Positions 1 through 64,000 of a stretch of 64,000 nucleotides of DNA are shown in pieces. Below the pieces are notes generated by a model, which made no database searches, was not told where the DNA came from, and was given only the letters and a program-made list of their open reading frames with translations. The stretch is taken from the NCBI GenBank assembly GCA_013298895.1, contig JAAFJM010000002.1:70427-134426 (forward strand). Direction: 5' to 3'. Source of the DNA: Bacteroidota bacterium (GTDB taxonomy: Bacteria > Bacteroidota > Bacteroidia > UKL13-3). Position 1 is the stretch's first letter; each line of letters starts with the position of its first letter. The position numbers and the translations under genes are program-made.

Positions 1-533
1 GTATTATTGATAGAAACGGAGGTTTAATTAATAACAATGGCTTTTCGAAAGAAGAAATAAAAGACCTTTTCTTAAACAAACAAGGTAATACTTTGGTGCA
101 TCCAAATATGTTGAGTTTTGAAGAAGTAAATTCAAAAATTTGGGATATTGGAGCTGAAATATTTGTACCTGCTGCTGCATCGCGTTTATTAACGCAAGAG
201 CAAGTAGATAGAATGGTAGAAAACGAATTAGAAGTAATAAGCTGTGGTGCTAATGTGCCTTTTGCCGACCAAGAAATATTTATGGGACCAATAGCTAATT
301 ATACTGATGATAGAGTGGCTGTAATTCCTGATTTTATTGCTAATTGCGGAATGGCTCGCGTATTTGCATATTGCCAAAGCAATGATGAAGTAGATACAAC
401 TGATGAGGCTATTTTTAAAGATTCATCAAAAATTATTTGGGAAGCTATGATGCGCTTACATCAATTTAATCCTAAACATACAGGCTTTTTGAAAAAAGGT
501 TTAGAAATGGCTTTGGTTAATTTGGTGAAATGA
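1..533 (+). CDS. Glu/Leu/Phe/Val dehydrogenase, C-terminal part (5' end outside window)
   Basis: The open frame enters from the left edge (first full codon at base 3) and ends with TGA at 531-533. About 177 residues are visible. They carry the C-terminal half of the NAD(P)-binding domain of amino-acid dehydrogenases: an IFVPAAASRLLT segment, the SCGANVPF motif, and VIPDFIANCGMAR near the end. This family interconverts an amino acid and its 2-oxo acid with ammonia release; substrate cannot be told from this half, because the catalytic N-terminal domain lies outside. A GTG at 93 gives an apparent internal start but coding clearly continues upstream. A hairpin without a clear U-tract follows at 561-600. 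Confidence 0.85.
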   Translation, partial: IIDRNGGLINNNGFSKEEIKDLFLNKQGNTLVHPNMLSFEEVNSKIWDIGAEIFVPAAASRLLTQEQVDRMVENELEVISCGANVPFADQEIFMGPIANYTDDRVAVIPDFIANCGMARVFAYCQSNDEVDTTDEAIFKDSSKIIWEAMMRLHQFNPKHTGFLKKGLEMALVNLVK

Positions 534-834
534 GAATAGGTAGTTGAATAGTTTTTAGTTTATTTATCTGTAGTTGTTAAAAACCAACTACAGGTAAATA
601 ATTGGTTATTCAAATAATTGGCATTTTTAAGACTTGGAAGATACTTTCAGAGTTTGGAGGAGGGCTTTGCGAACTTATAAGGTGCGACAAATAGTGTAGT
701 TAAAGTTAGTAAGGCGCTCTTTGAATTTATTTAAGTATTTTCCCAACACAATTGCTAAATACACAATATTATTAACAATAGGAGAATTATCCCAGTTTGT
801 GAATTCATTAATTTTCCTCTATGATTGTAAAAAA
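534..834. other. Intergenic spacer with a 16-bp hairpin
   Basis: No gene is supported here. At 561-576 and 585-600 two arms form a 16-bp stem with one G-T wobble and an 8-base loop. It sits 27 bases after the dehydrogenase stop and may end or stabilise that transcript, but no T-run follows on the + strand. The frame open from 721 (TTG) into the next gene looks like non-coding extension: its first 38 residues precede a clean lipoprotein signal peptide at 835. Confidence 0.5.
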
Positions 835-1770
835 ATGAAACTAAAATACAATACACTTTTTCTAACAATTTTATTAATTGTGGGTTGTGGCGGCCCATCA
901 ACTATTACCTTAACCATACAAACGCCATTTAACCCTCAACCAGACTTATTATTAATGGGAGAGCCTTCTGGACCTACCCAAGATTTAACAAGTCAAATGG
1001 GACAACCAATTAACGCTACGGTAAATTACCCGCAAGAAAACCCAAAAATACTCGCTCTATATGGCTCAACAGGAAGCTATAATTTGGATTATGCACTTGG
1101 GCCAGCACCTTCACCTCAAGGTCCTCCTATGCCTCCAAATGTAAATTATCAAATTAATCCTAGTAATACACATACCATACCGTTTACATTTAATACAAGT
1201 GTATTAACACCAACCTTTGGTATGGTTAGCCAATCAAAAAAAGATATGGCAATAACCTACACCCCACATAGCATTCCATCTTGGGGGAATATTCCTACTA
1301 CAGCAGCTTTAGCTAGCCAAATAATGGCTACTACAAATTGTACCAATAAATTTACCATTATTGATAATTTTGACAATCAAAAGCAACTCAGGTATATTGG
1401 GCATGTGGGTGTTAACGTGTCTTCTGGAAGTTTTATTTCTCTGCTAGTAAAAAGTTTTGATTTACCAGGCTCGCGCGAAATAGGTTTAAACAATTATCCC
1501 AATTATAGTATAGGAGAGGTACATATTTCGTTTCAAAAACCCGGAAATAATACCCCATCCGCTTATTATCCATTGCCAAGTTCGTTAATTAATTTAAATT
1601 TATCTGGTGAATTAATTTCCACAATTGCCATGCCTCAGCCTTCAATTCCATTTTTAATAGGGGCTAAACCTGCAACAGGAGCATATCATTTACGCTTCAT
1701 ATTAACTGACGCATCAAGAAAACATACGCTAATAAGTGAGGTTTCAAATGCATTTGTTGTTTGGGACTAA
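835..1770 (+). CDS. Predicted lipoprotein of unknown function
   Basis: I do not recognise the family. Starting at ATG 835 gives 311 residues with a basic start, a hydrophobic stretch and a lipobox (LLIVGCG) placing the lipidated Cys near residue 19, so it is expected in the envelope, probably on a membrane. The mature part is rich in Pro, Thr, Asn and Ser, with GPAPSPQGPPMPPN near residue 90, and no catalytic motif is evident. A longer frame exists from TTG 721, but it would bury the signal peptide, so I reject that start. The gene stands alone between the dehydrogenase and the MscS channel. Composition looks like its neighbours. Confidence 0.7.
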   Translation: MKLKYNTLFLTILLIVGCGGPSTITLTIQTPFNPQPDLLLMGEPSGPTQDLTSQMGQPINATVNYPQENPKILALYGSTGSYNLDYALGPAPSPQGPPMPPNVNYQINPSNTHTIPFTFNTSVLTPTFGMVSQSKKDMAITYTPHSIPSWGNIPTTAALASQIMATTNCTNKFTIIDNFDNQKQLRYIGHVGVNVSSGSFISLLVKSFDLPGSREIGLNNYPNYSIGEVHISFQKPGNNTPSAYYPLPSSLINLNLSGELISTIAMPQPSIPFLIGAKPATGAYHLRFILTDASRKHTLISEVSNAFVVWD

Positions 1771-2034
1771 TAAGTTTTAAACAACTGAATAAATGTATGA
1801 ACTATTTTCCACTCCCTCAAGTTTGTTTATTATTTGCTCAACTCCTTATAAGTTATAAAATTACTTTTTTTATATTAAATAAATTTATTATTATTTAGAT
1901 CCTTAAATATCATACTCATTACTCAATGAATTAAATGATTTTAAGTAGAGAAAAGAAGTCTTAAGGAAATAAAAAATTGAATTGTTAAATTATTTAACTT
2001 TTAAATTGTAGAGATAACTCAATTTATTAAATCA

Positions 2035-3117
2035 ATGTTAGAAACTCTGGAAATAAAATTTTTAGAAAATCCGCTGCGCGAATACCTTGTTTGCGCAGCC
2101 ATTTTGCTTTTTGGCTTTTTGCTGAAACGTTTGTTTGCTAATATCATAAGTAAACAAACTTTCCGCATATTTAAGGGCATAACCAACAACGAATTTTACG
2201 ATAAATTTTTAGAATTAATAAGAACACCTTTTGAGCAATTAATTTCATTAATTATCATTTTTATTGCCTTTAACAGACTTAACTTTCCCGAAGCGTGGAA
2301 TTTTGATAAAATAGAAAAATTTGGTGTTCGCTGGGTGCTTGAAGCTGCTTTTGAAATTGCCTTAATTACTGTTATTACCAAGCTTGTTCTAAAAGCTGCC
2401 GATTTTATTGCTTATGTTTTAATTGAAAGCGATATTGAACACGTAAACCTTGATTTGATTAGGTTTTTAAAAGAACTATCAAAAATAATTGTAGTAATTT
2501 TTGCTTTTTTTATTACTTTAGGTTTAGCCTTTGAAGTAAATATTACTGCACTAATAGCTAGTTTAGGAATTGGAGGTTTAGCCATAGCTTTGGCTGCTCA
2601 AGATACCATAGCCAATCTATTTGGTTCATTTATTATTTACCTAGACAAACCTTTTAAAGTTGGCGATCAAATTGAAATTTCGGATGTTAAAGGAGTAGTA
2701 GAGCGTGTAGGATTTAGAACTACTCGTGTAAGAACATTAGATAGAACTTTGGTAACTGTTCCTAACAAAAAAATGGTTGATTCAACGCTTAATAATATTA
2801 GTTTGAGTCACGAAAGAAGGGTAAAATTTACCTTACAATTAACCTATGGTAGCCAATCAAAAAATATTTTAAAAATAATTGATGAAATAAAAACAGTGAT
2901 TGAGAAAAATACCGAAACAAGTGATGAAATGACTGTTCATTTTACTGATTTCGACTCCAGCTCACTGAATATTTTGGTTATTTATTTTGTAAAATCAAAT
3001 ATTTATGATGCCATGGCAAGAGTTAAGGAAGAAATCAATGTGCAAATACTAGAAATTGTAGAGCAAAATAATTGTCAATTTGCATACCCAACACAAACGG
3101 TATTTTTAGGCAAATAA
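2035..3117 (+). CDS. MscS-family small-conductance mechanosensitive channel
   Basis: 360 residues. Several hydrophobic segments fill the first ~190 residues. They are followed by the MscS pore-lining helix, rich in Gly and Ala (ALIASLGIGGLAIALAAQ, about 175-195), and then the beta domain with NLFGSFIIYLDKPFKVGDQI and VERVGFRTTRVRTLD. The C-terminal alpha/beta domain completes the fold. MscS channels open on membrane tension and release solutes during hypo-osmotic shock; they sit in the inner membrane as heptamers. Length suits a five-helix-like variant somewhat longer than E. coli MscS. It is a single gene, convergent with ftsZ, and shares the hairpin terminator at 3123-3148. Upstream 264 bases are very AT-rich with no gene. 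Confidence 0.93.
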   Translation: MLETLEIKFLENPLREYLVCAAILLFGFLLKRLFANIISKQTFRIFKGITNNEFYDKFLELIRTPFEQLISLIIIFIAFNRLNFPEAWNFDKIEKFGVRWVLEAAFEIALITVITKLVLKAADFIAYVLIESDIEHVNLDLIRFLKELSKIIVVIFAFFITLGLAFEVNITALIASLGIGGLAIALAAQDTIANLFGSFIIYLDKPFKVGDQIEISDVKGVVERVGFRTTRVRTLDRTLVTVPNKKMVDSTLNNISLSHERRVKFTLQLTYGSQSKNILKIIDEIKTVIEKNTETSDEMTVHFTDFDSSSLNILVIYFVKSNIYDAMARVKEEINVQILEIVEQNNCQFAYPTQTVFLGK

Positions 3118-3122
3118 AAAAA

Positions 3123-3148
3123 CCTTGTAAAACTTACGTAATACAAGG
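3123..3148 (-). terminator. Hairpin terminator of the dcw operon (bidirectional)
   Basis: Arms CCTTGTA (3123-3129) and TACAAGG (3142-3148) form a perfect 7-bp stem with a 12-base loop. On the minus strand the stem is followed at once by a seven-T run, the form of an intrinsic terminator just past the ftsZ stop. On the + strand, after mscS, only a short CTTTT follows, so that direction is weaker. Confidence 0.7.
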
Positions 3149-3171
3149 CTTTTCCATTATTATAAAATCTA

Positions 3172-4869
3172 CTAATCTACATTATCGTGTAAAAAAGAAT
3201 TATTGGTTTTTATTTCTGATTTACCAGTGGTCAAATCTTCAAACAAACTTAAACGCGATATTTGTGGTTCAGAGCTATGTGGCACATCATCTAATTTTTT
3301 ATTACGTCTTAAATATGCTGGCTCTTTCTCTAAGTCACGCAAACCTTGAGGATTATTAATGGTAATATTTAAATTTTTTAACTCCTTAATGCGTTGAATT
3401 TGACGTTCAATTTTTTTATCTTGTTCCGTATTTGAAGTTACCTCATATTCGTCATTTAATCCATACGTTTTAGTTGTAGTTGCAGGATTACTTTCTATAA
3501 AAGTTGGCATTTCAAAGGCTTGTCTATCTTCAACAAAATCAATAGCATCAGTAATCATAAACGATTCATCAATTTTCAATTCAATTGAGCTGTTTTCAAC
3601 AATCTCCTCTTCTTGTACTTCTTCTACTCTTAATTCAAAACGTAATTCTTCATTATTCACATCTTCAACCTTAGGCTCTTCTTCAAGCAAATTAATTCTA
3701 ATTGGCTCTTCTACCTTACGTTCAGTTTGTTTTACCTCAACTGTATTGTTAATTGTGTTAATAGGTGACGGATTAGGATTGGTTTGCACTACTTGCACTA
3801 CCTCGGGCTTAGTATCTACAATTGTAGGTTTTACTATTACCGTATTTTGAGGAACATTCTCACTGATGGTAGAACCCACAATTACTTTATTTTCGCGTGG
3901 TTTGCTATCAAAACCAGTAGCAATTAAAGTAACTGAAATTTTGTTTCCTAAGGTTTCATCGAAACTAGTTCCTAATATTAACTCTGCAGTTAAGCCACTT
4001 TCGTTTTGAATGTATGATGAAATTTGTTCAAACTCTTCCATTAACACCTCTTCAGTTCCTGATGAAATGTTTAATAAAATGTTTTTAGCGCCTAGAATTT
4101 GATTATCGTTTAATAATGGTGAAGCCAATGCTGACTTAACAGCCACTAAAGCCCTATCTTCACCTTCAGCCATAGCACTACCCATTAAGGCAACACCACT
4201 AGTTTTCATTACCGTTTTTACATCTTCAAAATCCACGTTGATATAACCAGGATGTGTAATAATTTCGGCAATACCTTTAGCGGCAGTAGTTAAAATATTA
4301 TTGGCATGTCCAAACGCTTCGCGAAGCGCTAGATTGCCATACATATCTTTAATTTTATCGTTGCTAATTATAAGCAAACAATCAACAGAACGTTTTAAGT
4401 TTTCTAAACCTTCGTCAGCAAAAGTTTTTCTTCGTTTACCTTCAAAATTAAATGGAGTAGTAACAATACCAACTGTTAAAATATCCATTTCTTTTGCGGT
4501 TTTAGCTATAATTGGAGCAGCACCTGTTCCAGTTCCACCACCCATACCTGCGGTAATAAAAAGCATTTTGGTATTAACCCCAAGCATATCTATAATATCC
4601 TCAATGGCTTCCATAGCAGCTTTTTTACCAACTTCAGGATTAGCGCCCGCACCCAAACCTTGGGTTAAGCTTGCACCTAACTGTATTTTATTGGGAATTG
4701 CACTTGCTTCTAAAGCTTGCAAATCGGTATTACAAATAATAAAATCTACCCCTTTTATTCCTTGGTCATGCATGTGATTTACAGCATTTCCTCCGCCTCC
4801 ACCAACGCCAATCACCTTAATAATGGATGACTTTTCCTTAGGTAAATTAAATTTCAATCTTGTTTCCAT
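3172..4869 (-). CDS. ftsZ: Cell division protein FtsZ
   Basis: 565 residues, the tubulin-like GTPase that polymerises into the division ring. The GTP-binding signature GGGTGTG lies at 110-116 and the T7 synergy loop NVDFED at 211-216. The globular core ends around residue 325. A long linker follows, rich in Glu and Val (about 330-520), then a basic tail and the C-terminus NNSFLHDNVD, a form I know from Bacteroidota FtsZ; it includes PAYLRR upstream. The linker explains the length, well above the ~383 of E. coli. Last gene of the dcw operon, 89 bases after ftsA, with a terminator after the TAG stop. ATG 4869 directly precedes the conserved core and needs no alternative. Confidence 0.99.
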   Translation of the reverse strand: METRLKFNLPKEKSSIIKVIGVGGGGGNAVNHMHDQGIKGVDFIICNTDLQALEASAIPNKIQLGASLTQGLGAGANPEVGKKAAMEAIEDIIDMLGVNTKMLFITAGMGGGTGTGAAPIIAKTAKEMDILTVGIVTTPFNFEGKRRKTFADEGLENLKRSVDCLLIISNDKIKDMYGNLALREAFGHANNILTTAAKGIAEIITHPGYINVDFEDVKTVMKTSGVALMGSAMAEGEDRALVAVKSALASPLLNDNQILGAKNILLNISSGTEEVLMEEFEQISSYIQNESGLTAELILGTSFDETLGNKISVTLIATGFDSKPRENKVIVGSTISENVPQNTVIVKPTIVDTKPEVVQVVQTNPNPSPINTINNTVEVKQTERKVEEPIRINLLEEEPKVEDVNNEELRFELRVEEVQEEEIVENSSIELKIDESFMITDAIDFVEDRQAFEMPTFIESNPATTTKTYGLNDEYEVTSNTEQDKKIERQIQRIKELKNLNITINNPQGLRDLEKEPAYLRRNKKLDDVPHSSEPQISRLSLFEDLTTGKSEIKTNNSFLHDNVD

Positions 4870-4958
4870 GGTATTGTATTATATTTTAGCCCAAAACAAT
4901 TATTTAAATCAACAATTGCTAAGCGCGATTTTTACTTTCATTTATTTTAACACAAAAA

Positions 4959-6281
4959 CTAAAAGTCTTTCATGTCTTCATCGTTAAACATCCAATTATT
5001 ATATTTTTTAACCAAGCCTTTTAATAAACCACCTGTTTTAGGTTCTTTTTTATTTATTGGCTCCACATCTTCTTTAATATCCTCATCATCAAAATTCACA
5101 CCCTCAAAACCCTTAATAACCAAACCAACGGCTGTGGCATACATGGGGCTTTTAATTTCTTCAATATGCGATTTTCCTAAATGCTCATTGGCATAACCAA
5201 TACGTGCATCCATGCCAGTTACCAATTCTACCAACATTGTTAAATGTTTTAATTGAGAACCACCACCAGTTATAACGATACCTGCATTCAATTTCTTTTC
5301 TAAACCTGAAGCTTTTATTTCATATAATACTGATTCGAAAATTTCTTCTACCCTAGCTTGAATAACCAACGCTAAATTTTTTATTGAAACTTCTTTTGGC
5401 GAACGACCTCTAAAACTAGGAATAGTAACAATTTCATTGTCTTTATTTTGTTCAGCCAATGCAGAACCAAATTTTGTTTTTAATAATTCAGCTTGGTTAC
5501 GCAATACTTGACAACCTTCTGTTATATCTTCAGAAATAATATTACCACCAAAAGGGATAACTGCAGTATGGCGAATGATGCCATTTTTAAAAATGGCAAC
5601 ATCAGTTGTTCCACCGCCAATATCCACCAAACAAACGCCTGCTTCCATTTCCTCATCGGCCAAAACAGCATCTGCACTTGAAATAGGCTCTAAAATCAAA
5701 CCCGCAACAGATAAATTAGCACGTACCACTGATTTGTTAATATTTTTTATAGCATCAATATGACCAGTAATGATATGGAAATTACTTGACAATCGAACAC
5801 CAGTCATACCTATAGGTTCAGTAACATCTACAATGTCATCTACAGTGAACTCCTGCGGTAAAACATGAATAATTTTATCGCCTGGAGGTAGTGCCAAATT
5901 GTGAGTATCTTTAATTAAGCGCTCCACATCTTCTTTACTAATTTCATCTTCAGTATTTATACGACTGATGCTATTGCGATGTTGCAAACTTTTAATATGC
6001 TGACCCGCAATACCAACGTGTACAGAAGATATCTCAATTTTAGTAATTTTTGATTGAGGATTTTTACTTACGCTTTCTTTAGCTTTTTCAATAGCCTCGT
6101 TAATAGCTTGTACCGTTTTATCAATATTTCTTACCTCACCACGGATTACACCGAAACTCTCGGCTTTACCCATGCCAAGAATGTCAATTTTGCCATGTTC
6201 ATTTTTTGTACCAACAATTGCGCAAACTTTTGTGGTTCCAATATCTAACCCTACTACAATTTTTAATTCTTGAACTTGCAT
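4959..6281 (-). CDS. ftsA: Cell division protein FtsA
   Basis: 440 residues of the actin-like ATPase fold. Phosphate-1 motif GLDIGTTKVCAIVG begins at residue 11; phosphate-2 VDIGGGTTDVAIF is near 220; the adenosine motif VITGGGSQLK is near 335. The SHS2-type subdomain lies between about 85 and 165. The C-terminus carries a segment with Leu/Lys/Trp (GGLLKGLVKKYNNWMF) that likely forms the amphipathic membrane-targeting helix. FtsA tethers FtsZ to the inner membrane and recruits later divisome proteins. It is 33 bases after ftsQ and 89 before ftsZ, the universal order. Start ATG 6281 precedes the first beta strand by a few residues. Confidence 0.98.
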   Translation of the reverse strand: MQVQELKIVVGLDIGTTKVCAIVGTKNEHGKIDILGMGKAESFGVIRGEVRNIDKTVQAINEAIEKAKESVSKNPQSKITKIEISSVHVGIAGQHIKSLQHRNSISRINTEDEISKEDVERLIKDTHNLALPPGDKIIHVLPQEFTVDDIVDVTEPIGMTGVRLSSNFHIITGHIDAIKNINKSVVRANLSVAGLILEPISSADAVLADEEMEAGVCLVDIGGGTTDVAIFKNGIIRHTAVIPFGGNIISEDITEGCQVLRNQAELLKTKFGSALAEQNKDNEIVTIPSFRGRSPKEVSIKNLALVIQARVEEIFESVLYEIKASGLEKKLNAGIVITGGGSQLKHLTMLVELVTGMDARIGYANEHLGKSHIEEIKSPMYATAVGLVIKGFEGVNFDDEDIKEDVEPINKKEPKTGGLLKGLVKKYNNWMFNDEDMKDF

Positions 6282-6314
6282 TTTTTTATATTTTATTGAA
6301 AAAACTTTTTTTTA

Positions 6315-7103
6315 TTATTTACAAACAACTTGTTTATCAAACCTAACATCTATGGATTTATACTTATTCCACCCTACTCTACTTAGGCCTTCTTTATAAA
6401 AAACCATAAGCTTTTCGAACTTGGCTTCCAATTCGTTAGCACCACCAAATAAAATTTGATGGTTACCAATTTTTGGAATTAAAACAAACTCATTATCCCT
6501 TGTTACAAATATCTGTTCTATCTGTGCTTTCCAAAATATTTGTTTATCAACATAAGAGGCTATTTTATATAGTTCATTAGCTACAAAACTATACACTGTA
6601 TCGCCTGGCTTACTCCTTTCAAAAATATTACCATTAGCAATGGGCACATGAGCTGTAAATTTATCAGATGTTTGAAATTTCACCCCAAATTTATCCATAT
6701 AAAAATTAACACCATTATAGCGATAAAGCCTTAATATTGGCTCGCGTTGGTGAATTTTAACATATACATTCCCACTCAAATCGTTATACACTTTAGCTTC
6801 TTTCAAAAAAGTATTTTCGGTTAATTTTTTTTCTAAATAACTGGTATTCAAATCTTGCACCTTGGCATTGGCTATATCGCTTAAATTGCCATTTTCAGTA
6901 ATGGTTTTTACCACCTTTTTACGGTTAAAAAACTCAATATTTTCTGGGTAAATTTGAATAATAACCTTTTTTACAGCCAATTCTTTTTCTTGATTTTTGG
7001 TAAATGAAACCGCAAAAACCAAACCGCAGCCAAGCACAAGCCAAATAAATATCAGGCCTAACTTTTTAAACATTTTGATTTTTCTATCACTTATCCACTT
7101 CAT
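6315..7103 (-). CDS. ftsQ: FtsQ/DivIB-type cell division protein
   Basis: 262 residues. A short basic cytoplasmic start, one membrane segment (LGLIFIWLVLGCGLVFAVSF, about 15-34) and a periplasmic domain with a POTRA-like first part: LNTSYLEKKLTENTFLKEAKVYNDLSGNVYVKI-type spacing and VKIHQREPILRLY, typical of Bacteroidota FtsQ. It links FtsA/FtsZ to the septal synthase FtsW-FtsI. Assigned by position as much as by sequence, because FtsQ is weakly conserved. ATG 7103 is chosen; ATG 7073 would shorten the cytoplasmic part by 10 residues. The 118-base gap to murC is the longest in the cluster and holds two palindromes (7128-7147, 7183-7213). Confidence 0.9.
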   Translation of the reverse strand: MKWISDRKIKMFKKLGLIFIWLVLGCGLVFAVSFTKNQEKELAVKKVIIQIYPENIEFFNRKKVVKTITENGNLSDIANAKVQDLNTSYLEKKLTENTFLKEAKVYNDLSGNVYVKIHQREPILRLYRYNGVNFYMDKFGVKFQTSDKFTAHVPIANGNIFERSKPGDTVYSFVANELYKIASYVDKQIFWKAQIEQIFVTRDNEFVLIPKIGNHQILFGGANELEAKFEKLMVFYKEGLSRVGWNKYKSIDVRFDKQVVCK

Positions 7104-7127
7104 TATTATTCTTATTTTACCTCCATA

Positions 7128-7147
7128 CCACCAGTTAAAACTGGTGG
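7128..7147. repeat. Perfect 20-bp palindrome in the murC-ftsQ spacer
   Basis: CCACCAGTT (7128-7136) and AACTGGTGG (7139-7147) are exact reverse complements separated by AA. In RNA this is an 8-bp stem with a 4-base loop. No T-run follows on either strand, so it is not a standard terminator. It is GC-rich against an AT-rich spacer, like a small dispersed palindromic repeat; it could mark an mRNA processing or stability point between murC and ftsQ. Confidence 0.6.
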
Positions 7148-7182
7148 CTATAAAATTGAACTTTCATTATTTTATTACATTT

Positions 7183-7213
7183 TTTCGTTTCGTCCGATAG
7201 CTTTCGAACGAAA
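7183..7213. repeat. Second palindromic element in the murC-ftsQ spacer
   Basis: Arms TTTCGTT (7183-7189) and AACGAAA (7207-7213) enclose an imperfect palindromic core containing CCGATAGC at 7194-7201. The same CCGATAGC string forms half of the perfect palindrome found inside murG (8995-9012), suggesting one repeat family with variable arms. It lies 9 bases past the murC stop. Confidence 0.5.
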
Positions 7214-7221
7214 TGATTTTT

Positions 7222-8625
7222 CTATTTCTCTAAAATTTCTTTGATTGGTTTTATCAATAAATCAATATCGCCTGCGCCTAAAGTTAAAAACACTTTTGGT
7301 TGATTGGTTTTTACTGCTTCCAACAGTTCGGCATTACTTACCAAATGCTTCTTACAATTAATTTTATCAAAAATTATTTTTGAAGTAACCCCTTCAATTG
7401 GCAATTCGCGGGCAGGATAAATATCCAACAAAAATACCTCGTTTGCAATTGATAAACTTTCTGCAAATCCGTCCACAAAATCGCGGGTACGAGAAAACAA
7501 ATGAGGTTGAAAAGCCACTACAATTTCATTTTCAGGATACATATTTTTAACTGACGAAATAATTGCCCTTAACTCTTCAGGATGATGGGCGTAATCGTCA
7601 ATATAAATTTGATTTTCTGATTTTATAATGTATTCGAACCTACGCTTAACACCTTTAAAACCAAGCAATGCAGCACGTAATTCACTCTCGGTTACACCAC
7701 TCATTAAACAAGCTGCACTTGCTGCTACTGCATTTTCAACATTATGCAAGCCTGGTATCCCTAATTGTAAACCAGTTATTTCAGTTCCTTTATAAACCAA
7801 ATCAAATGTATAATCACCTTTGGTAATTTTTATATTTTTAGCATAAATATCCGCTTCTGTTTGAATAGAATAAGTAAGATAATTTACTGATAAATCATCA
7901 ATTAAATCAAGTTCTTTTTTTATGATAAGCGTTCCGCCACTTACTAATTTATTGGTATAATCTAAAAACGATTTTTTCAATTCATGGTGTTCGCCATAAA
8001 TATCCAAATGGTCAGCATCGGTTGAAGTGATGATGGCAATGCTTGGATGTAATGTTAAAAACGAACGGTCAAATTCATCAGCTTCAATTACAACAAATTG
8101 TTGACTTGTTGATTTAGTGATTTGGTGATTATTTATTGAACCATTATTAGCCAACAATAAATTGGTATTATAGTTAGTTGAAATTCCACCTAAGAAGGCA
8201 TTGCAATCAACTGAACTTTGTTTTAAAATATGGGCAATTAAAGTTGATGTAGTAGTTTTTCCATGAGTACCAGCTACTCCAATTGTTTGGTGATTTTGGC
8301 TGATTAAACCTAAAACCTGTGAACGTTTTAAAATATTGAATCCATTATTTTTAAACCAAGCCCACTCTTGGTGATTAGCAGGAATAGCAGGAGTTAACAC
8401 TACCAAACAGTTTTCAGATGACAGTTGATAGTTAATAGCCTTTTCAACATTATCATCAAAATGAATATCAATTCCTTCTTTAATCAATTCGTTGGTTAAA
8501 GCTGTGGGCGTTTTATCATAACCCATTACTTTTATACCTAAATGGTTAAAATATCGTGCAATGGCACTCATGCCTATACCACCAATACCAAGGAAATACG
8601 CTGTTTTTATATTTTTTAAATCCAT
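7222..8625 (-). CDS. murC: UDP-N-acetylmuramate--L-alanine ligase MurC
   Basis: 467 residues, cytoplasmic ATP-dependent ligase adding L-Ala to UDP-MurNAc, the first amino-acid step. N-terminal Rossmann motif GIGGIGMSAIA (15-25), ATP-binding GTHGKTTTSTL near 118, the Mur signature VVIEADEFDRSFL near 178, and the C-terminal domain with YIDDYAHHPEEL and TLGAGDIDLL. Residues ~160-176 are a Asn/Gln/Thr/Ser-rich stretch just before VVIEADE that I do not expect in MurC; see the repeat entry 8098-8145. Four bases separate it from murG, implying coupled translation. Start ATG 8625 lies a dozen codons ahead of the dinucleotide-like fold. Confidence 0.98.
   Translation of the reverse strand: MDLKNIKTAYFLGIGGIGMSAIARYFNHLGIKVMGYDKTPTALTNELIKEGIDIHFDDNVEKAINYQLSSENCLVVLTPAIPANHQEWAWFKNNGFNILKRSQVLGLISQNHQTIGVAGTHGKTTTSTLIAHILKQSSVDCNAFLGGISTNYNTNLLLANNGSINNHQITKSTSQQFVVIEADEFDRSFLTLHPSIAIITSTDADHLDIYGEHHELKKSFLDYTNKLVSGGTLIIKKELDLIDDLSVNYLTYSIQTEADIYAKNIKITKGDYTFDLVYKGTEITGLQLGIPGLHNVENAVAASAACLMSGVTESELRAALLGFKGVKRRFEYIIKSENQIYIDDYAHHPEELRAIISSVKNMYPENEIVVAFQPHLFSRTRDFVDGFAESLSIANEVFLLDIYPARELPIEGVTSKIIFDKINCKKHLVSNAELLEAVKTNQPKVFLTLGAGDIDLLIKPIKEILEK
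8098..8145. repeat. Low-complexity insert within murC
   Basis: Read on the + strand this stretch consists of near-repeated units of the type TTGTTGA / GATTTAGTGA / TTTGGTGA. It encodes residues ~160-176 of MurC (Asn, Gln, Thr and Ser) immediately ahead of the conserved VVIEADEFDRSF. It resembles intergenic simple sequence rather than coding sequence, stays in frame, and lies in a surface-loop position between conserved blocks. Confidence 0.45.
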
Positions 8626-8629
8626 GAAA

Positions 8630-9736
8630 TTACTTCATTAATTTGATTACTTCATCTACTATTAACTCGGCTGCATTAGGCATGGCAAATGTTTTTATTT
8701 GATTAACCAATTCAGCTTGTTTATTTTCATTGGTTATTAAGTTTAACGTTTCACTAACCAAGTTATTTTTTGCATCTACATCTTTTACCAAAATAGCTGC
8801 ATTTTTATTTACCAAGGCCATTGCATTTTTTGTTTGATGGTCTTCAGCTACATTAGGCGAAGGCACCAAAATAACAGGCTTAGCCACTTGTGCTAATTCT
8901 GCAATTGAAAGTGCCCCTGCTCTCGAAATTACAACATCAGCTGCTGCATAAGCTAAATCCATCTCGTAAATGAAATGTTGAATGTTGAATGTTGTCCCGA
9001 TAGCTATCGGGAGTTGGATGTTATCTGCCTTATCAAAGTTTTTGCCTGTTTGCCAAATAAGGTTTACGTTGGCTTCTTTTATTTTATCTAATCCTTCATA
9101 AATGCTTTCGTTGATAGTTCTTGCTCCCAAGCTTCCGCCTATTACCAAAATGGTTTTTTTATTAGCATCTAACTTAAAAAACTCCATTGCTTGTTGTTTT
9201 TTGCTCGACACATCCAACAAATCTTGACGAATTGGATTACCCGTTTTTACCAACTTATTAGCTGGAAAAAACTTCTCCATATTATCGTAAGCCACGCAAA
9301 TGGTATTTACTTTATCTTTTAATATTTTATTGGTGATACCCGCATACGAGTTTTGCTCATGTATTAGAGTTGGCAGTTTTTTTAACGATGCTGCGTAAAG
9401 GACCGCACTACTTGCATAACCTCCAAAACCAATAACTGCATCGGGTTTGAACTTATTGATAATTCCAAACGATTTTAAAATACTTAAAACAACCTTAATA
9501 GGAAACAATAAATTTTTATACGTAATCCTGCGTTGCAATCCACTAATCCACAATCCTTCTATTTTATAACCCGCTTTAGGAACTTTTTCCATTTCCATTC
9601 TATCGCTAGCGCCCACAAATAAAAACTCCACTTCATTGTTGAGTCTTTTTTGCAATGCTTGTGCTACCGCAATGGCAGGGTAAATATGGCCTCCTGTTCC
9701 TCCTGCGCTAATTATTATTTTCTTTTTGCTATTCAT
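8630..9736 (-). CDS. murG: UDP-GlcNAc--undecaprenyl-PP-MurNAc-pentapeptide GlcNAc transferase MurG
   Basis: 368 residues, GT28 glycosyltransferase on the inner face of the inner membrane that converts lipid I to lipid II. N-terminal GGTGGHIYPAIAVA (12-25) binds the acceptor; IGFGGYASSAVLYAA near 103, HEQNSYAGITNKIL near 125, and the C-terminal donor-binding block AAADVVISRAGALSIAEL near 263 with PSPNVAEDHQTKNA. Residues ~238-255, between the TGKNFDKA strand and HFIYEMDLAYA, are encoded by a palindrome flanked by short tandem repeats and look like an in-frame insertion (8972-9024). All conserved motifs remain, so it should be active. Lies between ftsW (30 bases) and murC (4 bases). Confidence 0.97.
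   Translation of the reverse strand: MNSKKKIIISAGGTGGHIYPAIAVAQALQKRLNNEVEFLFVGASDRMEMEKVPKAGYKIEGLWISGLQRRITYKNLLFPIKVVLSILKSFGIINKFKPDAVIGFGGYASSAVLYAASLKKLPTLIHEQNSYAGITNKILKDKVNTICVAYDNMEKFFPANKLVKTGNPIRQDLLDVSSKKQQAMEFFKLDANKKTILVIGGSLGARTINESIYEGLDKIKEANVNLIWQTGKNFDKADNIQLPIAIGTTFNIQHFIYEMDLAYAAADVVISRAGALSIAELAQVAKPVILVPSPNVAEDHQTKNAMALVNKNAAILVKDVDAKNNLVSETLNLITNENKQAELVNQIKTFAMPNAAELIVDEVIKLMK
8972..9024. repeat. Palindromic repeat read in frame inside murG
   Basis: TCCCGATAGCTATCGGGA at 8995-9012 is a perfect 18-bp palindrome. On its left lie three GTTGAAT-like tandem units (8977-8994) and on its right GTTGGATGTT. The whole stretch encodes about 17 residues of MurG, including LPIAIGTTFNIQ, in a gap between conserved blocks. 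The CCGATAGC half recurs in the murC-ftsQ spacer. This pattern fits a small REP-like element captured by a coding region. Confidence 0.6.
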
Positions 9737-9766
9737 TTTTAATAAAATAGTTTGTTATAAATAGAC

Positions 9767-10993
9767 CTAAGTTGTTATAAAATTATTATTTTTTGAATCC
9801 ACATTACTATTTGCTTCTTCCATGCTATCTGCTTGAATATACCTGCTTACACTCATAATCAATCCCAATGTTATAAATGTAAAAATGAGTGAGGTTCCAC
9901 CTTTACTTACCAATGGTAAAGTTAAACCTGTAACAGGAAATAAACCAACTGCTACCGCCATGTTTATTAATGCTTGCAGCACCAACTGAAAGGACAAACC
10001 AACTGCTATTAATGCCCCAAAAGCTTTGGGCGCTTTTTTTATAATATTGATGGTTCTATACATAAACCATAAGTATAAAAACAGCATAAATATGCCTAAA
10101 AATAATCCATACTCTTCAATGATAATGGCATAGATAAAATCGGCATAAGCTTCGGGCAGAAAGTTACGCTCTACACTTTGTCCAGGACCTTTCCCAAACA
10201 AACCGCCTGTAGCAATAGCTATTTTAGCATGATCAGCTTGAAAACTATCTTTTTCTTTAACTTTATTTCTTCCTGTTTGAGCCGAATTATTTTCAAAATT
10301 GGTAAATGCTGTAATCCTTCCTTTCCATGTTTCAAATCGCCCAACTCCCTCAATTAATTTAGGGGGAGCAAACAATAAAAACATAGCAAATAAAAAAGCA
10401 CAAACCAAACCGACAACGCCAATTTTAATTAAATAAATAACTTTAACTCTCCCTAAGTACATTACCAAAATACAAGTCATAAAAAGCACCAAAGCGGTAC
10501 TTAAATTATCTTTTGCAATTAATACGCAAGTTAAAGTGATATGACCCAATAAAGGATAAATTACTTTCTTCAAATCGTCCAATTCATCTTTGTATTTAGC
10601 TAAGGTTCTAATGGTATAAAGCAAAATTGCTACCTTAGCAAAATCAGACGATTGAAAGGTAAAAAAACCAAACGAAAGCCATCGTTTTGCCCCATTAATA
10701 GTTACGCCAAAAAGGATGGTAGCAATTAACAAGGCATAGGATATATAGAGCAAAAACCGTGATATCCCCATGAAATTTTTATAATGTATGGTGTGAATAT
10801 ACAGCATAATGGTATATCCAATAAATATATACATTCCATGCTGGAACAAGTAAAAAATGGTACTATGTTTATACTTGTACGACAACCAACTGGCAGAACT
10901 ATAAACAGCCAATAATCCCCATAATGATAAAATCAATATGATGAAGAACATGGCTCTGTCTCCCTTTGGTTTTAAATACTGTATAATACTCAT
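9767..10993 (-). CDS. ftsW: Septal peptidoglycan glycosyltransferase FtsW (SEDS family)
   Basis: 408 residues with about ten membrane segments. Conserved SEDS features are visible: GAKRWLSFGFFTFQSSDFAK near 110 and, in the large periplasmic loop, GKGPGQSVERNFLPEAYADFIYAII near 270, followed by VGLFPVTGLTLPLVSKGGTS near 355. FtsW polymerises lipid II glycan strands at the septum together with FtsI. The C-terminal tail after the last helix is short and Asn-rich. Placed between murD (61 bases) and murG (30 bases), as in other Bacteroidota. Confidence 0.96.
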   Translation of the reverse strand: MSIIQYLKPKGDRAMFFIILILSLWGLLAVYSSASWLSYKYKHSTIFYLFQHGMYIFIGYTIMLYIHTIHYKNFMGISRFLLYISYALLIATILFGVTINGAKRWLSFGFFTFQSSDFAKVAILLYTIRTLAKYKDELDDLKKVIYPLLGHITLTCVLIAKDNLSTALVLFMTCILVMYLGRVKVIYLIKIGVVGLVCAFLFAMFLLFAPPKLIEGVGRFETWKGRITAFTNFENNSAQTGRNKVKEKDSFQADHAKIAIATGGLFGKGPGQSVERNFLPEAYADFIYAIIIEEYGLFLGIFMLFLYLWFMYRTINIIKKAPKAFGALIAVGLSFQLVLQALINMAVAVGLFPVTGLTLPLVSKGGTSLIFTFITLGLIMSVSRYIQADSMEEANSNVDSKNNNFITT

Positions 10994-11054
10994 TTTTACT
11001 TTTTATAATCAATTTGGTTTTGGTAAAACCTATTAATTTATGTTTATCAAATTA

Positions 11055-12398
11055 CTATAAACTTCTAACCGCATTTTTAAACATACGGCCACGTTCTTCA
11101 TAATTTTTAAATAAATCAAATGAAGCGCAAGCAGGCGATAACAAAACACATTCGCCAGCTTTAGCCAATTGTTTTGCCACTTTTACAGCTTCGTTAGCAC
11201 TGGTAGTATTTACAATCATGTCTACATCTTTACTAAATGCTTCATGAATTTTAGTATTATCTAAACCCATACAAACAATGATGCGCACTTTTTCTTTTAC
11301 CAAATCTTTAAGCATGGTATAATCATTGCCTTTATCGGTTCCACCAGCAATCCAAACTACTGGTTTGTCCATACATTCTAAAGCATACCAAGCAGCATTT
11401 ACATTGGTGGCTTTGGAGTCGTTAATAAATTGTATGCCATCAACCGAGGCTACATTTTCTAAACGGTGTTCTACATTTTTAAAATCGGTTAGCGCTTCGC
11501 GAATAACTTCATTTTTAATTTGTAATGCCTTGCCAATTAAGGCAGCGGCAAGCGAGTTATAGGCATTATGCCTACCTCTAAGTGCAAGTTGTTGTGTTAA
11601 CATTGTGAATGGATTTAATTGATTGTTTGATAATTGCACAAACATGGTTCCATCCATTACAGTTGCCCCAGCTGCAAGACTAGGGTTTAACGAGAATGGA
11701 ACCATTTGTGCGTTTATATTTGTTGATTGCAAGTTTGCGGTTGTTAATTCATCATCGGCACAATACAAAAAGTAATCTGCGGCAGTTTGATTTTGTGTAA
11801 TTCTGAATTTTGAGTTTATATAGTTTTGTATTTCGTAATTATATCGGTCTAAATGATCGGGTGTTATATTGGTTAATACAGCAATGTTTGCATGAAATTC
11901 ATACATATCATCTAATTGAAAACTGCTTATTTCTAACACAAAATAATCGTATTGTTTTTCGGCAACTAAGCGCGCAAAACTCACACCAATATTACCTCCA
12001 CAGGCTACATTTAAACCTGCTTTTTGTAATAAATGATATACCAATGAAGTTACGGTAGTTTTGCCATTGGTTCCAGTTATAGCAACAATATATGCATTGG
12101 TGTAACGAGCTGCAAACTCAATTTCACTAATAATAGAAATATTCAAAGAACGAAGCTTTTTTATAAGCTCATTTTTTTCTGGAATACCAGGACTTTTTAT
12201 AATTTCATCAGCATTTAAAATCAATGCTTCAGTATGTTGTAATTCTTCAAAAGCAATTGCATGCTGCAACAATTCCTCTTTGTATTTTTGAGGTATTGCT
12301 CCTTTATCTGACACAAATACATCAAAGCCTTGTTTTTTAGCTAAGATGGCTGCACCTGTTCCACTTTCTCCGCTTCCAAGTATTACTATTCGTTTCAT
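11055..12398 (-). CDS. murD: UDP-N-acetylmuramoyl-L-alanine--D-glutamate ligase MurD
   Basis: 447 residues. The N-terminal UMP-binding part opens with RIVILGSGESGTGAAILAKK; the ATP motif GTNGKTTVTSLVYHLL begins near 109; the carbamylated-Lys/Mg region VLEISSFQLDD is near 155; NITPDHLDRYN near 178; the C-terminal domain includes FINDSKATNVNA near 316 and LLSPACASFDLFKNYEERG, specific to MurD. It adds D-Glu to UDP-MurNAc-Ala in the cytoplasm. Upstream spacer to mraY is 86 bases and contains 14-bp direct repeats. Nothing is missing; length is normal. Confidence 0.98.
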   Translation of the reverse strand: MKRIVILGSGESGTGAAILAKKQGFDVFVSDKGAIPQKYKEELLQHAIAFEELQHTEALILNADEIIKSPGIPEKNELIKKLRSLNISIISEIEFAARYTNAYIVAITGTNGKTTVTSLVYHLLQKAGLNVACGGNIGVSFARLVAEKQYDYFVLEISSFQLDDMYEFHANIAVLTNITPDHLDRYNYEIQNYINSKFRITQNQTAADYFLYCADDELTTANLQSTNINAQMVPFSLNPSLAAGATVMDGTMFVQLSNNQLNPFTMLTQQLALRGRHNAYNSLAAALIGKALQIKNEVIREALTDFKNVEHRLENVASVDGIQFINDSKATNVNAAWYALECMDKPVVWIAGGTDKGNDYTMLKDLVKEKVRIIVCMGLDNTKIHEAFSKDVDMIVNTTSANEAVKVAKQLAKAGECVLLSPACASFDLFKNYEERGRMFKNAVRSL

Positions 12399-12401
12399 TT
12401 T

Positions 12402-12436
12402 TTAGTTCTTAGTTTTAAGTACTTAGTTCTTAGTTT
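12402..12436. repeat. 14-bp direct repeats in the murD-mraY spacer
   Basis: TTAGTTCTTAGTTT occurs at 12402-12415 and again at 12423-12436, a 21-base period. The first 13 bases recur at 18737 in the rsmH-mraZ spacer, and a related AGTTGATAGTTGTT type repeats with the same 21-base period before gldF (25422-25456, other strand). No coding potential. Confidence 0.5.
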
Positions 12437-12484
12437 GGTTAGTATTTGTATAAATCACAATTCAAAAATCCTAAATCAAAATTC

Positions 12485-13753
12485 CTATCGTACTTTTAAA
12501 GTAATGATGGTGATGATTGCTAGCATGATTCCAATAATCCAAAAACGGGTAACAATTTTCGATTCGTGGAAACCTAATTTTTGGTAATGGTGATGTAACG
12601 GAGACATTTTAAAAAGTCTGTTTGCCCTAGCATATTCAATACCATGCTTGCGTTTTTGATATTTAAAATAATACACTTGAAGTATTACCGATAAATTTTC
12701 AACCAAGAACACACCGCATAAAATTGGAATCAATAATTCTTTACGAACCATAATAGCAAATACTGCTATGATTCCTCCTAAAGACAATGAACCTGTATCG
12801 CCCATAAATACTTGAGCAGGAAAAGCATTGTACCATAAAAATCCAATACATGCTCCAACTAATGCACCACCAAAAATTACCATTTCACCAAGGTTAGGAA
12901 TGTACATTACACCTAGATATTCAGAGAAAACCAAGTTACCACTTACATAAGCAAAAATACTGAGCACTAGGGCTATAATAGCCGATATACCTGCTGCCAG
13001 TCCATCAATACCATCTGTTATATTTGCACCATTGGAAACAGCAGTTATAATAAATGTTACAACTACTAAAAATATCAAATAATTGTATTGCTCAAATCCA
13101 TCCCAAATCCAAGTCAATAAGTATTTATAATCAAACTCAGTTGATTTAAAAAATGGAATAGTAGTAGTGGTCGCCTTCTCATCTTTCGAATACATAATTT
13201 GACCATCAATAACTGTTTGTTGTAAATTATTGGCTTTTATAAACTCAGTGGTTACATCTTGTGGCTTATAAAAATCTTTGGTTTTTACATGTTGGTTGTA
13301 ATACAATGTGGTAGCCACAATTACGCTGATACCAACTTGTCCAACTATTTTAAACCTACCTGCTAAACCTTCTTTGTTCTTTTTAAATACTTTAATATAA
13401 TCATCTAAAAATCCAACTAAACCAAGCCAAATGGTAGTAATTACTGCCAAAATAATATACACGTTATTGATGCGAGCAAACAATAAAGTAGGTAATAAAA
13501 TAGCAGCTAAAATAATTAATCCACCCATAGTAGGTGTGCCTACTTTAGCTTTTTCGCCTGCTAAACCAAGATCTCTAATTTCATCAGCCACTTGTAATCT
13601 TCTTAATTTTGCAATTAAATTTTTACCATAAATCATAGATATGGTTAACGATAATATAATAGCCATAGCTGCCCTGAAAGAAATGTATTGAAACACCCCA
13701 GCACCAGGAATATTAAAGGTATCATTCAAATAGTCAAATAAGTAATACAACAT
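12485..13753 (-). CDS. mraY: Phospho-N-acetylmuramoyl-pentapeptide transferase MraY
   Basis: 422 residues with about ten membrane helices. It transfers phospho-MurNAc-pentapeptide to undecaprenyl phosphate, making lipid I. Catalytic-site motifs are visible: [17 protein letters not shown] near 117, [15 protein letters not shown] near 250, [12 protein letters not shown] near 325, and the MraY-specific [11 protein letters not shown] near 390. About 60 extra residues between helices (around 160-215, with many Thr, Lys and Asp) form a large loop; this makes it longer than the ~360 of E. coli and is common in Bacteroidota MraY. Sits between murE and murD in the operon. Confidence 0.98.
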
Positions 13754-13786
13754 ATTGTTAGTTATTTTATAGTTCTAATTTTTTAT

Positions 13787-15250
13787 TTATTTCATTAATT
13801 CAAACATCTCTTTCAACACTTCTTTGTCATCAAAATGATGTTTTACACCTTGAATTTCTTGGTAAGTTTCGTGGCCTTTACCAGCTACTAAAATGATATC
13901 GCCTTTTTGAGCCATACTTACAGCAGCTTTAATTGCCTCTTTTCTATTGCTAATTCTGAGCGTTTTTTTGTAATGCAATGGGTCAACACCTTTTTGCATT
14001 TCATCTAATATTGCTTCTGGGTCTTCGTTTCGAGGATTATCAGAAGTAAAAATTACTTTATTGCTCATTTTAGTTGCCACATCGGCCATAACCGGACGTT
14101 TAGCAGCATCTCTATTTCCACCACAACCAACTACTGTTATCAGTTGTTCGTTATTGGTTCTTATTCCATTGATGGTTGAAAGAATATTTTTTAAAGCATC
14201 AGGAGTATGTGCATAATCAACAATGGCTACTATGCCGCTTTCTGATTTCATAAAATCGAAACGACCATTTACTGAATGTAAACTTGATAAATGCGTAATG
14301 ATTTCTTGTTTATCTTTTCCTAGTAAAAAAGCTGCTCCATAAACTGCCAATAAATTATAAGCATTAAACTCACCAACTAATCTGAACCAAGCCTCATCAC
14401 CATTTATATTAATGAGCATTCCATCAAAATCGGCTTCAATAATTTTACCTTTAAAATCAGCCATTGATTTTAATGAATAAGTGTATTTTGATGCATAGGT
14501 ATTTTGCAACATTACCATGCCATTTCTATCGTCTTTATTAGTCAAGGCAAAGGCATCCTCATTCACATCATCAAATAACTTTTTCTTGGCTTTTATGTAA
14601 TTATCAAATGTGATATGATAATCTAAATGATCGTGGGTAATATTGGTAAAAATAGTTCCTGCAAAATGTAATCCGCTAATTCTATTTTGATCAATAGCAT
14701 GCGAGCTTGCTTCCATAAAACAATACTCACAACCAGCAGCTAACATTTGCCCTAAAAGCTCATTAATTCTAATAGAATCAGGAGTAGTATGTGTGCTTGG
14801 AATAACTGTTTCGTTAATTTGATTTTGAACAGTAGAAAGTAACCCAACATGATGACCAAACTTACGAAACAAACTAAATAATAAGGTAGCAACAGTAGTT
14901 TTACCATTGGTACCTGTTACCGCAACAAGCTTTAATTTTTTAGAAGGATGGTTATAAAAATTAGCTGCCATTAAAGCCATGGCTTCACTGGTATTTGCTA
15001 CTTGAATATAGGTGATTTCAGCATTTAATTCAGTTGGCAATACTTCGCAAACAATGGCTTTAACACCTTTAGTTATTACATCACCAATAAATTTATGACC
15101 ATCAACTTGAGTACCTTTTACAGCAAAAAACACACTGCTACTTGATACGTTTCGTGAGTCGTAAGTAAGCAGTGTAACCTCCATATTCAAGTTACCTTGA
15201 ACAGAAATAGTTTTTACTGTATGTAATATTTGTTCTAATGTTTTAGACAT
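13787..15250 (-). CDS. murE: UDP-MurNAc-tripeptide synthetase MurE (probably meso-DAP-adding)
   Basis: 487 residues. DSRNV (31-35) starts the UMP-binding region, GTNGKTT lies at 113-119, THTTPDSIRI near 153-162, SSHAIDQNR near 182-190, and VDYAHTPDALKN near 345-355. DNPRNED at 404-410 is the motif that selects meso-diaminopimelate rather than lysine, so the peptidoglycan should be of the DAP type. Cytoplasmic ATP-dependent ligase. Only 4 bases after ftsI, suggesting translational coupling. Full length. Confidence 0.98.
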   Translation of the reverse strand: MSKTLEQILHTVKTISVQGNLNMEVTLLTYDSRNVSSSSVFFAVKGTQVDGHKFIGDVITKGVKAIVCEVLPTELNAEITYIQVANTSEAMALMAANFYNHPSKKLKLVAVTGTNGKTTVATLLFSLFRKFGHHVGLLSTVQNQINETVIPSTHTTPDSIRINELLGQMLAAGCEYCFMEASSHAIDQNRISGLHFAGTIFTNITHDHLDYHITFDNYIKAKKKLFDDVNEDAFALTNKDDRNGMVMLQNTYASKYTYSLKSMADFKGKIIEADFDGMLININGDEAWFRLVGEFNAYNLLAVYGAAFLLGKDKQEIITHLSSLHSVNGRFDFMKSESGIVAIVDYAHTPDALKNILSTINGIRTNNEQLITVVGCGGNRDAAKRPVMADVATKMSNKVIFTSDNPRNEDPEAILDEMQKGVDPLHYKKTLRISNRKEAIKAAVSMAQKGDIILVAGKGHETYQEIQGVKHHFDDKEVLKEMFELMK

Positions 15251-15254
15251 AAAA

Positions 15255-17387
15255 TTATCCTAAAATTAAATTTACTTTTAAACCTTTATTGTAAATAGCA
15301 CCCGCCTTTATTGATTGCTGCTTAACCTTACCACAACCCATAATGCTTACTCGTAAACCTTTACTTTCTAATAAATAAGTAGCATCCTTAGCCGACATTC
15401 CTTTTACATCAGGCATTTGTTTTGGTTTGCTTACCATAGGTAATAAACTCAATGCATTGTCCTTTTGTGAAACATTGAACCATGCACTTCCCATATCATC
15501 AACCGTATCATTTACATGCGATGAAATGCCCACATTATCAAGTATGGTTTTTACATCATCTTTATAAGCCTTTGTTACTTCTGGCAAATCGTTCGAAAAA
15601 CCAGTATAAGTTTCTCTTACATCTTTATGAATATTAGTAGCAGTAGCATAAATTTTATTGGCCAAATCTTTGAATACAGGCAATGCCAATTGCGCTCCAT
15701 AAATCATACTGCCTTGCGGACGAATGATAACTACATAGCAACTATATTTTGGTTTTTCAGCAGGAAAATAACCACACCAAGAGGCTCTGTATACTTTTGC
15801 TCCGCCTTGGTAATAATCTTCTCCTCGTTGAATAATGGCAGTTCCTGTTTTACCTGCAAAGGTGTAAGGCAAATTGCCGTTTTCTTTATTATACGCAGTA
15901 CCATTTTTAACAACACCTTGCATCATGTTTTTAAGTTGAGCAACAGTGGCTTCACTGCATATTTGCTCCTTTAAAACTTGTGTTTTAAATTCCTTAACCA
16001 CTTGGCCTGCATTCATTATTTTTTTAACAAAAAATGGATTCACCATTTTGCCATTATTAGCTATAGCATTGTAAATAGTTAACATTTGCAATGGCGTAAG
16101 TGAAATTCCATAACCACGGCTAATAGCAGATAAATCACTTTTACTCCAATACTTACTACTAGGTTTTAAATATTGTGGTGCTTGCGCTCCATGTAATTGC
16201 AATTTCAAATTTTTATCTAAACCTAAACCATCTAAATAATCATAATGTTTACTTGGATTTGAATCATAATACTTGGCTATTTGTTTAGCAAATGCAATGT
16301 TTGACGACACTTCAAAAGCTTGCTGCATGTTTAATTCAGAATAACTATGCGAATCTTCAACAGGTCTGCCATACACCATTGCCCTTCCACCTTCTACATT
16401 CACCAAAGATTTTGGAGTTACAAAACCATTATCTAACAAACTCATCATGGTTACCAACTTAAAGGTTGAACCTGGCTGCATTTTAGTTCTAATGGCATCA
16501 TTCAATCTTTCTTCGTATGTGCCATCAGCTTTACGTGTTAAGTTGGCAATGGCTTTAATTTCGCCAGTTTCCACTTCCATTAATATAGCAGTGCCGCGCA
16601 TAGCCATATTACTTTTTAAAACCTTTAACAACGATTGTTGCGCAACATCTTGTAAGTTTATATCAATGGTTGAAATGATATCGCAACCGTTTTCAGCTTC
16701 GTTTTTTTCTTCATTATTAATGGGCACATAAACACCACCTGTAACGCGTTGCATCATTTGCAATCCATCTTTGCCTTTTAGGTAATCATTAAAAAAGCCT
16801 TCTAAGCCTACATAATCATCCGAATTATTATTAACAAAACCAATGGTTCTTAAAGCTAAATTTTGAAATGGTTTTACACGTTTGGTTTTAGGAATAATGA
16901 ACAAACCACCTGATATTTTACCCATTCTGAACAATGGAAACTTTTGAACGCGTAACAATTGCTGATGCGAAACATTGAGTTTGATTAAGTTATAGCCTAA
17001 TCCTTTATTCCTGATATTTTTAAATAAAAATTTATAATGACTAGCTGTGGCTTGCGGAAACTCGGCATTGAACATAATGGCAAGCGAATCAACATATTTA
17101 TCAAAAGTATCTTTTACCGAAAATGCTGGTGCAGTGGCATCAATGGCCAAATCGTAAATGGGCAATGAAGTAGAAAGTAAAGCACCGTTACAATCAAAAA
17201 TATTGCCTCTGATAGCTTTTACTTTTTCTGACTTTACCGAAAATTTTGCCGATTCTTTTTTCCAATGTTTAACTTCAACAAATTGTAATTTATAAACATA
17301 AAACACAATGGCAGCAGCAAACACGCCCATTAAGCCGAAAACGACTAGGGTACGTATTAATATTGTTTTGCGTGCGTTAATTGCCAT
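15255..17387 (-). CDS. ftsI: Septal transpeptidase FtsI (class B PBP) with C-terminal PASTA domain
   Basis: 710 residues. One N-terminal membrane anchor (about 10-32), the pedestal domain containing RGNIFDCNGALLS near 60-73, and the transpeptidase domain with all three active-site motifs: STFK at 307-310 (catalytic Ser307), SSN at 361-363, and KTGT at 513-516. A single PASTA domain (about 655-710, starting MPDVKGMSAKDAT) ends the protein; such a domain is usual in Bacteroidota FtsI. It crosslinks septal peptidoglycan with FtsW. It follows the FtsL-like gene by 19 bases and precedes murE by 4. Confidence 0.97.
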   Translation of the reverse strand: MAINARKTILIRTLVVFGLMGVFAAAIVFYVYKLQFVEVKHWKKESAKFSVKSEKVKAIRGNIFDCNGALLSTSLPIYDLAIDATAPAFSVKDTFDKYVDSLAIMFNAEFPQATASHYKFLFKNIRNKGLGYNLIKLNVSHQQLLRVQKFPLFRMGKISGGLFIIPKTKRVKPFQNLALRTIGFVNNNSDDYVGLEGFFNDYLKGKDGLQMMQRVTGGVYVPINNEEKNEAENGCDIISTIDINLQDVAQQSLLKVLKSNMAMRGTAILMEVETGEIKAIANLTRKADGTYEERLNDAIRTKMQPGSTFKLVTMMSLLDNGFVTPKSLVNVEGGRAMVYGRPVEDSHSYSELNMQQAFEVSSNIAFAKQIAKYYDSNPSKHYDYLDGLGLDKNLKLQLHGAQAPQYLKPSSKYWSKSDLSAISRGYGISLTPLQMLTIYNAIANNGKMVNPFFVKKIMNAGQVVKEFKTQVLKEQICSEATVAQLKNMMQGVVKNGTAYNKENGNLPYTFAGKTGTAIIQRGEDYYQGGAKVYRASWCGYFPAEKPKYSCYVVIIRPQGSMIYGAQLALPVFKDLANKIYATATNIHKDVRETYTGFSNDLPEVTKAYKDDVKTILDNVGISSHVNDTVDDMGSAWFNVSQKDNALSLLPMVSKPKQMPDVKGMSAKDATYLLESKGLRVSIMGCGKVKQQSIKAGAIYNKGLKVNLILG

Positions 17388-17406
17388 TTTTTATTTACTG
17401 TTTTCT

Positions 17407-17820
17407 TTATTCTATTATTATTTTGGTTGGAGGTATTACTGCCTCTTTTACATAATCAGTATCTTTGGTTCTTTTACCTAGGCTACTAAATTCTCTTAAC
17501 TTTTCTGCTATGTTTGATTGCCTACTGGCATTCATTATTTCGCTTAAGTTGATAATATACTGATTGCGTAATTCTTTATTTTCTTTCGTTAGTTTATCTA
17601 TCTTTTTATTCAAGTTATCGTTGTTATGACTACTCCATATCAACACCATTATCAAACCAAAGCAAAAAAGTATAAATGGCATTTGACCAATCAATTGATT
17701 GGGGTTGAGCTTAAAATCAATATCAGATAAACGCTTAAAAGCACCTTCAATTTTTGGGGTGCTTGGCTTTTTATCTTCTTTAATTTCAGGCTCATCGCCT
17801 ATAATTACTTTATTGCTCAC
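17407..17820 (-). CDS. FtsL-like divisome protein
   Basis: 137 residues: a cytoplasmic part of about 50 residues rich in Lys, Glu and Pro, one membrane helix (MPFILFCFGLIMVLIWSSH, about 49-67), then a periplasmic coiled coil (NLNKKIDKLTKENKELRNQY) and a short tail. This layout and its place between rsmH (9 bases) and ftsI (19 bases) identify the FtsL slot, which in Bacteroidota is too divergent for direct similarity. FtsL bridges FtsQ and DivIC/FtsB and activates FtsWI. Function assigned from topology and location. Confidence 0.82.
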   Translation of the reverse strand: MSNKVIIGDEPEIKEDKKPSTPKIEGAFKRLSDIDFKLNPNQLIGQMPFILFCFGLIMVLIWSSHNNDNLNKKIDKLTKENKELRNQYIINLSEIMNASRQSNIAEKLREFSSLGKRTKDTDYVKEAVIPPTKIIIE

Positions 17821-17829
17821 TTGGTTTAT

Positions 17830-18735
17830 TTATTTGTTCAATCGTTCTGCTATCCTTAATTTGGCGCTTCGCGATCGGTTATTTTCTTCTTGTTCCTTAT
17901 CGGTTGCTACTATTGCTTTTTTATTTAATGGATTAAATGGCCTGTTGATATTTCCAAAAAAATCTTTTTCCAAATCGCCTATTAAATTGCCGCTATTCAT
18001 GTAGTTTTTAACTAACCTATCTTCCAACGAATGGTAACTCATAATTACCAACCTACCTCCTGGCTTTATTAAACTACCACATTGCAAAAGCATTTTTTCT
18101 AGCACAGCTAACTCTTGGTTTACTTCAATGCGAATGGCTTGAAACACCTGAGCAAAAAATTTAAAGTCTTTGAACTTAGGCGCGTGATGCATCAATGCTT
18201 GCTTTAACTCACCAACTGTTTCAATATTTTTACCATTACGAGCAGCAATAATATCGGCAGCCATTTTTCGAGATTGATGCAATTCGCCATACTTATATAA
18301 TACGTTAGCCAAATCATCGGCTTTGTATTCATTTATAACCGTATGAGCGCTCAAAGATTGCGTTTGACTCATGCGCATGTCCAATTTAGCATCATCAAAA
18401 CGAATAGAAAAACCACGTTCACCTTCATCAAACTGATGAGACGAAACACCTAAATCGCCAAGCAAACCATCTACTTTATCAAAACCTTGGTATTGCACAT
18501 GATTTTTCAAAAACTCAAAATTTTGATCAATAAAAACCAAGCGTTCATCTTTAATTAAATTTCGTTTCGCATCTTCATCTTGGTCAAATGCAATCAACCT
18601 TCCTTTTTTGCTTAACTTATTTAATATAGCGCCACTATGCCCACCACCTCCATAGGTAATATCTACATAAACCCCATCAGGATTTATATTTAATGCATCT
18701 AAGCACTCGTTTAACATTACTGGGTTATGGTACAT
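17830..18735 (-). CDS. rsmH: 16S rRNA (cytosine(1402)-N(4))-methyltransferase RsmH (MraW)
   Basis: 301 residues. N-terminal YHNPVMLNECLDALN and SAM-binding VDITYGGGGHSGAIL (about 24-38), DGLLGDLGVSSHQFDEGERGFS-type block near 85-108, and RLVIMSYHSLEDRLVKNY near 242-260. It methylates N4 of C1402 in 16S rRNA. Second gene of the dcw cluster, 88 bases after mraZ and 9 before the FtsL-like gene. Full length; ATG 18735 lies two codons before the conserved HNPVML. Confidence 0.98.
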   Translation of the reverse strand: MYHNPVMLNECLDALNINPDGVYVDITYGGGGHSGAILNKLSKKGRLIAFDQDEDAKRNLIKDERLVFIDQNFEFLKNHVQYQGFDKVDGLLGDLGVSSHQFDEGERGFSIRFDDAKLDMRMSQTQSLSAHTVINEYKADDLANVLYKYGELHQSRKMAADIIAARNGKNIETVGELKQALMHHAPKFKDFKFFAQVFQAIRIEVNQELAVLEKMLLQCGSLIKPGGRLVIMSYHSLEDRLVKNYMNSGNLIGDLEKDFFGNINRPFNPLNKKAIVATDKEQEENNRSRSAKLRIAERLNK

Positions 18736-18736
18736 C

Positions 18737-18770
18737 TTAGTTCTTAGTTGATAGTTGTCAGTTGATAGTT
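18737..18770. repeat. Short direct repeats in the rsmH-mraZ spacer
   Basis: TTAGTTCTTAGTT (18737-18749) matches the murD-mraY spacer repeat, and AGTTGATAGTT occurs at 18746-18756 and 18760-18770. The rest of the 88-base spacer is further AT-rich near-repeats (AATTCAAAATTCAAC-like). Non-coding. Confidence 0.45.
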
Positions 18771-18823
18771 AATGATTTAAATGTTGTATTTAATTCAAAA
18801 TTCAACATTTAAAATTCAAAATT

Positions 18824-19282
18824 TTATTCCTCATTTTTCCTTTTACTCATTACCTCTTCGGCTAAAGCACTAAAGTCTTCTGGTTCGGCATTAAGCATGT
18901 TTTCGTACTCAGCTTTACTCCATATTTCCACTTTGTTTCCATAAGCTAGCAAAACCAAATCACCTTTTAAATCAGCATACTCTTGCAATGATTTTGGCAA
19001 TAAAACACGACTTGCAGAATCCATGTCTAATTTGCTTGCACCACGCAAAAAGTAACGTTTAAAATCGCGTTCTTTTTTAATGTAATCGCTCAACTTATTT
19101 ATCTCACCTGCTATGCTATCCCACTCATTAGAAGGATATAATACGCAGCATTTTTCGAAACCACGGTTAATAAAGAATGCATCCTTGGCTTCCGCAGGAA
19201 GTTGCTTTTTCAATGCCGCAGGGATTATCAGCCTGCCTTTGGCATCTAGTTTACATTCATATTCACCGTGTAGGTTTAGCAC
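18824..19282 (-). CDS. mraZ: Transcriptional regulator / division protein MraZ
   Basis: 152 residues with two SpoVT-AbrB-type repeats: the first opens GEYECKLDAKGRLIIPAALK (about 5-24), the second SKLDMDSASRVLLPKSLQEY (about 83-102). MraZ forms ring oligomers and represses the dcw operon through tandem boxes upstream. The start is GTG at 19282, giving MLNLHGEYE, which is the family's normal N-terminus. First gene of the cluster. Three AAAGTGG boxes with 10-bp spacing lie 44-70 bases upstream (19326-19352), so self-regulation is likely. Confidence 0.96.
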   Translation of the reverse strand: MLNLHGEYECKLDAKGRLIIPAALKKQLPAEAKDAFFINRGFEKCCVLYPSNEWDSIAGEINKLSDYIKKERDFKRYFLRGASKLDMDSASRVLLPKSLQEYADLKGDLVLLAYGNKVEIWSKAEYENMLNAEPEDFSALAEEVMSKRKNEE

Positions 19283-19325
19283 TTAATTTATTTTGTTATA
19301 ACGGTGTAAAAATAAAAACAAAAAT

Positions 19326-19352
19326 CCACTTTTCTCCACTTTCCTCCACTTT
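19326..19352 (-). promoter_or_regulatory. Probable MraZ operator: three AAAGTGG boxes
   Basis: On the + strand CCACTTT occurs at 19326-19332, 19336-19342 and 19346-19352; on the minus strand this reads as three exact AAAGTGG units each followed by a 3-base spacer. MraZ operators described for other bacteria are tandem GTG/TGG-containing boxes with exactly this helical 10-bp period. A weak minus-strand TATTTTTA at 19307-19314 could be the -7 element; the boxes would then cover the -33 region. Confidence 0.8.
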
Positions 19353-19564
19353 TGTGCATAAATGAGGCTTTTTTATATTCACATAATGGTTTAAAGTAAT
19401 TAACAATGTCGCATTTATGTAAGGCGGAGTCGGTTAATAAAGCCGTTCCGATAATTTAAAATTTGGTGGGGAATTGTGGCGGCAAAAAGTCGCTTTTAAG
19501 TATTTAGGGAGCAGATATTTGGAAAAGAGTTATAAAAACTCAGGTTTTCAATTAAATTCGTTTT

Positions 19565-20017
19565 ATGATAAAATGGGTATTTGGAATTATTGTATTGGGA
19601 TGTATAACAAGCTGTAGTTGTGAGGGAATTGAGTGCGCGCCATGTTTAGCAGAACCAAGAATTGAATGGATGTCCATTCCTATAATAAAATTTGATACTT
19701 CAGTCAATAATTTTAATATAACTGATTTAGACACTTTGCTGTTATATAAAGATTTATTAGCAGCCAATTCAAGAGTACCGAGTGACACCTTTATAAACGA
19801 AAAAATGAATCCTCAAATTAAAGGGTCCAAATTAAATTACAATAGTTTCATAAGCGATAAAAGGCAGAATAAGTTTATAAAAATTAATAACTTAAAAGTT
19901 AAAACAATAGAAAAAGGAACGGGCTGCTGTGCATGCGATAAGTATGAAATAAATTCCATTAATATTAACGATACAGCTTACACAATAAACCAATTGCCTG
20001 TATTGATAAAGATATGA
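19565..20017 (+). CDS. Small Cys-rich predicted lipoprotein
   Basis: 150 residues, family not recognised. N-terminal hydrophobic segment followed by a lipobox (LGCITSC) that places the modified Cys near 17. Mature part has two Cys clusters, CSCEGIECAPC right after the lipobox and GCCACDKY near 120-127, that could bind metal or form disulfides. It ends in TGA. It lies 32 bases ahead of an O-antigen-ligase-like gene in the same direction, so cotranscription is possible. Upstream is the 282-base divergent region shared with mraZ. Confidence 0.65.
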   Translation: MIKWVFGIIVLGCITSCSCEGIECAPCLAEPRIEWMSIPIIKFDTSVNNFNITDLDTLLLYKDLLAANSRVPSDTFINEKMNPQIKGSKLNYNSFISDKRQNKFIKINNLKVKTIEKGTGCCACDKYEINSININDTAYTINQLPVLIKI

Positions 20018-20049
20018 TAAAATAATCTTGCACAATATTATTATTGCCT

Positions 20050-21960
20050 ATGCCAAATACAATTTCCAAATACCTCCTATTTATTATTATTGCTTGTATT
20101 CCTTTTATTCATTGGAGTGCCATAGTAGATACAACCATGTTATCAAGGCAAATTTGGTTAAATACATTTTGTTTATTAGCAGCTATTATGTTATTAATTG
20201 ATAATATAAAAAAAATAACGTTATCGCCATTACACTATTTATTAATAGTGTTACCCATAATATCTTTACTTTCATATACCTACACCCAAAATGCAGCGGA
20301 AACCATTTACACCACTTGCAAATTTTTATTGACTACTTGCTTGTTTTTTATGGTTACTACCTTATTGCAAAGCAATAAAATAACCCTTTTAAACATCAGT
20401 GAAGCGGTAAGTATTTTTGCCTTAATTGCCTGCAGCTATCAAGTATTTGAATTATTTGAAAAAGGAAATTTAAAACTTTTAGAAGGCAAAAATTTATATG
20501 AACTCAACAGCCTTTTTGGACATAAAAACTTGTTTTCATCTATCATGTTTTTGTGTTTACCTTTTTTAAATTATTTAATTATAAATTCTCAAAACGCCAT
20601 TAAGTATTTATACATACTACTCACTATTATACTTGTAGGACTGTTGGTTTTTATTCAAACCAAAGCCGTTTTAATAGCCCTATTATTAGGTTCAGGTGTA
20701 AGTATATTTGTGGTATTTAATGGTTTAAATTTATCTCCAAAATTAAAATACAGCAGTTTTTCTATTTTACTGTTTATGCTAGGCATTGCAGGCATATTAC
20801 TCAAAAACAAACTTACCCTACTTAGCAATAACGACACTATTGTAGAACGTACTTTACTTTGGCAAAACACTTGGCAAATGATAAAAGAAAATCCGCTTAC
20901 AGGAGTTGGGGCAGGTAATTGGCAACTTTTTTTTCCTAAATATGGCTTACACCATTTTATGCAAACCAATTATTTAATAAGCGATGGTTATACTACTTTT
21001 CAAAGGCCTCATAACGATTTCTTATGGATTTGGAGTGAGCTAGGCATATTGGGTTTATTAATTTACATAGGCATTTTTACGCTTGCTATTTATTACGCTA
21101 TAAAAAATATAAAAGCTGCTACTAATACTCAGAACAAAATAATAGAGGCAAGTTTTTTAATGGCTGTAATTGGTTATTTATTTATTGCTTTAGTTGATTT
21201 TCCATTAGAAAGAAGCGAGCATCAATTTTTTTTAATTATTTCATTATCAATAATTTATAACAAATATTTTAAAGATAAAACTACCACTGCTTTAAACCCT
21301 AAAACGGTTTTTATAGCCATTATTGTAATTAGTATTTTTAACTTAAATGTATTTTTTAATAGAGTAAATGCTGAAACACATGCACATAATATGTTGGTAG
21401 CGCATAATAAAGCCAATTGGAATTTAATGTTAAAAGAAGCGCAAAAAGCGCAAAACAACTTTTACACTATTGACAATTTTTCTATTCCATTGCCTTGGTA
21501 CGCAGGTGTGGCATATTCGGCATTAGGCAACAAGGCAGAAGCTAAAAAAGCTTTTGAAAATGCATATCAAATCAATCCATATCAAATACATGTGTTAAAC
21601 AATATAGCTTCCACCAACGAAATGCAAGGCAACCACGATTTGGCTTTACAATATTATAATGAAGCACTTTCCATATCGCCTTTTCAGCCAGATGCTTTGC
21701 TAAATAAAAGTGCTGCACTATTTAACAAAGGCAATAATGATGAGGCTTTTAACAATATTTTAAAATTTAAATTTGATGCCGAAAATACTCAATTTAAAAA
21801 CTACTATTTAACCATAGCCAAGGCAAAGTTGAATAAGGACCTTTTAAAAAACAAACTACCTGCAACAAAATTGAATTTAGAAATGCCAAATATAAATAGC
21901 GATACATTTTTATTGAACAATTTTGAGACTATTAAAAATATTTACTTAAATTTGAATTAA
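20050..21960 (+). CDS. O-antigen ligase/polymerase-like membrane protein with C-terminal TPRs
   Basis: 636 residues from ATG 20050 (TTG 20044 would add two). About ten or eleven membrane helices in the first ~445 residues. The large periplasmic loop carries the Wzy/WaaL-type block: LWQNTWQMIKENPLTGVGAG near 275-295 and FQRPHNDFLWIWSELGILG near 320-340. After the last helix, TPR repeats follow (AYSALGNKAEAKKAFENAY near 490; NNIASTNEMQGNHDLALQYY near 517; a third after it). Proteins of this layout ligate or polymerise glycans on the periplasmic side. Substrate is unknown: it could be lipid A-core, a surface polysaccharide or protein glycosylation. Twelve bases before the T9SS cargo gene. Confidence 0.82.
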   Translation: MPNTISKYLLFIIIACIPFIHWSAIVDTTMLSRQIWLNTFCLLAAIMLLIDNIKKITLSPLHYLLIVLPIISLLSYTYTQNAAETIYTTCKFLLTTCLFFMVTTLLQSNKITLLNISEAVSIFALIACSYQVFELFEKGNLKLLEGKNLYELNSLFGHKNLFSSIMFLCLPFLNYLIINSQNAIKYLYILLTIILVGLLVFIQTKAVLIALLLGSGVSIFVVFNGLNLSPKLKYSSFSILLFMLGIAGILLKNKLTLLSNNDTIVERTLLWQNTWQMIKENPLTGVGAGNWQLFFPKYGLHHFMQTNYLISDGYTTFQRPHNDFLWIWSELGILGLLIYIGIFTLAIYYAIKNIKAATNTQNKIIEASFLMAVIGYLFIALVDFPLERSEHQFFLIISLSIIYNKYFKDKTTTALNPKTVFIAIIVISIFNLNVFFNRVNAETHAHNMLVAHNKANWNLMLKEAQKAQNNFYTIDNFSIPLPWYAGVAYSALGNKAEAKKAFENAYQINPYQIHVLNNIASTNEMQGNHDLALQYYNEALSISPFQPDALLNKSAALFNKGNNDEAFNNILKFKFDAENTQFKNYYLTIAKAKLNKDLLKNKLPATKLNLEMPNINSDTFLLNNFETIKNIYLNLN

Positions 21961-21971
21961 ACAAATCAACT

Positions 21972-23189
21972 ATGAAAATAAAATCTACCTTAACATTGGT
22001 GTTCTTGTTAGTTGCTATATTGGGTTTTTCTCAATCCATAAGTATCAGCCCTAATAGCGCCAATAAAGGGCAAAGTTTACCAGTATCAATTACAGGAATA
22101 GGAACCAACTTTTCAAGAGGAAGCAATACCGTTACTTTTATTAGGCAAGGAACAAGTACTAGTAATTTAACCATTAGTAATTTAACTGTAATTAGTAATA
22201 ACCTAATGGGAGGTTTATTAAATGTAAGTTCAAGCGCTGTTGCAGGCACTTACACTGTGCGCGTAACAAATCCTCAAAACGCTACTGTTAATTTAACTAA
22301 CGGCTTTACAGTAAATAATTCCTCATCAACACCCACTTTAATTGGCATTGCACCAAATTCGGGAATGCAAGGAGAAACTTTACTTGTATCTATTACAGGA
22401 TTAAACACCAATTTTAGCAGCGGAAGTAACACCCTTAAATTTTTTAAACAAGGAACTGAATCATTCGACTTTTACGAAATATTGAACACTGTAACCAACA
22501 ATAATTTGCTTGGTTCCGACATCATTATTAGTCCAATGGCTCCAATAGGAGTTTATTCGGTTGGAGTTGAAAACAAAATTGATGGAGTGGTGATGCTAAA
22601 CAATTCATTTACAGTAGTTCAAAATAACAAATCAATAACTACAGTTTCTCCAAATAATGGAACACAAGGTCAAACATTAAATGTAACCATTACAGGTTTA
22701 AATACCAATTTCACTACTGGTAGCCCAAGCTTTTATTTTATAAGACAAGGCAGCCCAACAAACGATATTCAAACATTAAGTTTAACTGCCACATCAGCTA
22801 TACAAGCTAACCTCGAAATTAATATTGATTTAGCCACATTGCCTGGTCTTTATGAAATTGGATACTATAACTTTAACGATGGTGCCATTTTAAAAGCAAA
22901 TGCATTTACAGTAAATGAACTCATAATTGGTACACCAGAAGTAAACAAAACAACAGCTCAAATTCACCCTAATCCAGCTTCTCAGGTTGTCAATATTGCT
23001 AGTAATCAAACCATTGAAGAGGTCACAATAACTGATATAACTGGCAGATTGATTACCACCAAAAAGCCTGAAAATAAACAAACTACAATAGAATTAAATA
23101 TTGAAGACTTACAAATTCCGAAAGGCCTTTACATAGTAAAAATAAATACCCAAGCAGGATTTATAACCAAAAAAATATTGATTGAGTAA
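21972..23189 (+). CDS. Secreted repeat protein with T9SS type A sorting domain
   Basis: 405 residues. Signal peptide (MKIKSTLTLVFLLVAILGFS). Three repeats of about 95-100 residues follow, each beginning ISPNSANKGQSLPVSITG-like (about 24, 120 and 218) with NTNF and FIRQG/FFKQG in the middle and GTYTVRV/GVYSVGV endings, an Ig-like IPT/TIG style. The C-terminus (about 325-405) has the type A sorting signal: HPNPASQVVNI, VTITDITGRL, and KGLYIVKI ending KKILIE. It should be exported by the T9SS and attached or released at the surface. Cotranscribed with the ligase-like gene; terminator at 23213-23247. Confidence 0.9.
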   Translation: MKIKSTLTLVFLLVAILGFSQSISISPNSANKGQSLPVSITGIGTNFSRGSNTVTFIRQGTSTSNLTISNLTVISNNLMGGLLNVSSSAVAGTYTVRVTNPQNATVNLTNGFTVNNSSSTPTLIGIAPNSGMQGETLLVSITGLNTNFSSGSNTLKFFKQGTESFDFYEILNTVTNNNLLGSDIIISPMAPIGVYSVGVENKIDGVVMLNNSFTVVQNNKSITTVSPNNGTQGQTLNVTITGLNTNFTTGSPSFYFIRQGSPTNDIQTLSLTATSAIQANLEINIDLATLPGLYEIGYYNFNDGAILKANAFTVNELIIGTPEVNKTTAQIHPNPASQVVNIASNQTIEEVTITDITGRLITTKKPENKQTTIELNIEDLQIPKGLYIVKINTQAGFITKKILIE

Positions 23190-23212
23190 AACTATTTAAA
23201 AGTTTAAAAACT

Positions 23213-23247
23213 AAAAAAGGCACTAACTAAAAATTAGTGCCTTTTTT
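23213..23247 (+). terminator. Intrinsic terminator after the T9SS cargo gene
   Basis: GGCACTAA and TTAGTGCC with A and T tails form a 14-bp stem (23213-23226 / 23234-23247), loop of 7 bases, with the T-run as the 3' arm. It separates the ligase/cargo unit from gldA. Confidence 0.88.
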
Positions 23248-23253
23248 ATTGCA

Positions 23254-23281
23254 TTTGAAACCAACCTTTTTCTTACTTTCG
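23254..23281 (+). promoter_or_regulatory. Candidate Bacteroidota promoter for gldA
   Basis: TTTG (23254-23257) and TACTTTCG (23274-23281) match the -33 TTTG and -7 TAnnTTTG elements of the Bacteroidota primary sigma factor with one mismatch, 16 bases apart. ATG of gldA follows 23 bases later. It lies just past the preceding terminator. Confidence 0.5.
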
Positions 23282-23303
23282 CTGTCCTTTGTAATTAGTA
23301 CAC

Positions 23304-24203
23304 ATGACAATTAAAGTAGAAAATTTAACAAAAATATATGGCAGCCAAAAAGCTTTAGACAATATTAGTTTTGAAGCGCATAAAGGTGAAATTTTAGGTT
23401 TTTTAGGACCAAATGGTGCAGGAAAATCGACCACCATGAAAATACTAACTAGCTATATACCAGCTACTAGTGGAAAAGGATTTATAAACGGAACCGAAAT
23501 CAACGAAAACAGCATCAACATAAGGAAAGAAGTGGGCTATTTACCTGAACTGAACCCACTTTACACCGATATGTTTGTAAAAGAATATTTACTTTTTATA
23601 GCTAATAGTTATGGCATTACTTCAGGAGCAAACGAGGCTGCCGAAGAAATGATTACCAAAACAGGCTTAAGCTTAGAACGTAAAAAGAAAATTAGCCAAT
23701 TGAGTAAAGGTTATAAGCAACGTGTGGGTTTAGCCGCTGCTTTAATTCATAATCCAAGTGTATTGATTTTAGATGAACCAACAAGTGGACTTGACCCTAA
23801 CCAAATGAGTGAAATTAGGAACTTAATTAGGGAAATTGGTAAAAACAAAACGGTTATCCTTTCGAGCCATATTATGCAAGAGGTTGAAGCCATGTGTGAC
23901 AGAGTGGTAATTATAAATAAAGGTCAAATTGTAGCGGATGATAAAATTGGAAAACTGCAACAATCTATTAGCAAAGAATATATTATTTCAGTTCAATTTA
24001 AGAATAATCCAACCATTGAAAATATTAAAAATTTAGAAAAAGACATCACTGTGAAAACAGATAAAAATGGTTTTACAATTATTTCTAAAACGGATATAAG
24101 AGAAAAATTAGCTCAAAAGGCAGCTGAAAACAATTGGTTAATACTCAGTATGAATTTGGAAGAGCGTTCGTTAGAAGAAGTATTTCAAAGTTTGACTAAG
24201 TAA
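23304..24203 (+). CDS. gldA: Gliding-motility ABC transporter ATPase GldA
   Basis: 299 residues. Walker A GPNGAGKST (about 35-43), Q-loop region VGYLPELNPLY, signature LSKGYKQRVGLAAALIHNP near 135-155, Walker B VLILDEPTSGLDP near 155-167, switch His in ILSSHIMQEVEAM. The rest is the accessory C-terminal part. GldA, with the membrane proteins GldF and GldG encoded downstream, forms an ABC transporter needed for gliding in Flavobacterium; its cargo is unknown. Assigned to GldA rather than a generic ATPase because gldF and gldG follow. A promoter-like site lies directly upstream. The operon is interrupted by two envelope genes. Confidence 0.9.
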   Translation: MTIKVENLTKIYGSQKALDNISFEAHKGEILGFLGPNGAGKSTTMKILTSYIPATSGKGFINGTEINENSINIRKEVGYLPELNPLYTDMFVKEYLLFIANSYGITSGANEAAEEMITKTGLSLERKKKISQLSKGYKQRVGLAAALIHNPSVLILDEPTSGLDPNQMSEIRNLIREIGKNKTVILSSHIMQEVEAMCDRVVIINKGQIVADDKIGKLQQSISKEYIISVQFKNNPTIENIKNLEKDITVKTDKNGFTIISKTDIREKLAQKAAENNWLILSMNLEERSLEEVFQSLTK

Positions 24204-24207
24204 GTTA

Positions 24208-24234
24208 AAGTGTTTAAGTGCGAAGTGTTTAAGT
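24208..24234. repeat. 12-bp direct repeat after gldA
   Basis: AAGTGTTTAAGT occurs at 24208-24219 and 24223-24234. It fills most of the 49-base gap between gldA and the next gene and resembles the other short spacer repeats in this window. Confidence 0.4.
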
Positions 24235-24252
24235 TTAATTATTAAGTTAAAA

Positions 24253-24993
24253 ATGAAAAAAACAGTTTATTTAATAATCATTTTATTGGTAAGCAAAATT
24301 ACCATTGCGCAAAGTAAACTTGAATTACAGTTAATGAGTGATTCAGCTAAAAGTGCTATGCAAAATACCGTATTAGAAATAAAAACTTTGTACGGTAATA
24401 ACTCATTCAATTATAGTGACAGTGTAAAAAATTTATATATTAAAACTTTAAATTCTATCGAATATAGAAAACAATTAATTGCAAAGAACGAAGATGCAAA
24501 GTGGAATCAAAATAATGATTTACTTTCAAAATCAAATACCTTAACATGGAAACCGCAAGCTAAATTAGGTTTTGGGATTACTGATAATCAAGCATTTTTT
24601 TCATCTCAATATGCCTTTAAAGCCAATTGGTACCGAAACTATGATATTGGTATTGGCTCAGGAATTGAATATGTAAACAGAGGTTCGGGACTAGTACAAG
24701 TTTTACAAATGCCTGTTTACATTACCAATAATTTATTTTTAGGTAAATTTACTTTCTTAAATTTTGATTATGGTTTAACCATTCCATTAAGTGGTGGTTA
24801 TAAAAATGCAAAAGATGAAACAGTCGAATACAAACAAAATGAACTCAATAATAATATGTATTTTGATTTAGGTTTAGGTTATTTAAATAAGTCAAATATC
24901 GGTATTCAACTCAATATTAGAAATCAATCGTTAGGCATACCAGAACCTTTAAACCAAAGGGTTTGGATGTTTGGACTTAAATTATCGTTTTAG
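24253..24993 (+). CDS. Predicted outer-membrane protein of unknown function
   Basis: 246 residues, family not recognised. Signal peptide MKKTVYLIIILLVSKITIAQ, then about 75 residues predicted helical (with EIKTLYG and NSIEYRKQLIAKNEDAKW), and from about 95 onward alternating hydrophobic/aromatic strands (FGITDNQAFFSS, WYRNYDIGIGSGIEYVNRG, MYFDLGLGYLNKSNIGIQL) ending VWMFGLKLSF. A terminal aromatic residue and such strands suggest a beta-barrel. It is 2 bases ahead of the next lipoprotein gene, so the pair are cotranscribed, placed between gldA and gldF. Confidence 0.65.
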   Translation: MKKTVYLIIILLVSKITIAQSKLELQLMSDSAKSAMQNTVLEIKTLYGNNSFNYSDSVKNLYIKTLNSIEYRKQLIAKNEDAKWNQNNDLLSKSNTLTWKPQAKLGFGITDNQAFFSSQYAFKANWYRNYDIGIGSGIEYVNRGSGLVQVLQMPVYITNNLFLGKFTFLNFDYGLTIPLSGGYKNAKDETVEYKQNELNNNMYFDLGLGYLNKSNIGIQLNIRNQSLGIPEPLNQRVWMFGLKLSF

Positions 24994-24995
24994 TA

Positions 24996-25388
24996 ATGAA
25001 AAAAATTATAGTTATATTATTTATGCTAATTGGTGCTGTTTCTTGCAAAAGAGAAACCTATTTGGAAGTAGCAAATGTAAATGAAGATAAAGCTAATTTA
25101 CTAGTTGGCAAATGGACTGTTAGTTATGTTGATAATGGCTTTTCGCAAAGTATTGGCGATCAGGTTATGTTTAACTCAGATGGAACTTTAGGCATTATTT
25201 ATAAAACTTATAATATATCTGGAACATGGAAAATTACTGATAATATATTTACCAGCGATAGAATTTATAACACCATTTCTGGAACAACATTTTCATACCA
25301 AACTAATATTGAAAAAATAAACAATAATGAGCTTATATTATCGTCCACAAAAAAAAATATTACTTACAAAATAAAATTTATAAGGTAA
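24996..25388 (+). CDS. Lipocalin-like lipoprotein
   Basis: 130 residues. Signal and lipobox MLIGAVSCKR put the lipidated Cys at residue 17. The mature part has lipocalin-like hallmarks: LVGKWTVSYVDNG, FNSDGTL, ISGTWKITDN and a run of short beta strands, as in small Bacteroidota lipocalin-like/DUF proteins. Ligand unknown. It begins 2 bases after the preceding gene's stop. Its stop codon overlaps a 28-bp near-palindrome (25385-25412). Placed just ahead of gldF. Confidence 0.65.
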   Translation: MKKIIVILFMLIGAVSCKRETYLEVANVNEDKANLLVGKWTVSYVDNGFSQSIGDQVMFNSDGTLGIIYKTYNISGTWKITDNIFTSDRIYNTISGTTFSYQTNIEKINNNELILSSTKKNITYKIKFIR

Positions 25389-25412
25389 AGGCGTTGCATG
25401 CAACGTCTTTAC
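25385..25412. repeat. 28-bp near-perfect palindrome
   Basis: GTAAAGG / CGTTGCATGCAACG / TCTTTAC: both halves are complementary over 14 bp, with one G-T wobble pair. The core CGTTGCATGCAACG is a perfect palindrome. It overlaps the stop codon of the lipoprotein gene. GC-rich palindromes of this type recur in many Bacteroidota and cyanobacterial genomes as dispersed repeats. No T-run follows. Confidence 0.65.
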
Positions 25413-25421
25413 ACAACAATG

Positions 25422-25456
25422 AACAACTATCAACTGACAACCAACAACTATCAACT
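25422..25456. repeat. 14-bp direct repeats immediately before gldF
   Basis: AACAACTATCAACT occurs at 25422-25435 and 25443-25456, a 21-base period, separated by GACAACC. The second copy ends two bases before the gldF ATG. Same family, on the opposite strand, as AGTTGATAGTT in the rsmH-mraZ spacer. Confidence 0.5.
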
Positions 25457-25458
25457 AA

Positions 25459-26187
25459 ATGTACTCAATACTTCAAAAAGAAATACGCAGTTTTCTTAGC
25501 TCATTAATTGCTTACGTAGTAATTATTGTGTTTTTAATTGCTACCGGATTATTTATTTGGGTGTTACCCGATAATAATGTGTTTGATATGAATTATGCCA
25601 ACTTAGATGCACTTTTTACCTTAGCACCTTGGTTGTTTTTATTCTTAATTTCGGCTATTACCATGCGTAGTTTTAGCGAAGAAAAAAAGAATGGAACCAT
25701 TGAAATATTAACTACCAAACCCATCAGCGATTTAAAAATTATTTTAGCTAAATACTTTGCAGGTGTGGTATTGGTATTGTTTTCACTCATTCCAAGCTTA
25801 ATTTATTTTTATACAGTTTACCAATTAGGTGCGCCTAAAGGCAATATGGATGTGGGAGCTACTTGGGGTTCGTATATTGGCTTGTTCTTTTTGGCAAGTT
25901 GTTTTGTTAGCATTGGTTTGTTTTCATCGGTAATAACCGATAACCAAATTGTTTCGTTTATAGTAAGCATGATTTTATGTTATTTATTCTATAACCTTTT
26001 TGAGTTAATAGCCGATTTTAAATTGTTTGGTTCGTGGGATAGTTTGGTAGCAGGACTCGGAATCAATGCCCATTACCAAAGCATTAGCCGAGGTGTTATT
26101 GATAGCCGCGATATGCTATACTTTTTAAGTTTTATCATCGTATTTATTTACGCTACTAAAACTGTTTTTAGCTCACGTAAGTTTTAA
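25459..26187 (+). CDS. gldF: Gliding-motility ABC transporter permease GldF
   Basis: 242 residues, six membrane helices of the ABC-2 type. The cytoplasmic motif MRSFSEEKKNGTIEILTTKPIS near 68-90 is characteristic of this permease group. Together with the soluble-domain membrane protein GldG and ATPase GldA it forms the gliding ABC transporter. Matches GldF in length (about 240). Followed by gldG after 21 bases. The gene begins directly after a pair of 14-bp direct repeats, leaving little room for a normal ribosome-binding region. Confidence 0.9.
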   Translation: MYSILQKEIRSFLSSLIAYVVIIVFLIATGLFIWVLPDNNVFDMNYANLDALFTLAPWLFLFLISAITMRSFSEEKKNGTIEILTTKPISDLKIILAKYFAGVVLVLFSLIPSLIYFYTVYQLGAPKGNMDVGATWGSYIGLFFLASCFVSIGLFSSVITDNQIVSFIVSMILCYLFYNLFELIADFKLFGSWDSLVAGLGINAHYQSISRGVIDSRDMLYFLSFIIVFIYATKTVFSSRKF

Positions 26188-26208
26188 TTTTACTTTCCTT
26201 TATTTACC

Positions 26209-27888
26209 ATGAATAAAAAAAGACAATCGTATTTACAATTAATAATGGTGCTTGTCATTGTTATTTTATTGAATGCCATACTTAGTAATTATTTTTTTAG
26301 AATAGATTTAACCAAAGAAAAACGCTACACCTTAGCCAAAGCAAGTAAAAACTTAGCTGCTAAAACCCAAAATGGGGTATTGATAAAAGTATATTTAGAA
26401 GGCGAATTTCCTGCAGGTTTTAAGCGTTTGCAAAAAGCTACCAAAGAAATGTTGGATGAGTTTAAAATTTACTCCAATAACAATATTCAATATGAATTTA
26501 TTGACCCATTGATTAGCGAAACCAATAAAAAAAGCAATGAAATTTTACAAGAACTAAGCGATATTGGTTTACAAGCTACCAGCATTCAGTTAAAGAAGGA
26601 AGATGGCTTTAGCCAAAAAATAATAGTGCCAGGTGCTGTGCTTTATTATGGCGATAAAAAAATTCCTATAAACTTATTAAAAAGTCAGTTTGGTCAAGCG
26701 CCAGAAGCAGTTTTAAACACTTCTATTGAGCAGTTAGAATACGAAATAGCCAATGCATTGCGCAAAGTAACCGAAACTAAAGTGAAGCAAATAGCCTTTT
26801 TAAAAGGCCATGGCGAACTTGATAAATGGAATATTATAGATGGAAAAGCCGAGTTAAAACAATACTACGAAATAGATGATGTAGATTTAACCCAAGTACC
26901 TCCTGAAGAATTGAATAAATATGCTGGCATTATTATTCCAAAACCTACTTTACCTTTTTCTGATTTTGATAAATTTAAATTAGACCAATATGTAATGCAT
27001 GGCGGTAAATTGGTTTGGTTTATTGAAAGCCAATTAGCCGAAATGGACAGTTTGCGTAACTCTCCACAGTATTTTTCAATAAGCTATAATCAAAATTTGG
27101 ATGATTTATTGTTTAAATTTGGGGTAAGAATTAATAACAATATCATTCAAGATATTCAGTGTAATACCATACCCGTTTTGAGTGGCATGCGTAATGGAAC
27201 ACCTGAACAAAAATTAGTACCTTGGCTTTATTTTCCTTTGGTTCCTCCTACTAGCTCCCACCCTATTGTTCGTGGAGTTGACCCTATTTGGTTTCAGTTT
27301 GCAGCAAGTATTGATACCATACCAAATTCAAAAATCAATAAAACTATTTTATTGGCATCATCTCAATACTCGCGCGCAGTGCCAGCACCAGCAAGAGTGG
27401 ATATAGAAATGGCTAAATTAGAGCCAGACCAAGCCTTATTTAGAACAGGAGGTTACAAACCAATGGCGGTATTACTAGAAGGTGAGTTTTCATCATTATT
27501 TGCTTATTCGTACGATAAAACCAAAAATCCAGTTTTGGACTATAAAGATAAAATAGCAAGTAATAAAATGATTGTGGTATCGGATGGAGATGTAATTAGA
27601 AACCAATACAGTGCTAGCAAGGGCCAAGTATTTCCATTAGGATACGATAGGTATGCCAACCAAGAATTTGGCAATAAACGCTTTTTATTGAATTGTGTAG
27701 ATTACCTGTGTGATGACAGTGGCATTATAGAAGTAAGAAGCAAAGAAGTTACTTTACGCTTACTTGACAAAGCTAAAATTAAAAAGGAAAAACTATTTTG
27801 GCAATTTATAAATATTGGACTTCCCATTATTTTGGTTTTAATTTTTGCCGTAGCTAATAATTTTTATAGAAAACGCAAATACGCATAA
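26209..27888 (+). CDS. gldG: Gliding-motility ABC transporter substrate-binding-type protein GldG
   Basis: 559 residues. N-terminal membrane helix (LIMVLVIVILLNAILSNYFF) followed by DLTKEKRYTLAKASKNLA, the start of the ABC-2 auxiliary/GldG domain, then a long extracytoplasmic domain, including FLKGHGELD near 200, and a C-terminal membrane helix (FINIGLPIILVLIFAVANNFY) before a basic end. This agrees with GldG in length and topology. The extracytoplasmic part likely binds an unknown ligand or partner. It lies 21 bases after gldF and directly before a DUF4340 gene. Confidence 0.9.
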   Translation: MNKKRQSYLQLIMVLVIVILLNAILSNYFFRIDLTKEKRYTLAKASKNLAAKTQNGVLIKVYLEGEFPAGFKRLQKATKEMLDEFKIYSNNNIQYEFIDPLISETNKKSNEILQELSDIGLQATSIQLKKEDGFSQKIIVPGAVLYYGDKKIPINLLKSQFGQAPEAVLNTSIEQLEYEIANALRKVTETKVKQIAFLKGHGELDKWNIIDGKAELKQYYEIDDVDLTQVPPEELNKYAGIIIPKPTLPFSDFDKFKLDQYVMHGGKLVWFIESQLAEMDSLRNSPQYFSISYNQNLDDLLFKFGVRINNNIIQDIQCNTIPVLSGMRNGTPEQKLVPWLYFPLVPPTSSHPIVRGVDPIWFQFAASIDTIPNSKINKTILLASSQYSRAVPAPARVDIEMAKLEPDQALFRTGGYKPMAVLLEGEFSSLFAYSYDKTKNPVLDYKDKIASNKMIVVSDGDVIRNQYSASKGQVFPLGYDRYANQEFGNKRFLLNCVDYLCDDSGIIEVRSKEVTLRLLDKAKIKKEKLFWQFINIGLPIILVLIFAVANNFYRKRKYA

Positions 27889-27893
27889 TATTG

Positions 27894-28904
27894 ATGATGA
27901 ATAAAAAAACACTTTTAACCTTAATAATACTGGTAATAGCAGGAGTTGCTTATTGGGCTATAAATAAAAAACCTTGGGGTGTAAACTTTAAAGATATAGC
28001 TGATTTTAGCATTGAAGACACAGCCGCGATTGATAAAATATTTATTGCTGATAGAAATGGCATGTCGACAATATTAGAAAAAACTGGCCCACAAACATGG
28101 ATTATAAATGGCAATAAATTAGCTGATTTTAGCAAAATTCAGTTGCTATTAGAAACAGTAAAAACCATGAAGGTATTGAGACCAATTCCCGAAAATGAAC
28201 ACAATACCGCTGTGGGTGATTTAGCTACCAGAGGTATTAAAGCTGAATTTCACTCAAAAGGTGGGATTGTAAAAACCATTTATGTTGGCTCGGCTACGCG
28301 CGAAGAAAATGGGACTTATATGTTAATTGAAAATTCGGCTAAACCTTATGCAGTGCATATTCCAGGTTTTTTCGGATTTTTAACTCCTCGCTTTATAAGC
28401 GATAGTTTGATATGGCGCGATAGAACTGTATTTAACTATAATCCTGAAAATATTAAATCAATAGCATTTAATTACCATGAAGTTTCAAAGAGTTTTTTAA
28501 TAAACAATCAAAACATACAAAAACCTATTTTACTAAATGCCAACAACCAAGTTAAACCCATTACTGATGTGCAGTTTTTGAAATACTACATTGCTTCATT
28601 CAAACAACTCAATTTTGATGGATACGATGAAAATCAAAACCAATCATTAATTGATAGTATAAAAACGGTAGCGCCAATTTGTAACATAGTAATTACCGAA
28701 ACTACTGGTGCTGTAAAACAATTAGTGCTATATACCAAAGCCATTGATAAGCACACCAAGAAGGTTATAGACGAAGCAACTGGTAAAGAAATTGGTTATG
28801 ACACCGAACGCTATTGGGCTTTTTTAAACAACGATAAAAGCCTAATGCTGGTGCAGCAATATAACTTTGGAAAAGTACTTAAAATACTGAATGATTTTAA
28901 ATAG
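27894..28904 (+). CDS. DUF4340-type membrane-anchored protein
   Basis: 336 residues from ATG 27894 (ATG 27897 and TTG 27891 are close alternatives). One N-terminal membrane anchor (TLLTLIILVIAGVAYWAI), then an extracytoplasmic beta-rich domain with repeated WIINGNKLADFSKIQLLLETV and YVGSATREENGTYMLIE style elements, a DUF4340 arrangement. Such genes often sit beside GldF/GldG-like ABC transporters, which suggests an accessory role there. It begins 5 bases after the gldG stop. Exact function unknown. Confidence 0.78.
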   Translation: MMNKKTLLTLIILVIAGVAYWAINKKPWGVNFKDIADFSIEDTAAIDKIFIADRNGMSTILEKTGPQTWIINGNKLADFSKIQLLLETVKTMKVLRPIPENEHNTAVGDLATRGIKAEFHSKGGIVKTIYVGSATREENGTYMLIENSAKPYAVHIPGFFGFLTPRFISDSLIWRDRTVFNYNPENIKSIAFNYHEVSKSFLINNQNIQKPILLNANNQVKPITDVQFLKYYIASFKQLNFDGYDENQNQSLIDSIKTVAPICNIVITETTGAVKQLVLYTKAIDKHTKKVIDEATGKEIGYDTERYWAFLNNDKSLMLVQQYNFGKVLKILNDFK

Positions 28905-29036
28905 AACATAGGTATATGAATTCGATTGACTAACACTTTAAAATTTACTTTTTTATTTAACATTTCTGAAAAAGTACATATCTTTCGTTTTAATAATTTA
29001 TCAATTATATTTATTAAAATTACTTTATTTGTAATT

Positions 29037-29516
29037 ATGATTTCAGTGTTATTTGTGTGTTTAGGAAATATTTGCAGATCTCCACTTGCAGAGGCATTAT
29101 TTATGCAACATGTTAACAAACAACTTTTAAATGATAAGTTTAAAGCAGATTCTGCAGGAACTGCTTCTTATCACCTAGGAGAACTGCCAGATATTCGTAC
29201 ACGTAATACCGCTTTAAGAATAAGTAATTTAAAGTTAACACATAAAGCTAGGCAATTTAATTCTGGAGATTTTCTGTTATTCGATTATATAGTTGCTATG
29301 GATAAAACCAATTTTCAAAATATAATGAAACTTCGCCCAGACAATGCTAGAGCAGAAGTAGTGTTAATGAGGCATTTTGATAGCATGATACAAAATGAAG
29401 ATACTATTCCTGACCCCTATTATGGTACAGAAATTGATTTTGAAGAGGTCCATTACATGCTACTTGACTGTACTCAAACATTTTTAAAAAAATTAAGTGC
29501 TAAAAACAACAATTAA
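29037..29516 (+). CDS. Low-molecular-weight protein-tyrosine phosphatase
   Basis: 159 residues from ATG 29037. The signature VCLGNICRSPLAEAL holds the P-loop CX5R (C8-R14), and the general acid Asp is in IPDPYYG near 125. ARQFNSGDFLLFDYIVAMDKTN in the middle is typical. It hydrolyses phosphotyrosine in the cytoplasm, often in control of polysaccharide or arsenate-related processes; here the role is open. An upstream in-frame TTG at 28926 would add 37 hydrophobic residues not seen in the family, so I reject it. It precedes a sensor kinase by 50 bases. Confidence 0.93.
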   Translation: MISVLFVCLGNICRSPLAEALFMQHVNKQLLNDKFKADSAGTASYHLGELPDIRTRNTALRISNLKLTHKARQFNSGDFLLFDYIVAMDKTNFQNIMKLRPDNARAEVVLMRHFDSMIQNEDTIPDPYYGTEIDFEEVHYMLLDCTQTFLKKLSAKNNN

Positions 29517-29566
29517 AGCCTTCTTTCCTTTCAGTTCATTTAAATAAAAAGTTTGATCAAATAAGA

Positions 29567-32482
29567 ATGAAATCGCCAAAAATTATTTTTTATCATTTGC
29601 ACTTTTTATCTTTTTTAACTTTTTTCTCGTTCCAAGCAATTGCTCAATACCCAGCCTATATTTCGTTAGAAAATGAGAATATTTTGCCCTCAAAACAAAC
29701 CTATGACTTGTTTCTTGACAAAAAAGGATTTGTTTGGATAGGCCATGATAAGGGAATTACGAAATATTCAGGCTATAATTCCAAATATTACTCTCATCCT
29801 AAAATGAATAGCTTTGAGTTAAGTAACATTTTAGAAGATGATAATGGCATAATATGGTGTTCAAATTTTATTGGACAAATATTTTATGTTAAAAACGACT
29901 CCCTCAATTTATTAAATGACAAACCTAATTATAACTTCTTTGGAAAATCAGGTTTAACTTATGGAAATAAACATATTTATTTTGTTGAAAATAATGAGTT
30001 AAACGAAGTAGATATAAATAATTATATAATAACCAAAATTCCTTTTTATAAGGATTTAAAAATTTATTCATATAGCTTTAATCCCAAATTAGGTTTATTA
30101 CTTGATACAAAAAATGGCATATATGTATATAAAAATAAAATATTTTCTTTAGTTTCAAAATGCTATGATGCACAAAAATCAATCTATTTAAAATGTATTG
30201 ATGATAAAATCCTTGGAGTTGACATTAATAAAAGAACAGTATATCAACTTAAAAATAATAGGTGGCAATACTTCCTTTCTTCAAAAAATTCATCTGCCGA
30301 TATAACTACCATTAATAAAATTAACAATAAAATTTATTGCAATACCTATAATGGAATAGTAATCCAAGATTTAAAAACGAATAGGACCGAACTTTTTTTT
30401 AAAGATTACTCCTTTAGTGATGAAATAATTGACAATCAAGGAAATTTATGGGTAAGCACATTAACCAGCGGAGTTTTCATTATACCTGAAAGTAAAAACA
30501 TCAAACAATTTTTAGAACGAGTAGACAATATTACCTCCATATGCTTAATTAAAGAGAAAAACATGATTGCATTAGGAACTAAAAATGGAAAAATTTATTT
30601 GCTTAATAAATCAACCCTAAAGATTATAAAACTAATTAACTTATCGGAAATAAAAAATGTAGAAAATATTTATTACAATCCTAAAACAAACGAATTAAAT
30701 GTTTCTACATTAAACCACACAGTAATTAATTTAGACAACTATTCACTTAAAACTATTCCTCAAATTCATAATGCAAAAAGCATAATTGAATATAATAACC
30801 AATATGTTTTTGTTAATGCTAATACACTTTCAGTGGTAAATACAAATGGTAGTGATATAGAAAAAGCAGTGGCTAATTGGCCTTTTTCAATTAAAGAACA
30901 ACAAAGCAGAAAAAGAATTGATTTAATATCAAATGAACGATTTTTTAAAATTCAATATTTTGAAAAACGAAAACTCTTTATCACATCTAGTATCAATAAC
31001 ATTTATTGGTTAAGCAATAAAAAAATTGGAACAATAAAATACGATGGCAATCCAATTTCTGCTAAACAAATGTTAATTTATAATAATACTATTTTTGCAT
31101 CTCAAACAAATAAAGGTTTATTCATAATTACAGACACCAATAAAGTAACTTTAATTAATAATGAATCACTAAAATCAATAAATAATTTTTGTATTAGTGG
31201 TAACCATTTAATACTTAATACTAATTACGGTTTATATAGTTTCAACATAAAAACTAACCAAATTACAAATCTCTCAAAAAACATCAACTACCCCACCCAA
31301 TCATTAGAACTTATAGAAGGTGACAATAACTATATTTATGCTACTGACATGAATACAATTGTAAAACTAAGCAATAAAATTATATTCAATAAATCGTATA
31401 AAACACCTCTTTATATTAACAAAATACTTGTCAATAACTTGCATAACAATGACTTATTAAATCTTAATCATACTGATAATAATATTACCATATTTTTTGA
31501 CATTATTAACTATAAACTTCCTAAGGAAATTTTAATAAAATACAGGTTGAACTCGAATGATGATTGGAAAGTTGTTAATGCAAATCAAGGATTTATAAAT
31601 TTTAGTTTGTTACCTGGACAGGATTATAACATAGAAATCAAATTAGCAAATACAGACGGAGCAAATAGTGAAACAGTGAAAATTAGAATCGCACCTCCCT
31701 ACTACAAATCATGGTGGTTTATTGTACTTATTGTTTTATTAAGTGCTGGTATCGCATTACTCATTATGTTTATACGTATAAAAAATTTAAAGTATAAAAA
31801 CAAACTTATAATTGAGAAGGTGATGCTAGAAAAAGATTTGAGGCAATCGCTTTTAACAAGCATTAGAACTCAAATGAATCCTCATTTTATATTTAATGCA
31901 CTTAACACTATTCATAGCTTTATATATACAAACGACAAAAAAAATGCATCAGACTATTTGGTGAAATTTAGTGATTTAACAAGGCTTGTACTTGAAATGA
32001 GTGAAAAGGAAGCTGTTACTCTGAAAGAGGAAATAAAAGCGTTAGAACTATACCTTAGTTTAGAAAATGTAAGATTAAATGAAATGCTTGATTATAATTT
32101 TATAATAGATTCAAGTATAGTTAAAGATTATATTAGAATACCACCAATGATTATTCAACCTTATGTAGAAAACGCTGTTAAACATGGCTTGCTTCATAAG
32201 AAAGGCGAAAAGAAATTATTTATTTATTTTACCCTCAATAAGCATTTAATTACAATTACCATTGAAGACAATGGAGTTGGCAGAGGGAAAAGTAAAGAGA
32301 TAAATTTGATTAAGGCAAAATCACATAAATCATTTTCTACCAATGCCAATAAAAAACGAATAGAAATTTTAAATCTATCGCAAGAAGGTAAAAAAACGGG
32401 TGTTGATATTGTTGATTTATTTGATGAAAACAAAATACCTATTGGAACAAGAGTAATAATTGAAATACCTATAGTAGTCTAA
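29567..32482 (+). CDS. Propeller-type sensor histidine kinase (LytS/His_kinase family)
   Basis: 971 residues. Signal peptide (about 1-25), then a long periplasmic region of propeller repeats (short blocks like DKKGFVWIGHDKGITKY, DDNGIIWCSN, DNQGNLWVSTL), a Y_Y_Y-type domain near 640-705 (INYKLPKEILIKYRLN), one membrane helix (about 716-738), a coiled linker and the kinase: QMNPHFIFNALNTIHSF near 768-785 with the phosphoacceptor His, and ATP-binding PYVENAVKHG and EDNGVGRGKS. Same organisation as hybrid-like sensors of Bacteroidota but lacking a receiver. Its partner regulator gene starts 6 bases later. The signal is unknown. Confidence 0.92.
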   Translation: MKSPKIIFYHLHFLSFLTFFSFQAIAQYPAYISLENENILPSKQTYDLFLDKKGFVWIGHDKGITKYSGYNSKYYSHPKMNSFELSNILEDDNGIIWCSNFIGQIFYVKNDSLNLLNDKPNYNFFGKSGLTYGNKHIYFVENNELNEVDINNYIITKIPFYKDLKIYSYSFNPKLGLLLDTKNGIYVYKNKIFSLVSKCYDAQKSIYLKCIDDKILGVDINKRTVYQLKNNRWQYFLSSKNSSADITTINKINNKIYCNTYNGIVIQDLKTNRTELFFKDYSFSDEIIDNQGNLWVSTLTSGVFIIPESKNIKQFLERVDNITSICLIKEKNMIALGTKNGKIYLLNKSTLKIIKLINLSEIKNVENIYYNPKTNELNVSTLNHTVINLDNYSLKTIPQIHNAKSIIEYNNQYVFVNANTLSVVNTNGSDIEKAVANWPFSIKEQQSRKRIDLISNERFFKIQYFEKRKLFITSSINNIYWLSNKKIGTIKYDGNPISAKQMLIYNNTIFASQTNKGLFIITDTNKVTLINNESLKSINNFCISGNHLILNTNYGLYSFNIKTNQITNLSKNINYPTQSLELIEGDNNYIYATDMNTIVKLSNKIIFNKSYKTPLYINKILVNNLHNNDLLNLNHTDNNITIFFDIINYKLPKEILIKYRLNSNDDWKVVNANQGFINFSLLPGQDYNIEIKLANTDGANSETVKIRIAPPYYKSWWFIVLIVLLSAGIALLIMFIRIKNLKYKNKLIIEKVMLEKDLRQSLLTSIRTQMNPHFIFNALNTIHSFIYTNDKKNASDYLVKFSDLTRLVLEMSEKEAVTLKEEIKALELYLSLENVRLNEMLDYNFIIDSSIVKDYIRIPPMIIQPYVENAVKHGLLHKKGEKKLFIYFTLNKHLITITIEDNGVGRGKSKEINLIKAKSHKSFSTNANKKRIEILNLSQEGKKTGVDIVDLFDENKIPIGTRVIIEIPIVV

Positions 32483-32488
32483 TAAAAA

Positions 32489-33259
32489 ATGAATTTGAAC
32501 GCAATAATAATTGATGACGAGAAAATGGCACAAAACTTACTTTATGCCATGTTACAAGACAATTGTCCGGACATTAAGGTGCTCGAACGCTGCAATGATT
32601 TGTCCAGTGGTATAACAGCTATTAATAAACATAAACCTGATGTGGTGTTCCTAGATATTGAAATGCCAGAACACAGTGGACTTGAAATTCTTACTTTTTT
32701 TAAAGAAGAGGAGCTTTTTTTTGATATTGTTTTTGTTACTGCTTATAGTGAATTTGCAGTTGATGCTTTTAAACTTTCTGCTGCAGACTATTTACTCAAA
32801 CCTATCAACTCTGAAAACTTAATAAAAGCTATTAAAAGACTTCAAAAAAGAAAAGAAAAAACAGGAGGGCAAACGCAGGTTTTAAGCACTTTAAAAAATA
32901 ATTTAGACGCTCAAAGTATTAAAAAAATTGCCATTACAGTTGGGCAGGGTGTCAAGCTAATTGAATTGTGCGAATTGGTTTATATGAAAGCAGATAGATC
33001 TTACACAGAAGTGGTTTTAAAAAACGATCAATTATTTATTGTAAGTAAAAACTTGGGACAGTTTGAAGAAGCCTTAGAGCCTTGTAGCAATTTCATCAGA
33101 ATAAATAAATCATACATTGTTAATTTAGATTTTATAACTGAAATTAATAAAAGTGATGGTGGATTCATTATGTTGGACAATAAGCACGAAATAGCCATTA
33201 GCCTTGAAAAACGCGATGCCATTATGAGACTTATTGAACAAAAAATATATAAAGTTTAA
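32489..33259 (+). CDS. LytTR-family response regulator
   Basis: 256 residues. Receiver domain (about 4-120): acidic pair DDEK near 9-12, phosphoacceptor Asp56 in VVFLDIEMPEHSG, Thr in FVTAYSEFA, Lys in DYLLKPI. C-terminal LytTR DNA-binding domain (about 150-250) with ITVGQGVKLIELCELVYMKAD and FIRINKSYIVNLDFI. Transcribed 6 bases after the sensor kinase, so they form a two-component system. Targets usually carry paired LytTR sites; I saw none convincing nearby. Confidence 0.95.
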   Translation: MNLNAIIIDDEKMAQNLLYAMLQDNCPDIKVLERCNDLSSGITAINKHKPDVVFLDIEMPEHSGLEILTFFKEEELFFDIVFVTAYSEFAVDAFKLSAADYLLKPINSENLIKAIKRLQKRKEKTGGQTQVLSTLKNNLDAQSIKKIAITVGQGVKLIELCELVYMKADRSYTEVVLKNDQLFIVSKNLGQFEEALEPCSNFIRINKSYIVNLDFITEINKSDGGFIMLDNKHEIAISLEKRDAIMRLIEQKIYKV

Positions 33260-33267
33260 TACCAATT

Positions 33268-33615
33268 ATGAATAAAATTTATACCTCTTATTTTTATCTT
33301 TTATTAGCTGTAGTTGGCGGTTCTATTACCTTTTATTATGTTATGCTGGGCACCATGGCCGAGCATGGTAATTTTAACGTAATCGAATTTATTCAAAGCA
33401 CTTGGGTAGATAGTTATTATGCTAAAAGTTTAACCATTGATTTTTGGACAGGAGCCATTGTTGGAACTTTTTTTGTAATTGTTGAAGGAACCAGACTAAA
33501 AATGAAACTTTATTGGATGTACCCAATTTTAATAGTTTTTATTGGTTTTGCCTTTGGTTTTCCATTGTTTTTATATTTTAGGCATAAAAAGATTATTGCT
33601 GAAAGTAATCTTTAA
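33268..33615 (+). CDS. DUF2834 family small membrane protein
   Basis: 115 residues with three membrane helices: SYFYLLLAVVGGSITFYYVM, LTIDFWTGAIVGTFFVIVEGTRLKM (with the VEGTRLKMKLYWMY stretch typical of DUF2834), and ILIVFIGFAFGFPLFLYFR. Function unknown. It starts 8 bases after the LytTR gene and may be cotranscribed. The 3' end overlaps the 3' end of uvrC by 23 bp on the opposite strand. Confidence 0.75.
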   Translation: MNKIYTSYFYLLLAVVGGSITFYYVMLGTMAEHGNFNVIEFIQSTWVDSYYAKSLTIDFWTGAIVGTFFVIVEGTRLKMKLYWMYPILIVFIGFAFGFPLFLYFRHKKIIAESNL

Positions 33616-35389
33616 CTAATTTGGCTTTGGCTGCTCCAATAATATCGCTTAATAATTCCATACTTGCCTCCTGAATTTTTTTTACCGATTTCAATTCCTT
33701 TAAAAGCATTTTAGCAGTTTCAGGACCAATACCTTTAATATTTTCAAGTTCGGTTACAAAAGTATTTTTGCTACGTCTGTTTCTGTGGTTTGTTATTCCA
33801 AATCTATGGGCTTCATCACGCAAGTGTTGAATAATTCTTAACGTTTCCGATTTTTTATCTAAATACAATGGAAATTCATCGTCAGGATAATACAACTCTT
33901 CCAATCTTTTGGCAATACCAATAACAGGTATTTTACCATATAAATTAAGTTTTACCAAACTGCTAATAGCCGAACTTAATTGACCTTTTCCTCCATCAAT
34001 TATTATAAGGTTTGGTAATGGTTGCTCCTCTTCAATTAAACGTTTATAGCGCCTATAAATAACTTCCTCCATGGTGGCAAAATCATCAGGACCTTCCACC
34101 GTTTTTACATTAAATATACGGTAATCCTTTTTACTTGGTTTTGCATCTTTAAATACCACACAAGCCGAAACCGGGTTAGTACCTTGTAAATTCGAGTTAT
34201 CAAAACATTCAATATGATGTGGTAAATCCTTTAAACGCAAATCATTTTTCATTTGAGTTAGAACCCTATCTACTTTCAGCTCAGGATTAACAGCCTCATA
34301 TTTGGTTAATTTATCTTTTTTGTAATAAAGTGCATTTTTTAGTGATAAGTCTAATAACTTTTTTCTATCGCCTGCCTTAGGAACAGTGATTTCTATTTTT
34401 TCGGTACTCCAATCTAGCTCAAACGGAACGATGATCTCTTTACTAGTACTGTGGTATTCATCTCTAACCTCAGCAATGGCAAAACTCAATAATTCCGTAT
34501 CGGTTTCTTCCATTTTTTTCTTTACCTCAAAAGTTTGCGTTTGAATAATGATTCCATTCGATACTTTTAAATAATTGATAAAGGCAAATTTTTCATCACT
34601 AACCACACTAAATACATCTACATCATCCAAAATACTAGAAACTATGGTTGATTTTCCTTGGTAATTTTCCAAAGCATCTAACTTACGCTTGTATCGTGCG
34701 GCTTCTTCAAATTTAAGTTCTTCGGATGCAGCTTGCATAAACTGGCGCAAATGAGTTTTAACCTCTCCTAAGTTTCCTCGCAAAATACTTTTTATATTTT
34801 TTATATTTTGAGTGTATTCTTGTTCTTTCATCAATCCCACACAAGGCGCTTTGCAGTTGCCAATATCAAACTCCAAACACGTTTTAAATTTAAATTCATT
34901 TATATTTTTTTCTGACAAATTGAAATTGCAATTTCGCAGTGGATAAATGGTTTTTATTAAATCTAAAATGGTATACATCATATTTCCAGAAGCATAAGGA
35001 CCAAAATATTCGCTTCCATCTTTTATATGATTTCTAGTTGGAAAAATTCTTGGAAAACGTTCTTGCTTTACACAAATAAATGGATATGTTTTATCATCTC
35101 TTAAGCTAATATTGAACTTCGGCTTGTATTTTTTGATTAAAGAATTTTCTAATATTAAAGCATCAATTTCCGTTTCTACCAATGTAAATTCAATATTACA
35201 AATGCGGCTAACCAACATTTCAGTTTTGCGACTATCGTGGTGGTTTTTATTAAAATAACTGCTTACTCGTTTTTTTAAACTTTTAGCTTTGCCAATATAA
35301 ATAAGCGTTCCATCTTTATCAAAATACTTGTAAATACCTGGAGTTTCGGGTAAAGATGAAATGATTTCTTTTAAATGTGGTGTTTGCAT
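33593..35389 (-). CDS. uvrC: Excinuclease ABC subunit UvrC
   Basis: 598 residues, dual-incision nuclease of nucleotide excision repair. GIY-YIG domain at the start (PGIYKYFDKDGTLIYIGKAK), UVR motif region EELKFEEAARYKRKLDALE near 205-225, RNaseH-like UvrC domain with HIECFDNSNLQGTNPVSACV near 375-395 and IIDGGKGQLSSA near 458, and a C-terminal helix-hairpin-helix (IKGIGPETAKMLLKEL). All domains are in order and at normal length. Convergent overlap with the DUF2834 gene. Confidence 0.98.
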   Translation of the reverse strand: MQTPHLKEIISSLPETPGIYKYFDKDGTLIYIGKAKSLKKRVSSYFNKNHHDSRKTEMLVSRICNIEFTLVETEIDALILENSLIKKYKPKFNISLRDDKTYPFICVKQERFPRIFPTRNHIKDGSEYFGPYASGNMMYTILDLIKTIYPLRNCNFNLSEKNINEFKFKTCLEFDIGNCKAPCVGLMKEQEYTQNIKNIKSILRGNLGEVKTHLRQFMQAASEELKFEEAARYKRKLDALENYQGKSTIVSSILDDVDVFSVVSDEKFAFINYLKVSNGIIIQTQTFEVKKKMEETDTELLSFAIAEVRDEYHSTSKEIIVPFELDWSTEKIEITVPKAGDRKKLLDLSLKNALYYKKDKLTKYEAVNPELKVDRVLTQMKNDLRLKDLPHHIECFDNSNLQGTNPVSACVVFKDAKPSKKDYRIFNVKTVEGPDDFATMEEVIYRRYKRLIEEEQPLPNLIIIDGGKGQLSSAISSLVKLNLYGKIPVIGIAKRLEELYYPDDEFPLYLDKKSETLRIIQHLRDEAHRFGITNHRNRRSKNTFVTELENIKGIGPETAKMLLKELKSVKKIQEASMELLSDIIGAAKAKLVKDYFQQ

Positions 35390-35435
35390 TCTTACACAAA
35401 AGTAAATTAATTAAATTCAATATGTTTCTGCCATA

Positions 35436-35864
35436 TTACTTTTGAACAATACTTCTGTAATTCAACAAGTCAATCCTTAAGGAATCACAATCACTATTTT
35501 CAATAAAACAGCAACTGGTACAATATTGTACTAGGTAAAAATTATTCATTAAATAAAAAGAAGATATTGATTTGGGACCAAAACAAACACAAGATTGAAT
35601 TTTTAACCAATTTTTCAATCTTGATGAAAATGTTTTTTTAAATTTAGATGAATCAAAAACTGTAAAACAAACTTTTAGAGAAGTATCTTTCTTATTAATA
35701 AATTCTAATTGCCCACATACATCTTCGTCAAGAAATTTATATGTTTTATTATAAAAACATACTCTCCATGACTTACATTTAAAATTAGTCCAATTATTTT
35801 TAAAACTTTGAGCATTTATTGAATTGGAAAATTGAAAGAAAATAATAAAGAAAACTATTTTCAT
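35436..35864 (-). CDS. Cys-rich secreted protein of unknown function
   Basis: 142 residues from ATG 35864. A signal peptide (MKIVFFIIFFQFSNSINAQ) is followed by a mature part with ten or more Cys (SCVCFG, CTSCC, CDSL among them), many Phe, Lys, Ser and Asn. I do not recognise the family. An extended frame from 35966 would put the signal peptide inside, so I reject it. It is a single gene between uvrC and tonB. Cys richness outside the cytoplasm suggests disulfides. Low confidence in function, moderate in being a gene. Confidence 0.55.
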   Translation of the reverse strand: MKIVFFIIFFQFSNSINAQSFKNNWTNFKCKSWRVCFYNKTYKFLDEDVCGQLEFINKKDTSLKVCFTVFDSSKFKKTFSSRLKNWLKIQSCVCFGPKSISSFYLMNNFYLVQYCTSCCFIENSDCDSLRIDLLNYRSIVQK

Positions 35865-36001
35865 AAATCTAGTAACAACAATGCAGTCAAAACTTAGGAA
35901 TCTTCTTTCTAATCCAACCATGTTTGAAATAAATGAATTGATTTCTTTAAATTGTTTTGTTTGCATTGCTGCTCAAATGTACTCAAAAGTTTGCTAAAAC
36001 C

Positions 36002-36028
36002 GAAGCCTTCGCTTTAAGTGAAGGCTTC
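36002..36028 (-). terminator. Hairpin after tonB
   Basis: GAAGCCTTC (36002-36010) and GAAGGCTTC (36020-36028) form a 9-bp GC-rich stem with a 9-base loop. On the minus strand it is followed by GGTTTTAGC, a short T-run, 14 bases past the tonB stop. It may double as a dispersed palindromic repeat. Confidence 0.6.
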
Positions 36029-36042
36029 CGTTAGTCAGTTGT

Positions 36043-36840
36043 TTAATTAGTTACCTCAAATACTATTGGTAGAACCATTTTTACATTTACTTTTCTGTTA
36101 TTTTGTTCTCCTGCACTCCATTTAGGCATATTTTTTATAACTCTAACAGCCTCTTCATCGCAACCAAACCCAATTTTCTTAAGGATTTCAATATCCGATA
36201 TTTCTCCGTTTTTATTTATTACAAATGATACCATTACTTTACCTTCCACATTATTAACTAAAGCTACACTTGGGTATTTTAATTCATTTCCCAAATATTC
36301 ATATAAATCGCCATTAAACTCAGGCATTTTTTCAATATCACCAATACTATATTCTTCATCATTTCCTTCTCCACCTTTTGCTCCGCCTGGGCCTGTTGGT
36401 AATGTTGGTAAAATATTACCAATAGCTGGGCCTTCCGGTCCATCAAATGGTGCACGGGTAATTATAGAATCGCTTAATTCAGTATGTATATTTTGGTTAC
36501 GTTCAACTTGGTAGTTTTGGTTATTTCCCTCCACTTTTGGTTGCTTAGTCATGGCTTTTTCTACCTCTTCTACAAATTTCTTTTTCTCTAATACCACCTC
36601 AATTACTACAAGAGAATCGGTATCCTTATCGGTTGGTTTTATTACCACTTCATTTCCATGAAGTTTGTTATAAACGATTGAAAAAAGAATAATTAATAAA
36701 GGAGTTACAAATGTGATTAAAAAACTACGCTTTAGATTTTTGTCATAATTGCTGCGTAATACATAAGCACCGTAAGCTTTGTTTCTGTTTTCAAACACTA
36801 ACTCATCCAAGTTATTGTTTGGTTGTTTTAAAATGTTCAT
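36043..36840 (-). CDS. Energy transducer TonB
   Basis: 265 residues. The N-terminus LDELVFENRNKAYGAYVLRSNYDKN and one membrane helix (about 38-58, ITFVTPLLIILFSIVYNKL) are those of Bacteroidota TonB. A Glu/Lys/Gly/Pro-rich periplasmic linker follows, and the C-terminal TonB domain (about 170-265) has VEGKVMVSFVINKNGEISDI and DEEAVRVIKNMPKWSAGEQ. It would couple the proton-motive force to outer-membrane receptors via ExbBD, which are not encoded here. Single gene with hairpin at 36002-36028. Confidence 0.92.
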   Translation of the reverse strand: MNILKQPNNNLDELVFENRNKAYGAYVLRSNYDKNLKRSFLITFVTPLLIILFSIVYNKLHGNEVVIKPTDKDTDSLVVIEVVLEKKKFVEEVEKAMTKQPKVEGNNQNYQVERNQNIHTELSDSIITRAPFDGPEGPAIGNILPTLPTGPGGAKGGEGNDEEYSIGDIEKMPEFNGDLYEYLGNELKYPSVALVNNVEGKVMVSFVINKNGEISDIEILKKIGFGCDEEAVRVIKNMPKWSAGEQNNRKVNVKMVLPIVFEVTN

Positions 36841-36930
36841 AGCTGTGTTTTTTTATTGGTTTATAAGCAAGACAATAAAAAACATACAACTGCATAAAAA
36901 TAATTACAGAATGACAGTAATTTGACTAAA

Positions 36931-37923
36931 TTATTTTTCGCTATAAATTACTTCCAATAATGTTTGACCAACACTTTTCAAGGTGTTATTATCAATATTT
37001 GTCATATCATCATTTACAGTATGCCACCAAATAGGAAAACCAGTTTGCTGGTTAAAGTGTATTAAATCAATGGCGGGAATTTGAGTGTATTTGTGCACGT
37101 ATACATGGTCGTCAGTAATTTGTCCTAATTGCAAATATTGAAAAATATCAGAATAGCCTAATAGGGCAGCTTTTTCCCAAACCTTACGCAAGGTAGCTTC
37201 TCCTTGGTCAATACTATTTTTTTCCCAAACAAATTTTGCTCCTTTTCCTCCTACCATATCTAGGTTAATAGCATAGCTAGCTTTATAATTAACTGGTAAT
37301 TGGTTTTTACCCCAATATTGTGTTCCTAAACAATAAGAATCTTCATACTCAGGTTTTCCCAAGTCTTCTGCATCAAAACAAATGAAATCAACACCAATAT
37401 CAAGTTTATTTTCTTGGATTACCCTAGCTAATTCAAGCATTACTCCTATTCCACTTCCTCCATCATCTGCTGCTAAAACCGGTTTGTTTTTATTTGATTC
37501 TATAGGGTCATTATCAGCATAAGGCCTGCTGTCCCAATGCGCTGTAATTAATATTCTTTTGGTAGCTTTTGTATTTGTTTGAGCAATGATATTAATAATA
37601 TTAATCTTGCGTTTATCCCAATTTGTAACTGAACCTTCTTGCACAATTACCTCTGCACCATACTTTTTAAATTGGTTAACAATCCACTTACTGCATTTTA
37701 TACTTTCGTTACTTGCAGTAATCCTTGGTCCAAATTCCACTTGTTTTTTGATGAAATAATATGCAGAATCTGCATTAAACATAGGGCTTACCTGCTTATA
37801 AATACTTGTACTATTGTTGCTTGTATCAGTTGAGCTTGATTTCGGGGGGGTATTATTAGTACAATTGGCTATAAATAACATGGTTACTATAACTGCCATG
37901 TTTAAGCATTTAATATTTTTCAT
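36931..37923 (-). CDS. M28 family zinc peptidase / glutaminyl-cyclase-like lipoprotein
   Basis: 330 residues. Lipobox FIANC at Cys21. Zinc-site residues of the M28 fold are visible: His129 in AHWDSRPYAD, Asp153-154 in LAADDGGSG, Glu186 in DAEDLG, Asp222 in INLDMVGGKGA, and His near 305 in WWHTVNDD. The short, monomeric layout and WDSR motif also match bacterial glutaminyl cyclases, which share this fold, so peptidase or cyclase activity cannot be separated from sequence alone. Expected on the outer or inner membrane facing the periplasm. Single transcription unit upstream of tonB (90 bases). Confidence 0.88.
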   Translation of the reverse strand: MKNIKCLNMAVIVTMLFIANCTNNTPPKSSSTDTSNNSTSIYKQVSPMFNADSAYYFIKKQVEFGPRITASNESIKCSKWIVNQFKKYGAEVIVQEGSVTNWDKRKINIINIIAQTNTKATKRILITAHWDSRPYADNDPIESNKNKPVLAADDGGSGIGVMLELARVIQENKLDIGVDFICFDAEDLGKPEYEDSYCLGTQYWGKNQLPVNYKASYAINLDMVGGKGAKFVWEKNSIDQGEATLRKVWEKAALLGYSDIFQYLQLGQITDDHVYVHKYTQIPAIDLIHFNQQTGFPIWWHTVNDDMTNIDNNTLKSVGQTLLEVIYSEK

Positions 37924-38010
37924 TTATGAATGAGTTTATGTTCACAATTATGAGGTGCAAAATAACAATTAAAACATAAAAATAGCGCTTTGAAATGGTT
38001 TATTACCTAT

Positions 38011-38036
38011 TTGTGCATACTATTTCTATATATTTG
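38011..38036 (+). promoter_or_regulatory. Candidate promoter for the DUF2911 gene
   Basis: TTG (38011-38013) and TATATTTG (38029-38036), an exact TAnnTTTG -7 element, lie 15 bases apart. The ATG follows 28 bases later at 38064. It also explains why the longer frame from 37995 should not be the real start. Confidence 0.45.
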
Positions 38037-38063
38037 CTTTTAATAAATAAATCTTATAAAAAT

Positions 38064-38912
38064 ATGCTATTTACAAAACTTAAAACTACCCTTTTAATAA
38101 TTGCTTCAATTGTTAATTTAACTGTTTTTTCACAACAACTAAAAATACCGGTTGCAAGTCCATTTCAGAGTATTAAACAATCATTTGCTTTGTCTGAAAT
38201 TACCATTGAATATTCTAGACCAAGTGTAAAAGGAAGAGTTGTTTTTGGAGATGTTGTTGCCTTCGGAAAAGTTTGGCGTACTGGTGCTAATTCGTCTACT
38301 AAAATTATTTTCGGTGAGGATATCAAGTTTCAAGGGATGGATGTAAAAGCAGGAACTTATGCATTGTATACAATACCAAATAAAGACACTTGGGAAATAA
38401 TGCTTTATAAGGATTTGAACTTAGGTGGAAATGTAGCCGATTATAAAATTGAAAATGAAATTTTGCGTGTAAAAGTTCCAACTATGAATTTAGTAAATAA
38501 AGTAGAAACTTTTACCATCAACTTCACTGATTTAGCTGCTAATTCATGTAATATTGAACTTGCTTGGGATAATACAAAAGTAAATATTCCTATTTTGGCT
38601 GAAATAGATAGTAAAATAATGAAGTCTATTGAAAATACAGTTATCAATGATAATCGTTCTTATTTTCAAGCAGCAACTTATTACTATGAAAATAATAAGG
38701 ATTTGAAATTAGCTCATGAATGGGTAGATAAGGCAATTAAAAATTATCCCAATGCGTATTGGATTATTTTATTGAAAGCAAAAATTCAATTAAAGTTAAA
38801 TGATAAAAAAGGTGCTGGAATTACAGCTAATCAAGTATTAAAGTTAGCTACTGAAGATAAAGATGATGCTTACATAAAGCAAGCAGAAAAAATAATTGTA
38901 TTGTCGAAATAA
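38064..38912 (+). CDS. DUF2911 secreted protein with TPR-like tail
   Basis: 282 residues from ATG 38064, which gives a clean signal peptide (MLFTKLKTTLLIIASIVNLTVFSQ). DUF2911 covers about 30-180 with YSRPSVKGRVVFGD, GKVWRTGANSSTKI and AGTYALYTIPNKDTWEIMLYKD. The last 80 residues (AATYYYENNKDLKLAHEWVDKAI) look like a TPR. Function unknown in the family; envelope location likely. Terminator at 38917-38947. The start at 37995 would place the promoter-like sequence inside the gene. Confidence 0.85.
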   Translation: MLFTKLKTTLLIIASIVNLTVFSQQLKIPVASPFQSIKQSFALSEITIEYSRPSVKGRVVFGDVVAFGKVWRTGANSSTKIIFGEDIKFQGMDVKAGTYALYTIPNKDTWEIMLYKDLNLGGNVADYKIENEILRVKVPTMNLVNKVETFTINFTDLAANSCNIELAWDNTKVNIPILAEIDSKIMKSIENTVINDNRSYFQAATYYYENNKDLKLAHEWVDKAIKNYPNAYWIILLKAKIQLKLNDKKGAGITANQVLKLATEDKDDAYIKQAEKIIVLSK

Positions 38913-38916
38913 AATT

Positions 38917-38947
38917 AAAAGCACTCCTTTGAAGAGTGCTTTTTTTT
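38917..38947 (+). terminator. Intrinsic terminator after the DUF2911 gene
   Basis: GCACTC (38921-38926) and GAGTGC (38934-38939) with A4 before and T8 after form an A/T-extended stem with a 7-base loop and a strong T-run. Confidence 0.88.
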
Positions 38948-38987
38948 ATAGTAGCGCCTTGGGTAGCTATAAACTTTGTTGTTTCAC

Positions 38988-38995
38988 TATATTTG
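38988..38995 (+). promoter_or_regulatory. Candidate -7 element for the DEAD-box helicase gene
   Basis: TATATTTG, an exact TAnnTTTG, lies 23 bases ahead of the ATG at 39019. The -33 element is not clear (candidate TTG copies are too near or too far), so only the -7 part is proposed. Confidence 0.4.
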
Positions 38996-39018
38996 ACACC
39001 ACTTAATAAATTTTAATT

Positions 39019-40161
39019 ATGAATTTTGCTTCACTTGGTTTGTGTAATGACATATTATATTCATTAGAAAAACTATTTTATATAAAGCCAACACCAATTC
39101 AAGAGTTAGCTATTCCTGCCATCTTAAAAGGCAATGATATTATTGGAGTGGCACAAACTGGTTCTGGAAAAACCGCAAGTTACGCCTTGCCAACTATACA
39201 ATTATTGCAAACCAAACCTATTAGTAAAAATCGTCATATAAACACATTGGTAATTGTTCCTACCCGTGAACTTGCTATTCAAGTTGAAAAGGTATTTAAT
39301 ACGATCAATCAACATACAGAACAAAATATTAGAACATTAGCAGTATATGGAGGGGTATCTATCAATCCGCAAATGATTAAATTGCAAGGAGTAGAAATTT
39401 TAATTGCTACTCCAGGTCGATTATTGGAATTGGTAAAAAGTAATGCTGTTTTTTTATCAAGTATTGAAGTACTTGTTTTAGATGAAGCTGATAAACTGCT
39501 AAACTTAGGTTTTAAAGAAGAAATGGATTCTGTTCTAAAATTATTACCTCCCAAACGACAAAATCTATTGTTCTCAGCTACATTAAGCACAGATGTAAAT
39601 ACGATTATTCCACTATTACTTAATAATCCAACTAGAATAATTATAGAAGAGACTAAGCAAAATTTAGAAATAATTAATCAAATAGCATATCATGTGAATG
39701 ATGATAAGAAAGGTCCTTTTTTGCGGTATTTAATCACAAAAAATAACATGAATCAAGTGTTAGTTTTTACTTCATCTGTTCATAGGGCAGATGCTGTTTC
39801 TGATAAATTAAATGCTAACGGAATTTTGGCATCAGCCATTCACAGTAAAAAAAGTCAAGGAGCAAGAGAAACCGCACTCAAAAAATTTAAAGAAGGAAGT
39901 ATTAATGTGCTTATTGCAACAGATTTAATGAGTAGAGGTATTGATATACCGTTTTTACCTTATGTAATTAATTACGAATTACCTCGCTCTCCAAAAGATT
40001 ATATTCATAGAATTGGCAGAACTGGCAGGGCAGAAAATCCTGGCGAAGCTATCAACTTAGTTAGTGATGAAGAGTCTCATCATTTTGGTGTCATTTTAAA
40101 AAAGATAAAAAAACAAATAGAAATAAATGAAATAAATGAAATTGATTTGAAAGGTTATTAA
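39019..40161 (+). CDS. DEAD-box ATP-dependent RNA helicase
   Basis: 380 residues, a minimal helicase core with no long C-terminal extension. Q motif PTPIQELAIPAIL, motif I AQTGSGKTASYALP, Ia VPTRELAIQ, Ib TPGRL, II DEAD, III SAT, V ATDLMSRGID, and VI HRIGRTGRA are all present in order. It unwinds RNA duplexes in the cytoplasm, probably in ribosome assembly or RNA decay. Length is below the usual 400-450 of RhlE-like proteins, lacking a basic tail. It ends in the shared terminator at 40161-40198. Confidence 0.95.
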   Translation: MNFASLGLCNDILYSLEKLFYIKPTPIQELAIPAILKGNDIIGVAQTGSGKTASYALPTIQLLQTKPISKNRHINTLVIVPTRELAIQVEKVFNTINQHTEQNIRTLAVYGGVSINPQMIKLQGVEILIATPGRLLELVKSNAVFLSSIEVLVLDEADKLLNLGFKEEMDSVLKLLPPKRQNLLFSATLSTDVNTIIPLLLNNPTRIIIEETKQNLEIINQIAYHVNDDKKGPFLRYLITKNNMNQVLVFTSSVHRADAVSDKLNANGILASAIHSKKSQGARETALKKFKEGSINVLIATDLMSRGIDIPFLPYVINYELPRSPKDYIHRIGRTGRAENPGEAINLVSDEESHHFGVILKKIKKQIEINEINEIDLKGY

Positions 40162-40198
40162 ACAAAAAAGAGGCAATATTTATTGCCTCTTTTTTGTT
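40161..40198. terminator. Bidirectional terminator between helicase and metalloprotease genes
   Basis: An 18-bp perfect stem: AACAAAAAAGAGGCAATA (40161-40178) pairs with its complement at 40181-40198. A- and T-runs flank the GAGGC core on both strands, serving both convergent genes. Confidence 0.9.
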
Positions 40199-40202
40199 TA
40201 AA

Positions 40203-42050
40203 TTAATTAACTAACCATTTAATGGTATAGCTATTACCATTTTGTGTTACTTTTACAAAATACATTCCTTTATCTAACTCTGTTGAGTTAATTTCAATTT
40301 GATGCTCACCAGCAGGCAATTCATTATCAGTTATATTTTTTACTAATTTACCACTTACATCAAAAATGTTAATTAAAGTGTTTGATTTTGTAATATTTGT
40401 AAAAGATAATACTGAAATGCCGTTACTTGGATTTGGATTAATTGCTAAGTTAATTTTACTTTTTATATCATCAACTCCATTCACGAATTCTCCAATTTGT
40501 ATATCATCAATATAAGTATTGTTTCCTCTGCGTGATTGTAATTCAAATCGTGCCCTAAAGTTAGTATATGTCTTGTAAGGTGATAAATCTAAATTAAGTG
40601 TCTTCCATTGAGCTGCAGTAGGTATAAATGCTGCAGTTCCTTGCACATCAGCTGTTTCAATATCGGTAACTGTAAAAGTTTTCGCTAAAATTTCTGTTCT
40701 TCCAAAATTGTCGGATACAAATAAGTTAATTTGATCGGTAGCAGCGCTTACTCTTCTCGCATGTGCTATTTTAAATTTTAAAGTAGGTCTTGTTAAGCTT
40801 GTTATATCAATATTGCTCGTATGAAATGCGTCACGGGTATTTAAAATACTGTTTGCACCATTTGCAAAGCTATTTATATACATACATGTACCATCATTTG
40901 AACCAAGTTGATAATTAACTTTCCACCCGTTAGTTTCATTCATAAAGTTTTCAATAATCCAATATGGTGTATTGCCATTGAAATCAATTAAGAATGGAGC
41001 CTTAATAGTTGATGCTGTTAAAGTTTTGTATGTACCATCAGCATTTAAACCAGCTGCACTTAAATTATTGGAAGAATAAATATTTGATCTGTATGTTTGC
41101 ATCAAGCTTTTCATTCTTACTGATTGGCCAGCTGTGTACATATCCATGCAGGTTCCGTCAGCATAGTCCATAAAGTTTTTAATATTATCTGGTAAATCGG
41201 GCACATCATTAGTACATGAATTCTGGCTATTTGGGCAACCGCTAGTTGATGCAGCTACAGGAGGGGTGTCACAAACTTGGTCACCTTGTGAGGCACAATT
41301 ACTTGACGTACCACCAACGCAACCTCCTTGAAATGGATGGTATAAACCACACCAATGTCCTGCTTCATGCGTAACTGTTCTTCCTGCTTGGCTTGTTTGT
41401 GCCACACCAATATTTCCAACTTGGTCAGCTCTAACTATTATACCATCGGTACTTGGTCTTTGTTGACGAGAGGTTGGGAATTGCGCATAACCTAAAATAA
41501 TAGAACCAGATGGTGCAGATGAGCTGTTAATTACATTTACCACCCAAACGTTAAAATATTTATTACTATCCCAATAGCTTAATGCTTTTGTAGCATCGGT
41601 TCCGTTATCTGTTCCTGAAGTGTTAAAAATTCTATTTACACCATCAGTTGGATTTCCATTAGGATCGATTTGTGCTAATCTAAATTCTATTTCTGCATCT
41701 ACTGATCGGCTATCAGTACTTGCCCCTCCTTTAGTTCCTGCCATTTTTCTAAAATCTTCGTTCATAACTCTCAAAGCATCATTTACTTGCGCTTGCGAGA
41801 TGTTTTCGAAACCATATTTATGTATTATATGAAAAACAACTGGAATGTAAATAACTGTTCCTTTCTTTGACAAACTTAATTGTGATGCATATTGGCGTGC
41901 AAGTTCATTACCACGTTCTTCTTCAACTTTTAATAATGGGTTTTCTTGTATTGATTTTACGTAAAGTTCATCTGTAATACAAGGCACTACTGTTTGAGCA
42001 AAGCTATTTATTGAAAATAATAAAAAGGTTGCAATTAAAATTCTCTTCAT
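40203..42050 (-). CDS. M43 family zinc metalloprotease with T9SS type A sorting domain
   Basis: 615 residues. Signal peptide (MKRILIATFLLFSINSFAQ), a propeptide of some 60 residues, and the catalytic domain with the metzincin zinc site HEAGHWCGLYH at 228-238, paired Cys (GGCVGGTSSNCASQGDQVCDTPP) and the Met-turn region NFMDYADGTCMDMYTAGQ near 290-310. A galactose-binding-like middle region follows, then the type A sorting signal (INPNPSNGISVLSF, NIFDVSGKLV, KGMYFVKVTQNG) at 540-615. Resembles pappalysin/cytophagalysin proteases that are secreted by T9SS. Upstream of it a spacer of 112 bases precedes aroC. Confidence 0.94.
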   Translation of the reverse strand: MKRILIATFLLFSINSFAQTVVPCITDELYVKSIQENPLLKVEEERGNELARQYASQLSLSKKGTVIYIPVVFHIIHKYGFENISQAQVNDALRVMNEDFRKMAGTKGGASTDSRSVDAEIEFRLAQIDPNGNPTDGVNRIFNTSGTDNGTDATKALSYWDSNKYFNVWVVNVINSSSAPSGSIILGYAQFPTSRQQRPSTDGIIVRADQVGNIGVAQTSQAGRTVTHEAGHWCGLYHPFQGGCVGGTSSNCASQGDQVCDTPPVAASTSGCPNSQNSCTNDVPDLPDNIKNFMDYADGTCMDMYTAGQSVRMKSLMQTYRSNIYSSNNLSAAGLNADGTYKTLTASTIKAPFLIDFNGNTPYWIIENFMNETNGWKVNYQLGSNDGTCMYINSFANGANSILNTRDAFHTSNIDITSLTRPTLKFKIAHARRVSAATDQINLFVSDNFGRTEILAKTFTVTDIETADVQGTAAFIPTAAQWKTLNLDLSPYKTYTNFRARFELQSRRGNNTYIDDIQIGEFVNGVDDIKSKINLAINPNPSNGISVLSFTNITKSNTLINIFDVSGKLVKNITDNELPAGEHQIEINSTELDKGMYFVKVTQNGNSYTIKWLVN

Positions 42051-42162
42051 TTACAATTATTTAAGGTTGTAAATAAAGTACTAATTTTTTGAATTTGAAA
42101 CTGTGCTTTGTATGAAGTGAGTAAAATTCTAAAAAGGGCAAAATAGATATAAGGCAGTTTTG

Positions 42163-43239
42163 TTAATAGTAAACTTTATTGAAAAGGTAAAAATCTACTA
42201 AAACCAATGCAGCCATTGCCTCAACAATAGGAACTGCTCTTGGAACCACACATGGGTCGTGCCTACCTTCAGCCTTAAAATCAATTTTTTCAAAAGTAGA
42301 ATTGATGGTGTTTTGATTTTGTTTGATGGTAGAAACGGGTTTAAAAGCTGTTTTAAAAACAATATCCATGCCATTACTAATACCACCTTGAATGCCTCCA
42401 CTATGATTTGTTTGCGTGGTAATTTGGTCATTATTGAATACAAATTCATCATTGTGTTCACTGCCTTTGAGCATAACACTTTCAAAGCCGCTGCCTATTT
42501 CAAAACCTTTGCAAGCATTAATACTCAGCATGGCTTTTCCTAGTTCAGCATGTAGTTTATTAAAAACAGGTTCGCCTAATCCTGCAGGAACGCCTTTGCA
42601 AACGCAAGTAATTATTCCACCAATTGAATCGCCTTCGGCTTTTATTTGTTCTATTAAGGCAATCATTTTATCGGCAGTTTCTGGATTCGGACACCGCACT
42701 ATGTTTTGCTCAATTAAGCTAAAATCTATTTCATTAATAGGTGTTTCTAGCTTAATGCAATGAATTTGGTTTACGAATGCGTGTATTTGTATGCCTACTT
42801 TTTGTAATATCATTTTGGCAACAGAACCTGCCATAACTCTTGACACTGTTTCGCGTGCTGATTGACGGCCTCCACCTCTGTAATCTCTAATACCATATTT
42901 TTGTTGGTAAGTGTAATCAGCATGAGAGGGTCTGAAAACATCTTTTAAATGATCGTAATCGGATGATTGTTGGTTTTTATTTTTTACAATAATGGTTAAT
43001 GGTGCACCGGTTGTTTTTCCATCAAATAATCCACTGAGTATTTCAAATTCATTATCTTCAATTCTTTCAGTAGTAATTTTGGATTGGCCTGGTTTACGTT
43101 TATCCAAATCAGCTTGAACCAATTGGTAATCAAATTCAATATTTGGTAAAACACCATCAATTACTACACCTAATGCATTTCCATGGCTTTCGCCAAAAGT
43201 TGTTATTTTAAAAATATTTCCAAACGAGTTTCCTGCCAT
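42163..43239 (-). CDS. aroC: Chorismate synthase
   Basis: 358 residues, FMN-dependent enzyme converting EPSP to chorismate. Signature motifs: [16 protein letters not shown] (about 13-28), [29 protein letters not shown] near 103-131, and the C-terminal [20 protein letters not shown] near 318-337. All binding regions present; length normal. Cytoplasmic. Not adjacent to other aro genes in this window. Spacer to the next minus-strand gene holds that gene's terminator. Confidence 0.98.
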
Positions 43240-43274
43240 AATTTTAAAACAAAAGTAAAGTTTTATTGCATAAA

Positions 43275-43306
43275 AAAAGCGACTACTTTAAAGGGTAGTC
43301 GCTTTT
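43275..43306 (-). terminator. Intrinsic terminator after the LPP20-like gene
   Basis: AAAAGCGACTAC (43275-43286) and GTAGTCGCTTTT (43295-43306) form a 12-bp stem with an 8-base loop; on the minus strand the T-run extends to seven. It ends the lipoprotein transcript ahead of aroC. Confidence 0.88.
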
Positions 43307-43326
43307 ATTTTTATAAAATGTTAGAC

Positions 43327-43899
43327 TTATTTCTCGTCTAATTTTTTCATTTCTTCGTTATAGATTTGTTCAAATTTCATTTTGTCGTAATCTACTGCTA
43401 ATTTAGCTTTGTCAGAAAGTTTGCTTTCCATAGCAGTTTTTAAAGCATCTTTATTCATTTCTACAGCTACATATGTTGTAAACGAACCATCTTTTTCACG
43501 AACTGTTTTTTCGCAAAGAATTTTCACATCGTTTAGTTGTTGGTTGATGATTTCGCGGGTTAAGTTATTGAATTTACCTTTCATCTCTAAACCGGCATTT
43601 GTTTGGTATTCGTCTACATATCTATCAGTTACCGATTTGATTTTTGTTTCAACCAAACCTGCTAATCTTTGTTTGGCTACTACCAAAGCTTTTTCGCGAG
43701 ATAACGATAAGTCAGAACTTTTTTGTGACTGAGTGGCTCTAAAAGCAGTTTCTGTTGAGCTTCTATACTCATCGCATGGTAAGTTTAAAACTTCCATTCC
43801 CGATTCTTTGTCAACAGTGGTTTTAGCACCTTTTTTCGATTTACAAGATACAGCTGCTACTACTAATACGGCAGCAAATACATAAATAAACTTTTTCAT
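43327..43899 (-). CDS. Predicted lipoprotein, LPP20-like
   Basis: 190 residues from ATG 43899. Signal MKKFIYVFAAVLVVAAVSC and lipobox AAVSC at Cys19. Mature protein has STETAFRATQSQKSSDLSLSREKALVVAKQRLA and a C-terminal TYVAVEMNKDALKTAM strand/helix, a layout seen in LPP20-type lipoproteins that contain a betaalphabeta domain resembling flagellar or pilus assembly proteins. No catalytic motif. The longer frame to 43959 has no signal peptide and is rejected. Single gene with its own terminator. Confidence 0.75.
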   Translation of the reverse strand: MKKFIYVFAAVLVVAAVSCKSKKGAKTTVDKESGMEVLNLPCDEYRSSTETAFRATQSQKSSDLSLSREKALVVAKQRLAGLVETKIKSVTDRYVDEYQTNAGLEMKGKFNNLTREIINQQLNDVKILCEKTVREKDGSFTTYVAVEMNKDALKTAMESKLSDKAKLAVDYDKMKFEQIYNEEMKKLDEK

Positions 43900-44230
43900 A
43901 ATTTTTATAATTTGGTTTGCAATAAATAAAACATTTTTCGAATAAAAAATAATTTTCAATTTATTCGTTGTTCAAACACATTTCAATTCTTATGCCAATT
44001 TTTTAAAGTAGCAATATCCAAAATCTATCTTTTTTAAAAACCTAAATGCCAAAAAATATAAAATCTTAATTTCCAATTCGCAAAATTGCTTACATTCATA
44101 GCTAAAATAATTCGTTTTTATTGATTAAAAACAGATTCAGCCTTACTTGATAAATATTAATCAAAATAGATAGGTAAGGTCATTTATATTGCTATCCTTT
44201 GTAGTGCACAATTAATTATTGCATAGCAAT
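43900..44230. other. Divergent intergenic region, no gene seen
   Basis: This 331-base AT-rich spacer separates a leftward lipoprotein gene and the rightward oxidoreductase gene. It must hold both promoters. GCTATCCTTTGTA at 44191-44203 matches 12 of 13 bases of GCTGTCCTTTGTA at 23281-23293 just before gldA, possibly a shared initiation region. I see no ORF, repeat or RNA gene. Confidence 0.4.
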
Positions 44231-45520
44231 ATGAAGCATCATTATCAAAGTATGCAAGCCCCACATTTAATAGTAATTGGTGGAGGTTTTGCCGGGTTAG
44301 AACTGATTAAAAAGTTAAACAACAAACCCATAAAAATTACCGTTTTAGATAAAAACAATTATTTCAATTTTCAACCTTTAATGTATCAAGTGGCTTCGGG
44401 CGGTTTAGGTCCTGATGCCATAGCATATCCACTCCGAAAAATTATTGGCAGTATGCCCAATGTGGCCTTTAGAATGACCGAAGTAAAAGAAGTAAGCACT
44501 GCTCAAAATGAAGTGATTACCAATATTGGCAATTTTACTTACGATTATTTATGCATAGCTACAGGAGCGCAAACCAATTTTTTTGGTAATACCGAGTTAG
44601 AAAGACATTGCATGCAGTTAAAATCAATTCCTGATGCTTTGGATTTAAGAAGCGATATTTTACAAGAGTTTGAAAAAGCTTTGAGCGAAAGTAAAACAGG
44701 CGATATTGAACGATTTTTAAACTTTGTGGTAGTAGGTGGTGGCCCTACTGGAGTAGAAACTGCGAGCTCTTTGGCTGAAATAAAAAAGAATGTAATTCCT
44801 GCTGATTACAAAGAAATAGATGCCAATAAAATGCAAGTGCATTTAATTGAAGCTGCCCCAAGGGTGTTAGCTGCCATGAGCGAAATTTCATCAAAAAAAG
44901 CACAACAGTTTTTAGAAGAAATAGGCGTGCATGTGCAAACTAATACCGCAGTGCAAAGTTACGATGCAAAAACAGGAAACTTAACTTTAAGCAATGGCCA
45001 AATTTTAAAAACCGATACGGTAATTTGGAGTGCAGGTGTTAAAGGTAAAACCATTCCGGGTATTTCTGCCGATTTAGTGGTGCGTGGCAATAGATACAAA
45101 GTAGATGCATATAATAGAATTGAAACCTTAAACAATGTATTTGCCATTGGCGATATAGCTTACATGACCACTGATGAAGCTTTTCCAAACGGACATCCAA
45201 TGGTGGGAACTGTAGCGCAACAGCAAGGCAAATTGTTAGGAAATAATTTATTGAAAATAATAAATAACCAACAGCCCAAACCTTATAAATACTTTAACCT
45301 TGGAAGCATGGCAACTATTGGTAGGCACAAAGCAGTGTTCGAAATATTTGGTATAAAAATGCAAGGTTATATAGCTTGGTTAGGTTGGATGTTTATTCAC
45401 TTAATGCTGTTGGTTGGCTTTAGAAACAGGCTGGTAGTTTTCCTTAATTGGATGTGGAATTATGTGAGCTATCAACGGGCAATCAGAATTATAACTAGGC
45501 CATTTGTTCCCAAACAATAA
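44231..45520 (+). CDS. NAD(P)/FAD-dependent oxidoreductase (type II NADH dehydrogenase-like)
   Basis: 429 residues from ATG 44231 (ATG 44252 is an alternative; TTG 44219 adds four). FAD-binding GxGxxG HLIVIGGGFAGLELIKKL near the start, the second dinucleotide motif FVVVGGGPTGVETASSLAE near 170-188, and AIGDIAYM near 305, the usual type II NADH:quinone reductase layout. C-terminal part has hydrophobic MFIHLMLLVGFRNRLVVFL that could anchor it to the membrane. Such enzymes feed electrons from NADH to quinone without pumping. The GNAT gene starts 2 bases after its stop. Confidence 0.88.
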   Translation: MKHHYQSMQAPHLIVIGGGFAGLELIKKLNNKPIKITVLDKNNYFNFQPLMYQVASGGLGPDAIAYPLRKIIGSMPNVAFRMTEVKEVSTAQNEVITNIGNFTYDYLCIATGAQTNFFGNTELERHCMQLKSIPDALDLRSDILQEFEKALSESKTGDIERFLNFVVVGGGPTGVETASSLAEIKKNVIPADYKEIDANKMQVHLIEAAPRVLAAMSEISSKKAQQFLEEIGVHVQTNTAVQSYDAKTGNLTLSNGQILKTDTVIWSAGVKGKTIPGISADLVVRGNRYKVDAYNRIETLNNVFAIGDIAYMTTDEAFPNGHPMVGTVAQQQGKLLGNNLLKIINNQQPKPYKYFNLGSMATIGRHKAVFEIFGIKMQGYIAWLGWMFIHLMLLVGFRNRLVVFLNWMWNYVSYQRAIRIITRPFVPKQ

Positions 45521-45522
45521 GT

Positions 45523-46098
45523 ATGGAAACATTTAATCATGACGTTTTTAGTTCATTCCCGGTAATTAAAACCGATAGACTCACGTTAAGGGAAATAAGG
45601 TTAGCAGATGCCAAGCGTATTTTTGATATGCGTTCAAACGGAAGAGTAAATACTTTTATTGCTAGGGATAATATGCAGCACCAAGAAGATGCTAAGGCGT
45701 TGGCCGAACGTACCATTAATGCTTATAACAATAAGCAAGCTATAGGCTGAGCAGGTATTTTGCGAGAAAACCAAGAAATAATTGGAACATGCGGTTTTAA
45801 TATGATAGATACCTATAATTTAAGAGCAGAAATTGGAGGAGAAATGGCTACAGAATATTGGGGTAAAAATATTGCCATTGAAGCTGTTCAAGCCATTATT
45901 CAGTTTGGCTTAAATACCATGAATTTGCATAGTATTGAAGCAAAAGTTAATCCTCAAAATAGAAGCGCTATTTACTTAATGGAAAAGTTGGGTTTTGTTA
46001 AAGAGGCTCAATTTAAAGATAGAATTTTATTCAATGATTCTTTTTACGATATGGCCATTTATACTTTAATAAAAGGAAACGAAACCTATTTATTTTAA
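45523..46098 (+). pseudogene. GNAT acetyltransferase interrupted by one in-frame TGA
   Basis: A 191-codon RimJ/RimL-like GNAT reads through in one frame except for TGA at 45748-45750. Left part: DRLTLREIRLADAKRIF. Right part: ENQEIIGTCGF, the acetyl-CoA loop region YWGKNIAIEAVQAII, and LEAKVNPQNRSAIYLMEKLGF-like end. The stop falls in AIG-stop-AGIL, where homologues normally have Trp (GWAI/GWAG), so TGG to TGA is the simplest change. Elsewhere in the same gene Trp is TGG. ATG at 45523 lies 2 bases after the oxidoreductase stop. It may be a real recent loss, a sequencing error, or a gene with low-level readthrough. Confidence 0.8.
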
Positions 46099-46195
46099 CA
46101 CAAAAACAACAAGCTAAAATGGTTTGATTAATAAGCAATTACCAAACTTTTGTTAGCTTTCAAAACTAAATTAACTAACACTTGTCTTTAATAGT

Positions 46196-46822
46196 ATGAG
46201 CAACGATTTAATAAAACAATACATTAACCACACTTTAGAGCATAACAAAACACCCGAAAGTGTATACTTATTTGCCAAGGCAATAAACATGGAAGAAAAA
46301 GAGTTTTATAACCATTACTCTAGTTTGGAAGGTTTAGAAGCCGATATTTATAAAATTTGGTTTGAAAATGCCTATAAAACTTGTGCTGATGCAGAGCCTT
46401 GGGAACAATATTCAGCTCGTGAAAAAGTATTAGCTGTGTTTTTTGCTTTTATAGAAGAAGCTAAAAACTACCGCAGTTTTGCAGTATACTTAAAAAACCG
46501 CGATTTGGTAAAATTACCAAGATGGCCTAAATATTTAAATGAACTTCACGAAGTGTTTGTTGATAACATGAAACCCATTTTATCAGAAGCAGTTGGTACC
46601 AACGAAATTCAAGAACGTAAGTACTTAGACGAAAAATATGTGAGCGGTTTATGGCTTAACTTTTTGTTTGTAATTACTTTTTGGTTAAACGATAGCAGCA
46701 AGGGCTTTGAAAAAACTGATGAATCAATAGAGCGTTCAGTTAATTTAGCGTTCGATTTAATGGGTAAATCTGCTTTAGATGCTGCCTTAGATTTTGGAAA
46801 ATTCTTATTTCAAAACAGGTAG
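46196..46822 (+). CDS. TetR-like transcriptional regulator
   Basis: 208 residues. The first ~60 residues resemble a TetR helix-turn-helix region (PESVYLFAKAINMEEKEFYNHYSSLEGLEADIY) with the FYNHYSSLEGL recognition-helix form of Tyr-x-Tyr/His in TetR proteins, and the rest is an all-helical ligand domain of the TetR C-terminal type. Ligand is unknown. It is immediately ahead of the ABC1/UbiB kinase gene, in which pairing I have seen in other Bacteroidota, suggesting it controls or is coregulated with that kinase. A 161-bp repeat element fills the spacer. Confidence 0.7.
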   Translation: MSNDLIKQYINHTLEHNKTPESVYLFAKAINMEEKEFYNHYSSLEGLEADIYKIWFENAYKTCADAEPWEQYSAREKVLAVFFAFIEEAKNYRSFAVYLKNRDLVKLPRWPKYLNELHEVFVDNMKPILSEAVGTNEIQERKYLDEKYVSGLWLNFLFVITFWLNDSSKGFEKTDESIERSVNLAFDLMGKSALDAALDFGKFLFQNR

Positions 46823-46829
46823 TAAATAA

Positions 46830-46990
46830 CCACAGATTGCACAGATTACGCAGAAAATGTTAAAGTTATATATGTATAGTCTGTGGCTTTAATAACAAAA
46901 AAAAACTCAGTGAAATTGGTGTCAGATAATGGATGCTAATTATCTCAAAAACACAGAAAAATCAATCATTGATATCAGTGCAATCTGTGG
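46830..46990. mobile_element. 161-bp MITE-like element with 13-bp terminal inverted repeats
   Basis: CCACAGATTGCAC (46830-46842) and GTGCAATCTGTGG (46978-46990) are perfect inverted repeats at the ends of a 161-bp non-coding stretch. Inside, AGATAAT/ATTATCT forms a second inverted repeat, and CACAG-type units recur. It fills the TetR-like/ABC1 spacer almost exactly (6 bases after the stop, 26 before the ATG). The CCACAGATT type is familiar as a dispersed non-coding repeat in Bacteroidota. No ORF; no obvious target duplication. Confidence 0.6.
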
Positions 46991-47016
46991 CAAAACCAGT
47001 ATCAATTAAATCATAA

Positions 47017-48348
47017 ATGGAACAAAATTCAATTCCTTCAACCAAAGTAGAGCGTGCCATGCGTTTTGTAAAAACAGGTGCGCAAATTGGTGGAAACTAT
47101 ATTAAACATTATTCAAAAAAAATGCTTGATCCAAGCATGACCAAAGAGCAATTGCACGAGGATAATGCGGAAGATGTGTACAATGCTTTAAGCGAGCTAA
47201 AAGGTTCAGCTTTGAAGGTGGCACAAATGTTAAGCATGGAAAAAAATGTATTGCCAAGGGCTTATGTCAATAAGTTTGCTTTGGCGCAATATTCTGCTCC
47301 ACCGCTTTCGGGTCCGCTTATTGTGCAAACCTTTGTTAAACAATTTGGCAAAACTCCACAGCAAATTTTTGATACCTTTAACATGCAATCAACGCGTGCT
47401 GCCAGTATTGGTCAAGTACACGAAGCAACAAAAGATGATCAGAAATTGGCAGTAAAAATTCAATATCCTGGAGTTGCTGAAAGCATAAAAAGCGATTTGA
47501 AGTTGGTAAAACCTATTGCCTTTAGGTTAATTGGTTTAAGCGAAAAAGAGTTTGAAAAATACATCATAGAAGTAGAAAGCAAACTGTTGGAAGAAACCAA
47601 CTACGATTTAGAATTGCAGCGCAGTCAAGAAATTTCGAGGCTTTGTGCAGATATTCCGAATATTAAGTTTACCAAGTATTATCCTGAATATTCAAGCAAT
47701 AAAGTATTGGTGATGAATTGGTTGGAAGGATTACATTTAGAAGAGTTTTTGAAAACAAATCCTAGCCAAGAAATAAGAAACCAAATTGGGCAAGCCATGT
47801 GGGATTTTTACGATATGCAAGTACATGAACAAAAAGCAGTACATGCAGATCCTCATCCCGGTAACTTTTTGATGCAAGCCGATGGTAGTTTAGGCGTAAT
47901 TGATTTTGGTTGTGTAAAGGAAATTCCTGAAGATTTTTACTATAACTATTTTGCTTTATTGGTTCCCGAAATTTTAAAGAGCCAAGAAAGTATCAAGCGT
48001 ATTATGTTGCAACAACAAATTGTAAGCGAAAAAGATGATAAACGCACGCAAGACGTAATTACCGATGCGTTTATCAGAATGACAACTTTATTGAGTACGC
48101 CATTTGTAACCGATGAGTTTGACTTTAGCAATAACGATTATATTGATAAAATTTACGCTCTAGGCGAAGAAGTTACCAATATGAAAGAATTGCGCGAAAG
48201 CAAAGAAGGCAGGGGTTCGCAACATGCCTTATACATTAACCGCACTTATTTTGGTATTTATAGTATTTTAAACGTGCTGGGTGCCAAAGTAAAAACCGGC
48301 CAAAGAAACTGGAAACAACCACTGATGGATTTTCATTTAAACAACTAA
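47017..48348 (+). CDS. ABC1/AarF/UbiB-family atypical kinase
   Basis: 443 residues. Ala-rich nucleotide-binding region (TRAASIGQVHEATKDDQKLAVKIQYPG near 127-155), the KxGQ-like KGSALKVAQMLSME near 65-78, catalytic loop HADPHPGNFLM near 280 and metal-binding VIDFGCVKE near 295. These proteins act in quinone biosynthesis or lipid handling; bacterial members are usually linked to ubiquinone or menaquinone. Follows a TetR-like regulator. Not membrane spanning by sequence. Confidence 0.93.
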   Translation: MEQNSIPSTKVERAMRFVKTGAQIGGNYIKHYSKKMLDPSMTKEQLHEDNAEDVYNALSELKGSALKVAQMLSMEKNVLPRAYVNKFALAQYSAPPLSGPLIVQTFVKQFGKTPQQIFDTFNMQSTRAASIGQVHEATKDDQKLAVKIQYPGVAESIKSDLKLVKPIAFRLIGLSEKEFEKYIIEVESKLLEETNYDLELQRSQEISRLCADIPNIKFTKYYPEYSSNKVLVMNWLEGLHLEEFLKTNPSQEIRNQIGQAMWDFYDMQVHEQKAVHADPHPGNFLMQADGSLGVIDFGCVKEIPEDFYYNYFALLVPEILKSQESIKRIMLQQQIVSEKDDKRTQDVITDAFIRMTTLLSTPFVTDEFDFSNNDYIDKIYALGEEVTNMKELRESKEGRGSQHALYINRTYFGIYSILNVLGAKVKTGQRNWKQPLMDFHLNN

Positions 48349-49338
48349 TCTCATTATTGTTTAACATAAAAGATTGAAATCTGTAAACTAATTCATCGTT
48401 CTCTATTACCTTACATGTATTTTGAATACCATCGTAAAGCTTTCATTTTCGTTTGTAAAGTTTTAATAATTTTTATTGAATTTAAAACCGAAATTTTCAA
48501 AGTTAATGCTGTCTTTACTAAGTTTAATTTAATCAACTTGCATTCTTTATTTAATAATCAATCGGAACTGAATAATACTTATATTGACTACATACTTTAT
48601 TAGTTCTATTATACTCGAATTTAATCTCTTCATTTTTATTAATGAGGTAATTTCCTTTAAAAAGAATTAAAACTAAAATTAACACTTCTTTGTCTGTAGC
48701 ATATCCATAAATATAGTCAAAAACCAAAGTGTCAATAAGTATTTTTTTAAGATTAATAAATACTATTTGATTCACAAAAGAAACAGCTTCACCTTCTTTA
48801 TATCTCCATAATTCATATTTGTCATTATGTTTTAGAACGGTTAAAATCTTCCGTTTTCATTAAGTTAATTGTTAGATGTGTTGATTTCAAAGTGCTATTT
48901 GAAATCACTATATATTTAATACCAAATTGTACGAGTTTAGATAATTTAATTTTTAATGTTATCCAAATAATTTTCACTTTTCCGATAGACTTAAAAATTG
49001 AAAACTTTATCAAATATTAAGTAACTTCCAGCATCATAATTTTAGAATTAAAATTAAAAGAACTCAGAAAAATAATTAAAATCTATTTTTCCATAAATTA
49101 TTCAAAAGTAAAAATTAACTCATAAACGCTACAATAATTAGATTTAAACTGTGTTTATTCTTATGCTAATCGATACAACTTCGAAAACACACTTAAAAAT
49201 TACAATAAATCAACATAAAAACAATTAATGTCATTTAAAAAAATTACTAATGTCAATATTTAATTTTAAAATTATAAATCCATTACCTTACATTTGAAAA
49301 AACGCAACTCACATAACAAGTAAAGCAATTAAAAGGAT
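48349..49338. other. AT-rich gene-poor region
   Basis: Nearly 1 kb between the ABC1 kinase gene and the next small gene. It contains the possible decayed minus-strand gene (48551-49013) and nothing else I can support. Short frames in it lack any signal or conserved pattern. 49014-49338 is the most AT-rich stretch of the window. Confidence 0.4.
48551..49013 (-). pseudogene. Possible decayed hypothetical gene
   Basis: Two minus-strand frames join end to end: 49013-48825 (62 codons, TTG start) and, one frame apart, about 48846-48551 (continuing upstream of its apparent GTG start at 48775 through LKHNDKYELWRYKEGEAVSF, a protein-like stretch). A frame change near 48840 would merge them into a ~150-residue protein ending YYSVPIDY. 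No family is recognised, and the region is too AT-rich to rule out chance. Reported with low confidence. Confidence 0.25.
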
Positions 49339-49593
49339 ATGCTTATGAATATTTTTACTAGAGACGAAGACAATGCCTCACCTTTTCATTGTTACAATGG
49401 CACGTTTATTTATTTAAAACATGTTCATCATTCTAAATTACACAATGCTTTAGGAAAATTTGCCCACGATGCAGTTTTCTTTTTAGAATATATGTATTTT
49501 ATAATTATTGTTATACTTATTCTATTCTTATTTGTGGAGTTTAAAATTGCTTATAAAATAGATATTTTACCCTACATAGATACTCCATTTTAA
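49339..49593 (+). CDS. Small single-helix membrane protein
   Basis: 84 residues, family unknown. AAAAGGAT directly ahead of the ATG is the clearest Shine-Dalgarno-like site in the window, though only 1-2 bases away. The first part contains several His and Cys (CYNGTFIYLKHVHHSKLH), followed by one strong membrane helix (MYFIIIVILILFLFVEF). It stands alone in a gene-poor region 147 bases ahead of ftcD. Existence is moderately supported. Confidence 0.4.
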   Translation: MLMNIFTRDEDNASPFHCYNGTFIYLKHVHHSKLHNALGKFAHDAVFFLEYMYFIIIVILILFLFVEFKIAYKIDILPYIDTPF

Positions 49594-49740
49594 ACACACT
49601 CAATGCAATTATAGTATTTATAATCAGTTGTTTATTTCGAACAAGATTAGGTTTTATCATCTCTCCCTTTAGGCTTCAAAAATTTTATTAGCTTCGCATA
49701 CTATTTTATCAATTATTACTATTTAATAAAACAACATAAT

Positions 49741-51426
49741 ATGAACCAAATAATAGAATGTGTTCCTAATTTTAGCGAAGGCCACGACCTAGCTGTAATT
49801 AAACAAATTACAGATGTAATAGAAACTGTAGAAGGTGTAAAATTGTTAGATGTGGACCCGGGAAAAGCTACCAATAGAACCGTTGTAACCTTTGTAGGCG
49901 AACCAAATGCAGTAATTGAAGCTGCTTATTTGGCTATAAAAAAAGCTGCTGAAGTAATTGATATGACCAAACACAAAGGTGAACATCCTCGTATGGGTGC
50001 TACCGATGTGTGTCCATTAATTCCAGTTAGTGGAATTAGCATGGAAGAAACTGCTGAATATGCTAAAAAACTAGGAAAACGTGTAGGTGAAGAATTAAAC
50101 ATACCCGTTTATTTATACGAATACGCACAACCAAATAAAGAAAGGAACAATCTTTCGGTAATTAGAGCAGGCGAATACGAAGGTTTTTTCAAAAAAATAA
50201 AACAACCTGAATGGGCTCCAGATTTTGGCCCAATTGAGTTTAACGAAAAAGCAGGCGGAACTGTAATTGGCGCCCGCGATTTCTTGATTGCTTACAATGT
50301 GAATTTAAATACTAAATCGGTACGTTTGGCCAATTCGGTAGCTTTTGATATTAGAGAAGCAGGCCGTGTTTTGCGTGAAGGAAATCCAATTACTGGTAAA
50401 ATTGTAAAGGATGCAGAAGGAAACGAAGTGCGAGTTCCAGGCACTTTAAAAGCTTGCAAAGCTATTGGCTGGTTTATTGAAGAATACGGAATTGCTCAAA
50501 TAAGTATTAACTTAACCAATTATAAAATTACTTCGGTTCACCAAGCGTTTGATGAAGTTTGTAAAAGTGCCGAAAAGCGTGGCATGCGCGTAACTGGTTC
50601 AGAATTAGTGGGATTAATTCCATTAGAGGCTATGTTGGCTGCTGGTCGTCATTATTTAATTAAACAAAAACGTTCTGTAGGAGTTAGCGAAGAAGAGTTA
50701 ATTCAAATTGCAGTTAAATCGCTTGGTTTAGATGAATTAGCACCGTTTGATGCCAATAATAAAATTATTGAATACAAACTACGCGATGCCAACAAGGAGA
50801 AACTAATAGGAATGAACTTACGCAGCTTTGCTAACGAAACAGCAAGCGAAAGTCCTGCTCCTGGCGGAGGTTCAATAAGCGCTTATGTAGGCAGTTTAGG
50901 CGCTTCGTTAGGAACTATGGTGGCTAATCTTTCGGCTGGAAAACGTGGTTGGGAAGATCAAGTTTCCTACTTCAGCGAGTGGGCCGATAAAGGACAAATT
51001 GTTAAAGATAAACTTTTAAAAGCGGTAGATGAAGATACCCATGCTTTTAACCAAATAATGCTAGGTTTTGGATTGCCAAAGGCAACCGAAGAAGAAAAAG
51101 CAGCAAGGGTTTTAGCCATTGAAAATGCTACCAAATATGCTTGCCAAGTTCCATTTAAAGTTATGGAAACAGCTTTTGAAACTTTAGAATTATTAGCGGC
51201 AATGATTGAAAAGGGAAATCAAAATTCAATTACCGATGCTGGTGTTGGTGTGCTTTGTGTTAAAACTGCTGTACGTGGTGCGTATTTCAATGTATTGGTG
51301 AATGCTAAAGAACTAAAAAACAGAGCTTATGCAGAAGAATTAATTGCTAAAGCAAAAAGTTTACTAGCTAAAAATCATCTTGAAGCCGATGCTTTGATAG
51401 CCAAAGTAGAAGCTGCACTAGTATAA
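49741..51426 (+). CDS. ftcD: Glutamate formimidoyltransferase / formimidoyl-THF cyclodeaminase (bifunctional)
   Basis: 561 residues. The formiminotransferase half (about 1-330) opens IIECVPNFSEGHDLAVI with HKGEHPRMGATDVCPLIPV, and includes VGARDFL-like block near 180 and IGARDFLIAYNVNL. The cyclodeaminase half (about 355-561) has SPAPGGGSISAYVGSLGA near 376. Together they move the formimino group of the histidine-degradation product to tetrahydrofolate and release ammonia. Other histidine-degradation genes (hutH, hutU, hutI) are not in this window. Well expressed style, terminator at 51450-51482. Confidence 0.96.
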   Translation: MNQIIECVPNFSEGHDLAVIKQITDVIETVEGVKLLDVDPGKATNRTVVTFVGEPNAVIEAAYLAIKKAAEVIDMTKHKGEHPRMGATDVCPLIPVSGISMEETAEYAKKLGKRVGEELNIPVYLYEYAQPNKERNNLSVIRAGEYEGFFKKIKQPEWAPDFGPIEFNEKAGGTVIGARDFLIAYNVNLNTKSVRLANSVAFDIREAGRVLREGNPITGKIVKDAEGNEVRVPGTLKACKAIGWFIEEYGIAQISINLTNYKITSVHQAFDEVCKSAEKRGMRVTGSELVGLIPLEAMLAAGRHYLIKQKRSVGVSEEELIQIAVKSLGLDELAPFDANNKIIEYKLRDANKEKLIGMNLRSFANETASESPAPGGGSISAYVGSLGASLGTMVANLSAGKRGWEDQVSYFSEWADKGQIVKDKLLKAVDEDTHAFNQIMLGFGLPKATEEEKAARVLAIENATKYACQVPFKVMETAFETLELLAAMIEKGNQNSITDAGVGVLCVKTAVRGAYFNVLVNAKELKNRAYAEELIAKAKSLLAKNHLEADALIAKVEAALV

Positions 51427-51449
51427 TTCACTATATTTCAATAATTTAC

Positions 51450-51482
51450 AAATGCCACTTTATTTACAATGAAGTGGCATTT
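51450..51482 (+). terminator. Intrinsic terminator after ftcD
   Basis: AAATGCCACTT (51450-51460) and AAGTGGCATTT (51472-51482) form an 11-bp stem, loop of 11 bases, followed by ATTTATAATT. Confidence 0.75.
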
Positions 51483-51499
51483 ATTTATAATTACAAAGC

Positions 51500-51805
51500 A
51501 TGCTTAAATCACTTTTAACCAACGCATTTTCAATTGCATTAATGATAGCTGCACCCATCATAAGCGCAATGGCTTTTATGGAATATTATCATGTAAAAAT
51601 GCAGCATTTAAAACCCAGTTACCCTTTTGGAAAATGGATAACCGAAACAGGATTTGAATACAATAAAACAATGCTGTATATTGGAATAGCAGCATTGGCT
51701 TTTGCCATGTTAAGCTATATTAGTTTGCTTATAAAAAGCTTAATTCGTATTGTAATGATATTGTTGATTTTAGCAGTTGGTTATGTTTTAACTAAGCAGT
51801 TGTAA
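51500..51805 (+). CDS. Small membrane protein with three helices
   Basis: 101 residues, not recognised. Helices near 10-27 (FSIALMIAAPIISAMAFM), 52-75 and 78-97. The loop after the first helix (EYYHVKMQHLKPSYPFGKWITETGFEYN) is polar. Its stop codon TAA shares its last base with the ATG of the next gene (TAATG), so the two are translationally coupled. Just downstream of ftcD's terminator. Confidence 0.55.
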   Translation: MLKSLLTNAFSIALMIAAPIISAMAFMEYYHVKMQHLKPSYPFGKWITETGFEYNKTMLYIGIAALAFAMLSYISLLIKSLIRIVMILLILAVGYVLTKQL

Positions 51806-52116
51806 TGTTTGGTGCCTTTTTATTTACAATACTTATTATACTTTTTTGTTTAATTATAATCGGTGGCATCACAGTAGTGACTTTACAAAGTTACATAGCT
51901 AATAAATTCAATTTCAAAATTCCAACCACCTGCTATAGTTCAAAAAATTTCGACAAAAACAAAATAAAGAAAATCCTCTACGAATCTGAAAATTTAAACC
52001 CTACATTAAAAAAATGTATTCGAATTATTTTATTTATGGATAAAATAATCAAACTTCTAACTATTTGTTTAATAATAATTTGGATTATTATTATTTCAAA
52101 AGCAATTATGAATTAG
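51805..52116 (+). CDS. Small two-helix membrane protein, coupled to the preceding gene
   Basis: 103 residues, not recognised. N-terminal helix (FGAFLFTILIILFCLIIIGGITVV) and a C-terminal helix (IIKLLTICLIIIWIIIISKAI); the middle is polar with CYSSKNFDKNKIKKILYESENLN. It overlaps the previous gene by one base in TAATG and overlaps the 3' end of the GNAT gene on the other strand by 11 bases. Membrane pair of unknown function. Confidence 0.5.
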   Translation: MFGAFLFTILIILFCLIIIGGITVVTLQSYIANKFNFKIPTTCYSSKNFDKNKIKKILYESENLNPTLKKCIRIILFMDKIIKLLTICLIIIWIIIISKAIMN

Positions 52117-52657
52117 TTTTAAAATACTCACTTTTTAAAAGTGCAAAAAGCAAAGAATCTTCTAAAACACCATCTACATTATAGTGTTCTTTCAAAACAC
52201 CTTCTTGGCTAAAGCCCATATTGGCAATTAATTTAAATGATGGAATATTTTTAGGACTAACCAATGCTTCTACTCTGTTTAAATTCATTTTAGTAAAACC
52301 ATAACCAATAATAGCTTTAACAGCCTCTGTCATATAACCTTGTTGCTTATGTTCCTCCAATTTTATGTCGTAACCTATTTCGGTTCTTTGATGGATAGCA
52401 AACCAATTATGAAAAGCACATGCACCAATTACTTTTTTATCGACTTTATTTAACAAATGAAATATAACAACCGATCGATTATACGAAGTAAAACCTTGCT
52501 TAAAACGTTCCTTATCTGTAGCTAATGCAGTATCGGTATATGCTCCTAAAAAAGTGCTCAATTCTTCATCAGAGTAATTATTAAACACAAAATTAAGTTG
52601 CTCAATACCTGATACACGCAATAAAAGACGTTCAGTTTCAATTATTTCAAAATCCAT
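52106..52657 (-). CDS. GNAT-family N-acetyltransferase (RimJ/RimL-like)
   Basis: 183 residues from ATG 52657 (TTG 52660 gives one more). FEIIETERLLLRV at the start, ACAFHNWFAIHQRTEIGYDI in the middle, TEAVKAIIGYGFTKMNLNRVEALVSPKNIPSFKLIANMGF carrying the acetyl-CoA site. Members acetylate the N-terminus of ribosomal proteins or small amines; the substrate is not predictable. It is a paralogue in style of the disrupted GNAT at 45523. Convergent with the small membrane gene pair. Confidence 0.9.
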   Translation of the reverse strand: MDFEIIETERLLLRVSGIEQLNFVFNNYSDEELSTFLGAYTDTALATDKERFKQGFTSYNRSVVIFHLLNKVDKKVIGACAFHNWFAIHQRTEIGYDIKLEEHKQQGYMTEAVKAIIGYGFTKMNLNRVEALVSPKNIPSFKLIANMGFSQEGVLKEHYNVDGVLEDSLLFALLKSEYFKTNS

Positions 52658-52687
52658 CAAACGAATTTAATAGTTGCTATCAAAATA

Positions 52688-52719
52688 AAAAGAGGCCATA
52701 TAAAAATACAGCCTCTTTT
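52688..52719 (-). terminator. Intrinsic terminator after purF
   Basis: AAAAGAGGC (52688-52696) and GCCTCTTTT (52711-52719) make a 9-bp stem with a 14-base loop; on the minus strand it is followed by T5 ATTTTG. Ends the purF transcript 28 bases past its stop. Confidence 0.8.
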
Positions 52720-52747
52720 CTTTAGTATAATTAATTAAATAAAACGC

Positions 52748-54643
52748 TTAGTATGCTCGGGCATTGCTGCCTTCGTAATAATTAATAAATGCTTTATTTA
52801 CTACTTTGGTTCCGCCTGGAGTTGGGTAATTTCCTGTAAAATACCAATCGCCACGATGGTTAGGGCAAGCTTGATGCAAGTTTTCAATGCTTTGGAAAAT
52901 AACATCTACCTCAGCAGTAATTTCATCAGGAGTAACAATTTTAGCTATTTGTGCCGAAATTTCGTCAGGAGTAAATAATGCATACAAATCTTTCAAATAG
53001 TTTTTCATTTCCTCTTTTGGCAGATTTTCTTGTGCTTTACATTTTCGGTAAACTTCGTTAATTTTAGCATCTAGTTTACGCTCTTTTACTAAAGCTATCA
53101 TGGCTTGAAAAGCCACAAAATCTTTTAACCTACTCATATCAATTCCATAACAATCAGGGTAACGAATTTGCGGAGCAGACGAAACAATCACTATTTTTTT
53201 AGGATGTAATCTATCTAAAATACGTAAAATAGACGTTTTTAAAGTAGTACCACGCACAATTGAATCGTCAATTACCACGAGGGTATCTTCATGGTTTTTT
53301 ACAATTCCGTATGTAACATCATACACATGAGCTACCATATCCTCGCGGTTGGTATCATCGGTAATAAATGTTCTTAACTTGGCATCTTTAACCGCTACAC
53401 GCTCTCTTCGCGGATGTAATTCTAAAATTTCTTTTAGTTTTTCATCGGTAATATTTGCGCCTAACTGTTTTATTTGTTCAATTTTATTGGTGTTTAATAA
53501 ATCGTTTATACCATCTACCATTCCATAAAACGAAACCGCAGCTGTATTAGGTATATAACTAAAAACTGTATTTTTAAAATCGTAATCTACAGTTTTCATT
53601 ATTTTGTCGGCTAGCAAATAACCAAGTTGTTTGCGCTCTTTGTAAATATCTCTATCATTTCCACGGCTAAAATAAATACGTTCAAACGAACATGCTTTAT
53701 TTTCGGCTTGTGGAATAATATTGGTTTCGGTTATGGTTCCATCTTTCTTAATAATTAAAGCATTACCACGACCTAATTCTTTTATTTCTCTAATCGGAAT
53801 ATTGAAACCTGTTTGAATAGCAGGACGCTCGCTAGTAACAACAGTAATTTCATCGTTACAATAATAAAAACAAGGACGAATTCCATTAGGATCGCGAACC
53901 ACAAAAGCATCACCATGTCCTAATAGACCAGCCATTACATAACCTCCATCAGCATCGCGCAATGAGCGTTTTAAAATATTTTCAATATTTAATTCCTTGG
54001 CTATTAAACTCGATATTTCCTGGTTGCTGTGTCCATCTAGCTTGTATTTGGTAAATAAACGTTGGTTTTCTTCGTCAATAAAATGGCCAAATTTTTCCAA
54101 CATAGTTACGGTATCAGCTCTTTCGCTTGGATGTTGCCCCAACTCAACCAAAACATTGAATAATTCATCCACATTGGTAAGGTTAAAATTTCCCGCTAGC
54201 ATTAAATTTCTACTCATCCAATTATTTTCTCTAATAAACGGGTGGCATAAATCAACACTATTGCCTCCATGTGTTCCGTAACGCAAATGACCAAGTAATA
54301 ACTCACCCATAAAAGGCACATTGGAGCGCATGTAATCAGGGTCGCGTAACTGTTCTTTGGTTCCTGATTTGCTAACTTTTTTATTTAATTTTTCAAAAAT
54401 TTCGGCAATGGCATTGCTTCCATTAGCGCGCTGACGATTGATATAAGTTTCGCCTGGCAAAGCGTTAATTTTAATGGTTCCCACTCCTGCGCCATCTTGG
54501 CCGCGGTTGTGTTGTTTTTCCATTAAAAGGTAAAGGCGTTTTAAACCGTATAACGCTGAACCATATTTTTCTTGGTAAAAACTCAGCGGTTTAAGTAGGC
54601 GAATAAGGGCTATTCCGCACTCGTGTTTGATTGAATCACTCAT
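52748..54643 (-). CDS. purF: Amidophosphoribosyltransferase (PurF family, Bacteroidota-type)
   Basis: 631 residues, longer than classical PurF (~500). It transfers amide nitrogen from Gln to PRPP, the first step of purine synthesis. The catalytic Cys is residue 9 (SIKHECGIAL), preceded by eight residues that must be removed. NRGQDGAG near 46 and HLRYGTHGG near 118 shape the glutaminase site. The PRPP site is VVIDDSIVRGTTL near 455-467. The extra length lies in the middle and the C-terminal extension (ENLHQACPNHRGDWYFTGNYP), which I recognise from Bacteroidota. Some of those genomes carry a second, shorter PurF, so it may be a paralogue. Single gene. Confidence 0.9.
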   Translation of the reverse strand: MSDSIKHECGIALIRLLKPLSFYQEKYGSALYGLKRLYLLMEKQHNRGQDGAGVGTIKINALPGETYINRQRANGSNAIAEIFEKLNKKVSKSGTKEQLRDPDYMRSNVPFMGELLLGHLRYGTHGGNSVDLCHPFIRENNWMSRNLMLAGNFNLTNVDELFNVLVELGQHPSERADTVTMLEKFGHFIDEENQRLFTKYKLDGHSNQEISSLIAKELNIENILKRSLRDADGGYVMAGLLGHGDAFVVRDPNGIRPCFYYCNDEITVVTSERPAIQTGFNIPIREIKELGRGNALIIKKDGTITETNIIPQAENKACSFERIYFSRGNDRDIYKERKQLGYLLADKIMKTVDYDFKNTVFSYIPNTAAVSFYGMVDGINDLLNTNKIEQIKQLGANITDEKLKEILELHPRRERVAVKDAKLRTFITDDTNREDMVAHVYDVTYGIVKNHEDTLVVIDDSIVRGTTLKTSILRILDRLHPKKIVIVSSAPQIRYPDCYGIDMSRLKDFVAFQAMIALVKERKLDAKINEVYRKCKAQENLPKEEMKNYLKDLYALFTPDEISAQIAKIVTPDEITAEVDVIFQSIENLHQACPNHRGDWYFTGNYPTPGGTKVVNKAFINYYEGSNARAY

Positions 54644-54722
54644 AAAAAGATAGGCAAAAGTACCACATTATTTTAAAATAATTTCCTATTTTATGTTTTA
54701 AAAAATTGAAAATTTGGAACAT

Positions 54723-54758
54723 AAAAAAACCGATAACTACATAGTTACCGGTTTTTTT
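54723..54758. terminator. Terminator after the OmpA-family gene
   Basis: ACCGATAACT and AGTTACCGGT (54729-54738 / 54742-54751, one A-C mismatch) with A7 before and T7 after. It works on both strands; the minus-strand OmpA gene ends 10 bases to its right and purF starts to its left. Confidence 0.85.
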
Positions 54759-54767
54759 ATGAATAAA

Positions 54768-56882
54768 TTATCTCCTTTGTGGGGGTTGGCTTCCTGGTCT
54801 TACTCTTTGGCCTGGAGCAGGTTTAACAGGATCTGCTGTTTTCGGTTTAGGAGGTGCTACATAGTTGATATCAATAACTTTTACAGTAGTCCTTCTGTTT
54901 TTTTGATGTTGGGCTTCCGAACATCTTTGACCTTCAATTCTTTCGTTTGGACCTTCACAATTACATTCAGGAACTGCAAGTGCATTTTCTCCATATCCTC
55001 TAGAAACTAAACGCATTGAGTCAACTCCATGGCGAATTAAATAACCAACACATGAATCAGCACGTCTTTGCGATAATTTGATATTGTATGAAGAATCAGC
55101 TCTACAATCTGTATGTGAACCCAATTCAAATTTTAACATTGGATATTTATTCATTACTAATACCAGCGAATCTAAAATCTCTGCCGAACGAGGTCTAATG
55201 TCAGCACTATCTAAGCCATAATAAATTCCTTCAACTGTGAATATATCTAAACTTAATGGCGTTAAAGATAAATCTTGTACTAAATCAGTTGAAACCTCAA
55301 GTCCTTTGGTTGTTGCTCCGTAAATCTTACTATCATAATGTAATGGCTTTGAACCATAAAAATCATAGTCTGTACCAGCTCTTAATGGAATTCTATACGA
55401 ACCAACTTCGTCAGTTTTTACTACCAACTTAATGGTATCATTGCTATTGGTAAATTGGATTGTTGTATTTTTCAGAATTGCACCATCTTTTGAACTTCTA
55501 GCCACACCACTCAAAGTAAATACCAATGGTGTTTTTGTAAATCTGTAAATGTCATCTCCACCTTTGCTGTTCAATCTGTTAGATGCAAAAAATCCACTTT
55601 CTTTATCTTTTGAGAAGATAATTGAAAAGTCATCTCCACCCGAGTTTATTGGTGCTTTCATGTTGATTGCATCACTCCAATCGGTACCTTGTCCTTTAGA
55701 ATAAAAAATATCTAATCCACCCATACCACATTTGCCATTTGAGGCAAAGTATAAGGTTCCATCTTCGTGTTGGAAAGGAAAACCTTCGTCACCATCAGTA
55801 TTAATTGCTGGACCTAAATTAACTGGATCGCCCCAAGCATTTCCTCTTTTGCTGTAACTAACGCTGTATAAATCTTTACTTAATTCTGCACCTTCAGGAT
55901 TTTCTGCACTAGTTACTGGCTTAGCAATACTGCCTGGCATATTACTTGAGAAATATAATGTAGTTCCGTCTTTACTTAAAAATGGTTGACCACAATCAAA
56001 TGAATCAGTACTAAAAGGAAGTGGCACTGGAACGCTCCACTCTGTTCCGCTCAATTTAGATTCGTAAATTCTACAATGTGCTCCCTTGCCATCATTTTTT
56101 TCACCATAATTACATTTAGTAAAATACATGGTGGTATATTTAGCATCAAAACAAACAGTACCATCGTTCCATTTTCCGTTCACATTTTTCTTGTCAACTA
56201 AAATGGGTGGGCTATAATTCTCAATAATTTCTTTATTCTTTTTGTTTAATTTCAATGTTGTTGTGTATACATCACAGTATCCATTATTAAACCAACCATA
56301 TTTGTCTTTACCACTTACACCAACTTCAAGTCTATCACTCGAAAACATTAATTGGTCTTTTCTAAAATACATTGGAGCAAAGTCACTAAATTTAGTATTT
56401 AATTTAGCTACATTCTCCACAACAAAACGTGTTTTTTCTGATTTCCATTTCTGTGCATTAATACTTCCACAATCTTCTAAGTCAATTTTAGGATCAGAAC
56501 CAACATCTTTTTTGTATTTATTAGCCTCAGTAATTGCTTCAACATATTTTTCTGAAAATTTCAAAGCTTGAATTTGGCGGTATTTTGCTTCAGAATTGGT
56601 TGGGTCTTGCTGAACAGATTTGGTGTACCAATTTTGAGCTACAAGCCAATTGTTTGATAATCTTGCACATTCTGCTGCATAAAAAGCTGCTTCTTTCTTA
56701 ATATCTTTGTTTTTAGTGGTACCATATACTTTTTGATAAATGGTTCCAGCTGCTGCATATTGTAGGTCTTTGAACTTTTTTCGAGCTTCGTTAATATCTC
56801 CTCCACCACTTTTACAAGCGAAGAATAAAGCAGATAATATTAATACAAATCCAGTTAATTTTATCATGTAATTTTGTTTCAT
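54768..56882 (-). CDS. OmpA-family lipoprotein with TPR, PD40 propeller and regulatory-like domain (PorE-like)
   Basis: 704 residues. Signal and lipobox (LFFACKS, Cys23). TPR-like helices about 30-150; WD40-like PD40 beta-propeller about 150-450 with repeated FSSDRL, YFTKC, YFSSNM, YFASNG and FFASNR blades; a carboxypeptidase-regulatory-like domain about 455-540; and the OmpA peptidoglycan-binding domain about 555-680 (ADIRPRSAEILDSLVLVM, GSHTDCRADSSYN, ISxRRADSC). A Cys-containing insert (CNCEGPN) and a Pro-rich tail follow. This order matches PorE of the T9SS, but similar OmpA/PD40 proteins exist without T9SS roles. Alternative start ATG 56867. Upstream palindrome at 56896-56921. Confidence 0.85.
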   Translation of the reverse strand: MKQNYMIKLTGFVLILSALFFACKSGGGDINEARKKFKDLQYAAAGTIYQKVYGTTKNKDIKKEAAFYAAECARLSNNWLVAQNWYTKSVQQDPTNSEAKYRQIQALKFSEKYVEAITEANKYKKDVGSDPKIDLEDCGSINAQKWKSEKTRFVVENVAKLNTKFSDFAPMYFRKDQLMFSSDRLEVGVSGKDKYGWFNNGYCDVYTTTLKLNKKNKEIIENYSPPILVDKKNVNGKWNDGTVCFDAKYTTMYFTKCNYGEKNDGKGAHCRIYESKLSGTEWSVPVPLPFSTDSFDCGQPFLSKDGTTLYFSSNMPGSIAKPVTSAENPEGAELSKDLYSVSYSKRGNAWGDPVNLGPAINTDGDEGFPFQHEDGTLYFASNGKCGMGGLDIFYSKGQGTDWSDAINMKAPINSGGDDFSIIFSKDKESGFFASNRLNSKGGDDIYRFTKTPLVFTLSGVARSSKDGAILKNTTIQFTNSNDTIKLVVKTDEVGSYRIPLRAGTDYDFYGSKPLHYDSKIYGATTKGLEVSTDLVQDLSLTPLSLDIFTVEGIYYGLDSADIRPRSAEILDSLVLVMNKYPMLKFELGSHTDCRADSSYNIKLSQRRADSCVGYLIRHGVDSMRLVSRGYGENALAVPECNCEGPNERIEGQRCSEAQHQKNRRTTVKVIDINYVAPPKPKTADPVKPAPGQRVRPGSQPPQRR

Positions 56883-56895
56883 GTGTAAATACTTT

Positions 56896-56921
56896 TTGCG
56901 TTTGATTTAGTACAAACGCAA
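56896..56921 (-). promoter_or_regulatory. 9-bp inverted repeat upstream of the OmpA-family gene
   Basis: TTGCGTTTG (56896-56904) and CAAACGCAA (56913-56921) are perfect inverted repeats with 8 bases between them, 14 bases ahead of the ATG. Could be an operator for a dimeric regulator or a leader hairpin. Nothing else in the window carries the same sequence that I noticed. Confidence 0.4.
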
Positions 56922-57008
56922 TTTTAATGTTTTTAGCGTATTAAACAATGTTTTTTTTTGCAACTTTTCTTTTTTTAATTATCTATAAATGAGTGCTTTT
57001 AAACAAAA

Positions 57009-57037
57009 CAGCCATTCAAATTAGTATTGAATGGCTG
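57009..57037 (-). terminator. Intrinsic terminator after glnN
   Basis: CAGCCATTCAA (57009-57019) and TTGAATGGCTG (57027-57037) form an 11-bp stem with 7-base loop; on the minus strand it is followed by TTTTGTTT. It lies 28 bases past the glutamine synthetase stop. Confidence 0.82.
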
Positions 57038-57064
57038 CTTTAAAATGCATAAAATGCAAAAAAA

Positions 57065-59254
57065 TTATTTAATAAATAGCATTTCTCTATACTTAGGTAA
57101 TTGCCATAAAGTATCATCTACCATAAACTCTAAAGCATCACTTGACGAGCGAACATGATCAAATAATGGTTTCACTTTGTGACATAATGCAACTGCTGCT
57201 TTATGTGTATTAGTAGCATGATGTGCTTTTTCGGTTTCTGTAATTATTTTTTCTACGTTATCGCTAATGGTTTTGATGTGTTTAGAAATAGTTTCGATTG
57301 TTTTTAACTGTGTTTCGTAGCTAGCTTTGCTCAGGCCTGCACCTTTTAACGCTTGTACGTTGGTAGCCAATTTGCTTTGGTATTCTACTGCTGCTGGAAT
57401 TACATGTGATGTAGCTAATTGAGATAATGTTTTTGCCTCAATGTCTATCTTTTTTACATATAATTCTTGCATAATTTCGTAACGAGCCTCTAATTCTATT
57501 TTGCTAAAAATATTATTTCTAGTAAATAAATCAGCCGATTGTTTAGAAACGTACGCATTCAATGCTTCTGGAGTAGTTTTTACGTTTGATAAACCACGTT
57601 TTTCAGCTTCTTTAACCCACTCATCACTGTAACCATTTCCTTCAAATAAAATATTTTTAGATGCTTTGTAGTAAGCTTTTAAAGTGCTTAAGATAGCTTC
57701 TTCTTTTTTCTTTCCTTTTTTAATTAAAGCATCTACTTCAGTTTTAAATTTGTTTAATTGGTCTGCCATAACTGTGTTTAACACAATCATTGCATTAGCA
57801 CAATTAGCACTTGAACCAACCGCTCTAAATTCAAATTTATTTCCTGTAAAGGCAAATGGCGAAGTACGGTTTCTATCGGTATTATCTAATAAAATATCCG
57901 GTATTTTGATAACATTAATAGCTTGTTTTGATTTGGTATTAACCTTAGTACTCGATTTATCGTTTAAAATTGAATCTAACACGTTGGTCATTTGGCTACC
58001 AATAAAAATACTCATAATTGCTGGTGGAGCTTCGTTTGCACCTAAGCGGTGGTCGTTACTTGCAGTAGCAATTGATGCACGTAATAAATCAGCATTATCG
58101 CTTACACCTTTAATTACGTTAACAAAAAAAGTAAGGAATTGTAAGTTAGTTTCTGGGTTTTTGGTAGGAGCTAATAAATTTACACCTGTATTGGTAATTA
58201 AACTCCAATTATTGTGTTTTCCGCTTCCGTTAACACCTGCAAATGGTTTTTCATGTAATAAAACTTTTAAACCATGGCGTTGACTCACTTTTTCCATTAA
58301 ATCCATTAACAATTGGTTATGGTCAACTGCTAAATTTGCTTCTTCAAAATTTGGTGCACACTCAAACTGGCCTGGCGCTACCTCGTTATGACGGGTTTTT
58401 AATGGGATTCCTAATTTGTATGCTTCAGTTTCGTAATCTACCATAAAATCGTGGATTCTTGGAGGAATTGAACCAAAGTAATGATCTTCTAATTGCTGTC
58501 CTTTTTCAGGAGCATGGCCTAATAAAGTACGGCCAGTTAACATTAAATCAGGACGAGCATAAAACATAGCTTCGTCAATTAAAAAATATTCTTGCTCAAT
58601 ACCTAAACTAACTGATGATTTAGTAACGTTATTATCAAAGTAATCAGCACAAACACTCACAACTGATTTTTCAACTGCGTGTAATGCTTTTAATAAAGGT
58701 GCTTTAAAATCTAAAGCTTCGCCTGTGTATGAAACAAAAATGGTAGGAATACATAAAGTTTTACCATTATTTTCTTCCATAATAAATGCTGGCGATGAAG
58801 GGTCCCAAGCGGTGTAGCCACGCGCTTCAAAAGTATTTCTAATACCTCCGTTCGGAAAACTACTTGCATCTGGTTCTTGCTGAACTAAAGCACCTCCCGA
58901 AAACTTTTCCATAGCACGACCATCTTCGGTTGGTTCAAAAAAGGAATCATGTTTTTCGGCTGTAGCACCAGTTAATGGCTGAAACCAATGTGTATAATGC
59001 GTTACTCCACGGCTCATTGCCCAGTTTTTCATTCCTGAAGCGACTGCATCAGCATGGCTGCGGTCAATTTTTTCACCCATTTTTACAGCTCTTGAAACTG
59101 CTTCGTAAGCTTCTTTGCTTAAAAAGTTTTTCATGGCACTGTCGTTAAATACATTGCTGTTGTAAAAATCTGATACTTTTTCAGATGGGGCTTTGGTAAG
59201 AACTGGATTTCTGCTGAGGGCAGTTTTTAAAGCATTGAAACGTAAAGTTGGCAT
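57065..59254 (-). CDS. glnN: Type III glutamine synthetase GlnN
   Basis: 729 residues, the large GSIII form typical of Bacteroidota and some cyanobacteria; it makes glutamine from glutamate, ammonia and ATP. GSIII motifs: THYTHWFQPLTG near 80, EDGRAMEKFSGGALVQ near 110-125, SLGIEQEYFLIDE near 218, GSGKHNNWSL near 345, and ASNDHRLGANEAPPAI near 405. The C-terminal alpha-helical part (about 560-729) is complete. Single gene with own terminator. Upstream of the start are 128 AT-rich bases with no clear regulatory site. Confidence 0.98.
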   Translation of the reverse strand: MPTLRFNALKTALSRNPVLTKAPSEKVSDFYNSNVFNDSAMKNFLSKEAYEAVSRAVKMGEKIDRSHADAVASGMKNWAMSRGVTHYTHWFQPLTGATAEKHDSFFEPTEDGRAMEKFSGGALVQQEPDASSFPNGGIRNTFEARGYTAWDPSSPAFIMEENNGKTLCIPTIFVSYTGEALDFKAPLLKALHAVEKSVVSVCADYFDNNVTKSSVSLGIEQEYFLIDEAMFYARPDLMLTGRTLLGHAPEKGQQLEDHYFGSIPPRIHDFMVDYETEAYKLGIPLKTRHNEVAPGQFECAPNFEEANLAVDHNQLLMDLMEKVSQRHGLKVLLHEKPFAGVNGSGKHNNWSLITNTGVNLLAPTKNPETNLQFLTFFVNVIKGVSDNADLLRASIATASNDHRLGANEAPPAIMSIFIGSQMTNVLDSILNDKSSTKVNTKSKQAINVIKIPDILLDNTDRNRTSPFAFTGNKFEFRAVGSSANCANAMIVLNTVMADQLNKFKTEVDALIKKGKKKEEAILSTLKAYYKASKNILFEGNGYSDEWVKEAEKRGLSNVKTTPEALNAYVSKQSADLFTRNNIFSKIELEARYEIMQELYVKKIDIEAKTLSQLATSHVIPAAVEYQSKLATNVQALKGAGLSKASYETQLKTIETISKHIKTISDNVEKIITETEKAHHATNTHKAAVALCHKVKPLFDHVRSSSDALEFMVDDTLWQLPKYREMLFIK

Positions 59255-59382
59255 ATTTTATGTTTGATTTTTGCGGTAAAAATAATGCTTAACAAAATAT
59301 TAGCCTATTTATTTTTAATTAATGTTGCACATTTTTTCAAGACGTATTGAAGATACCTTTATAATATAGGTTTTCGAGCTAA

Positions 59383-60084
59383 TTATTTTTTAGGTCCTTT
59401 TGGTTGCAATGGTCTAATTTCAAGATTTACTGTATGAAAATTGTCTGGCATTTGCAATGCGAAGATTAAATTAGCCGCCACATCTTCGGGCATTAACATA
59501 TAATCGTGAGGTTTTACGCCCGGACTATTTCTGAAAAAATCGGTTTTTACTGCGCCCGGATATATACAAGTAACTTTTATTTTGAAATCGCGTACTTCGC
59601 GAAAAAGCGACTCGCTAAAACCTTTTACAGCCCATTTACTAGCCGAATAACCAACTACTTGTGCCATTCCTTCTAAAGCGGCTGTTGAAGCAATATTGAT
59701 AATATGTCCACCTTCATTTAGTTTCATTTTTGGCAAAGCCATTTTGCAACAATAAAAAATACCATTTAAGTTGGTTTCTTGCATTTCATGAAATTGTTCA
59801 ATAGGCATATCTTCCAAAAAACCAAAATAACCTAATCCTGCATTATTTATCAGAATATCAATGGTTTGGTTGGTTTTTGTAAATATTAGATTGAAAGAAC
59901 TTTGAACTGAATCGAAACTGCGCACATCGCAATTGATAAAAGTGTAATTTGAATTTGAAATATCGTTATTATTTCGACCTAAGCCAAATACAGTTGCACC
60001 ATTTGCTAATAATTGTTCGCAAACAGCTTTGCCAATTCCTTTACTAACACCAGTAACAACGGCTATTTTGTTTTGTAAATTCAT
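59383..60084 (-). CDS. SDR-family short-chain dehydrogenase/reductase
   Basis: 233 residues. TGVSKGIGKAVCEQLL dinucleotide motif (12-27), NNAG near 83, catalytic Ser in IASTAALEG, Tyr-x-x-x-Lys in YSASKWAVKG near 145-153. The basic Arg in GLGRN favours NADPH. Ends YPGAVKTDFF and PLQPKGPKK. Substrate unknown. Cytoplasmic. Located 109 bases from the DUF486 gene; the spacer is low-complexity AT-rich with no signals. Confidence 0.92.
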   Translation of the reverse strand: MNLQNKIAVVTGVSKGIGKAVCEQLLANGATVFGLGRNNNDISNSNYTFINCDVRSFDSVQSSFNLIFTKTNQTIDILINNAGLGYFGFLEDMPIEQFHEMQETNLNGIFYCCKMALPKMKLNEGGHIINIASTAALEGMAQVVGYSASKWAVKGFSESLFREVRDFKIKVTCIYPGAVKTDFFRNSPGVKPHDYMLMPEDVAANLIFALQMPDNFHTVNLEIRPLQPKGPKK

Positions 60085-60193
60085 ATAACTAATTTAAAGA
60101 TTTTTGATTTGAAGATTTAGAGATTACAAAGCTACAAGATTATAACTATAATTTTTTAAAGGCCAGAAGCTAGCTGCCAGCTGCTTTAAAAAA

Positions 60194-60565
60194 CTACCAC
60201 TTTTTAAAAACCACAAAAACAGCTAATACTATTAAAGCAAAGCCAAGTAAGTGATTCCAAGCTAATTTATCTGATTTAAAAACAAAATAGTTGATTAAAA
60301 CAAAAACAGTAAACGAAATCACCTCTTGAATGGTTTTTAGTTCAAACATATTAAATGGGCCTCCATTTTTTTCGTAACCAATTTTATTGGCAGGAACCAT
60401 TAAGGCATATTCTGCCAAAGCTATCAACCAACTAATTAATATAACACCAATCAATCCAGTATTTTTTAGCCATTCTATTTTGCTAAATTGTAAATGACCA
60501 TACCAAGCAAAGGTCATAAAGGTATTTGAAAGTGTTAAGAGTAAGATGGTGTAAAATTCTTTCAT
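60194..60565 (-). CDS. DMT family protein (DUF486)
   Basis: 123 residues, four membrane helices; FAWYGHLQFSKIEWLK near the first loop, ALAEYALMVPANKIGYEKNGGPFNMFELKTIQEVI in the middle, and WNHLLGFALIVLAVFVVFKKW at the end, all typical of DUF486 small multidrug-resistance-like proteins. Substrate not known. Single gene. Confidence 0.9.
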   Translation of the reverse strand: MKEFYTILLLTLSNTFMTFAWYGHLQFSKIEWLKNTGLIGVILISWLIALAEYALMVPANKIGYEKNGGPFNMFELKTIQEVISFTVFVLINYFVFKSDKLAWNHLLGFALIVLAVFVVFKKW

Positions 60566-60692
60566 TGTATTTTTTGTTTACGAGCAAAAGAACAGAAAGT
60601 TTTATCAATTTTACAGTTAATCTATTAAAAGTTATCGTTTTATTAAATGAAATATCTGATACATTGTTTACTTTTGTTAAAAACAATTAGAA

Positions 60693-60893
60693 ATGGAAAA
60701 TGCATTAAATGAAAAAACCAATCGAATTATCATTTCCACTTTAGAAGAACAAGAGGATAGTATGAGGGCATATTGGGCAAGTATTTCACCTATTCAAAGG
60801 CTTATTCATTTACATGAAATGATTGTGCAAACTTATGATTTGAAGAACTATAAACCTGTTTTTTCAAATAGAATTAATTGTAAATATTTATGA
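60693..60893 (+). CDS. Small protein coupled to a nucleotidyltransferase
   Basis: 66 residues: ENALNEKTNRIIISTLEEQE then AYWASISPIQRLIHLHEMI. No family recognised with confidence, but small proteins of this type accompany nucleotidyltransferase genes in Bacteroidota. Its TGA overlaps the ATG of the next gene (ATGA at 60890-60893), which implies translational coupling and a paired role, as in toxin-antitoxin-like modules. Confidence 0.6.
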   Translation: MENALNEKTNRIIISTLEEQEDSMRAYWASISPIQRLIHLHEMIVQTYDLKNYKPVFSNRINCKYL

Positions 60894-61359
60894 ATATTTT
60901 ATTAGATAAGCATCTTTTATTAATCCAAAATCTAATAAAGGGCGATGTTTCTTTTATATTGATGGTGGCTATGCAGTAAATTTTCATGGTTACAACCGAA
61001 CGACTGGTGATATGGATTTATGGGTGAAACCCGCTAACGAAAATAGAGATAAGATGATAAAAGTGCTGATTGAGATGGGATTCAATAAGGATGATTTGAA
61101 CACCATAGGTAAAATGGATTTTACTAATGCATTGGCTTTTAATTTTTGGGAAGTTCCCTACAAAGTTGATGTGTTAACAAAAGTGGCAGGTGTTGATTAT
61201 GAAACAGCTGATAAAGAAAAAGTAATTGCTGAAATTGAAAATATAAAAATACCTTTTATTCATATAAATCATTTGGTGTTATCTAAAATTGGAAATAATA
61301 GAACCAAAGATAAGTTGGATGTAGAAGAACTTCAGAAAATACAGTCCTTTAAAAAATAA
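60890..61359 (+). pseudogene. Nucleotidyltransferase (MNT/DUF6036-like) with a frameshift
   Basis: ATG 60890 opens a frame reading MNILLDKHLLLIQNLIKGDV and stops after 29 residues at TAA. The catalytic part follows in the -1 frame from about 60961: GGYAVNFHGYNRTTGDMDLW with the GG and DxD motifs, then to 61359 with IPFIHINHLVLSKI and a KDKLDVEELQKI end. Joined, they would give a normal protein of ~155 residues. One missing base near 60959-60963 explains it. Expected to be inactive unless the base call is wrong. No canonical slippery heptamer is there, so programmed frameshifting is unlikely. Confidence 0.75.
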
Positions 61360-61471
61360 TATTTAGCCTCCTCCAATAAATTTTAGTTATTATTGCAGGC
61401 TTAAAAAATTTACTTTAAGCTTATTACTAGCTATTTATAGGAGTTAGTAGTTATTTAAAAACATTAAAATT

Positions 61472-62653
61472 TTGAAAAACATTACTTCAGGGCAATTTAA
61501 AATGATTGCCAAAACGCAACAAGGCTTGGAGCCTTTATTAGAAAAAGAATTACAAGAACTTGGAGCACAAAACACGCAGCGCTTAAAACGAGCAGTTAGT
61601 TTTGAAGGCGATAAAAGATTAATGTATAAAGTTAATTTACATTCTCGTTTGGCACTAAAAATACTTTTGCCTTTTTATAGTTTTAAAGCCAGAAACGACC
61701 GCGAGCTTTATGATGCAATTGGTAATATTGATTGGAGCACGTTTTTAGATGTAAATGGTTCATTGGCTATTGATGGTTTATTGCGTTCCGATTATTTTAA
61801 TCATTCGCAATACATAGCTTTAAAAGCTAAAGATGCCATAGTTGACCAATTTAGAACTAAGTTTAACAAACGCCCAAATGTTGATATTGTTAATCCTGAT
61901 TTGCGTTTAAATTTACATATTTTCCAAGACAGCGCCACGCTATCGTTAGACTCAAGTAACGACTCATTGCACCGCAGAGGTTACCGCGAGGATGCAAATA
62001 AAGCACCTTTAAATGAGGTAACAGCTGCTGCTATTGTTAAAATGACTGGTTGGAATGGTTCAGAAGCTTTGATGGATGGCATGTGTGGAAGTGGAACCAT
62101 ATTAATAGAAGCAGCCATGATAGCTAAAAATATTCCAGCTAATTACTTGCGTAAACGTTTTGGTTTTCAGTCGTGGTTAGATTACGACCATCAACTTTGG
62201 CAAGAAGTAAAACAAGAAGGAAAAGCTAGAATAAAAGATATTAAATTAACCATTAACGGTTCTGATATTTCGTGGGAAACACTGCAAATTGCAAAATCAA
62301 ACGTAGACAAAGCAGGATTAACTGGCGTAATAAAATTAGATAAAACTCCTTTTGAAAACCTAACACCTAATGCCGAGAGAGGCTGTTTAATAATGAATCC
62401 ACCTTATGGCGAGCGTTTGGCCTTGGAAGAAGCAAATGCTTTTTATAAAATGATTGGCGATAAGTTTAAAAAAGATTTTTCTGGTTGGCAGGCTTGGGTT
62501 TTATCATCAAATCAAGAAGCTATGAAAAGTATTAGGCTAAAAACTTCTCAAAGGTTATTGGTTTTTAACGGCCCGTTAGAATGTAAGTTTCACCAATACG
62601 AAATGTACCAAGGTACCAAACGTGTTTTTGAAAAAGAAACTAAAGCTGACTAA
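61472..62653 (+). CDS. THUMP-domain class I SAM-dependent RNA methyltransferase
   Basis: 393 residues from TTG 61472, or 383 from ATG 61502; the longer form fits the N-terminal pattern of Bacteroidota homologues. THUMP domain about 10-150 and, before the SAM site, RRGYREDANKAPLNE near 170. Methyltransferase motif MDGMCGSGTILIEAAMIA near 202-219, and catalytic NPPYGERL near 309 (NPPY is typical for guanine-N2 methylation). Related to RlmL/TrmN-type enzymes acting on rRNA or tRNA. It is convergent with the next gene with one base between. Confidence 0.9.
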   Translation: MKNITSGQFKMIAKTQQGLEPLLEKELQELGAQNTQRLKRAVSFEGDKRLMYKVNLHSRLALKILLPFYSFKARNDRELYDAIGNIDWSTFLDVNGSLAIDGLLRSDYFNHSQYIALKAKDAIVDQFRTKFNKRPNVDIVNPDLRLNLHIFQDSATLSLDSSNDSLHRRGYREDANKAPLNEVTAAAIVKMTGWNGSEALMDGMCGSGTILIEAAMIAKNIPANYLRKRFGFQSWLDYDHQLWQEVKQEGKARIKDIKLTINGSDISWETLQIAKSNVDKAGLTGVIKLDKTPFENLTPNAERGCLIMNPPYGERLALEEANAFYKMIGDKFKKDFSGWQAWVLSSNQEAMKSIRLKTSQRLLVFNGPLECKFHQYEMYQGTKRVFEKETKAD

Positions 62654-62654
62654 A

Positions 62655-63971
62655 TTATTCATTCACCATATTTACCCAAACCGCTTGCCAATGCTCCCAT
62701 TCAGGAGTATTGGTAAGGTTGGAGTTATGCCAAATACTTATAAAGTTTCCACCAACTTTTTTAACTTCAGTTTTTAGTTTTTGAATAGCTAAATTGGCGT
62801 CTTTTGGCGTGAAATTCTCTCCATTTTTTAAAGTAACATCCATTACGCAAGGTGAAAATATTTCTAAGTTTTTTGTTGTATTTTCTATCAAATCAAAAAA
62901 CTGAAAACCTTTGCAAGTGCTTGCTCTAAAGCCAATTTTATTGCCATAAGCCATGCTGTAATCTTCTAATATATTACTTTCTATCAAATGATTAAAACTA
63001 GCAGGCAGTTTAAATTTTAAAAAATGAAACCTACTTGTATTAATGGTAGTATTACTTATATTTTCTAACTCAGTCTTTTCAGTTAAAAGTATTTTTTTGC
63101 TTGAACTAGCATGGTATGATGGATGAATTCCAATTGGAAATTTAGAAGCAATATTTTTTATTAAGTTTTGATATTCGCTACTTTCTGGAAGTAAATTTTT
63201 GTCATGAGTACTTTCGCTTTCAGCTAGTAAAAAAAAGAAATGGGACGGTTTATTGCTTAGCGTTTTAAAAATAAAATCGTAAGTATCAAATTCATCTTTT
63301 AGGGATTTATCAAATTGTTTTTTAAGTTCCTTAAAGTCAAGTCTGAATAAATTACCCAATGCTTTTTTGTAAAACCTAAATTTGCTCAATCCTTTGTATT
63401 TATAGGCAAAATCAATATCAAATGTGTTGAGTTCAGAATAATTAGTTAGCGTATAATTAATTTGGCCATACTGTTTATTGATAATTTTTCCAAGTTCAAT
63501 TGCCCATAAATCAACCAAAGGAATTTGTAAAAAACCATTCTTAAGAGCCAAACTCTCCTCAGCTTTAAATCTATTGTGTAAATCGAATTGAGGGTGAATG
63601 TATTCTTCGTATCTGCTTAATAAATAAAAACTAGCGCTAAAAATATCGAATGGTAAATGTTGTTTTGGAGGTTCTACAAATTTTTCTGTATCAAATTTTA
63701 AGTTAAAAAAGGTATGAATGAATTGTTCGCTTTTTTCAACAATTACAGGTATTCTCTTTAAATTTTCTTCAAATAAAAGTGTGTGAGCTGGAATATTTAT
63801 GCATTGCTCCATAATGGTGTTGGAGTAATTTATTTTAGGCATTTTAGAACGCATAAAATAATTAAAGCTATCCGTTACAGTATAAGTTATTTGAAGGCGT
63901 TTGTACAAAACCTCATTTAAAATATATTGTAATCGTGGCGATTTTTCGTCAGCTGCAAAAATCAAAAGCAT
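62655..63971 (-). CDS. Polysaccharide-deacetylase-family protein
   Basis: 438 residues, no signal peptide. Layout of the Bacteroidota group: N-terminal domain (DUF7033-like) about 1-155, then NodB-like homology region with NTFDIDFAYKYKGLS near 183-198, in place of the usual catalytic Asp-Asp, and GIHPSYHASSSKK near 282 as the His region, plus GFRASTCKGFQFFD near 345. It probably acts on cell-surface glycan or its precursors, though catalytic activity is not assured. Single minus-strand gene whose ATG lies 30 bases from the right end. Confidence 0.82.
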   Translation of the reverse strand: MLLIFAADEKSPRLQYILNEVLYKRLQITYTVTDSFNYFMRSKMPKINYSNTIMEQCINIPAHTLLFEENLKRIPVIVEKSEQFIHTFFNLKFDTEKFVEPPKQHLPFDIFSASFYLLSRYEEYIHPQFDLHNRFKAEESLALKNGFLQIPLVDLWAIELGKIINKQYGQINYTLTNYSELNTFDIDFAYKYKGLSKFRFYKKALGNLFRLDFKELKKQFDKSLKDEFDTYDFIFKTLSNKPSHFFFLLAESESTHDKNLLPESSEYQNLIKNIASKFPIGIHPSYHASSSKKILLTEKTELENISNTTINTSRFHFLKFKLPASFNHLIESNILEDYSMAYGNKIGFRASTCKGFQFFDLIENTTKNLEIFSPCVMDVTLKNGENFTPKDANLAIQKLKTEVKKVGGNFISIWHNSNLTNTPEWEHWQAVWVNMVNE

Positions 63972-64000
63972 ACTGCAATGTACAATTTAGGGTTAAATTA

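Follow-up and report, generated by a model that had tools for sequence, protein, structure and literature searches.

The palindrome-bearing loop of murG

The window, the whole 64,000-nucleotide stretch of Bacteroidota DNA that was analysed, contains on its minus strand an intact murG gene, and one loop of the encoded protein is specified by a perfect palindrome lying against tandem repeats of a 7-bp unit. The features at this locus are the following.

8630..9736, minus strand: murG, 368 aa, intact frame (ORF; PF04101 match; PDB homologues 7d1i, 3s2u and 1f0k)
8995..9012: 18-bp perfect palindrome TCCCGATAGCTATCGGGA, encoding residues 242-247 (LPIAIG) plus one base
8974..8994, minus strand: heptamer array, CAACATT ×3 on the coding strand (AATGTTG on the plus strand), residues ~248-254 (TRF 7-bp period, 100% matches; lag-7 score 14)
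9013..9019, minus strand: leftover heptamer unit ATCCAAC on the opposite side of the palindrome, identified against the uninterrupted array of five congeners

By coordinates, the palindrome covers residues L242 to G247 and one base of the T248 codon, the first, with its 16-mer core at 8996-9011, and LPIAIG falls between WQTGK and HFIYEM. The predicted structure places the loop between two strands. Its mean pLDDT is 87.8 but drops to about 60 over residues 231-250; such low confidence is consistent with flexibility there without proving it. By the standards of the phylum, the length of the loop is unremarkable, because the MurG loops of distant named relatives (at most 60% identical) are equally long, and it is longer relative to its congeners only.

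Ten same-genus genomes, all draft assemblies and designated G000 (the genome of the window) to G009, display five states of this loop.

Palindrome within an array: G000, G006
Uninterrupted ATCCAAC array: G001, G002, G004, G007, G008
TTCGAAC array: G003
TTTAGAA/TTCGAAT array: G009
No array: G005

Relative to the uninterrupted array, the palindrome takes the place of a 3-bp spacer between units, for a net gain of 15 nt, or five residues, in frame. A sequence-only reading of this DNA had proposed that about 17 residues, comprising the palindrome and its flanking short tandem repeats, were a dispersed element inserted into an essential gene without breaking it. The palindrome (an exact match at 8995-9012 in an ORF that is open throughout) and the adjoining repeats (AATGTTG ×3 at 8974-8994) are both as described, and the gene is unbroken, with the palindrome in frame in murG of both the window's genome and G006. 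The proposed extent of the insertion is too large, given a net gain of only five residues over five congeners whose loop is otherwise similar, and the tandem repeats do not belong to the insertion, since palindrome-free relatives already have a heptamer array there. Arrival of the repeats together with the palindrome is rejected in view of the uninterrupted murG array of the congeners. The same reading had named, as evidence against itself, the same loop with unrelated DNA in close relatives; this holds by half, as the loop is present in them and in several its DNA is another heptamer array.

In a murG tree built without the loop, G000 groups with G003 (89% support) and G006 lies outside. Taken at face value, this tree, whose support is modest, would place the palindrome in the common ancestor of G000, G003 and G006, with subsequent loss in G003. 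When gaps are counted, 31 of the 78 columns that differ between G000 and G003 in murG reside within the loop block.

Dispersal of the palindrome

The 16-mer core occurs exactly three times in the 3.6-Mb genome, compared with zero for a reversed control, and at 31 places when up to three mismatches are tolerated, compared with one. The palindrome is thus not unique in its genome, and its earlier description as a dispersed element holds well, with multiple copies in its own genome, in congeners and in other genomes of the class. Five of the ten same-genus genomes, the window's own included, carry it (3, 1, 12, 1 and 9 copies; 26 sites in total). The full 18-mer is matched at all 26 exact sites, and three of these extend by one further base pair. 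Across the phylum, 24 of 296 sampled genomes carry the palindrome, in a count that leaves base composition uncontrolled; by row count, all 24 belong to the 73 genomes of the same class (own included), and none to the 223 elsewhere. Related palindromes also exist whose centres have changed relative to TCCCGATAGCTATCGGGA yet remain palindromic, such as CCCGAAAGCTTTCGGG and CCCGATTGCAATCGGG.

Within the window, a search of its whole length detects no second match to the 16-mer core at up to three mismatches, where shuffled sequences lead one to expect 0.04. One half of the palindrome had been said to recur in the murC-ftsQ spacer, and this is correct insofar as CCGATAGC is present between these genes at 7194-7201 (shuffles give a mean of 0.34, and at least three matches in 1 of 100). 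The surrounding sequence is not a copy of the palindrome, however, but an imperfect inverted repeat, which is at most a diverged relative of it. Two repeats near this position are listed here.

About 7188..7213: imperfect inverted repeat holding CCGATAGC, murC-ftsQ spacer (26 bp, 11 of 13 pairs, counted by eye)
6282-6337: tandem repeat with a 24-bp unit in 2.3 copies, at the boundary between ftsA and ftsQ

There is a link between palindrome sites and heptamer arrays. Of 54 sites (26 exact and 28 near, with both murG copies counted), 10 have flanking sequence that scores 8 or more at lag 7, compared with no more than 2 at any other lag from 4 to 13 and 3 at the harmonic lag of 14; at control positions, many of which are probably coding, the proportion is 8 of 322. 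Filled and empty palindrome sites can be compared at murG, purQ and rlmD. Upstream of purQ, a GCCA-type array is visible by eye in the ten genomes, and in G005 and G006 this array contains the palindrome. In the region upstream of rlmD, G000 and G006 have the palindrome, and the six others found do not.

Several further repeats were seen in passing. Several congeners (L213-L217) have a repeat with a 9-bp period (AATCTGTGA-like) in this same region upstream of rlmD. In G005, the palindrome at four loci (L047, L049, L050 and L053) forms part of a longer dispersed repeat, where it is flanked on one side by GTCCGC and on the other by GTCTCCCGACCAACC or a sequence close to it. Beside a Y1 transposase gene in the window's genome (L196 1915-2340; G000:C34, ~138.9-139.4 kb), another repeat is present twice, one version having TCCCGAAAGCTTTCGGGA between CAGTTGCTAA and AACTG and the other a short natural hairpin loop at that point, and the two versions form a within-genome filled and empty pair.

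Heptamer arrays within and between genes

Similar arrays can be found elsewhere in the window, both in murC and outside long ORFs.

8408..8438, minus strand: degenerate heptamer array in a murC loop, residues ~62-72 (lag-7 score 12; congeners have clear arrays of other units at the same site)
12393..12435: heptamer array, TTAGTTC-like, between murD and mraY (TRF and lag-7 scan of the window)
18735..18853: two heptamer arrays, TAGTTGA-like and AATTCAA-like, outside long ORFs
25415..25457: heptamer array, CAACTAT-like, outside long ORFs

The periodicity of the MurG loop extends beyond the genus. Within the family, 62 murG loci were collected, of which 60 could be parsed (L024 and L172 are omitted), and two of the 64 family genomes are absent (G065 and G066, in which murG is split between contigs). 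A lag-7 score of at least 9 is attained by 12 of the 60 loops, and no loop reaches this score at lags 4-6 or 8-13; 10 do so at the harmonic lag of 14 and one at lag 15. Codon shuffles reach the lag-7 threshold in 0.4% of 12,000 trials. In an earlier scoring, the omitted L024 displayed a clear array (score 16) and L172 none (score 2). No lag-7 array is seen in the MurG loops of more distant named relatives (0 of 79 parsed out of 80, L093 being omitted). The unit varies by species (CAACATT, TTCGAAC, CTTCAAA, CAGTCGA) and by genus, with CTTCAAA and CAGTCGA in one genus and ATTCAAC in another.

The murC loop behaves comparably. Lag-7 arrays are present in 13 of 35 parsed family loci (62 tried), with at most one at any other lag from 4 to 13, and their units include ATCAACT, AACATTC and ATTTCGA. 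Among the named loci, 1 of 68 parsed (of 80) has such an array, and in the same loop: at 3293-3325 of L131, from a distant named Bacteroidia MAG, an AAATCCG heptamer array occupies the equivalent MurC position. G002 and G008, which are about 1% apart, were aligned over 1240 columns that span the 3′ portion of murG and a portion of murC. They have 42 mismatches, of which 30 fall in a single 67-column block at the murC loop and the other 12 in 1176 columns; frame and length are unchanged across the block. The residues flanking it (DLGD or DNIE) are common to other congeners. Lag 7 is not prominent in a variable block of ftsW, where G009 scores 10 (as it also does at lag 11) and the other nine genomes no more than 6.

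Three tandem copies of TTCRAMM are matched 59 times in the ten congeners, compared with once for the reversed pattern, a control that may contain stop codons, so that the contrast inside genes is inflated. The matches collapse into 41 distinct arrays. Of these, 23 lie in ORFs of 150 aa or longer and 18 have no such ORF. The coding arrays are distributed over ten gene families, including four aminoacyl-tRNA synthetases, with Pfam in agreement for ten of the 23 that served as representatives. Six arrays are in an aromatic amino acid lyase, three each in PurL, IleS and HisS, two each in ValS and MenD, and one each in PheT, MurC, an M1 peptidase and an FAD-dependent protein. The lyase is presumably HutH, and the other names finer than the Pfam family are likewise presumptive. 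PurL has TTCAACA as its unit in G006 and TTCGAAA in G009, at equal residue position and length, and HutH orthologues likewise display unit replacement.

Despite these coding examples, period-7 arrays are mostly intergenic in the phylum. At the 80 named loci, 31 period-7 segments are not wholly within ORFs (16 kb lies outside) and 4 are inside (385 kb). A 464-kb sample of the window's genome, window included, contains at lag 7 19 segments outside ORFs (64 kb), 6 inside (400 kb) and 8 across an edge, and at lag 8 12, 3 and 3, respectively; at lag 16 there are 6 coding segments, equal to lag 7. Coding arrays in this genome are thus real but few, and the coding excess at lag 7 is modest.

Possible origins of the loop arrays and comparison with known repeats

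The explanation that we favor, at a probability of roughly 0.7, is that dispersed heptamer arrays occupy tolerant loops of essential proteins, where the unit is replaced while the frame is kept, and that one of them has taken up the palindrome, a second short dispersed element. Comparison among genomes shows arrays that are dispersed, sites that are shared, units that differ, differences that come in blocks and a frame that is retained. The murG loop would belong, as one of the coding cases, to a dispersed family of 7-bp tandem arrays otherwise mostly intergenic in the phylum. Such an array could be tolerable in a surface loop because three units make 21 bp, and a stop-free array can therefore be read in all frames as a seven-residue repeat. 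Comparison of murG and murC shows, and PurL and HutH orthologues also display, that the unit is replaced as a block between close species with frame, and often length, preserved. The replacement most likely is copied from another dispersed array, by template switch or ectopic conversion, or arrives by short-tract homologous exchange, and purifying selection for frame presumably follows. In the lineage of G000 and G006, comparison shows that the palindrome came to fill one spacer between units, converting CAAC-ATC-CAAC to CAAC-palindrome-CAAC (+15 nt), presumably by insertion. The modest coding excess in the window's genome and the MurG loop of G005, which displays no array, run counter to this explanation. 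A stronger version, in which an active process swaps 7-bp units among dispersed arrays, those inside essential genes included, and thereby rewrites loops of MurG, MurC and several aminoacyl-tRNA synthetases blockwise in frame, with coding repeats propagating themselves without an encoded mobile element, is one that we entertain only tentatively.

The patchy flanking residues of murC (DLGD or DNIE), shared as haplotypes across species, would also fit plain homologous exchange, and it is conceivable, if doubtful, that unit replacement consists of nothing but an exchange of loop alleles among congeners, without traffic between dispersed arrays. Within the genus, however, at least three units are found on similar flanks, and like units occur at unrelated genes, so a generating process beyond allele swapping is needed. 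If instead the repeated loop peptide were selected at the protein level, the DNA periodicity would be a mere consequence; loop lengths and flanking residues are indeed similar, and residues resembling IQH-TFNIQ recur in the genus. Yet the period is 7 bp and not 21, units differ at one and the same site, the frame and orientation in which the TTCGAA unit is translated vary from gene to gene (FEIRNSK, FRISNFE), and like units are found outside ORFs too, all of which makes a protein-level cause improbable.

As for the palindrome, its arrival in murG could have been an ordinary REP-like event in which a Y1 (RAYT-like) transposase moved it, with the heptamers as incidental targets. The genome contains six Y1_Tnp matches, one of them less than 100 bp from the nearer of two CCCGAAAGCTTTCGGG palindromes that form an inverted pair and another 0.6 kb from CCCGATAGTTATCGGG, and abutting 4-bp direct repeats are present at 4 of the 22 distinct exact palindrome sites, compared with 1.3% in mismatched pairs. 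All four of these direct repeats lie within heptamer arrays, though, which can generate such repeats themselves; the remaining three of the five Y1 loci scanned lack such a palindrome, and inspection by eye finds no GTAG or CGTC tag abutting the 18-mer at the 26 exact sites. Transposition of this type thus seems possible but rather unlikely. Less probable than any of these is a role for the palindrome in adjusting murG expression through an mRNA hairpin: a 7-bp stem with a 4-base loop is predicted (-9.8 kcal/mol, z -2.39), but the palindrome is missing from murG in eight of the ten congeners, its position is mid-gene, and no U tract follows it.

The wider interest of array-bearing loops, as favored above, lies in the mismatch between unit and codon. 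Because 7 bp is out of codon step, adding or dropping one unit within an essential gene should kill the cell, and yet related bacteria have different seven-base units at one spot, as if repetitive DNA kept reshaping the loops of vital proteins while leaving these proteins unbroken. Persisting, unit-changing arrays in MurG, MurC and tRNA synthetases would make the entry of repeats into protein loops, and the rewriting of those loops, directly testable, and natural before-and-after pairs about 1-5% apart are available. In one open-access library, where absence counts for little, we found neither a description of units turning over in essential genes nor a match to the 16-mer core or to the peptide and DNA strings of the arrays.

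Among known systems, the Rickettsia palindromic elements (RPEs), as described in PMC10969869, are likewise dispersed palindromic repeats, found in frame in unrelated metabolic genes, but they measure about 150 bp rather than 18 bp. Here, as judged from ORFs and by eye, only one of the 22 distinct exact sites, that in murG, apparently falls in a conserved gene, whereas an RPE would be in frame in several unrelated ones. The REP/RAYT system (PMC3733652) shares with the present case short palindromic repeats, some of them within genes, and Y1 transposases in the genome; it differs in that the element here is an 18-bp perfect palindrome at which no GTAG/CGTC tag is seen and whose possible association with a transposase is confined to one or two places.

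The closest resemblance is to heptanucleotide repeats. According to two reports, TAACTGA repeats are found in Beggiatoaceae, Cyanobacteria and some Bacteroidetes, with cases where repeats finish one murG ORF or lie close to the end of a purC (PMC4679880), and GGGAATC and GGGGA(C/T)T repeats in Xanthomonas and Nostoc (PMC4692102). Like these, the arrays described here have a 7-bp unit and are tandem, dispersed and mostly intergenic, and two hallmarks of the class, a 7-bp tandem unit above chance and over-representation outside coding regions, are observed. Simple repeats in mid-gene are reportedly suppressed in prokaryotes (PMC4692102, citing others). Unlike heptanucleotide repeats, many of the present arrays are situated mid-gene in conserved enzymes, and whereas one favored unit is reported for the TAACTGA repeats (PMC4679880), the unit found here at a single site varies between congeners.
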